The notes under the pieces: generated by a model
What the model saw: only the letters and a program-made list of their open reading frames with translations
Database searches by the model: none
What the model was told of the DNA's origin: nothing
From: Acidimicrobiia bacterium
GTDB lineage: Bacteria; Actinomycetota; Acidimicrobiia; Spongiisociales; ZC4RG35
Assembly (NCBI GenBank): GCA_025937235.1
Contig: JAICRU010000018.1
Location: 1 to 42,714 of the forward strand
Direction of reading: 5' to 3'
DNA: 42,714 nt
Part shown: positions 1 to 42,714 of the stretch, in pieces
How positions within the stretch are numbered: the first letter of the stretch is position 1
Layout: the number at the start of each line of letters is the position of its first letter
Translations under genes and position numbers: made by a program

Positions 1-34
1 CCGGCGCCGGGTTTTCGACTCGGAGGGTCGTCCA

Positions 35-2578
35 TCAGGATCCGGGGAAGTTCGGGTACGCGATCCTCTGATGGTAATGACCCACCAGCGAGTCGAGGAA
101 GGCAGACCGGATCAGAGTCATCTCCGCCAGAGTGAGCGGCGACTCGGACAGCTGGCCGTCGTTCAGCTTTTCGTCGATCACCCGGCTCACGACTTTCTCG
201 ATCGCCTCCGGGGTCGGCTCCTCCGTCTGGAAGTTGGCCCTGCAGGCTGCCTCGAGGGAGTCGGACAGCATCACGATCGCGGTTTCTGCGGTCGTCGGCT
301 TGTGGCCCACATGTCTGAAGTCGTTCGGGTTGACGTCGTGGCCGGCTTGGTCCCTTGCCTTCTCGTAGAAGAACCGCATGATCCCGTCGCCATGGTGACT
401 GACGATGCCGGTGGCCACGTCCGAGGGGATCTTGAACTGCTTGGCCAGGACGATCCCGTCGCTGACATGCCGACGGATCACCTCGGCCGACTCGAGCGGG
501 GTGAGGAAGTCGTGCGGGTTCTGGATCCCGAATTGGTTCTCGATGAACATCGTCGGGTTCTCCGTCTTGCCCAGGTCGTGGTAGTAGGCCATGGCACGAG
601 CGAGAAGGGCATTCGCCCCGATGGCACGGGCAGCTGCATGGGCCAGTGTCCCGACCATGAGTGAGTGATTGAAGGTGCCGAATGCCCTCTCCTGCAAGAG
701 CTGCAGAGCCACATGGTTGCGATCGGTGAGGTCGAGCAGGCTGAGGCTGGTGGTGATGTCGAAAGCGGATTCGAAGAACTGCAGCGCAGCCAGACCGACC
801 AGCGAGGCGATGGCCGAGACCCCAAACGCCCACAACATGGACTCACCTATCAGGATGAGCGGGATTCCCAACTCGACACCCATCACAGCAACAGGGACAT
901 CCGTTGGACCGGCGTGGAAATACCATGCCGTTGCGCCGGCCACGACTGCCGCAGCGGCGGCGGACAGGACCACTGCGGTACGGAAGGCTCCCCGGCTACT
1001 CACCGAGCTCACGAACGGGATAGGGGCCATCGTGGCCAGGGCGCCATAGACGGCCACCCCGGTGTCCTGAGTCCCGGCAGCGGAGAGCACTCCCACTGCC
1101 AGTGCCATGAGCACCCCGATCCTCGAGTCGAAGAGGATCGCGGTCATGAACCCGAAGGCGACCGCAGGCAAGATGTACCAGCTCGAGGTCGGCTGGAACA
1201 CAACGGTCGCCCGCACCGCCCCGGCCGCGAGGACGAGAAGGATGCCGAGCAGGGCCGTCATGCGGGGTCGGGCCCAGAACTCGGGCCGGAACCGGGACAG
1301 ATACAGCCCGAGAGCCCCCACGGTCACCGCGAGCACGGCCAGCAGCCCAGCGTCGGCCTCTGCCTGTGACGCAACCGAGGTGGTGGCGGCTATGGCGTCG
1401 AGATGGAGCTGTTCCAGAGGCTCGCCCTGGGCCACGATCAGCTGATCGGCAAAGTAGGTGACCTCCAGGTCGTCGACGGCTGCAGCCGCCTCGGTCCTGG
1501 CCTCCTCGGTTGCGGCCTCATCCACCAGGAAGTTGGCCTGGAGGAAGGTGGCGACGATCTCTCCCGCAGCCTCGCTGGCTGCCTGGTCCGGGCCAGGGGG
1601 ATTGGTGTCCAGATAGACCACCTGGGGCGGATTGGAGCGGAGACGTTGCTGGGCGGCGGGCAGCTGGTCCGGGGTGATCCGGGCACCGAACTCCTGGAAC
1701 AATCGGTCCACCGCCTCCTGGCGGATCACCGGGAAATGCGGGGTCTCCCCCAGGGCCGCCCTGATCACGTCATCTGCGGCAGTGAAGGCCAGGGTCTCGA
1801 CGGCATGACTGGCCACGGTGTGGTCGGCTGTCACCCGGGCGACTATCTCGTCCGTGGGGCGGAGGTTGACCCGGAGGGGAATCGGCTCGCCGGTGCAGGC
1901 GCCACCCGGCTCACATTCCACGAGCTGTTGGTAGTTCGGGCCGCCCACCATGTAACCGTCCGGCATCTGGGCATCGGCCGGATCGATGGAGACGAGGGCG
2001 ACCCCGGCGGGAACCTCGGTGGACCAGACCCCGTTCACGTCGGTCATCACTTCGACCGTCTCCTCGCCGACCTCGACCGCGACCGTGATGCGCTGGGCGC
2101 CCATGTCACTGCGCACCTCGCCCGTATCGGGCTCGAACAGCCCGTCACCGTCGACATCGACGAAAACCGACCCCGTGAGCAAGGCCGGCTCTGGCGCCTC
2201 GGTGGTCTCGGTCGTCTCCTCGGCAACGGTCGGGGGCGGAGCCTCGATCACCGCAGGCTCCGGGGGATCGATCGGATCCCCGATGGCGAGGGCCTGAACG
2301 TCGTCGAACACGGAGGTCACCTGTTGGTTGACCGTGGTCTCGATCTGCTCGTTTATCCGCTCGATCGGATCGACCGAATCCCTCGCTTCCTGTTGACGAC
2401 GGGCCGTCTCCTCCGTGTCGATGACCTGCGCCTGTCTATCGGCCCGGTACTCACGTGGCGCAGGTGCACCGAGCACAAGCTTCGGGTCGGTGGTGCCGGT
2501 ACCGAGGGAGAGCACGCCCCAAGCGGCGACGACCGTGGCGACGAAGGTGGCGACACGGACGAGAGTGGGGCGAGGCAT
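35..2578 (-). CDS. 7TM-HD (PgpH/YqfF-type) cyclic-di-AMP phosphodiesterase-family membrane protein with an extra extracytoplasmic beta domain
   Basis: 847 aa; N-terminal TM, HDED-like extracellular region, about 7 TM segments, C-terminal HD motif (HSLMVGTLAHAA...YYHDLGKTENP...HHGDGIMRFFYEKA); directly downstream of phoH as in many bacteria. Confidence 0.9.
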   Translation of the reverse strand: MPRPTLVRVATFVATVVAAWGVLSLGTGTTDPKLVLGAPAPREYRADRQAQVIDTEETARRQQEARDSVDPIERINEQIETTVNQQVTSVFDDVQALAIGDPIDPPEPAVIEAPPPTVAEETTETTEAPEPALLTGSVFVDVDGDGLFEPDTGEVRSDMGAQRITVAVEVGEETVEVMTDVNGVWSTEVPAGVALVSIDPADAQMPDGYMVGGPNYQQLVECEPGGACTGEPIPLRVNLRPTDEIVARVTADHTVASHAVETLAFTAADDVIRAALGETPHFPVIRQEAVDRLFQEFGARITPDQLPAAQQRLRSNPPQVVYLDTNPPGPDQAASEAAGEIVATFLQANFLVDEAATEEARTEAAAAVDDLEVTYFADQLIVAQGEPLEQLHLDAIAATTSVASQAEADAGLLAVLAVTVGALGLYLSRFRPEFWARPRMTALLGILLVLAAGAVRATVVFQPTSSWYILPAVAFGFMTAILFDSRIGVLMALAVGVLSAAGTQDTGVAVYGALATMAPIPFVSSVSSRGAFRTAVVLSAAAAAVVAGATAWYFHAGPTDVPVAVMGVELGIPLILIGESMLWAFGVSAIASLVGLAALQFFESAFDITTSLSLLDLTDRNHVALQLLQERAFGTFNHSLMVGTLAHAAARAIGANALLARAMAYYHDLGKTENPTMFIENQFGIQNPHDFLTPLESAEVIRRHVSDGIVLAKQFKIPSDVATGIVSHHGDGIMRFFYEKARDQAGHDVNPNDFRHVGHKPTTAETAIVMLSDSLEAACRANFQTEEPTPEAIEKVVSRVIDEKLNDGQLSESPLTLAEMTLIRSAFLDSLVGHYHQRIAYPNFPGS

Positions 2579-3558
2579 CAGGTGGGCCGGCTCTCGAACC
2601 TGGCGTATGCCTCGACGATCGAGGCGACGATGCGATGCCGCACGACGTCACGGGCGGTGAGCTCGACGAAGGAGACGCCCGGGATGTCACTCAGGATCTG
2701 CCGGACGACCTGGAGCCCCGAGCGCCGGTTGTCGGGGAGGTCGGTCTGGGTCATGTCCCCGGTGATGATCATCTTCGAGTTGAAGCCAAGCCGAGTGAGG
2801 AACATCTTCATCTGCTCCGGCGTCGTGTTCTGCGCCTCGTCGAGGATGACACAGGCGTCGTTCAGGGTCCTTCCACGCATATAAGCGAGCGGTGCTATCT
2901 CGATGGTTCCCTTCTCGACGAGAGAGGCGGTCTCCTCCGGGCCGAGCATGTCCCACAGGGCGTCGTAGAGGGGGCGCAGATAGGGGTCCACCTTGGCGGC
3001 GAGATCGCCGGGGAGGAACCCGAGTCTCTCCCCTGCTTCGACGGCAGGCCGGGTGAGGATGATGCGTCGCACCGACCCACTGACCAGGCTGTCGACCGCC
3101 GCGGCCATGGCGAGATAGGTCTTGCCGGTGCCGGCCGGACCGATGCCGAAGGTGAGGGTGTTCTCCCTGATCGCCTCCATGTATCTCTGCTGGCCATGGG
3201 TCTTGGGCCTGATCATCCGGCCCCGGCCCACCGGAATCCCGTCGGAGAGGACACCCGAGGGGCTGGGCACGTCCTCGATCACCATCTTGACGACCTCGTC
3301 CACCCGGGCGGAGTCGAGGGCATGGCCCTCCTGGACGAGGATGAGCAGCTCCTCGAGGACGGTGCGGGCCCGCTCGACCTCGGTGTCGGGGCCCCTCAGC
3401 GACACTTCGTCACCGCGCGCGACGAATCGGACCTCCGGGAAGTGATCCTCGACCTGACGCAGATGGCGGTCGGCCTCCCCGAGGAGATCCAGCATCAGAT
3501 GATGGCTGGGGACGCGTAAACGCGAGTCGATTTGTTGGGTTGATTGCTCAGTGGCCAC
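2578..3558 (-). CDS. phoH: PhoH-like ATPase
   Basis: Walker A GPAGTGKTYLA, RPAVEAGERLGFLPGD, VILDEAQNTTPEQMKMFLTR(L)G, MTQTDLP motifs. Confidence 0.95.
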   Translation of the reverse strand: MATEQSTQQIDSRLRVPSHHLMLDLLGEADRHLRQVEDHFPEVRFVARGDEVSLRGPDTEVERARTVLEELLILVQEGHALDSARVDEVVKMVIEDVPSPSGVLSDGIPVGRGRMIRPKTHGQQRYMEAIRENTLTFGIGPAGTGKTYLAMAAAVDSLVSGSVRRIILTRPAVEAGERLGFLPGDLAAKVDPYLRPLYDALWDMLGPEETASLVEKGTIEIAPLAYMRGRTLNDACVILDEAQNTTPEQMKMFLTRLGFNSKMIITGDMTQTDLPDNRRSGLQVVRQILSDIPGVSFVELTARDVVRHRIVASIVEAYARFESRPT

Positions 3559-3626
3559 TGGAGATGACGCCCTCAGGTGGCGTCACGAGCCATTGTACGT
3601 GCCGTCAGACGCTGATTCCGAACAAA

Positions 3627-4040
3627 TCAGTCGCTGCCTGCAGCGGTGTCCACTGATGCGTCGAGGAGGGAGGCGATCACGGCCTTGTCCGAATCACGCA
3701 CCTCGTCGGGCCTTCCCTGACGCCGGAGGAAGAGGATGGCGGCCAGATAGCGGTCGATCAGATCCCCGTCCTTCGTCTCGGCGGCCATGTCGAGGTCGAT
3801 CAAGACCCCCCGTTCTGAATTGCCCGCCGGGAGGAGGTCTGCTGGCGCCACCGCATATACCTCCGCCAGACGCACCAACCGTTGAACACTCAGCGCGCGC
3901 TCCCCCCGTTCGTAGGCGCCTACCACCGAAGCCTTGAACTCACCACCTGTGTACGACTCGAGCTCACCCAACGACCACCCGCGCTGACGGCGCGCTGCAC
4001 GCAGGCGCAGTCCCAGTGACATGCTGAATCTGTCGACCAA
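3627..4040 (-). CDS. BldD-like XRE/HTH transcriptional regulator
   Basis: N-terminal HTH (LRAARRQRGWSLGELESYTGGEFKASVVGAYERGERALSVQRLVRLAEVYAV) plus C-terminal domain resembling the BldD CTD. Confidence 0.75.
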   Translation of the reverse strand: MVDRFSMSLGLRLRAARRQRGWSLGELESYTGGEFKASVVGAYERGERALSVQRLVRLAEVYAVAPADLLPAGNSERGVLIDLDMAAETKDGDLIDRYLAAILFLRRQGRPDEVRDSDKAVIASLLDASVDTAAGSD

Positions 4041-4099
4041 GGTCTCCTCCCAAGAGCCCGTGGTGAGATGCTACAGCTTCGATCGTGGGCAATCCAGCA

Positions 4100-4732
4100 T
4101 CACAGCAGCCGTGCTGCGGCCACCAGGGCGGCCGTCTCCACCCGTAGAACCGTGTCGCCGAGGTCCCAGCGCGGCGCCCCTTCCGGGATCTCGCCCACGG
4201 CCCAACCTCCCTCGGGCCCGATGACCACTGTCCGCGCGGAAGGCCACTTCTTGCCCCCACCCCGGTCACAGATGACGAATGGCCGCTCCAGCACGTCCAG
4301 CGTGACCGGCTCATCGGGGATGCGGATCAACCAGGCTCCCCTGGATTGCTCCAGGCCCGCAATCGCCCAGGAAACGACCCGATCTGCCCTCGGCGGCCGG
4401 CCCTGGCCGTGTCTCGTCTCCAGGAACCTCAGTTCGGCAACCCCCATCTCGGACAGCTTCTCCACCATGAAGCGGATCCGGTCCCGGTTGTCGGGCGGGG
4501 CCGCCACCACGGTGAGATCGGACGGCCGGGGGACGGCCCTCTCTTCGCCTCTGGCCACTTCCCCGGTCTGATAGCTGCCGATGCCGATGGTGCCTACACC
4601 ATCGGTGTATCCGAGGGCCTGCCTGTCGCCGACACGTAGCACCTTCTCCAGGTGACGACGTTGCCGGTCCGACACCTGGAGCGTGTCGCCCACCCAGGGA
4701 CCGGGCAGGAGCAGATGGGGGACATGGCCCAT
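4100..4732 (-). CDS. rsmE: 16S rRNA (uracil1498-N3)-methyltransferase, RsmE family
   Basis: VVIGPEGGW motif, C-terminal LRVETAALVAAARLL; ATG at 4732 chosen over the ORF-track start because it follows the dnaJ stop. Confidence 0.9.
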   Translation of the reverse strand: MGHVPHLLLPGPWVGDTLQVSDRQRRHLEKVLRVGDRQALGYTDGVGTIGIGSYQTGEVARGEERAVPRPSDLTVVAAPPDNRDRIRFMVEKLSEMGVAELRFLETRHGQGRPPRADRVVSWAIAGLEQSRGAWLIRIPDEPVTLDVLERPFVICDRGGGKKWPSARTVVIGPEGGWAVGEIPEGAPRWDLGDTVLRVETAALVAAARLL

Positions 4733-4742
4733 CACGGGCCGG

Positions 4743-5819
4743 TCAACCTGCGGAGGCCGGGCGGTCGGTCCTTTCGCCACGCAGGTCGGCCCATTGCCCC
4801 AGCAGCTCTTCCTCCTCGCGAGTGAGGCTCGTCGGCACCGACACGCTGACCACGACGTGAAGGTCGCCACGGGTGCGGCTCCCCAGCCGGGTGATGCCCA
4901 ATCCACTCATCCGGAAGACGGCCCCGGGTTGGGTCCCGGGGGGGATGTCGAGACCGGTCTCGCCCCCTTCGATCAGGGGGATCGACACCCTGGTCCCCAG
5001 GGCGGCCTGGGAGATACCGATGGTGACACCGTGGACCAGGTCGGCGTCGTGACGGTCGAACCGCGGGTCCGGGGGCACATGTACCTCGACGTAGAGATCG
5101 CCCGGTGGCCCGTAGCGGCCTCCGGATTGCCCACGACCGGAGAGCCGAAGCCGCGTGCCCGACGACACGCCGGCCGGGACCTCGACCGTCATCGTGGCAT
5201 CCCCGTCGACGGCCCCTGAGCCGGCGCAGGCGGCGCAGGGTGCGGTGATCAGGGCACCCTCCCCATGGCAGGTCGGGCAGGTGCCCACGGTCATCATCGT
5301 TCCGAAAAGCGACCGTCTTGCCATCCGCACCGAGCCCGCGCCGCGACATTCGGGGCAGGTGGCCAGACCCTCACCGTCCTCGGCGCCGCTCCCCGAGCAG
5401 ACCTCGCATGTCTTCCGTGTCCGGAAACCGATCTCGACCTCGGTCCCGAAGGCGGCTCCGGCGAGATCGACCTCGGCGCTCACGAGGATGTCGCCTCCCC
5501 TGGTCGGCCTGCCCGATGGCCCTGTGCCGAACCGCGAGCCCTCTCCGAACACCGAGCGAAGCAGGTCGTCGAAGCCGCCGAAGCCGCTGAACAGGTCGGA
5601 GAGGTCGATCGTGTCGCCCCGGTCGTAACGACGCCGACGGTCGGGGTCCGACAGGACCTCGTAGGCCTCGGCCGCCTCGCGGAAACGAGACTCCGCCTCG
5701 GGATTGCCCGGGTTGGCGTCCGGATGGGTGGTCCGGGCGATCAGCCGAAATGCCTTCTTGATCTCTTCGTTGGTGGCGTCCCTACCTACGCCGAGAATCT
5801 GGTAGTAGTCCCTCGCCAT
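4743..5819 (-). CDS. dnaJ: Chaperone DnaJ
   Basis: J domain with HPD (TTHPDANPGN), four CxxCxGxG-type zinc motifs, C-terminal substrate-binding domain. Confidence 0.95.
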   Translation of the reverse strand: MARDYYQILGVGRDATNEEIKKAFRLIARTTHPDANPGNPEAESRFREAAEAYEVLSDPDRRRRYDRGDTIDLSDLFSGFGGFDDLLRSVFGEGSRFGTGPSGRPTRGGDILVSAEVDLAGAAFGTEVEIGFRTRKTCEVCSGSGAEDGEGLATCPECRGAGSVRMARRSLFGTMMTVGTCPTCHGEGALITAPCAACAGSGAVDGDATMTVEVPAGVSSGTRLRLSGRGQSGGRYGPPGDLYVEVHVPPDPRFDRHDADLVHGVTIGISQAALGTRVSIPLIEGGETGLDIPPGTQPGAVFRMSGLGITRLGSRTRGDLHVVVSVSVPTSLTREEEELLGQWADLRGERTDRPASAG

Positions 5820-5822
5820 GGG

Positions 5823-6824
5823 TCAGTCCTGTTCGGCGCTGATCCGGTCCTCCAGCTCGCGCGAGACCTCCTCGACCGCCGAGATTGCCCGTTTGTAGTT
5901 CATGCGCATCGGCCCGATCACCCCTACGGAGCCACCGCTCGCACCGGCTTCATAGCTCTTGGAGACCACCGCCAGGTCGACATCCTGGACCGGCAGCTCC
6001 GCCCCGATCTGAATGGAGGTGCCCGATGCGACCGCGAGGATGTTCATGACCTCGGCCTCTCTGGCCAGAACCTCGAGGATGCGCTGCACCGCACTCAGGT
6101 CCTCCCATACCGAGGTGAGCCGCTGCGTGCCTCCCACGTACACCTCCGCCCCCGTCGTCGCCGCCAGGTGCAGGCCATCGTTCATCGTGAGCACCGCTTC
6201 CCTGATCGGCTCTTCCAGCCGGCCCAGCACCTCATCGCTCAACATTGGCTCGGCTCCCAGGTTGGTCCCCACGACGGCTGCGCTCATCATCCGATGCGCC
6301 TCCTCGAGGTCACCCGGTGTAATCGGAACCCTCACCCGGGCCCTCTGTTGCAGCACGCGGCCGCCGTCGGTCACGACTATGAGCAGGAGCTGGTCCGCTG
6401 TGACCTGGACGCTGTGCATCGCCCGCACCCGGTCGTTTCGAAGCGTGGGGGCGACGACAACCGAGGGGAGGTCGGTCACCTCGGCGAGCAGGTCGGATGT
6501 CTCCTTGAGCAACTTGGAGAGCTCGAGGTGGACGTCGCCGAAGAAGGAGTCGATCTTGGCCTGCGCGGTGGCCCGCAGCCGCCCAGGGCCAAGGTGATCG
6601 ACGTAGTAGCGATAGGCAGCGGCCGTGGGGACCCGACCGGCCGAGGTGTGGGGTTGAATCACGAAGCCCTCCGACTCGAGGGCGGCGAGATCATTGCGGA
6701 CGGTCGCGGTCGAAACCGCCAGGTGAGCCCTTTCCACGATGGCGCGCGAGCTGACCGGCTCGCCGGAGCGAATGTGCTCCTCGACGAGGGCGCGAAGGAT
6801 CTCGGACCGGCGGTCTTCGAGCAT
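5823..6824 (-). CDS. hrcA: Heat-inducible transcription repressor HrcA
   Basis: N-terminal wHTH (LRALVEEHIRSGEPVSSRAIVERAHLAVSTATVRNDLAALE), C-terminal GPMRMNYKRAISAVEEVS; adjacent to dnaJ. Confidence 0.95.
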   Translation of the reverse strand: MLEDRRSEILRALVEEHIRSGEPVSSRAIVERAHLAVSTATVRNDLAALESEGFVIQPHTSAGRVPTAAAYRYYVDHLGPGRLRATAQAKIDSFFGDVHLELSKLLKETSDLLAEVTDLPSVVVAPTLRNDRVRAMHSVQVTADQLLLIVVTDGGRVLQQRARVRVPITPGDLEEAHRMMSAAVVGTNLGAEPMLSDEVLGRLEEPIREAVLTMNDGLHLAATTGAEVYVGGTQRLTSVWEDLSAVQRILEVLAREAEVMNILAVASGTSIQIGAELPVQDVDLAVVSKSYEAGASGGSVGVIGPMRMNYKRAISAVEEVSRELEDRISAEQD

Positions 6825-6829
6825 GCCAG

Positions 6830-8047
6830 TCAGAGATTATCCCGCTCGGGCGCGTCCACCCACCCTTGGGGTGGCCTCAGGTCGAGCACCTGGCGGTGCA
6901 CCTCGTCGGTGAGAAGGGGCCGGGTGACGACGAGTCTCCCCTCGCGGACGTCGATGACCCCGGCGTGGCGCAACAGGTCACCACCTCTCGACCCGAGGAG
7001 GGCATCCACTCCAGGGCCGGGCCCGACCCCGGCCGAACGGCGCAGCCCCACGAAGAGCCGGTCGACCTCGCCGTCCCACCCCCGAACGGGCTCGGAGCCC
7101 GAGATCGGCCTCTCGCCCCGCTCGATGCGGCCGAGATAGGCGTCCAGGCGACGGACGTTGTGACTGCGCACCCCGTCGACGAAGCGGTGGGCGCCGTTGC
7201 CATAGGCCTCATACTCGCCCTGAGCCCACACCGTGAGGTTGTAGCGGGACTCGTGGCCAGGGCGTGACCAGTTGGACACCTCGTAACGACCGAGCCCCGC
7301 CTCGCCGAGAACTTGCTCCGCGGTCTCGTAGCGGTCGGCTTGGGTATCGGGGTCGGGAGCCGCGGCGCCTGCCTTCACCTCACGATGCAGCGGGGTGCCC
7401 GGCTCGACGGTGAGTGCGTAACAGGAAACGTGATCGGGCTCGAGCGCCACGGCCTTCCTCAGTGTCGCCACCCACGACTCGTCGCTCTCGACCGGCGTGC
7501 CGAAGATGAGATCCATCGAGACGTTCTCGAACCCGGCAGTGCGGGCGCTGGCCAACGAGGCTTCGATGTCCCGGGCGCGATGACGCCGGCCCAGCCGGGC
7601 GAGGACAGCGCCATCGAAGCTCTGAGCTCCGAAGGAGACACGGTTGAACCCGGCGGCGATCAGTTCCGAGGCGCGATCTGGGCCGAAGTCCTCGGGGTTG
7701 GCCTCGACACTGATCTCGGACCCGTCCGCCAGGCCGTGATGAGAGGCAAGGGTGTCCAGGATCCGCCGCAGGTGGGCCGGATCGACATGGCTGGGAGTGC
7801 CACCCCCGAAGTAGACCGAGTCCAGCTGCCGCCAGCGAGGCGACATTTCGATCTCGGCCAGGACACCGTCGATATACCGACCGATCTGCTCGTCGGCCCC
7901 GGCCACCACCGCGAAGTCACAGTAGGGGCAGACAGCCGAGCAGAACGGGATGTGGACGTAGGCCGCCACAGCCTCGGCGTGGAGGTCCACATCCGCCGGG
8001 CTCAGGAGCCCCCCATCACATGTCATCGTCGACGCGGAGGGCGGCAA
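6830..8047 (-). CDS. hemW: HemW-like radical SAM protein (coproporphyrinogen III oxidase-related)
   Basis: [17 protein letters not shown] radical SAM CxxxCxxC motif; [21 protein letters not shown]; start codon uncertain (overlaps lepA 3' end). Confidence 0.9.
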
Positions 8048-9824
8048 CGAACGCCTCTTGGGGTACTTCGACCGATCCCACCATCTTCATCCGCTTCTTG
8101 CCTTCCTTCTGCTTGGTGAGGAGCTTTTTCTTGCGGGTCACGTCACCGCCGTAACACTTGGCGATGACGTCCTTACGCTTAGCCTTCACCGTCTCCCTGC
8201 TGATGATTCGGCCCCCGATCGCGGCCTGTATGGGCACGTCGAACATCTGACGTGGGATGAGCCCGCGGAGACGACCGGTCATCTTCGTCCCATAGTCGGT
8301 GGCCTTGTCCCGGTGCACGATCGCCGAGAAGGCGTCCACCGGCTGGCCGTTGAGCAAGATGTCGACCTTGACCAGGTCAGCCGTCCGATACTCGTCTGCC
8401 TCGTAGTCGAGTGACGCGTAGCCCTTGGTCCGGGACTTGAGGAGGTCGAAGAAGTCGAACACGATCTCCGAGAGTGGGATCCGATAGTCGAGCTCCACCC
8501 GTTCCGGGCTCAGATAGCTCATGTTCCCCATCTCGCCCCGCTTGGCGGTGACCAATTCCATGATCGGCCCCACGTAGTCGCTCGGGGTGAGGATCATCGC
8601 TCGCACGTAGGGCTCGGAGATGTCGCCTCGGCTCCCCGGGTCGGGTAGGTCTTGTGGTGACTTGATCTCTCGGATGGTCCCGTCAGGCATGGTCACCCGG
8701 TAGGCGACCGAAGGGGCCGTGGCGACGAGATCGAGGTCGTATTCACGCTCGAGACGCTCCCTGACGATCTCCATATGGAGAAGCCCGAGAAACCCCACCC
8801 GAAACCCGAAGCCGAGTGCCCGGCTGGTCTCCGGTTCCCACATCAGCGACCCGTCGTTCAGTCGGAGCTTCTCGAGGGCCTCACGCAGCCTCTCGAAGTC
8901 GTCGCCGTCGGTCGGGAAGAGGCCCGAGAAGACCATCGGCTTCGGCTCGGCATAGCCCGCCAGCGCCTCGAGGGCGGGGCTTCCGGCATCGGTCAGGGTG
9001 TCACCCACCTTGATCCGATCGATCTCCTTCACCCCGGTGATCAGATATCCCACCGCCCCTGCCTCGAGGACATTCACCGGTTTCGCCGCCGGGGTCAGGA
9101 CCCCCACCTCGGCGGCGTCGTGTGTCTCCCCCGTCGCCATGAACTTGAGCTTGAATCCCGAGCGGAGCCGTCCGTCGACCACCCTGACGTAACACACCAC
9201 GCCCCGGTAGGCGTCGTAGTAGGAGTCGAACACCAGGGCACGCAGCGGTGCCTCGGGATCTCCAGAGGGAGGTGGGATCAGGCCCACCACTCGCTGCAGG
9301 AGCCCCTCGACCCCCTCGCCGGTCTTGGCCGAGATGCGGGCGACGTCTTCGGCCGACCCCCCGATGACGTTTGTGATCTCGGTGGCCACCCGGTCTGGAT
9401 CGGCTGCGATGAGGTCGATCTTGTTGATGACGGGGATGACCTCGAGACCCGCCTCGACGGCGAGGTAGGCGTTGGCCAGGGTCTGGGCCTGGACTCCCTG
9501 GGCCGCATCCACCAGTAGCAGGGCCCCCTCGCAAGCGGCCAACGAGCGAGAGACCTCATAGGAGAAGTCGACGTGCCCCGGCGTGTCGATGAGGTTCAGG
9601 ACGTATTCTTCGCCGCCCTCGTCCCGATGAGTGAGCCTCACCGTTTGGGCTTTGATCGTGATCCCCCGCTCCCGCTCCAGGTCCATGGTGTCCAGCACTT
9701 GCTCACGCATGTCTCGTGCATCGACCGCTCCGGTCATCTCGAGCAGGCGATCGGCCAGGGTCGACTTGCCGTGGTCGATGTGAGCGATGATCGAGAAGTT
9801 GCGTATGCGCGCTTGATTGGTCAC
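8016..9824 (-). CDS. lepA: Elongation factor 4 (LepA)
   Basis: [57 protein letters not shown]; LepA C-terminal domain. Confidence 0.97.
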
Positions 9825-9951
9825 GAGAGCCCGGGAGGAGGCGGCATTGTACCTATGGGGGCCTCGCTGTTAACGTTGCGGCTCCGGTCCTTCGATCGGA
9901 GCCCCATGGCCCCCGGGCCAATGTCTCGCGCACGAGAGTCGAATTTCACAC

Positions 9952-10203
9952 ATGGCCAACATCAAGTCACAGATCAAGCGGAACCGTCAGAACGAAGCCC
10001 GGCGGATGCGCAACAAGTCGATCAACAGCAGCCTCAAGACAAGCGTCAAGAAGGTCGAGACCGCCTCCGCTGCGGGGGAGCAGACCGACGACCTGATGCG
10101 TCAGGCGCAAGCCGAGATCGACGGCGCAGTCTCCAAGGGCGTTCTCCACAAGAAGACGGCGGCCCGCAAGAAGTCACGACTGGCTAAGCGCGTATCGACC
10201 TAA
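9952..10203 (+). CDS. rpsT: 30S ribosomal protein S20
   Basis: [30 protein letters not shown]...[16 protein letters not shown]; divergent from lepA. Confidence 0.97.
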
Positions 10204-10226
10204 GCGCGTATCGACGGGCTGATCGC

Positions 10227-11210
10227 TCAGCCGTACCAACGGCACAGCGCCACAGTCAGCCTCTCGAGCGTCACCCGATGTACCTCTTCGGGTTGCGACT
10301 TGATGACCCGATCGGCTCGCACCAGCGCCTCCTGTGCTCGACGCAACGAGGATTCACGCACCTTCCCCCGCTGATTCCAGAATCGGACCGGCCCGCGGTC
10401 AGCCGCAGTGGCGCCGAGCCAGCTCCGGAAGGTCGGCTCATCTGGGGCCGCCGCTGCCAAAGCCCGCTTCTTGAGGTCAGACTCGACCGCGGCGAGGTAG
10501 ACGAGTGGGTGCCCGTGAACCAGGAAGTCGGACAGGCGGCGTAGCGCCTCGCCCACGTCGCCTTTGGAGATGGCGTCTGTGATCAGGAACGTAGGCTCGT
10601 CGGGCCGGTTCTTGAATCGGTCGAGCACCATCTCCTTGGTGATCTTGCTCCCAACCTGCTCCAGTTGGTCCAGCGCCTGACCCATCGCAGCCGTGTCGGA
10701 GCCGAACTTCTGGATGAGAGCCTTCTCGGCCCCCTTGTCGAAGACGAGGCCACGGTCGCGCACTTCGGCGTCCACCCACTGCAGCGCCTGGCGCTCCCAC
10801 ATCTTCTTGACCGACTGTGAATCGCCGAGACTCTTGACCAGGGCGGCCATCTGCCGGGGAATCGCTCCTGCCGCCAGGATCACCACCTCGATTTCGGATA
10901 GGTTGGCCGTCTCTATCAGCTCCTTCAGGACCTCCCCCTCGGAAACCTGGAGGTTCTGGGCATCCACCAGCTCCAAGCCCTGGGCTCCCCCGAACAAGGA
11001 CCCGGACTGGAGGAGGGGGATTGCCGGCTCCAATTCGGCTCGCAATGTCCCCTCGCCCTCCTCCCCGGCGCCTCGCCCTGGCACGTCGACACGCACGACC
11101 TGAGACCGATCTAGCCCGGCGCGGGCAAAGTGAGCGGCCGCACCGTCGAGCATCTGCTGCCGCTCTCCGGGCCCGGCGTTGGATGGCGCCGTGATCAGGA
11201 GCAGGGACAT
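10227..11210 (-). CDS. holA: DNA polymerase III subunit delta
   Basis: HolA-like: ELVDAQNLQ, VVILAAGAIP, DAISKGDVGEALRRLSDFLVHGHPLVYLAAVESDLKK; upstream of rpsT and downstream of comEC as in many genomes. Confidence 0.85.
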   Translation of the reverse strand: MSLLLITAPSNAGPGERQQMLDGAAAHFARAGLDRSQVVRVDVPGRGAGEEGEGTLRAELEPAIPLLQSGSLFGGAQGLELVDAQNLQVSEGEVLKELIETANLSEIEVVILAAGAIPRQMAALVKSLGDSQSVKKMWERQALQWVDAEVRDRGLVFDKGAEKALIQKFGSDTAAMGQALDQLEQVGSKITKEMVLDRFKNRPDEPTFLITDAISKGDVGEALRRLSDFLVHGHPLVYLAAVESDLKKRALAAAAPDEPTFRSWLGATAADRGPVRFWNQRGKVRESSLRRAQEALVRADRVIKSQPEEVHRVTLERLTVALCRWYG

Positions 11211-11241
11211 CTCATGTGACCGTAATCGCCGACCCCGACAT

Positions 11242-12039
11242 CTATCCCCCCCGCCCGAAAAGCCTCACGATGTCGCAGGCAACGGCTACGTCGTGGGCCC
11301 GGATGATGTCGGCCTCGTGCTCCACAGCGAGGGAGATGTAGGCCACGACCCGGTGGAAGTCTCTCTTGCGAGGGATCGGGACGAGGACCGGTCGTCCCAA
11401 TGCCTTGATGGGCGCGAGACCGGCGATGACCTGGAGTTGCATCCGGGTATAGGCCTCGTAGTCCCCGCGGTAGTTGAGGGCGATGCCCGGGTCGATGATC
11501 ACGTTTTCGATGCCGTTCCGCCCAAGGTCGTCGACCAGGCCCCTGAAGCGGTGTGCCGTCATCTCGGCCTTGTCGTCTCGGATCTCGACCTCCCCCACAC
11601 CGTGTGGGTTGTCACCCTCGACGTAGACCGCCACGGCCGCCACTCCGGCAGCGGCTACCGCTTCCCGCATCTCTTCGTCGGCCAGGCCCCCGGTGTCGTT
11701 GACGATCACTGCCCCCGCCTCGACCGCTGCGCCCGCCACGTCTGGCTTCCAGGTATCGATCGAAACCAGATGCCCCTCCGCCACCAGAGCCTCGACGACA
11801 GGCACAACCCGCGAGATCTCGTCGACACTGTCGATGGTCGGGTTGTCGAAGTGAGACGACTGTCCACCCAGGTCGATCAGGGTGGCACCCCAACCCCGAT
11901 AGCGGTCCGCCATCAACATCGCCTCATCCACGGACCGCGCCACCGTGTGCACGTTCCTCGAGTCAGGCGAGACGTTGATGACCCCCATGACATAGGTGAC
12001 CTCACCCAGCGGGAGCTTGGTCGCACCGAGGTCCAGCAT
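11242..12039 (-). CDS. Dihydropteroate synthase-like (pterin-binding TIM barrel) protein, divergent
   Basis: MGVINVSPDS, LVSIDTWKPDVA, VIVNDTGG, IIDPGIALNY, IIRAHDV; start assigned at MLDLGATKLPLG (ATG 12039). Confidence 0.75.
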   Translation of the reverse strand: MLDLGATKLPLGEVTYVMGVINVSPDSRNVHTVARSVDEAMLMADRYRGWGATLIDLGGQSSHFDNPTIDSVDEISRVVPVVEALVAEGHLVSIDTWKPDVAGAAVEAGAVIVNDTGGLADEEMREAVAAAGVAAVAVYVEGDNPHGVGEVEIRDDKAEMTAHRFRGLVDDLGRNGIENVIIDPGIALNYRGDYEAYTRMQLQVIAGLAPIKALGRPVLVPIPRKRDFHRVVAYISLAVEHEADIIRAHDVAVACDIVRLFGRGG

Positions 12040-12103
12040 CGGCCCCAGTCTCCCACCATTCGCGCCGGTAGAACCGTGGTAGATCCTCGCGGAACGATCG
12101 GTA

Positions 12104-14179
12104 TCAGCCGAGTGGCACTGCCACGTCACCAGACTCGTCGGTGCGCAACACCTCCGCACCCGAGTTCGTGAGGGCGTCGATCACCCATGCCACCGGGTGC
12201 CCGAAGTCATTGGCGCCGACTGAGATCACCGCCAGATCCGAGTCCACCCCCTCCAGCCAGGCCGGATCCGAAGTCCCGCCACCATGATGAGGCACCTTGA
12301 GGACGTCGGCCTCGAGATCGCCCAGGTCGGCCTGGGCGTGCGTCTCGATGTCGCCGGCCAGCAGCATGGATCGCTCCGGGCCTTCAACCATGAGCACGAT
12401 CGACTCGTCGTTCACCGATGCGTACTCCCGCTCCGGGCCGGCCACCGTGAGCAGGAGCCCACCTAGCCGGTACACGTCACCCACCACTGGTTCGACCAGA
12501 TCGACCCCTGCCTCCCCGAAGCGATGGGTCAGATCGGCCAGAGCATCACTCTCAAGGTGCGCGGCGAAGCCCGCCCAAAGGGCGCCGACCGGGATCATCC
12601 CGGGCAGACCCGCCAGTCCGGCGGAATGGTCCGCGTGTGGGTGGGTGAGGATCACCAGTTCGAGTCGGCGCACCCGGTACCTGGCGAGGCTATCGGCCAG
12701 GCTCACCTGGTCTGGCCCGCCGTCTACTAATGCGAACGAGCCGTCGCCACCGTCGAGGAGGATGGCGTCGCCTTGTCCGACATCGAGGACCACCACGCCC
12801 GGATCGGGCAGGTGCGGCGCCGGTCCGACGACCAGCCAGGCGATGGCCCCCGAGGCGAGGAGGGCAACGATGGGCCGAGCGGCCGGGCGCCAGACCACTA
12901 TGACGAGAGCCGTCATCACCAGGGCGAGCCCGCCCCAAGCGACCTGGGGCCACACCGACGCCACCCGGGCCGCGGCCAACACCGTCGACGCCAGCCACGA
13001 CGCCACCTCGACGGCCGGGTCGAGGCCGATCGCACCGATGGCGCCTACGACGGTGGCAGTCGCCACCACTGGCGCCACCAACAGGTTGGCCAGCGGCGAG
13101 AGCAGGGGCACCTGGCCGAAGTGGAGGATCAGGAGCGGAGCGACGGCCAGCTGGGCTCCCGTCCCGACCGCAAGTGCCCGGGCCAACCTGCCCCGGCGTA
13201 CCGGGTATCTCGAGCCGACTATCACGCCGACCGTGGCGGCAACCGAGAGCTGGAAGCCTGGGTCCGCGGCGAGGCCCGGGTCGAGGATGAGCAACCCGAC
13301 CACTGCGGCCGCAACCACCTGCCAGGTCTCCAAAGCGAACCCGGCCAGACGCCCACCCAGGACGAGGGCTGCCATTGCCGAGGCGCGAACGACGGAGGGT
13401 TCGAATCCCGTGGTAGCGGCGAAGACCGGCAGCCCCAGCAGCCCGACCACGGCACGTCTCCGGGGCCCGATGCCCGCAGGCCCTGCAGCCACGAACAGAA
13501 GCCCGAGGAAGATGGCGACGTTCGACCCGCTCACTGCGGTGTAGTGGGAGAGGCCCGACCTCCTCATCGCATACTGATCCATCTCATGGATCCCGCTGGT
13601 GTCTCCGACGAGGAACCCGGCGAGAAGAGCTCGGCCCCCTTCCAGGGGTCTGAGCCGATCGATCACCCTTCGTCGAATGGCGTTGCCCGCCACAAGCACC
13701 GGTGACCGCGGTTCGGCGACCACTTCGAAACTGGAGGCCGCGATCACACCCCGGTGCCGATCGCCGGCAGCCTCCCCCGGGCCACTCACTCCCCGCCCCT
13801 CCACCCTCACCCACTGGCCCGGCGATCCATCCGACCCCTCGGGGAGATCGACGAGGATCGGGCCTGCGCCGTCGTCGACCAACGCGTACGGCCCATACCG
13901 GCCCTCGATGACATCAGTGGCGAGCACGCCGGTGATCTCGGTCGCCCCGAGCGGAATCGCCGGCATCGCGGTGGTGACCTGAAGCGAGGCGATCAGGGCG
14001 ATCGCCCCCGCGATCGTTCCGGATACAGGGCGGCCCGCCACGCCCAGGCCCAGCACGATAAGCGAAACGATGATCAGCCCCCGGCTCGACCAGGAGCCGA
14101 GGAGCGCAGCGAGGAAGGAGGCCAAGGCGCACAAGACCCAGGGACGCGAGGCAGGGGGCAGGATGGCCAGCGATGTCAA
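12104..14179 (-). CDS. comEC: ComEC/Rec2-family DNA internalization protein
   Basis: Multi-TM competence domain (HYTAVSGSNVAIFLGLL) followed by metallo-beta-lactamase domain (LVILTHPHADHSAG, LLAGDIE, LKVPHHGGGTSD); 4-bp overlap with comEA. Confidence 0.93.
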   Translation of the reverse strand: MTSLAILPPASRPWVLCALASFLAALLGSWSSRGLIIVSLIVLGLGVAGRPVSGTIAGAIALIASLQVTTAMPAIPLGATEITGVLATDVIEGRYGPYALVDDGAGPILVDLPEGSDGSPGQWVRVEGRGVSGPGEAAGDRHRGVIAASSFEVVAEPRSPVLVAGNAIRRRVIDRLRPLEGGRALLAGFLVGDTSGIHEMDQYAMRRSGLSHYTAVSGSNVAIFLGLLFVAAGPAGIGPRRRAVVGLLGLPVFAATTGFEPSVVRASAMAALVLGGRLAGFALETWQVVAAAVVGLLILDPGLAADPGFQLSVAATVGVIVGSRYPVRRGRLARALAVGTGAQLAVAPLLILHFGQVPLLSPLANLLVAPVVATATVVGAIGAIGLDPAVEVASWLASTVLAAARVASVWPQVAWGGLALVMTALVIVVWRPAARPIVALLASGAIAWLVVGPAPHLPDPGVVVLDVGQGDAILLDGGDGSFALVDGGPDQVSLADSLARYRVRRLELVILTHPHADHSAGLAGLPGMIPVGALWAGFAAHLESDALADLTHRFGEAGVDLVEPVVGDVYRLGGLLLTVAGPEREYASVNDESIVLMVEGPERSMLLAGDIETHAQADLGDLEADVLKVPHHGGGTSDPAWLEGVDSDLAVISVGANDFGHPVAWVIDALTNSGAEVLRTDESGDVAVPLG

Positions 14180-14727
14180 GGCACCCTGATCAGGTCCCTC
14201 ATCGATGCCAACTTGGCTTCCCCGATTCCAGGTACCTCCAACAGGTCCTCGGCGGCCTCGAACGGTCCATTGGCCTCTCGATGGTCGATGATCCTCTCGG
14301 CGAGCACCGGGCCGACACCAGGCAGCTGCTCCAGGGTGGAGACGTCGGCGAGGTTGATCGAGATGAGGCCGCCGGAGTCGGTGGCCGACGAGACCGAAAT
14401 CGAATCCCCTGGCCCGGGTATCTGAACATGGTCACCTGCGACGAGTGGCCGAGCCAGGTTCACCGTGTCGAGGAGGGCCCCTTCCATTGCCCCGCCTGCG
14501 GCAGCCACGGCATCGGCGACGATCGCACCCTCGGTGACCTGGACGACACCTGGCATGGACACCCAACCCGACACATAGACCGGGAAAGTCTCGGCGCTCG
14601 TCCGCCCGGCCGCGGTCGTTGCGGTCGATTCGGTCGAGCTCGGTTGGCCTCCCACGGCACCCACACCGGCACCCAGGAGAACAGCGGTCACCAACAAGCC
14701 GAGTGCCGTGCCCTGGATGCGGCTCAT
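14176..14727 (-). CDS. comEA: ComEA-like DNA-binding protein (SLBB + helix-hairpin-helix)
   Basis: N-terminal TM, VYVSGWVSMPGVVQV SLBB-type segment, ISINLADVSTLEQLPGVGPVLAERIIDHREANGPFEAAEDLLEVPGIG HhH. Confidence 0.93.
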   Translation of the reverse strand: MSRIQGTALGLLVTAVLLGAGVGAVGGQPSSTESTATTAAGRTSAETFPVYVSGWVSMPGVVQVTEGAIVADAVAAAGGAMEGALLDTVNLARPLVAGDHVQIPGPGDSISVSSATDSGGLISINLADVSTLEQLPGVGPVLAERIIDHREANGPFEAAEDLLEVPGIGEAKLASMRDLIRVP

Positions 14728-14804
14728 CTTCTCCCCTCACCTATCCCTCTTCCTACCAACGGGACGGGGAGGAGGGAAGACAGTCGTCGGTTAGTGTCCG
14801 ATCG

Positions 14805-15614
14805 GTGCTCGACACGTCGACGTTTCTCGTGCCCCAGGGCACCCCGGCCGGTCTCGCCCAGCGCGATCCAGATTCCCGCCAGGGCTTCGAGGGTGGGAAG
14901 AAGGAGGGAAAGGCCGCCCTCGAGCCGCTCACCGCCAGGCTCGCCGAGCTTCAGACCGCCTTGTGGGCCGAATCTGAGCAAAAGCTGCTCATCGTCCTGC
15001 AGGCGATGGACACGGGAGGAAAGGACGGGACCATCCGCAACGTGTTCATGGGGGTCAACCCGCAGGGTGTCCGGGTCTGGGGCTTCGGCGCCCCCACCGA
15101 GTGGGAGCTCGCCCACGACTATTTGTGGCGGGTCCACGAGCACACCCCGGCAAATGGCGGGATCACGATCTTCAACCGCTCGCACTACGAAGACGTCCTG
15201 GTGGTGCGGGTGAAGGATCTCGTAGCCGAGTCGCGCTGGCGGAAGCGATACGAACACATCGTCGACTTCGAGCGCCTGCTCTCCGACGAGGGGACGACCG
15301 TGGTGAAGCTGTTCCTCCACATCTCCAAGGAGGAGCAGAGATCGCGTCTCGAGGCCCGACTCCAGGAGACCGACAAACGATGGAAGTTCAATCCGGGAGA
15401 TCTCGAAGACCGCAAGCTCTGGGATGACTTCCAGGAGGCATACGAGGAGGCGATCACCCGGACTTCGACCGAACAGGCCCCCTGGTACGTGGTGCCGGCC
15501 GATCGGAAGTGGTATCGGGACCTGGCCGCGGCCAGCATCCTGATCGAGACCCTGGAGAGGATGGACCCCCGTTTTCCACCCGAGCCGGACCTCGACGGCG
15601 TGGTGGTGGAGTAG
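14805..15614 (+). CDS. Polyphosphate kinase 2 family protein
   Basis: LLIVLQAMDTGGKDGTIRNVFMGVNPQGVRVWGF, HDYLWRVHEHTPANGGITIFNRSHYEDVLVVRV; GTG start at 14805. Confidence 0.92.
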   Translation: MLDTSTFLVPQGTPAGLAQRDPDSRQGFEGGKKEGKAALEPLTARLAELQTALWAESEQKLLIVLQAMDTGGKDGTIRNVFMGVNPQGVRVWGFGAPTEWELAHDYLWRVHEHTPANGGITIFNRSHYEDVLVVRVKDLVAESRWRKRYEHIVDFERLLSDEGTTVVKLFLHISKEEQRSRLEARLQETDKRWKFNPGDLEDRKLWDDFQEAYEEAITRTSTEQAPWYVVPADRKWYRDLAAASILIETLERMDPRFPPEPDLDGVVVE

Positions 15615-15627
15615 CCGGAAGGTCGCG

Positions 15628-16224
15628 GTGCTCCGCATCGTCCCCGCCAACGAGGCCGGCTGCGACGACCTCCAAACCGTGTTCGGCTCGCGCGGTGCTG
15701 CCGTGACCTGCCAGTGCCAGCGTTACAAGCTGGCACCCAAGGAGTCGTTCGGATCGTTTCCCGCCGAGGAACGGGAGCTCCGGCTGCGGGAGCAAACCGA
15801 CTGCGGCAACCCCGGGTCGGACAGCACCAGCGGGCTCGTCGCCTTTATCGACGACGAACCTGTGGGCTGGTGTGCGGTCGAGCCCCGGGACCACTACTCG
15901 GGGCTCCTCCGGGTATACCGGATCCCCTGGATGGGCCGGGACGAGGACAAACACGATGACAGCGTCTGGGCCGTGACCTGTTTCTTCACCCGGGCCGGCT
16001 TCCGTCGACAGGGCATCAGCTACGAGCTGGCGCGCGCCGCCGTCGATCATGCGAGGGCAGGGGGTGCCCGTGCCATAGAGGGTTATCCGATTTTCACCCG
16101 GCCCGGCGAGATCATCACCTGGGATGAGGCGCATGTCGGATCGCCCGGTGTGTTCACCGAGGCCGGGTTCGTCGAGGTGAGCCGCCCGTCACCTCGGAGG
16201 GCGGTCATGCGCATCGACTTCTAG
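15628..16224 (+). CDS. GNAT family N-acetyltransferase
   Basis: GLVAFIDDEPVGWCAVEPRD...CFFTRAGFRRQGISYELARAAVDHARAGGARAIEGYP; GTG start. Confidence 0.85.
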   Translation: MLRIVPANEAGCDDLQTVFGSRGAAVTCQCQRYKLAPKESFGSFPAEERELRLREQTDCGNPGSDSTSGLVAFIDDEPVGWCAVEPRDHYSGLLRVYRIPWMGRDEDKHDDSVWAVTCFFTRAGFRRQGISYELARAAVDHARAGGARAIEGYPIFTRPGEIITWDEAHVGSPGVFTEAGFVEVSRPSPRRAVMRIDF

Positions 16225-16232
16225 CCCCGGTC

Positions 16233-16622
16233 TCAACCCATCAGCCGGGCAGCCGCTCGGGCCTCCACCTCCAGGGGTATGGCCAGATAGGCGGCGCGGT
16301 GTCCCTGCCCTTTGAGCCTGCCGGCGAGGTAGGTGGACAGGTACCGCCATACGAAGCGGATCACCCCGAGCTCTTCCCACTGGCGGACGTGAATCAGCTC
16401 GTGGACGAGGAGCGATGCCGGACCCGACCTGCTCGCCATCACAGCCGGGTCGATGAAGATCCTGTTCGGCAGGGTCATGGCGCTGATCCCCCGACCCCAG
16501 AAGCGTCTCATCACGGAGGGGGCAGATCGCACCACGACCCGGTCCGGATCGACCGGCTCGACGAGGACACGAACTCGGACCGAGTCCATCCCACCGGCAC
16601 GCAGCATCTGGCCGGCGTTCAC
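16233..16622 (-). CDS. Small putative zinc-metallopeptidase-like protein (HELIH motif)
   Basis: LLVHELIHVRQWEELG...LEVEARAAARL HExxH...E arrangement; GTG start overlapping the leuS stop. Confidence 0.6.
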   Translation of the reverse strand: MNAGQMLRAGGMDSVRVRVLVEPVDPDRVVVRSAPSVMRRFWGRGISAMTLPNRIFIDPAVMASRSGPASLLVHELIHVRQWEELGVIRFVWRYLSTYLAGRLKGQGHRAAYLAIPLEVEARAAARLMG

Positions 16623-19048
16623 TCCACCACGAGATTGATCAAGTTCGGCGGACGGGCGATGACCTTGCGGACCGTCGCCCCGTCGATCCAGCCCTGGACC
16701 TTCTCGAGACCGAGCGCCACACGCTCCGCCTCCTCAGCCGAGATGTCGGCTGGGACATCGACGCGGTCCCGGACCTTCCCGTTGACCTGGACCACCATCG
16801 TGGCCCTCGATTCGGCCACTAGGGACTCGTCCCATTCCGGCCAGGGCTCCTCGGCCAGCATGGAGCCCATCCCCCTCATCTCCCACAGCTCATGGGCGAC
16901 ATGCGGTGCGGCCGGGGCGAGCATCAGGATCATCACGCGGTAAGCCTCGTCGAAGGTCTTCTCGAGGGGAGCCCTGGCCAGGTAGTCCTGGAACACGTTT
17001 GCCAGCGACATCAAGGATGAGACCGTGGTGTTGAAATGGAATCGGTTGATATCCTCGGTGACCCGCTTCAATGCCCGATGCGTCTCGGCCATCAACCAGG
17101 CGTCGTCTTCGTTTGGCTCCCGTTCGACGAAGTCGTGCTCGGAGGTGCCCATCTTCCATATCCGATCGAGGAATCGCTTGGTGCCGGGCACCCCGGCGTC
17201 GTTCCACACCGCATCATCGGTGGGCGGGCCAACGAACAGCTCGAACAGACGCAGGGCGTCGGCACCGTATTCGTCGTAGTACCGGTCGGGTGGGACCACA
17301 TTTCCCTTTGACTTGGACATCTTGGTCCCGTCCTTGACCAGCATCCCTTGTGTGAACATGCGCATGAAGGGCTCGGTCACCGGGCTCAGCCCGATGTCGT
17401 AGAGGAACTTGGTCACGAAGCGGGCGTAGAGCAGGTGGAGGATGGCGTGCTCGACCCCACCGATGTACTGATCGACCGCCATCCAGTAGCCCGCCTTGGC
17501 AGAGTCGAAGATCGCCTCGTCGTTGTGGGGGTCCGTGTACCTGAAGTAGTACCAGGATGAGTCCACGAACGTGTCCATGGTGTCCGTCTCACGTCTCGCC
17601 TCACCGCCACATCGGGGACAGGTGGTGACCACCCAGTCCTCGACCGCGGCCAGAGGCGACCGGCCCATCGGGGCGTAATCGTCGACGTCGGGCAGGGTGA
17701 CCGGCAATTGGTCGCGAGGGACAGGCACCAGCCCACAAGTCGGGCACTCGACCATCGGGATGGGGCAGCCCCAGTAACGCTGTCTCGAGATCAGCCAATC
17801 CCGGAGACGGAACTGGATGGCCCGCTCCCCGATCCCCTTCTCCTCCAGCCATCCGGTGATCCGGTCGATCGCCCCGGCCCGATCGAGTCCGTCGAGGAAG
17901 TCGGAGTTGATGGTGAGGCCGTCGCCCACGTACGCCTCGCCCTCCCAGGATTCGGGAGGATCGACCGTGCGAATGATGTCGATGCCGTACCTGGTAGCGA
18001 AGTCCCAGTCACGTTGGTCCTGACCGGGGACAGCCATGATCGCCCCGGTCCCGTATCCCATGAGGACGTAGTCGGAGATGTAGATCGGGACATGCCGGTC
18101 GTTGACCGGGTTGACGGCGAAGCGACCGGTGAACACCCCGGTCTTCTCCCCCTCGGCCAGACGGTCGATCTCCGACTCACTGGCGGTCCGACCGATGTAC
18201 TCCCGCGCCTCGGCCTCGATCTCCGTGCCGGCGATCAACGTCTCGACCAGGGGATGCTCCGGGGCCAACACACAGAAGGTCATGCCGAAGATGGTGTCCG
18301 GCCTCGTGGTGAAGACCTGGAACGTCTCCGAAGTGCCGTCCACACGGATGTCGAACCGGGCGCCCTCTGAGCGTCCGATCCAGTTTCGTTGCATGGTTCG
18401 CACCCGGTCGGGCCAGTCATCGAGGCCGTCCAGGTCCTCGAGGAGACGGTCGGCGTATTGGGTGATCTTGAAGAACCATTGGGCCAGGTTCCGCTTCTCG
18501 ACGGTGGTGCCACACCGCTCACAGGCGCCGTCGACGACCTGCTCGTTGGCCAGCACCGTCTGGTCCTTGGGGCACCAGTTCACCGGGGCGGTGGCCTTGT
18601 AAGCAAGGCCGCGGTCGTAGAGCTCGAGGAAGAGCCACTGGTCCCACCGGTAGTAAGCCGGGTCGTGGCTGGCCAGCTCCCTGCTCCAGTCGAAGGCGGC
18701 GCCGAGACTGCGGAAATGCTCCTTCATCTTCCCTATCTGCGCCTCGACGCTGACCCGAGGGTGGATCCCGGTCTCGATCGCCAGGTTCTCGGCCGGGAGC
18801 CCAAAGCTGTCCCAGCCCATCGGGCTCAGCACGTTGAAGCCCTGCATCGTCTTGTAACGGGTGATCAGGTCGATGTAGGTGTAGTTGCGGACATGGCCGA
18901 TGTGGAGCTCACCGGACGGGTACGGGTACATGGCGACGTTGTAGAACTTGGGCCGGGTCGGGTCCTCGGTGGTGTGGAAGACACCTTCCGACTCCCATCG
19001 GTCCTGCCATTTCGCCTCGATGGCGCGGTGGTCGTAAGACATCATCAT
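16619..19048 (-). CDS. leuS: Leucyl-tRNA synthetase
   Basis: YPYPSGELHIGHVRNYTYIDLI, KMSKSKGNVV, editing domain; start moved to MMMSYDHRAIEAKWQ. Confidence 0.97.
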   Translation of the reverse strand: MMMSYDHRAIEAKWQDRWESEGVFHTTEDPTRPKFYNVAMYPYPSGELHIGHVRNYTYIDLITRYKTMQGFNVLSPMGWDSFGLPAENLAIETGIHPRVSVEAQIGKMKEHFRSLGAAFDWSRELASHDPAYYRWDQWLFLELYDRGLAYKATAPVNWCPKDQTVLANEQVVDGACERCGTTVEKRNLAQWFFKITQYADRLLEDLDGLDDWPDRVRTMQRNWIGRSEGARFDIRVDGTSETFQVFTTRPDTIFGMTFCVLAPEHPLVETLIAGTEIEAEAREYIGRTASESEIDRLAEGEKTGVFTGRFAVNPVNDRHVPIYISDYVLMGYGTGAIMAVPGQDQRDWDFATRYGIDIIRTVDPPESWEGEAYVGDGLTINSDFLDGLDRAGAIDRITGWLEEKGIGERAIQFRLRDWLISRQRYWGCPIPMVECPTCGLVPVPRDQLPVTLPDVDDYAPMGRSPLAAVEDWVVTTCPRCGGEARRETDTMDTFVDSSWYYFRYTDPHNDEAIFDSAKAGYWMAVDQYIGGVEHAILHLLYARFVTKFLYDIGLSPVTEPFMRMFTQGMLVKDGTKMSKSKGNVVPPDRYYDEYGADALRLFELFVGPPTDDAVWNDAGVPGTKRFLDRIWKMGTSEHDFVEREPNEDDAWLMAETHRALKRVTEDINRFHFNTTVSSLMSLANVFQDYLARAPLEKTFDEAYRVMILMLAPAAPHVAHELWEMRGMGSMLAEEPWPEWDESLVAESRATMVVQVNGKVRDRVDVPADISAEEAERVALGLEKVQGWIDGATVRKVIARPPNLINLVVE

Positions 19049-19192
19049 CAAGGGTAAATGGGTCGCTGTTCGTGGGCGGTCCGTAGATCTGCCGCAGACT
19101 TGCACGCGGCAAGATCGAAACCGGTATGTTGGCGCTGTCGCGGGGATGGTGCGCTATCACCGCGACCTGACCCAACAAGGGAGGAAGAAAGC

Positions 19193-20902
19193 ATGAAACG
19201 AATGCGCTGGTTGGCGCTTGTCGCCGTGATCGCCCTCGTCGCCGCCGCTTGTGCCGGCACCGAGGGTGGCGACACGACGACCACCGCCGGTGAGGAGGCA
19301 ACGACGATGGCACCGGAGGAGACGACCACGTCGGTCGCCACCACCGAGGCCCCGTCGGAACTTCTCGTCCTGGACTCCGGAGGGTGTGACTACGGGGGCA
19401 AGATCGCCTCTATCGAGGCCACCTCGCCGACCGAGGTGGTGTTCACGTTGTGTTCCACCGACCCGGCGTTCCTGGCCAAGCTGGCGTTCATCCCGTTCGC
19501 CGTGCAGCCCTCGGAGCATCTGGAGGCAACCGGCGGTTCACCCCTGGAGAACCCGGTCGGCACCGGCCCATTCATGCTGCCCGAGGGCGGCTGGGCCCGC
19601 GGCACCGAGATCGTCTACGAGGCAAACCCCGACTATTGGGGCGAGGCTCCGGCCTTCAACACACTCGTGTTCCGTTGGCGTGAGGACAGCACTGCCCGGA
19701 TCACCGAGTTGACCTCAGGGAATGCGGACTACATCACCAACCTGGCGGCGAGCGACTACGCCACCATCGAAGGTGATGCCAACCTGCAGCTCCTGGTCGA
19801 CGAGAACCCGAACGTGTTCTATCTCGGCTTCAACAACCGGTTCGAGCCGTTCAACAACGAGCAGGTTCGTCAGGCGGTCGCGATGGGGATCGACCGGCAG
19901 CGAATCATCGACACCTTCTATCCGGAGGGGTCGGCGGTGGCCGATTTCTTCACACCCTGCATCATCGAGAACGCATGCGAGGGTGAGCCCTGGTACGAGT
20001 TCGACCCCGAAGGGGCACGCGCCCTCCTTGCCGAGGCCGGCTACCCCGACGGCTTCGATACCACGATCAAGCTCCGCGACGTGTTCCGTGTCTATCTGCC
20101 CGAGCCGACCGTCGTCGCCGAGGACATCCGCGCCCAATTGGCGGAGAACCTCGGGATCAACGCCACGATCGAGGTCATGGAGTCGGGTGCTTTCCTCGAG
20201 GAGAACGCCACGGGCGAACAGCAGGGGCTCCACCTCTTGGGGTGGGGGGCGGACTACCCGCACGTGACCAACTTCCTCGATTTCCACTTCGGTGGTGTCA
20301 ATGTCCAGTTCGGTGACCCGTTCGAGGACATCGTGGAAACCCTCGCCGAGGGCTCACAGACCGTGGACCCGGCGGCGGCCCAGCCCATCTACGAGGAGGC
20401 CAACAACCTCATTCGTCAGCATGTGCCAATGGTCCCGATCGCATGGGGTGCGGCGGCCGATGCCGCGCTGGGGACCGTGGAGAACGCACTCACGCCGCCA
20501 GTCGGCGCCCCGCAGTTCGCCACGATGAACCCCGGCGACGACGACCTGGTCTTCGTTCAGAACGCAGAGCCGATCTCACTGTTCTGCGCCGACGAGACAG
20601 ACGGCGAATCGCTTTCGGCCTGTGAGCAGGTCCTGGAGGGCCTGTACGGATACGACCTCGAAGGCCAGCCTGTTCCCAAGCTGGCGAACGAGTGCACTCC
20701 GGACGAAGCCGGCCTGGTCTGGACATGCTCTCTCCGTGAGGGGGTCACGTTCCACGATGGCTCGACCTTCGACGCCAACGATGTCGTTGCCTCCTGGTCG
20801 GTGGGCCTGGATGCAGCCAACCCGTTGCACGTCGGCAACACCGGTGTGTTCGAGTACTTCGCCTATCTGTGGGGCTCATTGATCAACGCCCCCGCCTCTT
20901 GA
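19193..20902 (+). CDS. Peptide/solute ABC transporter substrate-binding lipoprotein, family 5 (DppA/OppA-like), with apparently circularly permuted domain order
   Basis: Lipobox signal (MKRMRWLALVAVIALVAAAC); NPVGTGPFMLPEG...YEANPDYWGEAPAFNTLVFRW; C-terminal WTCSLREGVTFHDGSTFDANDVVASWSVGLDA; followed by dppBCDF-type genes. Confidence 0.92.
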   Translation: MKRMRWLALVAVIALVAAACAGTEGGDTTTTAGEEATTMAPEETTTSVATTEAPSELLVLDSGGCDYGGKIASIEATSPTEVVFTLCSTDPAFLAKLAFIPFAVQPSEHLEATGGSPLENPVGTGPFMLPEGGWARGTEIVYEANPDYWGEAPAFNTLVFRWREDSTARITELTSGNADYITNLAASDYATIEGDANLQLLVDENPNVFYLGFNNRFEPFNNEQVRQAVAMGIDRQRIIDTFYPEGSAVADFFTPCIIENACEGEPWYEFDPEGARALLAEAGYPDGFDTTIKLRDVFRVYLPEPTVVAEDIRAQLAENLGINATIEVMESGAFLEENATGEQQGLHLLGWGADYPHVTNFLDFHFGGVNVQFGDPFEDIVETLAEGSQTVDPAAAQPIYEEANNLIRQHVPMVPIAWGAAADAALGTVENALTPPVGAPQFATMNPGDDDLVFVQNAEPISLFCADETDGESLSACEQVLEGLYGYDLEGQPVPKLANECTPDEAGLVWTCSLREGVTFHDGSTFDANDVVASWSVGLDAANPLHVGNTGVFEYFAYLWGSLINAPAS

Positions 20903-20928
20903 TGCTCCCCTGAGCAGCGCGAGACATG

Positions 20929-20960
20929 ACGGGGGGAGGCGCCACGGCGCCTCCCCCCGT
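20929..20960 (+). other. Very strong intercistronic hairpin between SBP and first permease
   Basis: acggggggaggcgcc-ac-ggcgcctccccccgt, 15-bp perfect dyad, not followed by a T-tract. Confidence 0.85.
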
Positions 20961-20980
20961 TATACGCTCCGACAGCGCGC

Positions 20981-22060
20981 ATGATCGGATACATCCTCCG
21001 TCGACTGCTGATCGCCATCCCGGTGCTGATCGGTGTCCTCCTGGTGGTGTTCCTCCTCGTCAGGCTGGTACCCGGAGATCCGTGCACTGCACTCCTCGGC
21101 GAGAGAGCCACCCCCGAGGCGTGTGAGCGGTTCAACGAGGTGAACGGTCTCAACGAGCCGCTCTATGTGCAGCTCGGGATCTATTTCGGAAATGTGTTGA
21201 GCGGGGACTTCGGGGAGTCCATCCGGTTCTCCCGACCGGTGAGCGACATCATCATCGAGCGACTCCCGGTGACACTGGAGCTGGCCATAGCCGCGTTGTC
21301 GATAGCGGTGATCGTCGGTATCCCGCTCGGCATCATGGCGGCACGTCGTCACAACACCACCGCGGACGTCGCGGCCATGGCCTTCGCAAATGTCGGCGTT
21401 TCCATGCCCATCTTCTGGCTCGGGCTCCTCCTGGCCTATCTCTTCGCGGTGGTACTGCTCGGCACCCCCTTGGCCCTTCCTCCGAGCGGGTCATTGAGCC
21501 CGGGCACCCGGCCCCTCCCCTTCTACGAGGTGTGGGGATGGCAGATCTCCGAGGAGGGCTTCGGTGCGACGGTCGCCGAATTCATATCGAACATGACCGT
21601 GACCAATGCCTTCATCAGCTTCCAGTGGGAGATCTTCTGGGACGCGGTGCAGCACATGATCCTCCCCGCCATCACCCTGGCCACCATCCCGATGGCGATC
21701 ATCGCCCGGATGACTCGCTCTTCGCTGCTCGACGTGCTGGGTCGTGATTACATCCGGACCGCCCGAGCCAAGGGCGCACTGGAGAGGAAGGTGGTGAGAC
21801 AGCACGCTTTGCGGAACGCCATGCTCCCGGTGGTGACCATCATCGGGCTCCAGCTGGGGCTGCTCCTCGGTGGTGCTGTGCTCACCGAGACCGTGTTCGG
21901 GCTGGCCGGGGTGGGCACGGCTCTGTTCGAAGCGATCAATGCCCGGGACTTTCCGATCATCCAGGGGTTCACCGTCGTCATCGCCGCCACCTATGTCATC
22001 GTCAATCTGCTGGTGGACATCTCATATGGCTACCTCGATCCAAGAGTGAGATTGGAATGA
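20981..22060 (+). CDS. ABC transporter permease, DppB/OppB-type
   Basis: MIGYILRRLLIAIPVLIGVLLVVFLLVRLVPGDPC; EAA-like loop DYIRTARAKGALERKVVRQHALRNAMLPVVTIIG. Confidence 0.95.
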   Translation: MIGYILRRLLIAIPVLIGVLLVVFLLVRLVPGDPCTALLGERATPEACERFNEVNGLNEPLYVQLGIYFGNVLSGDFGESIRFSRPVSDIIIERLPVTLELAIAALSIAVIVGIPLGIMAARRHNTTADVAAMAFANVGVSMPIFWLGLLLAYLFAVVLLGTPLALPPSGSLSPGTRPLPFYEVWGWQISEEGFGATVAEFISNMTVTNAFISFQWEIFWDAVQHMILPAITLATIPMAIIARMTRSSLLDVLGRDYIRTARAKGALERKVVRQHALRNAMLPVVTIIGLQLGLLLGGAVLTETVFGLAGVGTALFEAINARDFPIIQGFTVVIAATYVIVNLLVDISYGYLDPRVRLE

Positions 22061-23010
22061 CCCTTGGCGAAGCGGAGATGTCGTTACGGCCCGATGTGGC
22101 CGTTCCCGATCCCGAGTCCCTCCTCGAGCAGCCGGGCTCGGTCTGGCGCATCGCCCTCCGACGCTTCTTCCAGCGGAAGGTGGGGATCGCCGGCCTGATT
22201 CTCGTGTGCTTCATGATCCTGGTGGCGATCTTCGCCCCGCTGATCGCCCCTTATGACCCCTACCAGAACTTCATCGGTCAGGAGGGCGCGGAGAGATGGG
22301 CACCTCCCTGCATCAACGCCTTCGGCTGTGAGGGCCCTCAGCACATATTCGGCCTGGATGGCAATGTCCGCGACTTCTTCAGCCGGGTGGTCTATGCGGC
22401 TCGGGTGAGTCTCCCTCTCGGCTTCACCACGGTCTTGATCACCATCGTCATCGGAACGGTCATCGGGGCCATCGCCGGGTATGCCGGCGGATGGTCCGAC
22501 AACGTCCTGATGCGGATCATGGACGTGGTGCTGGGGTTCCCCTCACTGATACTCGCCATCGCCATCGTTTTCGTGCTCGGTCCAGGCCTCCGTAACACGC
22601 TTCTCGCCATCGCCATCGTGACCATCCCGCAGTACGCCCGTGTGATGCGCGCCTCGGTCCTGTCCGTCAAGGAGGTCGACTACGTCTGGGCTTCTCGGGC
22701 GCTGGGGGCGTCACCTTGGAAGGTTCTGGTGACCCGGGTGGTCCCCAACGCCCTCACCCCTTTGGTGGTCCTGGGGACCCTGGGGATCGCCACCGTGATC
22801 CTGGAGGCAGCGGCGTTGGGATTTCTCGGTCTCGGCGCCGTGCCCCCCACTCCGGAATGGGGCTCGATGCTCGCCGCCGAGCGTGACCGGATCTTCACCG
22901 CCCCCCATCTGATGATCTTCCCCGGCCTGGCGATCATGATCACCGTTCTCGGCTTCAACCTGATGGGGGATGGGCTCCGCGATGCCCTCGACCCCACCTT
23001 GAACAAATGA
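22057..23010 (+). CDS. ABC transporter permease, DppC/OppC-type
   Basis: FFQRKVGIAGLILVCFMILVAIFAPLIAPYDP; DYVWASRALGASPWKVLVTRVVPNALTPLVV. Confidence 0.95.
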   Translation: MTLGEAEMSLRPDVAVPDPESLLEQPGSVWRIALRRFFQRKVGIAGLILVCFMILVAIFAPLIAPYDPYQNFIGQEGAERWAPPCINAFGCEGPQHIFGLDGNVRDFFSRVVYAARVSLPLGFTTVLITIVIGTVIGAIAGYAGGWSDNVLMRIMDVVLGFPSLILAIAIVFVLGPGLRNTLLAIAIVTIPQYARVMRASVLSVKEVDYVWASRALGASPWKVLVTRVVPNALTPLVVLGTLGIATVILEAAALGFLGLGAVPPTPEWGSMLAAERDRIFTAPHLMIFPGLAIMITVLGFNLMGDGLRDALDPTLNK

Positions 23011-24077
23011 GCGCTGCCCGGCCCCTGCCCGAGCCTGCCATCGACACCGACGCTCCCTTGCCCGTGCCCGCCGGCGAGCGGCTGCTGGAGGTACGTGGCC
23101 TGAAGACCCACTTCGATACACGACAAGGTGTGGTCAAAGCAGTCGACGGCGCCGATTTCCACGTCGATCGCGGTGAGGTGTTGGGTCTGGTCGGTGAGTC
23201 GGGTTGCGGGAAGTCCGTCACCTCACTGTCGATCATGGGGCTTGTGCCCAAGCCGGGCCGGGTGGTGGCAGGTGAGATTCTCTTCGGCGGGAAGAACATC
23301 GCAGATATGAACGCCAGCGAAGTGCGCGACCTCCGTGGGGAGCACATCGCGATGATCTTCCAACAGCCAACCTCGGCCCTGAACCCAGTCTTTCGCGCCG
23401 GCGCCCAGATCCAGGAGGTGTTCGAGCTGCATCGAGACTGGAGCTCGGAGGTCGAGGAGGAGAAGGTCATCGAGATGTTGGTCAAGGTCGGCATCCCTGA
23501 CCCGAAGCGACGGGCCGCCTCTTATCCCCACGAGCTGTCGGGGGGCATGGCGCAACGGATCATGATCGCCATGGCCCTCGCCTGTGAGCCCGAGCTACTC
23601 ATCGCCGACGAGCCCACGACCGCACTCGACGTAACCATCCAGGCTCAGATACTCGATCTGATCCGGGACCTTCAGCAGAAGTCGAGCACCGCCGTGATCC
23701 TGATCACCCACGACCTTGGCATCGTCGCCGAGATGGCGGACCGGGTGGCAGTCATGTACGCCGGTGAGATCGTCGAAGAAGCCGACGTTCGCACCATCTT
23801 CAGGAATCCCCTCCATCCTTACACCAAGGGCCTCATCGGCTCGATCCCGGTGCTGGGCGCGCTGCGGGAGCGTCTCGAAGTCATCCCGGGTGTGGTCCCC
23901 TCCATGATCGACCTACCCCCCGGCTGCAGATTCGCCCCACGTTGTGGGCCAAGAGTCGAGCACGGCCTGCAGATCTGCACCCAACAGGAGCCCGACTTGC
24001 GCGAGGTCGAAGATGGGCACAAGGCCAGGTGTTGGCTCTACTTCGGGCCGGAGAAGGTGATCGACCTCGATGGCTGA
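23007..24077 (+). CDS. ABC transporter ATP-binding protein, DppD/OppD-type
   Basis: [16 protein letters not shown] Walker [35 protein letters not shown]. Confidence 0.95.
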
Positions 24078-25071
24078 GACCCTCGTCGAGATTCGTGACC
24101 TGGTCAAAGAGTTCCCGGTCCGGGGCGGCATCCTGCAGCGTCAGGTGGCCACGGTCAGGGCGGTCGATGGGGTGAATCTGGACATCACCAAGGGTGAGAC
24201 GCTTGGGCTGGTAGGTGAGTCGGGATGTGGCAAGACCACCCTGGGGCGGATGCTCACCCGACTCCTCGAGCCGACATCCGGGACGATCCGCTTCGAAGGA
24301 GAAGATATCACCCATCTCTCCGGGAATGAGTTGAAGCCGTTCCGGCGGCGGGTGCAGATCATCTTCCAGGACCCCTACGGCTCGCTCGACCCGCGTTCCC
24401 AGGTCGGGTCGGCGATCGCCGAGGGTCTCCGGCTTCACGGGATCGGTGACAAAGACGAGCGTCAGGAGCAGGTGAAGGAGATGCTGGAGCTGGTGGGCCT
24501 GCGTGCCTCCCACGCCAGCCGCTATCCGCACGAGTTCTCCGGCGGTCAGCGACAACGCATCGGCATCGCCCGCGCCCTCATTCTCAAGCCGGATCTCGTG
24601 GTGGCGGACGAGCCCGTGTCGGCGCTCGATGTGTCGGTGCAAGCCCAGGTCCTCAACCTCCTCACCGAGCTCCAATCGGAGCTCAGCCTCACCCTGCTTT
24701 TCGTGGCCCACAACCTGGCAGTCGTCGAGCACATCTCCGACCGGGTCGCCGTGATGTACCTGGGACGGGTAGTCGAGTTGACGGATCGCGACACCCTGTA
24801 CCGCCACCCGTTACATCCCTACACCGAGGCGTTGCTCTCCGCCATCCCCATCGCCGACCCGGATCGCCCGCGCGACCGTCGCATCCTGCAAGGGGAGATC
24901 CCCTCGCCGCTGAACCCTCCTCCCGGGTGTCACTTCCACCCCCGGTGCCCGATCGCCCGCCAAGGGCTCTGCGACGTCCAAGATCCGCATCTCATGGAAT
25001 CACCACAGGGCCCTCATCACCAGGCGGCATGCTGGCTGCGTGCGGGGGATCTGGCCATCGCCCCGGCTTGA
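24070..25071 (+). CDS. ABC transporter ATP-binding protein, DppF/OppF-type
   Basis: [60 protein letters not shown]. Confidence 0.95.
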
Positions 25072-25137
25072 CGCGCAATTGGGACCAGGAGGTGTCATAT
25101 GCGACATTCGCAGTCCCAATTTCGTGAAGGAGCGGGC

Positions 25138-25989
25138 GTGACCATCGAGCGGGTGGGCGTGATCGGTGGAGGGCTGATGGGCTCCGGGATCGCCGAGGTC
25201 TGCGCCCGGGCCGGTAGCAGCGTCGTTGTACACGAGATCGACGCCGCGGCGGCCGAGGCGGCGAGGGATCGTCTGGCGTCTTCTGTCGAGCGGGCGGCAG
25301 AGAGAGGCAAGCTCGATGCCGCGGAGCAAGAGGCAATCCTGGGACGAGTCACTTTCTCCACCGACCTGGCCGATCAGGGCGACCGCCAGCTCGTCATCGA
25401 GGCGGCAACTGAGAACGAGGACGTGAAGAAGAGGATCTTCACCGATCTCGACGCAGTCGTCCCCTTCGATACCATCCTCGCCTCCAACACGTCGTCGATC
25501 CCGATCACGAGGCTGGCGGCTGCAACTGGAAGGCCGGGGAAGGTGGTGGGGCTCCATTTCTTCAACCCCGTACCGGTCATGACATTGGTCGAGTTGGTGA
25601 CGACCGTCATGACCTCCCGGGAGACCACCGACGCGGTCCGCTTGTATGCCGAGTCCCTCGGCAAGAACGTGATCGAGGCAGCCGACCGGGCGGGTTTCAT
25701 CGTCAACATGCTCCTCGTCCCCTACCTCATCGGCGCCATCCGGATGCTCGAGGCTGGGGTGGCGACCCGGGAGGACATCGACGCCGGGATGAGGCTGGGG
25801 GCCAACCATCCGATGGGACCGCTAGAGCTATCTGACTTCATCGGCCTCGACACGATGAAACACATAGCCGACGTTCTGTTCGACGAATACAAAGAGCCGT
25901 TCTTCGCCTCCCCTCCCTTGCTGACCAGGATGGTCGAGGCGGGCCGGCTCGGCCGCAAGACGGGTCGGGGCTTCTATGACTACGGCTGA
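25138..25989 (+). CDS. 3-hydroxyacyl-CoA (3-hydroxybutyryl-CoA) dehydrogenase
   Basis: VGVIGGGLMGSGIAEVCARAG Rossmann; HFFNPVPVMTLVELV; GFIVNMLLVPYL; GRKTGRGFYDYG; GTG 25138 with upstream gaagga preferred to ATG 25099. Confidence 0.93.
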   Translation: MTIERVGVIGGGLMGSGIAEVCARAGSSVVVHEIDAAAAEAARDRLASSVERAAERGKLDAAEQEAILGRVTFSTDLADQGDRQLVIEAATENEDVKKRIFTDLDAVVPFDTILASNTSSIPITRLAAATGRPGKVVGLHFFNPVPVMTLVELVTTVMTSRETTDAVRLYAESLGKNVIEAADRAGFIVNMLLVPYLIGAIRMLEAGVATREDIDAGMRLGANHPMGPLELSDFIGLDTMKHIADVLFDEYKEPFFASPPLLTRMVEAGRLGRKTGRGFYDYG

Positions 25990-26000
25990 CGGGCCCCTCG

Positions 26001-28115
26001 CTAGCTGTTGAGGATCACCACCGGGCAAGGAGCGAGCCGGGTGAGATACTCGACACGGGGCCCGAGATGGAGATGGGAGGTGCCGGCCCGGACGCTGGTG
26101 CCGAGGACGAGCAGGTCGGCGTCGAACTCCTCCAGCGCCTCGAGTATCCCGGTTTCGACATCCTCCGCCTCCCTCACCTCGGTCTCGGCGTTCTGGCCCA
26201 TGCGGGTGGCGACGATTTCGAACTCGGCGGTCACGTCGAGTGCGATGTTGGGTCGCATCCCCGACAAACGCGAGGGGGTGACCACGTGGACCCCGGTCAC
26301 GACCGCGTCGGTGCCGGCGATGGCAAAGGCGAGGTCGGCGGCGTTCTTCGAGCTCGTGCTGGCGTTGGCAGGGACCAGGATTCGGCTCGGAACCCAGTCT
26401 TCGGGCACGTTCTCGCCCTTGACGACGAGGGTGGGTGTCTTGGACAACTTGATCAGGTCGTCGATGACCGGGCCGAACATGCCCCCACCGGAGCCGCTCA
26501 TGGTCGGGGTCCCGATCACCAGTAGGTCGTAGTCGCCTTCCGCCTCGTGGAGGATCGCACCCACCGGGTCCTCGTTGGACACGATCCGGGTTGTCGTCCC
26601 CTTGTCCCGGAATACGCTGCGCAGAGAAGTCAGGTAGGCCCCCGCCATGACTCGATCCTGATCCCCGGCGACGGCGAGAAGGGTCGTTGATATATCGCGC
26701 GTCTCGCCCAGCCGTGCCACCAGCACTGCCTGGATCGTCTGCGTCCCCACTTGCCCGATTCGGGGTCGTACCGGGACGAGCACCCGCCTCAATCCCGACA
26801 CGAAGCTCCCTTTGAGGATCTCCTCGCGGGCGAGCCTCCTCTCCTCCTCGTCGCCTGGAGTAACTCGGGCCAGGCAATAACGCAAAGCGGCCGGCGCAGC
26901 GACCGAGGTGACCACTGCCATGAGGACGATGATCGAGAACATCTCGGTGGTGAGAATCCCCAGCGAAAGGCCGATGGTGGCGATGATGATCTCCACGGCA
27001 CCACGGGCATTGAGACCGGCCCCATAGGCCAACGCCGACCAGTGATCCTGGCCCGAGATGTATCTGGCGCCGGCATAAGCCCCGGCCACCTTGCCGATTG
27101 TCGCCACGAGGATGACCAGGACGGCGATGAAGAGGAGACCAGGTTCGAGGATCGCGCCGATATCGACCTTCAACCCGGCAACGGCGAAGAAGATCGGGGC
27201 GAAGACGGCCAGGGCCATGCTCTCCAGCTTTTGCACCACCTCGGTGGGGAGGCGAGGGAGTCTTCCGAAGAGGATCCCCACGGCGAAGGCGCCGATGACC
27301 GGCTCGAGACGGAGCGCCTGGCTGAAAGCACCCCAGGCGAAGGCGAGAACGATGACCAGGGTGAGGATGGCGTCCCGGCCACGAAAGCGGTCCTGGATGA
27401 GGCCGAGGCCGCGCTCCACGAGGAACCGGCCCGCCGTGACGGTCGCCAGGAGGAATATCACCACCATCAGTACCGTCTGGACCACGGTTCCAGCGGTGAT
27501 CGCCTCGGCGCTCGCCAGCGCGGTGACCAAGCCCAACATGGTCCAACCGGTTATGTCGTCGATCATTCCTGCCGCAAGAACTGTCTGGCCGAACTCCCGA
27601 CGCATCAGATCGAGATCCATCAGGATCTTGGCCAAAACCGGAATCGCCGAGATGGACAGTGCAGTGGCAACGAAGAGGGCGAATACGGTTCGATCGGATC
27701 CTTCGACGAGCAGGTCGTCAGGAAGGCTGAACCCGAGCAGTAAGCCCGTGACGAATGGGACGACCAATCCACCCACGGCGACCCCAAGGGCCACTCCGAT
27801 CCGGCGGCGGATCAGGGCGAGGTCAGTCTCGAGGCCGGTTATGACCAGGAGAAGCATGACCCCGATGAGGGCCACCACCTCGAGCATGTAGCCCTGAGCC
27901 TGTGTCTGGGGGATGATCCAGTCACCCACCCATGGGATCAGCCCGGAGAGAAGCGATGGCCCGAGGATGACGCCCGCCAGGATCTCACCTACGACCGCCG
28001 GCTGACCCAGACGTCGCGAGACACCGCCGAGGAACCGGGCCGCGGCGAGGAGCACTGCGATCTGAATCACGAGTTGCAACACCTCGGCATGGGAGGCAGC
28101 GCTGAACGTCTCCAA
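26001..28115 (-). CDS. CPA2-type cation:proton antiporter with two C-terminal universal stress protein domains
   Basis: About 12 TM Na+/H+ exchanger domain followed by tandem USP-like domains (LLVIGTPTMSGSGGGMFGPV; LLVLGTSVRAGTSHLHLGPRVEYLTRLAPCPVVIL); TTG start. Confidence 0.9.
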   Translation of the reverse strand: METFSAASHAEVLQLVIQIAVLLAAARFLGGVSRRLGQPAVVGEILAGVILGPSLLSGLIPWVGDWIIPQTQAQGYMLEVVALIGVMLLLVITGLETDLALIRRRIGVALGVAVGGLVVPFVTGLLLGFSLPDDLLVEGSDRTVFALFVATALSISAIPVLAKILMDLDLMRREFGQTVLAAGMIDDITGWTMLGLVTALASAEAITAGTVVQTVLMVVIFLLATVTAGRFLVERGLGLIQDRFRGRDAILTLVIVLAFAWGAFSQALRLEPVIGAFAVGILFGRLPRLPTEVVQKLESMALAVFAPIFFAVAGLKVDIGAILEPGLLFIAVLVILVATIGKVAGAYAGARYISGQDHWSALAYGAGLNARGAVEIIIATIGLSLGILTTEMFSIIVLMAVVTSVAAPAALRYCLARVTPGDEEERRLAREEILKGSFVSGLRRVLVPVRPRIGQVGTQTIQAVLVARLGETRDISTTLLAVAGDQDRVMAGAYLTSLRSVFRDKGTTTRIVSNEDPVGAILHEAEGDYDLLVIGTPTMSGSGGGMFGPVIDDLIKLSKTPTLVVKGENVPEDWVPSRILVPANASTSSKNAADLAFAIAGTDAVVTGVHVVTPSRLSGMRPNIALDVTAEFEIVATRMGQNAETEVREAEDVETGILEALEEFDADLLVLGTSVRAGTSHLHLGPRVEYLTRLAPCPVVILNS

Positions 28116-28136
28116 GTGGGTGCTTCTCTCTTCCTC

Positions 28137-28260
28137 TGTCGCCTTGGGGGTTAGCTGACGGGCTCGGGCTGGAAGGTCGCCCTATCCGGCCATGGTGGCC
28201 GGGATTCGCCCCGGGGTGTTTGGTTCCCCCCTCCCGTTCCGAACGGGTTCGGCGCTGAGC
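28137..28260 (-). ncRNA. ydaO/yuaA-type c-di-AMP riboswitch in the 5' leader of the antiporter
   Basis: Minus-strand sequence gcgccgaacccgttcggaacgggaggggggaaccaaacaccccggggcgaatcccggccaccatggccggatagggcgaccttccagcccgagcccgtcagctaacccccaaggcgacag matches remembered conserved blocks GCCGAA, GGGGAACCA, GGGGNGAAUC, CUUCCAGCCCGANCCCGUCAGCUAAC, AGGCG with closing P1 cgcc/ggcg. Confidence 0.9.
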
Positions 28261-28421
28261 GCGGCAATCTAGCCGGAGGGCTCGTTATCCCGGGCATAGG
28301 TCTAGAGGACTAGCTCGGATGGCATCGTGGAGAATGGGCCATGCGGCCCATGCCCAAATGCGTCGCGATTGTGGATTATCCACAGGTAAGGCGTTTCGAA
28401 TCTGGGAAGGACCGGACAACG

Positions 28422-28961
28422 GTGATGGTGGCACCAAACCACGTGGAAGCGGGCAGGATGATATCGAGCCGAATCGACGGTCTCGACTCCATCGCCACGT
28501 TGCTCGAGGTGGAGCGATATCGGCTCGGTGACTGGGATGAGCAGTACGCCCGGCTGTACGCCATCGATTGCGCCACGATCGTCTTTCGCTATCACCTTCC
28601 CGACCTGACCGATCAGTCCCGCGATCTCGTCCAGCGTCTCCTCCATCAGGCGCTTCAGCTGGTGACGGCCGGCCGTGAGAACGAGCTCTCCTCTGTGGAA
28701 CGGGCCTTGATGACGGGTCTCGAGGCTGCCTCTCGGGTCACCCGGTCGGTGTGGCTCGTTGCCCTGAACGCTGTCCTCCCCGACCCGTTCCGTGCCGCGG
28801 TGATGAGCACCGAGGCCGCCCTTCACGCTTTCGGTCGTGGCCCCAACCCCCGCCGGGACGCAGTGGCCGAGGGCGTACGTCGTCGGGCGTTCGCCCGCAC
28901 CGAGGAGTCGGCCCTCCTCGGTATGGTGACCCGCTCCCGCACTTCCACCGCGGTCGCCTGA
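28422..28961 (+). CDS. Hypothetical protein (about 180-207 aa)
   Basis: Open frame from 28341; probable start GTG/ATG 28422/28425 after ggaagga; mostly helical, no family recognised. Confidence 0.55.
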   Translation: MMVAPNHVEAGRMISSRIDGLDSIATLLEVERYRLGDWDEQYARLYAIDCATIVFRYHLPDLTDQSRDLVQRLLHQALQLVTAGRENELSSVERALMTGLEAASRVTRSVWLVALNAVLPDPFRAAVMSTEAALHAFGRGPNPRRDAVAEGVRRRAFARTEESALLGMVTRSRTSTAVA

Positions 28962-28976
28962 CCTACAGTCGGGCGG

Positions 28977-29501
28977 GTGACCCGGCTCGAGGCCATCGAG
29001 GCCGACATCACGACACTGGCGGTGGATGTGATCGTCAATGCTGCCAACTCATCCCTGATGGGCGGGGGTGGCGTCGACGGCGCGATCCACCGGGCCGGAG
29101 GGCCAGACATCCGCGACGAGTGCATTGCGATCGTGGAGCGTCACGGCCCGCTGCCGACCGGACGAGCAGTGATCACCACGGCCGGGAGGATGCCCGCAGG
29201 TCATGTGGTCCACACCGTGGGGCCAGTCTGGGGCACGGTCGACGAGCATGAAGCCGTCGACCTCCTCGCGTCGTGCTACCGGTCGAGTCTCGACCTGGCC
29301 AGAGACGCCCTGGCAGCGAGCATCGCCTTCCCCAACATCTCCACCGGCGTCTACCACTTCCCCAAGCGCCTGGCAGCCGAGGTTGCCATCCAGGCGGTGA
29401 GTGACTGGGTCGGTGATGACCCCGGGACAGTGGAGTCGGTCACATTCGTCTGCTTCGACCGGGACAACCTGGTCTTCTATCGAGATCTGCTCCGCATATA
29501 G
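28977..29501 (+). CDS. Macro domain protein (ADP-ribose binding / O-acetyl-ADP-ribose deacetylase-like)
   Basis: DVIVNAANSSLMGGGGVDGAIHRAGG, GRAVITTAGRMPAGHVVHTVGP, ASIAFPNISTGVYHFP; GTG start. Confidence 0.95.
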   Translation: MTRLEAIEADITTLAVDVIVNAANSSLMGGGGVDGAIHRAGGPDIRDECIAIVERHGPLPTGRAVITTAGRMPAGHVVHTVGPVWGTVDEHEAVDLLASCYRSSLDLARDALAASIAFPNISTGVYHFPKRLAAEVAIQAVSDWVGDDPGTVESVTFVCFDRDNLVFYRDLLRI

Positions 29502-29752
29502 ATCCGCCTTCGGCGTGTCTTCTGCATGAACCCGGCCCCAACCCATTGGTGACGCCGGTGTCGGCCGGCATCCGACGTCGCAGGGCGAGTCTCGTCCTCG
29601 TCCACGTCGCCACCAGCGTGTTGATCTCCCGCGAGCCGGCACACGAACACCCAGGGCATCGCCGACAACTCGTTCTTGCTCCGTGACCCGGTGAGGCTCC
29701 CGGTGTCCGGTACCTTCGGCTCTCGGCTCCCCTGGGCACTGGCGCGTCGCGG

Positions 29753-30973
29753 TCACACCCGGACGCCCGCCCCCAGGTAGCCGGCGAGGTGATCGGTGAT
29801 GTCCCTGGCGTCGTCCTCGGCGCCGTGGATGAAGCTCGACTTGCGACGCCGCAACATGTTCAGCCCGACCCGGTATAGCCCTGGGGCTCCGGTGACCATC
29901 CCGGCGTCGTGCCTCAGCCTTCCCTTTCGGTCCAGAACACGGGCATGGAGCCAGGAGTAGTCGGGACGGAACCCGGTCGCCCAGATGACCGTGGAGAATC
30001 TGCTCAGATCGAGGCTGAGGACCGGTGAATCATCCACCTTCGTGGGTGCGAAGCGCTCAGGGCTGCCAACATCGGCGTCGAGTACGTTCTGGTCCACGAA
30101 TTCGTCGATGCTGTCGAGCAACCGGGTCATCTTGAGGTCGGCCAGGTTGCACAGATTTCGGAGGGAACCGGAAAGCTGGGCCTTCCCCTCCACGATCCCG
30201 GCCAAACGCCCCACCAGGCGGACACCCTGGCTGGTCAGCGCGTTGAGATCGAGAGTTCGCCGTTCCGGTGTGCCCACCAGTTGTGGTGAAGGAATGTTGC
30301 GGGCCCGTACCAGGTCGTCGATCTCGTCCCACCTCTCATCCAGGACCCCGGTCCGCTCCAACCACCACATGATGTCCTTGCCCCGGTAAACACGGGGCAA
30401 CCGGACGTGCTCGCCCACCGCCAGGGTCACCTGACGTCCGGAGGCATGGACTTCCTCGGCGATCTGGATTCCCGTGGCCGACGCCCCCACCACCAGGGTC
30501 TCCCCCTCGGGGAGGAGGCCAGGACGTCTGTATTGGAGCGGCGTCAGCGATTCGACCGCGGGAGGCATCAGGCCTGACACCGACGGAATGTTGGCCAGGT
30601 TGAAGCCTCCTGTGGCCAGCACCACTGTGGGTGCCTCCCAGAGCCCTTCGTCGGTCACCACCTCGTATCCGGAACCATGCGGCCTGACCGAGGACACGGT
30701 GGTATGGGTCCTGACCGGCGCCTCGATGTGCTTTGCGTATCCGTCGATGAACGCGATCACCTCTGGCATCGTCATGAAGCCATCCGGGTCGTCCCCGTCG
30801 TAGCCGACACCGGGAAGTCGGCTCTGCCAATTGGGGGTGAGCAGACGCAGCGAGTCCCAGCGTTCGTAGCGCCAGGTGTTCGCCACCTCGCCGCGCTCGA
30901 TGACCACATGGTCGATCGAGCGCTGGGCGAGGAAGTGGCTGACGGCAAGACCGGCGTGACCAGCGCCGATCAC
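29753..30973 (-). CDS. FMO/CzcO-like FAD-dependent oxidoreductase
   Basis: GAGHAGLAVSHFLAQ, NTWRYERWDSLRLLTPNWQSRLPG, VIWATGFRPDYSWL; true start may lie upstream of the ORF-track GTG. Confidence 0.88.
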   Translation of the reverse strand: MIGAGHAGLAVSHFLAQRSIDHVVIERGEVANTWRYERWDSLRLLTPNWQSRLPGVGYDGDDPDGFMTMPEVIAFIDGYAKHIEAPVRTHTTVSSVRPHGSGYEVVTDEGLWEAPTVVLATGGFNLANIPSVSGLMPPAVESLTPLQYRRPGLLPEGETLVVGASATGIQIAEEVHASGRQVTLAVGEHVRLPRVYRGKDIMWWLERTGVLDERWDEIDDLVRARNIPSPQLVGTPERRTLDLNALTSQGVRLVGRLAGIVEGKAQLSGSLRNLCNLADLKMTRLLDSIDEFVDQNVLDADVGSPERFAPTKVDDSPVLSLDLSRFSTVIWATGFRPDYSWLHARVLDRKGRLRHDAGMVTGAPGLYRVGLNMLRRRKSSFIHGAEDDARDITDHLAGYLGAGVRV

Positions 30974-31002
30974 GACCGTCGTCGTGCGGATGCGGGTCTT
31001 GC

Positions 31003-31563
31003 TCAGTTGACTTCGACAGTCACATTTGTCGGGTTGGTGATCACGTCGAAGACGGCTGACCGCTTCTGGGACTGCGCCACCAGTGCCTCTATCTCCTCCT
31101 GGGAGGCATCGGCATCGATGTCGTAGACGACCTTGATGTCGTTGAACCCGTTCCGCACCTCCGGATCACCGCCGAGGATGCCCAGGATGTCCATGTCCCC
31201 CTCGATGGTCGCCTTCACCGAATTGAGCTGGATGCCACGGTTCTGGGCGACAGCAGCTACACCGGCGGTAAGACAGCTGGCCAGTCCCACGAGAACGAAC
31301 TCGACGGGTGTCGCCCCATGATCCTCCGAAGCGAAGACCTCGGGATGGTCGGCGTCGAAGCCGAACGTGGTGCGGTGGGCCTGGTCGCCACCGAGGCCGA
31401 AGAACTCGGTCACCTCGGAGTAGCTGTGGGTCCCACCCTTCCATTCGGTGGAGGCTTTCCAGGTGAACTGGGCGGCCTCCGGCGCATCCACGAGCGCATT
31501 GCGTGCGTCGAGCAGCGCCTGGACGTTTACCCCGTTGTCGCACGGCGTATCGGTCGTCGTCAT
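31003..31563 (-). CDS. OsmC family protein
   Basis: TPVEFVLVGLASCLTAGVAAVAQNRGIQLNSVKATIEGDMDILG; start at MTTTDTP after an aggagga SD. Confidence 0.9.
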   Translation of the reverse strand: MTTTDTPCDNGVNVQALLDARNALVDAPEAAQFTWKASTEWKGGTHSYSEVTEFFGLGGDQAHRTTFGFDADHPEVFASEDHGATPVEFVLVGLASCLTAGVAAVAQNRGIQLNSVKATIEGDMDILGILGGDPEVRNGFNDIKVVYDIDADASQEEIEALVAQSQKRSAVFDVITNPTNVTVEVN

Positions 31564-31855
31564 TTCTTCCTCCTGATCATGATCGGATCGGTCTGCGGTG
31601 ACATCCATCGCCGTTGGCTCTCGGGAGCCGGATGTCCTATGAGCGGTTGAGATCTACCGCTTGAGGCACCCGAGAGCCGGGACAGACGCACATGAGCTCG
31701 ACGGTCCCCGTGAGATGGACCGCAAGACATGCCTGAAGGCTGTGCATTGCTGTCACCAGTTGACTTTCGGCCGCTACGACCTGTCGAGAAGTTCAGCAGA
31801 TGGGCCGGATCGAGTCAACGCAGCGAGATGAGGGTAATCCCCCATCCGTGTGGCT

Positions 31856-32719
31856 TCATCTCCGTGCGCCGCTGCGCAGCTCACGGAGGATGACCGGGTC
31901 GATTCGCCCGCCGCCTACCCATCGCTCCTCGAGGTTGTGCCAGCCCAGCCAGGTCTGCAGGTTGTCTTCGATGCCCCGCTCGGGATCCCACCATCCCTGA
32001 GCATCGAGCAGCCCTCTCACCTCCTCATCCACGGCTTCATCTAGGGAGATGAGGTCTGGTTCAGGCGTTCGACCGAAGTACAGCGTGTGCAGATCGAACA
32101 GCCGGGCCAGGTCGTCGATTGGGCTTTCCGAGTGATCGACCCGAAGATCGAGCCAGCGGTCATTGGTCCCGCCATAGCCTCCACCCGGTCGGACCACGAG
32201 GAGTGCCGCAGACTCCATCCCGCGCTTCTCACCCCCTGCGTCCTGTCCGGCGGCCAGTGCAGCGAGCAATCGGGCAGCCAGGTTCCCCTCCGCATCGATG
32301 AACACCGCGGCCATCGCCTCCGGCACATCGGGCGTGGTCAGGATGTTGCCCTGGGCGGCGAAGTTCTCCCCTGAAACACCCACGGCGTGCTCGAAGCAGT
32401 CCTCCCCGGTGAAGGTGGCACTATCTCCATCGGCCGACACGATGCCCACCTGGCGGTATTCACGCATCTCGTCGCCATCGACCATCGAGTCGATAGCCGC
32501 CTGCGCCGTGAGACCCGATTCGAGCAGCTCGAGACCCCTCAGGCCGTAGGTGATCTCTGCGAATGCCTGGGTGGCCACTGCACCCACTCCACCCCGAGCC
32601 CACGGCACGAAGGCGCCCACGGCGAGGAACTTCGACTGCACTGCCACCCCGCATTCCCCCGCCTCCGGGTCGGCACCGACGATCGAGTAGGTCGAGGGCC
32701 CACTCGGGTGCGATCGCAT
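31856..32719 (-). CDS. DUF1028 family protein (putative Ntn-hydrolase-like)
   Basis: TYSIVGADPEAGECGVAVQSKFLAVGAFVPWARGGVGAVATQAFAEITYG; ILTTPDVPEAMA. Confidence 0.88.
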   Translation of the reverse strand: MRSHPSGPSTYSIVGADPEAGECGVAVQSKFLAVGAFVPWARGGVGAVATQAFAEITYGLRGLELLESGLTAQAAIDSMVDGDEMREYRQVGIVSADGDSATFTGEDCFEHAVGVSGENFAAQGNILTTPDVPEAMAAVFIDAEGNLAARLLAALAAGQDAGGEKRGMESAALLVVRPGGGYGGTNDRWLDLRVDHSESPIDDLARLFDLHTLYFGRTPEPDLISLDEAVDEEVRGLLDAQGWWDPERGIEDNLQTWLGWHNLEERWVGGGRIDPVILRELRSGARR

Positions 32720-32835
32720 CCCGCGACGCTAATGGAGGAGGCGAGGACCCGTGCCGGTCAGGCGAGAAGAGGGGCCGAGGCCCGGCCTCCGCTCTAGGGC
32801 GGGAACACCCACGCCGGTTCGGGGTTGAACAGGCT

Positions 32836-33858
32836 GTGAAAAAGATCGGATTCCTCTCGTTCGGGCACTGGTCCCCGTCGCCCATGTCCCAGACCCGCTC
32901 CGGGTCCGACGCCCTCCTCCAGTCGATCGATTTGGCGGTGGCAGCGGAGGAGCTGGGAGCCGACGGCGCCTACTTCCGCGTCCATCACTTCGCACGTCAG
33001 CTTGGCTCGCCATTCCCGCTGCTCGCTGCGGTCGGCGCCCGCACCCATCGGATCGAGATCGGCACAGCTGTCATAGACATGCGCTACGAGAACCCGCTCT
33101 ACATGGCCGAGGACGCAGGGGCAGCCGACCTGATCTCCGGCGGACGGCTACAGCTGGGAATCTCCCGTGGGTCCCCCGAGCAGGTGATCGATGGATGGCG
33201 CTATTTCGGCTATGCGCCGGCAGAGGGCGAGACCGATGCCGACATGGCTCGGAGAAACGCCGAGGTCTTCCTCCGTGTCATCGAAGGGGGCGGCTTCGCC
33301 CAACCCAATCCACAACCGATGTTCCCAAACCCGCCCGGGTTGCTCCGTGTCGAGCCCCACTCGGAAGGGCTGCGGGAGCGCATCTGGTGGGGCTCCGGCT
33401 CCAACGCCACCGCCCGCTGGGCTGCGGAGCTCGGGATGAACCTGCAGAGCTCGACCTTGAAGGACGACGAGAGCGGCAAGCCGTTCCATGTGCAGCAGGC
33501 GGAGCAGATCCAGGCATACCACGAGGCGTGGAAGGAGGCAGGACACCAACGTGAGCCACGGGTCTCGGTCAGCCGCAGCATCTTCGCCCTCGTCTCGGAC
33601 GAGGACCGGGCTTACTTCGGGCACGAGCGAGACGACCAGGACACAATCGGCATGATCGACGCCAGCACCCGGGCGATCTTCGGCCGTAGCTACGCCGCCG
33701 AACCAGATGCCCTCATTCCCAGGCTGAAGGAGGATGAGGCGATCGCCGCCGCCGACACCCTTTTGCTGACGGTGCCCAACCAGCTCGGCGTCGATTACAA
33801 CGCCCATGTCATCGAGAGCATCCTCCAGCATGTAGCTCCCGAGCTGGGTTGGCGCTGA
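32836..33858 (+). CDS. LLM class flavin-dependent oxidoreductase (luciferase-like)
   Basis: VKKIGFLSFGHW...LGADGAYFRVHHFARQLGSPFPLLAAVGARTHRIEIGTAVIDMRYENP; GTG start. Confidence 0.9.
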   Translation: MKKIGFLSFGHWSPSPMSQTRSGSDALLQSIDLAVAAEELGADGAYFRVHHFARQLGSPFPLLAAVGARTHRIEIGTAVIDMRYENPLYMAEDAGAADLISGGRLQLGISRGSPEQVIDGWRYFGYAPAEGETDADMARRNAEVFLRVIEGGGFAQPNPQPMFPNPPGLLRVEPHSEGLRERIWWGSGSNATARWAAELGMNLQSSTLKDDESGKPFHVQQAEQIQAYHEAWKEAGHQREPRVSVSRSIFALVSDEDRAYFGHERDDQDTIGMIDASTRAIFGRSYAAEPDALIPRLKEDEAIAAADTLLLTVPNQLGVDYNAHVIESILQHVAPELGWR

Positions 33859-34002
33859 CCCCTTTCGTGGGGGGGACGCCACTCGTCTACAGAGCGGCTG
33901 CCTGCTCATGCATCCCGAACGTACGTGGGGCAGCCCAGCGCAGGAAATGAGTCGTCCGACTGATACACAAATGCCCGCGATCACCGAAGATCGGGCAGGA
34001 CC

Positions 34003-35010
34003 ATGCCGAGGACAGACGCGACCAGCCCAACACCCCGTTCTCGAAGGTGGGTGTGGGTCGCTGCTCTGGCTGCTTGTCTCCTCCTAGTCGCCCTGCTACC
34101 AGTCCCATGGTTGGCTGCCCGCACCCCCAACCCGCCCGGCATGGCCTGGCGGCTCGACGGACGCCTCCAGTTGAACGGCGAGACCATCGATCCCCCTGGT
34201 GTGTGGATCGGAATGACTGCCGGGCGACCGCCGTTGGTGGCCGAGTTGGTATGGAGCTGGGTCGACCCTGACACCGCTAGCCCGAGGGACATGAGGGGCG
34301 GGTCGATGTTCGACTCCCCATCCCTGGCCGAGCCGGCCGCCATCGCAGTCGGCTTGGCCCATGCGGGCCGGGTCGTCGACGTCTCCACCATCGTCGAGGC
34401 TCGCCAGCCCCTGATCGCAGGGCTCCCCGACCGAGTCTCGGTCTCGAGGGTCAATGGCCATGTCATCGTCACCGACGACGACTGGGTGCACTCGATAGCT
34501 GATCTCGGCGACCTCAACGAGTTCGTCTCCGGCGACGGGCACGTCTATGGGTTCACCGGGACCACGTTCCCCTACGAGGTGGTGGACCTCATGCACGCAC
34601 CAACCGACCTCGAGGTGTCATTGACGGGATGGGGAAGGCTCATTCCCATTGCCTGGTATCGCAAGTTGGCGCTGGGCAACTCGAATGGTCTGCTCCTCGG
34701 TCTGGCCGCCTATTCACAGGCCTCGGGCGAGAATCTCGCCCAAGGCCGTATCATCGGTGGAACCGGGGTCCTGAGAGAGGATGGGACTGTCGGACCGGTC
34801 GGAGGTCTCGCTGCCAAGGCCCGAGCGGCATACAGAGCCGGGGCCGATCTGATGGTCTACCCGGCGGGCCAGGATTGCCTGGTTGAGGGGGCGCTCGGCC
34901 CGTCGAGCAGAATGACCGCTCTGCCGGTAGCCAGTCTCTCCGAGGCCATCGCCTTTCTGCGCGGTGACCTGCTCATCCCGGTCCACGACTCGAGTCAATG
35001 CGCGATCTGA
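34003..35010 (+). CDS. Membrane-anchored PDZ-like / Lon (S16) proteolytic domain protein
   Basis: N-terminal TM; C-terminal LGNSNGLLLGLAAYSQASGENLAQGRIIGGTGVLREDGTVGPVGGLAAKARAAYRAGADLMVYPAGQDC matches Lon Ser/Lys dyad context. Confidence 0.8.
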   Translation: MPRTDATSPTPRSRRWVWVAALAACLLLVALLPVPWLAARTPNPPGMAWRLDGRLQLNGETIDPPGVWIGMTAGRPPLVAELVWSWVDPDTASPRDMRGGSMFDSPSLAEPAAIAVGLAHAGRVVDVSTIVEARQPLIAGLPDRVSVSRVNGHVIVTDDDWVHSIADLGDLNEFVSGDGHVYGFTGTTFPYEVVDLMHAPTDLEVSLTGWGRLIPIAWYRKLALGNSNGLLLGLAAYSQASGENLAQGRIIGGTGVLREDGTVGPVGGLAAKARAAYRAGADLMVYPAGQDCLVEGALGPSSRMTALPVASLSEAIAFLRGDLLIPVHDSSQCAI

Positions 35011-35020
35011 GACACCAAAT

Positions 35021-35044
35021 CCCCAGGTACTACCTGGGGTTTTG
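35021..35044 (+). terminator. Rho-independent terminator after the Lon-domain gene
   Basis: ccccaggt-act-acctgggg perfect 8-bp stem followed by ttttt. Confidence 0.85.
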
Positions 35045-35049
35045 AGGGT

Positions 35050-35122
35050 GGAGCTGAGGGGATTTGAACCCCTGACCCCTTGACTGCCAGTCAAGTGCTC
35101 TGCCAGGCTGAGCTACAGCCCC
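35050..35122 (-). tRNA. tRNA-Ala (anticodon GGC)
   Basis: ggggctgtagctcagcctggcagagcacttgactGGCagtcaaggggtcaggggttcaaatcccctcagctcca; cloverleaf, G3:U70 acceptor pair, T-loop ttcaaat, discriminator A. Confidence 0.96.
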
Positions 35123-35218
35123 ATAAAACCCTGTGTGACCTGGGCTTTCGTGGGCGGTTGCGTGCCGGGACCTGAGCAGAACGCTGGTACAGCCCTTAAC
35201 TCTGTATGGGTTCCCGAC

Positions 35219-35660
35219 ATGGAAACCGCAACCGAACTCAGTCATATTACGACCCTGGCCGGAAGTTGGGAACTCCACCTGCTGGCGGAACGGAAGAGCC
35301 CAACGACCCCTCGCCAACTACACCTCGGCGGTAGAACGGCTCACCGACTACCTGGTCGCTCAGGGGATGCCCACCGATGTCACCAGCATCACCAGGGAGC
35401 ACATTGAGAGCTTCGTAGTCCACCTACTCGACACCCGCTCCCCTGCCACCGCGCTCAACAGGTACAAGGCACTCCAACAGTATTTCCGGTGGCTCGACGA
35501 CGAAGGCGAGATCACCAACTCGCCGATGGTGAAAATGTCACCGCCGACACTCGATGAGGTCGAGGTCCCGGTTGTCTCGCTCGAGGATCTGCGCACGCTC
35601 CTGGATGTGTGCAAGGCACCGGCTTCCAGGACCGTCGTGACACCGCCAGATCCTCACCGG
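35219..35660 (+). pseudogene. Tyrosine recombinase/integrase, frameshifted and truncated
   Basis: Joining three frames gives METATELSHITTLAGSWELHLLAERKSPTT/LANYTSAVERLTDYLVAQGMPTDVTSITREHIESFVVHLLDTRSPATALNRYKALQQYFRWLDDEGEITNSPMVKMSPPTLDEVEVPVVSLEDLRTLLDVCK/GTGFQDRRDTA: SAM-like N-terminal domain then start of the catalytic domain; no catalytic RHRY region. Confidence 0.85.
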
Positions 35661-35685
35661 GTGAGCGCATGAACACATCTGGTCG

Positions 35686-35967
35686 GTGGATCTCAGGGCC
35701 AAGCTTCTCGGGATCGAAGATGCCCCCTGGTCGGACTACAAGGGCGGGGATATCTCGGCGCGTTCGATCGCTTGGCTGCTCGGCGGGTACGACGTTCCAT
35801 CGGGCACGAGATGGATCGACGGGAAGACGAAGAAGGGCTACCGGATCGAAGACTTCGAAGACGCTTTCTCCCGTTACCTGCCATCCAAAGCGTCCCAAAC
35901 GTCAGGTGTCAATGACTACAAGGGGAAAACGGGTGTTCCCTATCCGTCAGGTACCCCCCAAACCTGA
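35686..35967 (+). pseudogene. Fragment resembling the C-terminal tail of a DUF3631-type mobile-element replication/helicase protein
   Basis: VDLRAKLLGIEDAPWSDYKGGDISARSIAWLLGGYDVPSGTRWIDGKTKKGYRIEDFEDAFSRYLPS; no upstream helicase/primase core. Confidence 0.5.
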
Positions 35968-36028
35968 CGCTTCAGAATCGGCGATTTCGTCAACTAGTTC
36001 TTAGAGCCTGACGGATGAGACGCTTCAA

Positions 36029-36232
36029 ATGCAGAATCGACGGGGATCGGCAGTCGAACAGGTCGATTTCGTCCCTTGGGATGAAGCTGTTCAGTACGTC
36101 CTCGACGCTTTCCCCGGCTTCATAGACGAGGAAGGCGTCTGCGACGTATGCGACCAGACCGGCGACCTGGCCCACATCCAAGGATTCCTCATGCATGTCG
36201 ACTGTGCGCCCGCCCAATGGAAAACAGCATGA
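36029..36232 (+). CDS. Small phage/element-type hypothetical protein with CxxC
   Basis: 67 aa with CDVCDQTG...HVDC; 4-bp ATGA overlap with the HNH ORF. Confidence 0.5.
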   Translation: MQNRRGSAVEQVDFVPWDEAVQYVLDAFPGFIDEEGVCDVCDQTGDLAHIQGFLMHVDCAPAQWKTA

Positions 36233-36594
36233 CCGATAGCCGATACCACACGAAAAGGTGGCAACAACTCCGAACCCGCATCATCCAACGCGACGGAGGA
36301 CGCTGCGCAGTCCCCGGCTGCCAAACCGACATGAGCCAACCGCGCCGAATCCACGTCGACCACATCACCGAAGTCCGAGACGACGGCAACTTCTGGGACG
36401 AGACCAACCTCCAAACCCTCACACACCATCGAAGCAAGACCCTCGACGCCCGCAAGGCGCCCCACCGAACCCACCAGCCCCAACGCATGAAACGCGATTT
36501 TTTCTACAGATCCCTTCCCGTAGATTCACAGTCGCAGAGTTTCTCTCCGCGCCAAATTTCTAGGCCGACCCAGGCAGATGATGCGAGGGGATAA
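36229..36594 (+). CDS. HNH endonuclease
   Basis: RWQQLRTRIIQRDGGRCAVPGCQTDMSQPRRIHVDHITEVRDDGNFWDETNLQTLTHHRSKT. Confidence 0.8.
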   Translation: MTDSRYHTKRWQQLRTRIIQRDGGRCAVPGCQTDMSQPRRIHVDHITEVRDDGNFWDETNLQTLTHHRSKTLDARKAPHRTHQPQRMKRDFFYRSLPVDSQSQSFSPRQISRPTQADDARG

Positions 36595-36681
36595 GGGGCT
36601 TACGAGTCCCGTCAACCTGTCACGGCCCGTAGAGACCGTCCTCATCCGGGACTCTCTGCGTCAACCCCTTCATGAGATTGC

Positions 36682-38196
36682 TTACTTCTTGGGTTGGAGG
36701 ACGGCGGCCAACAAGATCGGACCGCTGGCCGAGCCCTCCCGGATGCGGAGCGTGTAGTCCTTACCGGCGGTGAGCGGTTTGGTGGTGAAGTTGTAGATGT
36801 ACATCCCGTCCGCAGCCCGCATCTGACCGCCGGTTCCGTCCGCATTGCTCACCGACTCACCCACGGCTTCGGTACCTTCGATCGTCTCCCCTCCGGTTCC
36901 CTGGACGTAGGAGATGTAGAGCGAAAGACCGGTGACACTGTCACCGGTACAAGAGCTTGTCACCCTCACCTTGACCGGAACCACGTTGCCGTAGCGGGCG
37001 ATGTTTCGTTCGTTGTCCTTGATCGGGAGCCCGAAAGACAGCGAGTAGACATCGACCTGAACGTCCGAGACGATCGTCTCGGTATCAGTTCCGCCGTCGT
37101 CATCGGTGACCGTACCCGTCACCGTTAGTTCGTAGCACCCAGGGGCTAGAAACCTGCTATCGGTGGCGACGCCGGTCGCATCGGGTTCCGTGTTCTCGAC
37201 GGCGGAAAGGCTTCCGGGCCGGTCGATGGCATCGAGGCTCCACCTGAAGGTTGCAGTGTGACTATCCAGCCAACCGGCGTCGGAATAGCCGAAGCTGGCG
37301 GTGGCAGCCCCGGTCACCGGGTTGAATCCGAAGTTGGTGCTGCCGATGACGGGATCGACATTGTCCGCGGTCCACCCGAAGGAGTCGGTCGTGGTGTGCT
37401 CTCCGTCTGAGGCTTGCACGTCAACGGTTCCGGAGAGGTTGTCTCCGGGTGTGTGGGTCCACGACCAGGTGCCGTCCCCGTTGTCGGTCAGCGTGCCTTC
37501 TCCGCTTTGCTTGGTGATGACGAGCGTGTCGTCGTCGGCGTCGGAGAACGCTCCTCCGGTCGATAGCTGGGAACCCTCGCCGCCAGTGGCGTCCTCGGCT
37601 GGTATCGAGACCGCCGGGGCAAAAGCGTTGTCATCGCAAACATTGCCGAGACCGTCGCCATCGCTGTCTTCTTGCTGCGGATTCGACACAGCTGGGCAGT
37701 TGTCTTCGTCGTCGAGGACGCCGTCGTCGTCGGCATCGCTCACCGGCGGAGCCAGCACCTTGAGGGTGAAGTCGGCGAGGTTGGTATACGTTCCTGGGCC
37801 CGAGTCGACGATGCTTGCTATTGCGATCAGGTAATCGCCCGGCGTCGTGGAACTGAAAGTCACCTCCCGGAGCTGAGGCTGACAGCCCGTGAAAAGAAGT
37901 GAAGTCGTCGACGCGGTCACCTGGGCGGGAACACTCAGTGTGACCGTGACAGGCGATGCAGCTGAGGCATTGCATCCGCCTTCGCCGTCGAGGCCACCCC
38001 CCTGGACCGTAATGCGGTATTCGACCGCTGTCGACTCACCGGCGGTGATCGTGTCGTTGCCTCCGACGACAACGTTGTTTTGCACGTTGTCTGCGAAGGC
38101 CACTCCACCGAAGATCATCGTCAACGAGACGAGCAAATACAGCGACGGTCTCCGGAAAGTGGAGCGCCGACGCGCGTGGTTACCCCTTCTGAACAT
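36682..38196 (-). CDS. Secreted protein with thrombospondin type-3-like Ca-binding repeats, Ig/cadherin-like regions and C-terminal PxKF-like domain
   Basis: Signal peptide; DADDDGVLDDEDNCPAVSNPQQEDSDGDGLGNVCDDN; FGLPIKDNERNIARYGNVVPVKVRV. Confidence 0.75.
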   Translation of the reverse strand: MFRRGNHARRRSTFRRPSLYLLVSLTMIFGGVAFADNVQNNVVVGGNDTITAGESTAVEYRITVQGGGLDGEGGCNASAASPVTVTLSVPAQVTASTTSLLFTGCQPQLREVTFSSTTPGDYLIAIASIVDSGPGTYTNLADFTLKVLAPPVSDADDDGVLDDEDNCPAVSNPQQEDSDGDGLGNVCDDNAFAPAVSIPAEDATGGEGSQLSTGGAFSDADDDTLVITKQSGEGTLTDNGDGTWSWTHTPGDNLSGTVDVQASDGEHTTTDSFGWTADNVDPVIGSTNFGFNPVTGAATASFGYSDAGWLDSHTATFRWSLDAIDRPGSLSAVENTEPDATGVATDSRFLAPGCYELTVTGTVTDDDGGTDTETIVSDVQVDVYSLSFGLPIKDNERNIARYGNVVPVKVRVTSSCTGDSVTGLSLYISYVQGTGGETIEGTEAVGESVSNADGTGGQMRAADGMYIYNFTTKPLTAGKDYTLRIREGSASGPILLAAVLQPKK

Positions 38197-38347
38197 TCCA
38201 GCCTCCCCTTACTGACCGTTGCGGCCATCCGCCCTGACCGTACAACGTACCCCGGCCAGAGTGGGAGTCAATGGATCACCCAACACAACCGTGAGGGATG
38301 GCGAGAACGCATCCCGGGATTCCCCGCGATGCAGTGTCGCAGGCCAG

Positions 38348-39565
38348 TTATCCGAGAAGAAAGAAGGTCTCCATCTCCCCCTTGCCCTTGATCGAGATGG
38401 TGCCTCTCGGCCGGAACGCGTAGCGGTCGGCAAGGATGGCCCGCACGGACTCGGTGACCTGGATCCGGTTGGGTTCGCCATGGGATTCCATCCGACTGGC
38501 GGTGTTCACAGTGTCGCCCCACACGTCGTACTGGAACTTCTTAGTGCCGATGACTCCTGCTATCGCCGGGCCGGTGTCGATGCCGATGCGGAGGCGAAAC
38601 GGTCCGCCCTCGATGTAGTCGAGCATTTCGAGAGCCATTGCGGCCAGGGCGTGGGCGTGGTCGTCTTTCGGAACCGGCACGCCGGCGGCGACCATGTATC
38701 CGTCTCCGATGGTCCGGATTTTCTCGCATCCGTAGCGGTCCGCCAGAGTGTCGAAATGGGTGAAGATCACGTTGAGTCGATCCACCATCTCTTCTGGCTC
38801 CAGCAAGGCCGTCATCGGGGTGAACCCGACGACGTCGGCGAAGAGCACACTGATCGAGTCGAAACGTCGGGCCTTGGTCTCGCCGTGCTCTTTCAGTTCG
38901 GCTGCGATCACGGCGGGGAGCACATTCAACAGCAGGCTCTCCGCCCGGCGGCGCTCGGCGGACAGTCGGTTCAGAATCGAGGTCAGAATGAGGGTGAGCA
39001 ATCCGAGATTGCCCAGCAGTACGATGACGAATAGGAGAGTCTGCAAGGTTGGATCTGGTGGGGGCCTTCCTCCGGCCAGCCAAGGCTCCAGCACACCAAA
39101 TGCGATTCCACTAGCAGCGAATAAGGCCACGACGCCAAGAGTGACCTTTCGAGGGAACACGATCGCCGCGATCAACACCTGGGTGATGCCCCACACCATG
39201 TAGTTGCCCGAGTTGGCGTACCCGCCAAGAAGCAAATGGACGGCCAAGATGTCGATGGTGCTCGCCACGACCGTGATCATGGCCAAGTCAAGGACGCTGC
39301 CAGTCATTGCGTAAAAGATCCAGGCGGCTAGGTATGACACGGTTACCGCGACGGTCATGATTCCCGCCGCCGGCTCGTCGAACCAGAAGAATGTGAAAGC
39401 GGTGAAAATCGCATTGGCTGCGGCAGCCCAAGCCGCCCCGGTTGCGATTCGCATGATCGTCGTCGGGTTCTCGATTGTGGCTGCGGCACCGGCGAGCCTG
39501 GTGCGGGCTGCCAGGCGTTCCCAGAATGTCGGTTCAACAGTGGCGGCGGGCCGTTGCGACGACAT
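38348..39565 (-). CDS. Membrane-bound class III adenylate/guanylate cyclase
   Basis: About 6 TM N-terminus; SVLFADVVGFTPMT, KIRTIGDGYMVAAGVP, YDVWGDTVNTASRMES; start uncertain (39565 or 39601). Confidence 0.88.
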   Translation of the reverse strand: MSSQRPAATVEPTFWERLAARTRLAGAAATIENPTTIMRIATGAAWAAAANAIFTAFTFFWFDEPAAGIMTVAVTVSYLAAWIFYAMTGSVLDLAMITVVASTIDILAVHLLLGGYANSGNYMVWGITQVLIAAIVFPRKVTLGVVALFAASGIAFGVLEPWLAGGRPPPDPTLQTLLFVIVLLGNLGLLTLILTSILNRLSAERRRAESLLLNVLPAVIAAELKEHGETKARRFDSISVLFADVVGFTPMTALLEPEEMVDRLNVIFTHFDTLADRYGCEKIRTIGDGYMVAAGVPVPKDDHAHALAAMALEMLDYIEGGPFRLRIGIDTGPAIAGVIGTKKFQYDVWGDTVNTASRMESHGEPNRIQVTESVRAILADRYAFRPRGTISIKGKGEMETFFLLG

Positions 39566-40178
39566 GGGGGCTCTTGCTACTCCGAGGAGGAGGCGAAGCA
39601 TGGATCTGCTGACCCGGGATGTTACTTGGGTGGGCCGAATCGAACCGACCGCAACTGAGCCGCCTTTCCGGGCGACGCGATGTGGGTGTCGGGTCGTGAA
39701 TCGGCCTGCCTCACGTGGGGCTGTCACATCCGATCGAGGCAATACCGAGTCAAAGGACAATGTGCCGCCCTCTTGAGCGGAGGCTCCGCCCGGTTGGGCG
39801 AGATGCCGATTGCTCCATCTCCAGGGACCGGGCGGGAACAGTCGAACCCACTGGGTTTCATGGGCTCAGACCGTGACTGCTCACGCCGCCGCGCTTCGCT
39901 TCGAGATCGTTCGTTTCAAGCCCACACACGACCGAGGCTGGACCCTGACACCGGAGCCTCCGAGGGGTAGGACTTCTCCGAATACGGCAAGATTACGGAC
40001 GCGCTCGACCAGGCGGCGAGGGCCCGGAGTCGGCTACGCGTCGCGATCATCGAGGGCAAGGTGTCAGCGATCGTCGTCCCGACGGAGCGGGTCCGAGGGC
40101 ACTAGTTGAAGTCGCGGAGAGCGACAGCCGAGCCTCTTGGTATCTCGATGAGTATGCCGGATACCAAACGGTCGGTTG

Positions 40179-40237
40179 GGCTAACAAGCCCAGGTCCGAA
40201 GAATGCCTCTCGAGTAGGCAGCGACGGCTTGTTAGCC
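40179..40237. repeat. 12-bp perfect inverted repeat at the chrA 3' end
   Basis: ggctaacaagcc ... ggcttgttagcc, flanked by ccaaacggtc / gaccgttgg. Confidence 0.85.
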
Positions 40238-41566
40238 GGAGACCGTTGGATATACGACCAGCCCGAGGATTGCTGCCCCGGCGATGATTACTGGTTCGGG
40301 GATACGTCGTGGGCTCTTCCACAGGATTAGTAGGGCAGCGAGCGCTATGAGGGCTGTTGGGATGTCATAAATGGCGCGTCGTCCGAGCACGATGACGGCT
40401 CCCGCTATTGCTCCGATGGCGGCTGCGGTGACGCCGTCGACGATGGCGGCTAGGGCCGGGCGACTCCCGTATTTGCGAAAGTAGGGGGCGGGGAGGACCG
40501 TCAGGAGGTATGCGGGGAGGAAGGTGGCGACTCCGGCGAGGATCGCTCCTGGCATGCCTGCTACCAGGTATCCGATGAATGCTGTGGTTATGACCACAGG
40601 GCCGGGGGTGATCATGGCGACGGCGACCGCGTCGAGGAACTCTTGGGAGTCGAGCCAGCCGTACTCGGTTACCACTCCGCCGTAAAGGAAGGGGACGATC
40701 GCGAGACCGCTGCCGAACACGAATGCGCCTGCCTTGAAGAAGAACCAGAAGATTTCACCCACCGATGGGCTCGCAGTCGAACCGGCGGCCTGCATGGCGA
40801 TGGGAAGGAGGAAGAGGCCACTCTGTGTCTCGCGGCGGAGTCGAAGGCGTGGATGGCGGGCGATCCACACCGCCAGCCCGGCGACGGGAAACAAGATGAT
40901 GTGCTCTGTCTCGGTAATCGCCGTGATCGCTGCCATCGAGACGAAGATGGCCCAGAGCAGAGCATCCGACGCGATGACGTTTCGGGTGAGCCGACACGCG
41001 CTCCAGGCGATGATCCCGATAATTGCAGACCCCACCCCATAGAACACGGCCTGCATCCAGGAGAGCCCACCGAACTCGATATACGCCCAGCCGATCGCCA
41101 CAACCATGAGAAACGATGGAAGGACGAAGGCGATCGCCACCAACGTCGCGCCGAAGAAGGAGTAGTGGATGTAACCGAGATAGATAGCGAGCTGCGCGGC
41201 GAGTGGTCCAGGAGACACGTTGGCCAGGGCCAGACCTTCTCGATACTCATCCTCAGTGATCCAAGCATGGCGTTCCACCAGATCCCGGTGCATGTACTCA
41301 ACCAGCGCCACCGGGCCACCAAATCCGGCTGTACCCAAGTAGAGGAAGTATCGGACCAGTGCCCACAGGCCATAGCTCGGAGGAGACTCGTTCACGCCGT
41401 TTAGGAAATCCCTTCCGCCAGCTGCCTCGGTGAAGGCGGCAGGGTAGGACGCAGACCGACGCCGCGAACCCCCGACCGGCCTGATCCGCATGATTCGACA
41501 GCTCTGGGGTTTTCGCTCCTGCATTGGAAGTGACGACTCCCACGCAGGAACCTTCGAAGATATCAA
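40232..41566 (-). CDS. chrA: Chromate transporter (ChrA, two fused CHR domains)
   Basis: LGTAGFGGPVALVEYMHRDLVERHAWITEDEYREGLALANVSPGPLAAQLAIYLGY and second-half FVFGSGLAIVPFLYGGVVTEYGWLDSQEFLDAVAVAMITPGPVVITTAFIGYL; true start probably downstream of the ORF start. Confidence 0.88.
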   Translation of the reverse strand: MISSKVPAWESSLPMQERKPQSCRIMRIRPVGGSRRRSASYPAAFTEAAGGRDFLNGVNESPPSYGLWALVRYFLYLGTAGFGGPVALVEYMHRDLVERHAWITEDEYREGLALANVSPGPLAAQLAIYLGYIHYSFFGATLVAIAFVLPSFLMVVAIGWAYIEFGGLSWMQAVFYGVGSAIIGIIAWSACRLTRNVIASDALLWAIFVSMAAITAITETEHIILFPVAGLAVWIARHPRLRLRRETQSGLFLLPIAMQAAGSTASPSVGEIFWFFFKAGAFVFGSGLAIVPFLYGGVVTEYGWLDSQEFLDAVAVAMITPGPVVITTAFIGYLVAGMPGAILAGVATFLPAYLLTVLPAPYFRKYGSRPALAAIVDGVTAAAIGAIAGAVIVLGRRAIYDIPTALIALAALLILWKSPRRIPEPVIIAGAAILGLVVYPTVSG

Positions 41567-41768
41567 ATCAGATCGGGAGGGGCCCCTAGTGCGACCGTTC
41601 AGAGTCCTGTTGGCAGGATGCCCGTCGGCTGATCGCCGGCGTGACGATGACCGGGTCCCGGGTCAGCTCACCCGACTCCCTGACCCAACCCACTTGCGGG
41701 AGTCAACGGGGCGTCACCCAAATCCGGGGTCGGCTCCGTCTAACCAGCGACACCCAAGAGGAGGAAGG

Positions 41769-42569
41769 ATGAGAAGCCAGACCATGGTCGCGGTACTCGG
41801 CATCCTGATAGCCGCATGCGGCAGCCCCAGCGTCGGCGCGCCGGAGACCACCACCACCGCCGTCGAGACGACAACCACCACCGAGGCTCCGACAACCACC
41901 ACCGAGGCTCCGACAACCACCCTGGAGCCGACCACTACCACTGTGGCCGAGACGACGACCACGATCAGCGCATCGCCGACCACCACGGTCCTCGGGGGGG
42001 AACCAGTGGACATGGGGCCTTCGGCCGGAGCCGTGCTCAGCGTGATCGGAGTTCGCCACAACGACGTCCTCAACCTGAGGGCCCGGCCGGGGGCCGACCA
42101 GCCTATCGTGGGCCGCATCCCGCCCACCTACGACAACCTCGTCGCCCGGGGGGCGACCCGCATGCTTCCCGTCTTCTTCTGGACCAAGGCCCGCTACCAG
42201 GGCATCGAGGGATGGGTCAACATGAGGTATGTCGCCTATCTCGGTTCGACCGACGACGTCACATTCCAGGTGATCGAGGACTTCGGAGAGAGACCCGAAG
42301 CATCGACGATGGCCGAGCTCGGGCGCATGGTCGCCGAATGGGCGGCCAGCGACGATCCACCCTCGGACATCGTCATGGTCGTCAACGAGGAGGGCGGCGA
42401 TCTCGGCGAGGTCACCTTCGACGTGGTCGGGCTTGGAGACGACGCTCTGCGCGGCGTCAGGCTCCACGTCTTCGCCGAGAGCCTGGACGGCCACTTCCAT
42501 CTTCGCACCCTCGAACAAACCATCTTCTGCGACGCCGCCCGCGGCGTCGACGAAGGCTCCTGTGTGTAG
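41769..42569 (+). CDS. SH3-like domain lipoprotein with Thr-rich linker
   Basis: MRSQTMVAVLGILIAACG lipobox; (TTTTEAP)n linker; VLNLRARPGADQPIVGRIPP SH3-type segment; SD gaggaagg. Confidence 0.75.
   Translation: MRSQTMVAVLGILIAACGSPSVGAPETTTTAVETTTTTEAPTTTTEAPTTTLEPTTTTVAETTTTISASPTTTVLGGEPVDMGPSAGAVLSVIGVRHNDVLNLRARPGADQPIVGRIPPTYDNLVARGATRMLPVFFWTKARYQGIEGWVNMRYVAYLGSTDDVTFQVIEDFGERPEASTMAELGRMVAEWAASDDPPSDIVMVVNEEGGDLGEVTFDVVGLGDDALRGVRLHVFAESLDGHFHLRTLEQTIFCDAARGVDEGSCV
41846..41970 (+). repeat. Low-complexity Thr/Glu/Ala/Pro coding repeat
   Basis: Tandem accaccaccgaggctccgaca-type units encoding TTTTEAP. Confidence 0.8.
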
Positions 42570-42574
42570 ACGTT

Positions 42575-42595
42575 CCCCCTAAGTTTTAGAGGGGG
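42575..42595 (+). terminator. Possible terminator hairpin after the lipoprotein gene
   Basis: ccccct-aagttttag-aggggg just after the stop; weak T-tract. Confidence 0.4.
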
Positions 42596-42714
42596 TTCGA
42601 ACTAGCTGCGATATCGGGTCACCGGCAACTTCGTGGGTCTGCCGCCCCCTTGGGCCGTTCGACATGACCATACCTTGGGGAGCGAGCCCCGTTGTTTGAG
42701 ATGTCGGCATGGCG

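Follow-up and report, generated by a model that had tools for sequence, protein, structure and literature searches.

The window (the whole stretch of DNA that was analysed, 42,714 nucleotides) carries on its forward strand a Dpp-type importer operon in the gene order cp1-dppBCDF, whose features are collected in Table 1. The product of the receptor gene (569 amino acids; ATG at 19193, stop codon at 20900–20902) begins with a signal peptide and lipobox and a Thr/Glu-rich linker, continues with what is canonically the middle and C-terminal region of a family-5 substrate-binding protein, and only then reaches the canonical N-terminal region, immediately before the stop codon, so that the usual first fifth of the chain comes last. 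This segment order, mid1-mid2-oldN, is designated CP1, and a second order found in related genomes, mid2-oldN-mid1, is designated CP2.

Table 1. Features of the cp1-dppBCDF operon in the window, and the location of the CP2 gene
Feature	Position	Strand	Basis
cp1 gene, circularly permuted family-5 substrate-binding lipoprotein (supported), 569 aa	19193..20902	+	PF00496, PDB alignment, rotation, AlphaFold2
Signal peptide ending in lipobox VAAAC, lipidated Cys20 (predicted)	19193..19252	+	sequence
Thr/Glu-rich linker	19253..19384	+	sequence
CDYGG motif (Cys65), new N-terminus	19385..19399	+	family alignment
Canonical middle-to-C-terminal part (DppA about 125-502), placed first	19394..20542	+	PF00496, PDB alignments
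Arg299, equivalent of DppA Arg355, which binds the peptide carboxylate in DppA	20087..20089	+	alignment, conservation; role PMC12136057
Asp354, equivalent of DppA Asp408, which binds the peptide amino group in DppA	20252..20254	+	alignment, conservation; role PMC3295651, PMC12136057
Fusion point of old C- and N-termini (NPGDD/DLVF), residue 450/451	20542..20543	+	family comparison, joint gap across CP1
Canonical N-terminal segment (DppA up to about 120), placed last	20543..20899	+	PF00496, PDB alignments
dppB-like permease, scoop loop G-E41-R42 between Cys35 and Cys48	20981..22060	+	sequence, profiles
dppC-like permease, Cys pair PPCINAFGC	22057..23010	+	sequence, profiles
dppD-like ATPase	23007..24077	+	sequence, profiles
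dppF-like ATPase	24070..25071	+	sequence, profiles
CP2 gene (Anaerolineaceae)	L096:2190-3944; equivalents in L095, L097-L103, L020		

Segment order in the receptor

The family profile PF00496 (SBP_bac_5) matches the native protein with 260 bits against a gathering cut-off of 32.4, in two stretches whose order is reversed with respect to the profile: residues 68–370 correspond to profile positions 62–365, and residues 46–98 of the C-terminal piece to positions 1–53. Rotating the sequence by hand yields a single collinear stretch over profile positions 1–365 with 269 bits. Since collinearity appears only after rotation, the protein is a permuted variant of the family and not an ordinary member. 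Alignment with its best relative in the PDB, 3m8u, pairs window residues 71–419 with chain residues 126–479, and residues 469–559 with 22–120, leaving no segment duplicated and nothing substantial absent, and after rotation the alignments to 3m8u, 5f1q and 1dpe are all collinear. Each segment occurs once, the order is rotated, and both parts are homologous to one family, as required of a circular permutation. The joint between the old termini is tight, with a gap of 0–6 residues across CP1 proteins, and a simple pattern search finds a lipobox-like motif in 100 of 113 CP1 ORFs. Out-of-order profile matches that rotation mends, collinearity with known structures once rotated, an AlphaFold2 model, and conservation across two phyla together support the identification of the window lipoprotein as a full-length circular permutant of a DppA-like family-5 substrate-binding protein, as far as sequence comparison and structure prediction allow.

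A preliminary description of this locus, accurate in its coordinates, length and quoted sequences for positions 19193–20902, had already proposed a full-length permutation of the family-5 fold in which all parts occur once, without duplication or truncation, and the profile, rotation and 3m8u alignments, the model and the two-phylum conservation agree with it. The two out-of-order SBP_bac_5 stretches it expected were found, and the permutation-aware comparison it suggested with DppA/OppA gave the collinear alignments above. It had placed the fusion of the old termini near 20530–20540, close to the junction now located at 20542/20543. Its assignment of the new termini to a hinge or lobe region holds for the lobe but not for the hinge: they fall in the N-lobe, at about DppA residues 120–125, presumably domain II of the DppA/OppA fold.

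Distribution of the two orders

Genomes were queried with native, rotated and junction-spanning sequences, and segment order was then checked for each ORF. This yielded 113 different CP1 proteins, distributed over Acidimicrobiia, a second actinobacterial class and Chloroflexota, along with 10 CP2 proteins, the remainder being canonical. CP1 genes nearly always have dppB/dppC as neighbours, which bears out the homologues of like order that the preliminary description had proposed seeking. A scan of GTDB species genomes returned the CP1 order at 99, 92, 58, 57 and 43–46% identity to the window protein, the complete genome of Leptolinea sp. HRD-7 (AP024710) being among those recovered. Permuted-type matches occur in 10 of 34 genomes of the window's family, in about 54 of 396 genomes of its class, and in a single genome of another class among 298 from its phylum; in the phylum of Leptolinea they occur in about 56 of 399 genomes, and in 62 of 147 within the Leptolinea family, a count that takes in CP2 and partial genes. 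No permutants were found in 299 genomes of Pseudomonadota and 148 of Desulfobacterota using a junction-spanning query, with the number of scored candidates capped and no positive control, so that absence from these groups is not demonstrated. The permuted family is old and widespread, a point missing from the preliminary description, as are the second permutation within it and the diagnostic cysteines of the partner permeases. Because collinear profile models break such receptors into partial matches, genome annotations probably list them as DppA-like proteins, either ordinary or partial.

Assembly gaps and contig ends within CP1 genes (L106:3808-3809, and in genomes G065, G066, G073 and G111) lie clustered around the mid1/mid2 boundary, the position of the CP2 cut; the clustering may reflect chance, coverage or strain-level rearrangement. 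The gap in L106 might be mistaken for a split-gene (fission) intermediate, but it consists of just two Ns left by scaffolding within a CP1 gene.

In ten Anaerolineaceae genomes the receptor follows the second order. Eight of these genes (in eight genomes) are complete ORFs of 584–613 amino acids from stop to stop, free of ambiguous bases and provided with their own signal peptides, the incomplete ones being cut by a contig end (L020) or interrupted upstream (L095). The new ends lie in the C-lobe, in the loop corresponding to about DppA 342–345, and a linker of 30–31 residues with the CP1 N-terminal motif (e.g., TAPNCDYGGEF) bridges the former CP1 ends. The cysteine of this CDYGG site is present in 106 of 113 CP1 proteins, in all ten CP2 proteins (where it lies in the internal linker) and in one of 29 canonical relatives. 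All three CP2 segments are 65–75% identical to a Leptolinea-type CP1 group. The operon order is D-F-CP2-B-C in L095–L102 (L103 is cut after B) and D-F-CP1-B-C in L221, and the partner proteins of L221 and L096 are 77% (DppB) and 76% (DppF) identical. The receptor gene has thus been permuted twice in series, first to CP1 and then from CP1 to CP2, as follows from the nesting of CP2 within CP1, the shared operon slot, and the CP1 N-terminus kept as an internal linker.

This nesting was recovered in trees built on rotation-normalised alignments. FastTree with 152 taxa found CP1 and CP2 monophyletic (0.96) with CP2 nested, and a quick IQ-TREE profile-mixture tree of 60 rows gave support of 100 to the split between canonical and permuted receptors, 100 to CP2, and 99 to the placement of CP2 inside CP1, so that two order changes suffice. 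A CP1 clade excluding CP2 was rejected by the AU test (p = 0.0066), and in an independent DppB tree the permutant-linked DppB proteins were monophyletic (0.964), with the CP2 partners nested. In a reduced IQ-TREE run, bootstrap support for monophyly of the permutants fell to 70%, owing to the position of L051, a canonical row on a long branch, next to the permuted clade; the node taking in this row received 99. The simplest history suggested by these sequences would involve one change from canonical to CP1 and one from CP1 to CP2. The way in which each rotation arose, tandem duplication followed by trimming, is inferred, permutation by duplication being the standard model (PMC3320104). No ORF with a repeated segment, which would represent a fused-duplication intermediate, was found in the fetched loci. 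Tandem CP1 genes upstream of dppB, the arrangement needed for permutation by duplication, occur at L107:5060-8926 and L197:6041-9482, both on the reverse strand. The L107 pair was rejected as the source of CP2, both copies being less CP2-like than the single-copy Leptolinea-type CP1 in every segment.

The permutants also share a set of cysteines. The window receptor has eight in its mature part, the minimum number that the preliminary description had given. Three receptor pairs co-occur in equal counts among the 113 CP1 proteins (106 and 106, 77 and 77, 83 and 83). Almost all permutants also have a fourth pair, C65/C88, Cys88 appearing in 112 of 113 CP1, 10 of 10 CP2 and none of 29 canonical relatives. 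The cysteines bracketing the DppB scoop are found in 96/96 and 95/96 partners of CP1, in 10/10 partners of CP2, and in 2/21 and 1/21 partners of canonical receptors, while the extracytoplasmic pair of DppC is present in 26/26, 9/9 and 0/17, respectively; both pairs hardly occur outside the partners of permuted receptors. One receptor of canonical order (L186, genome G310) nonetheless has a DppB whose scoop is flanked by both cysteines, a state that could be relict or convergent. Disulfides in the receptor, DppB and DppC are inferred from this co-occurrence alone, those predicted being C65–C88, SLFC with SAC, NEC–WTC and TPC–NAC in the receptor and Cys35–Cys48 in DppB.

Ligand, origin and fold

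In E. coli DppA, Arg355 and Asp408 (383 and 436 in the precursor) bind the two ends of the dipeptide and are replaced on release by two residues of the DppB scoop, Glu41 and Arg42 (PMC12136057, PMC3295651). Arg299 and Asp354 of the window protein align with this pair. The two equivalents are kept in 105/113 and 110/113 CP1 proteins and, where the column is present, in 8/8 and 10/10 CP2 proteins, the exceptions belonging solely to an orphan group (L108–L113) or a divergent pair (L193/L194); all dpp-linked CP1 receptors of the main lineages retain both. Partner DppB proteins of CP1 and CP2 keep Glu41 and have Arg or Lys at position 42. On the strength of these conserved residues the window protein is probably a receptor for short peptides working as the usual flytrap, although no binding data exist. 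Dipeptide as the ligand is not proven, since the NCBIfam DppA equivalog NF043070 scores 146.9 bits, far from its cut-off of 1005. The permutation could be real and the cargo another, such as a metal chelate, an opine or glutathione, the protein then not being a peptide importer: family-5 receptors serve diverse cargos, the NCBIfam scores lie far below every equivalog cut-off, and the nickel, glutathione and Sap models are not far under that of DppA. Conservation in dpp-linked CP1 and CP2 systems of the residues that grip the dipeptide ends, together with the scoop residues, makes a different cargo unlikely, though by no means negligible.

Orphan CP1 paralogues L108–L113 stand without dpp genes beside them, apart from a weak ATPase match close to L113, and have lost the Arg355 equivalent, possibly reflecting a different ligand or a sensory role. 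The fast-evolving CP1 genes L193:6939-8903 (+) and L194:5321-7549 (−) lie divergent to an adjoining canonical receptor gene with dpp genes around, and their products have lost both ligand-gripping residues.

Short-peptide receptor or not, its C-terminal segment might have come from a different binding-protein gene, making the protein a chimera and no true permutation. Domain shuffling of this kind has been suggested to explain TpMglB-2, in which the permuted part is a poor match (PMC4990184), and the deep CP1 genes L193 and L194 do adjoin canonical receptor genes. This origin is nevertheless improbable, as all parts occur once and rotation produces one collinear match. Moreover, the canonical Chloroflexota receptors L189–L191, the closest canonical relatives by identity (about 36%), are among the best canonical matches for moved and unmoved parts alike and share the receptor Cys pair EC..WTC in the moved part, and the donor of CP2, from the identity of its three segments to one and the same CP1 group, is clearly CP1. 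Like the window system, L189–L191 have this N-terminal-segment pair, the Arg/Asp pair and their own dppBCDF, but they are not permuted, lack the CDYGG/FTLC cysteines, and have a DppB without the scoop-flanking cysteines.

The fold of the permuted chain was predicted by AlphaFold2 from window residues 54–569 and a 30-row alignment in which canonical relatives were entered only as separate fragments, and therefore conveyed no segment order. The resulting single-chain model is confident (mean pLDDT 87.7, pTM 0.85), with the moved old-N segment mostly at pLDDT 81–95 and its last 30 residues at about 59–67. Foldseek found family-5 peptide receptors as the best PDB matches, superposing the model on GbpA (3m8u) with a TM score of 0.68 and an rmsd of 2.5 Å over 387 columns, which cover the in-order part only. 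With that restriction, model quality and structural matches agree with a two-lobed cluster C fold. A CP2 protein (L020, truncated at its 5′ end and lacking the first ~60 residues) was modelled with pLDDT 84.7 and pTM 0.85. Completion of the N-lobe by the moved segment of the same chain is strongly suggested but not demonstrated, lobe closure being read from confidence scores only. Intra- and intermolecular closure are inseparable from sequence alone, and the segment could instead complete the N-lobe of a neighbour, with a domain-swapped dimer as the working unit; this is very improbable given that CP1 and CP2 were both modelled as single chains at pTM 0.85 and that the tight CP1 joint is expected of old ends already adjacent.

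Finally, the window comes from a draft assembly of 171 contigs, but an assembly or scaffolding artefact as the source of the rotated order is rejected, and chance with it, because the same order recurs in independent metagenome-assembled genomes (43–99% identity), the complete genome AP024710 and 113 distinct proteins, while the CP2 ORFs contain no N.

Known permutants and the proposed history

Compared with E. coli DppA and its DppABCDF system, the window system shares the SBP_bac_5 family with a near-whole-chain match after rotation, the Arg355/Asp408 pair, dppBCDF neighbours and scoop Glu41; it differs in its rotated chain (twice rotated in CP2), its lipoprotein nature, its additional pairs of cysteines (receptor, DppB scoop and DppC), and an identity of only about 25–29%. 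A natural circular permutant among lipid-tethered ABC-importer receptors is already known in TpMglB-2 (Tp0684) of Treponema pallidum, classed as ‘Type Ic / Cluster Bc’, which has a clade of relatives, for which ligand binding and conformational change have been demonstrated, and whose authors raise tethering as a possible reason for the permutation (PMC4990184). Unlike CP1 and CP2, it belongs to the sugar class of cluster B, has three N-lobe strands moved, has a single reported permutation, and has a poorly matching moved part. Cluster B sugar-receptor ancestry finds no support for the window protein; its listed sequence and structure matches are all family-5/cluster C. Several natural permutants of one fold are known also among the permutation-by-duplication families of DNA methyltransferases and saposin/swaposin (PMC3320104), whereas in CP1/CP2 two permutations are nested on one tree, occupy one operon slot, and leave the scar of the first in the second. 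Neither a permuted DppA/OppA-type (family-5) receptor nor a natural serial permutation was found in the open-access literature, subscription papers being outside the scope of the search, and a paper on the OpuA substrate-binding domain considered as a possible precedent does not mention permutation. For the specialist, a permuted lipid-tethered receptor is therefore familiar from the sugar class, and the serial step is the surprising part.

The explanation held with considerable confidence as a whole, in the absence of any experiment, is that of a Dpp-type importer receptor permuted once and then again in Anaerolineaceae, and acting as a flytrap for short peptides. A canonical family-5 receptor gene would have been permuted to CP1 in the ancestor of the present family, its old termini joined almost without a linker and new ends opened in the N-lobe. 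The rotated chain would most likely refold into the same two-lobed flytrap, in which Arg299 and Asp354 may clamp the charged ends of a short peptide, and docking on DppBC is inferred to proceed in the usual, unaltered way, the attachment site of the lipid anchor being what changes. In one Anaerolineaceae branch the CP1 gene would then have been permuted again without leaving its operon slot, a linker of ~30 residues bridging the earlier ends and new ends opening in the C-lobe, and each rotation may have passed through the duplication and trimming inferred above. A more tentative suggestion, doubtful as yet, concerns the reason for such serial permutation with a kept permease and a lasting scar: the anchor has moved, to the N-lobe in CP1 and to the C-lobe near the ligand site in CP2, and this may have been retained as anchor and disulfide-stapled DppB scoop together set docking.

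As a rule, natural circular permutations are deduced from a pair of end states. In the present family the canonical type representing the ancestor coexists with the first permutant and with a second one derived from it, with the direction of change available from sequence, tree, operon and scar, and the steps of permutation can therefore be compared directly. The same importer also occurs with its receptor anchored at different sites, so that the effect of tether position on transport is open to experiment.
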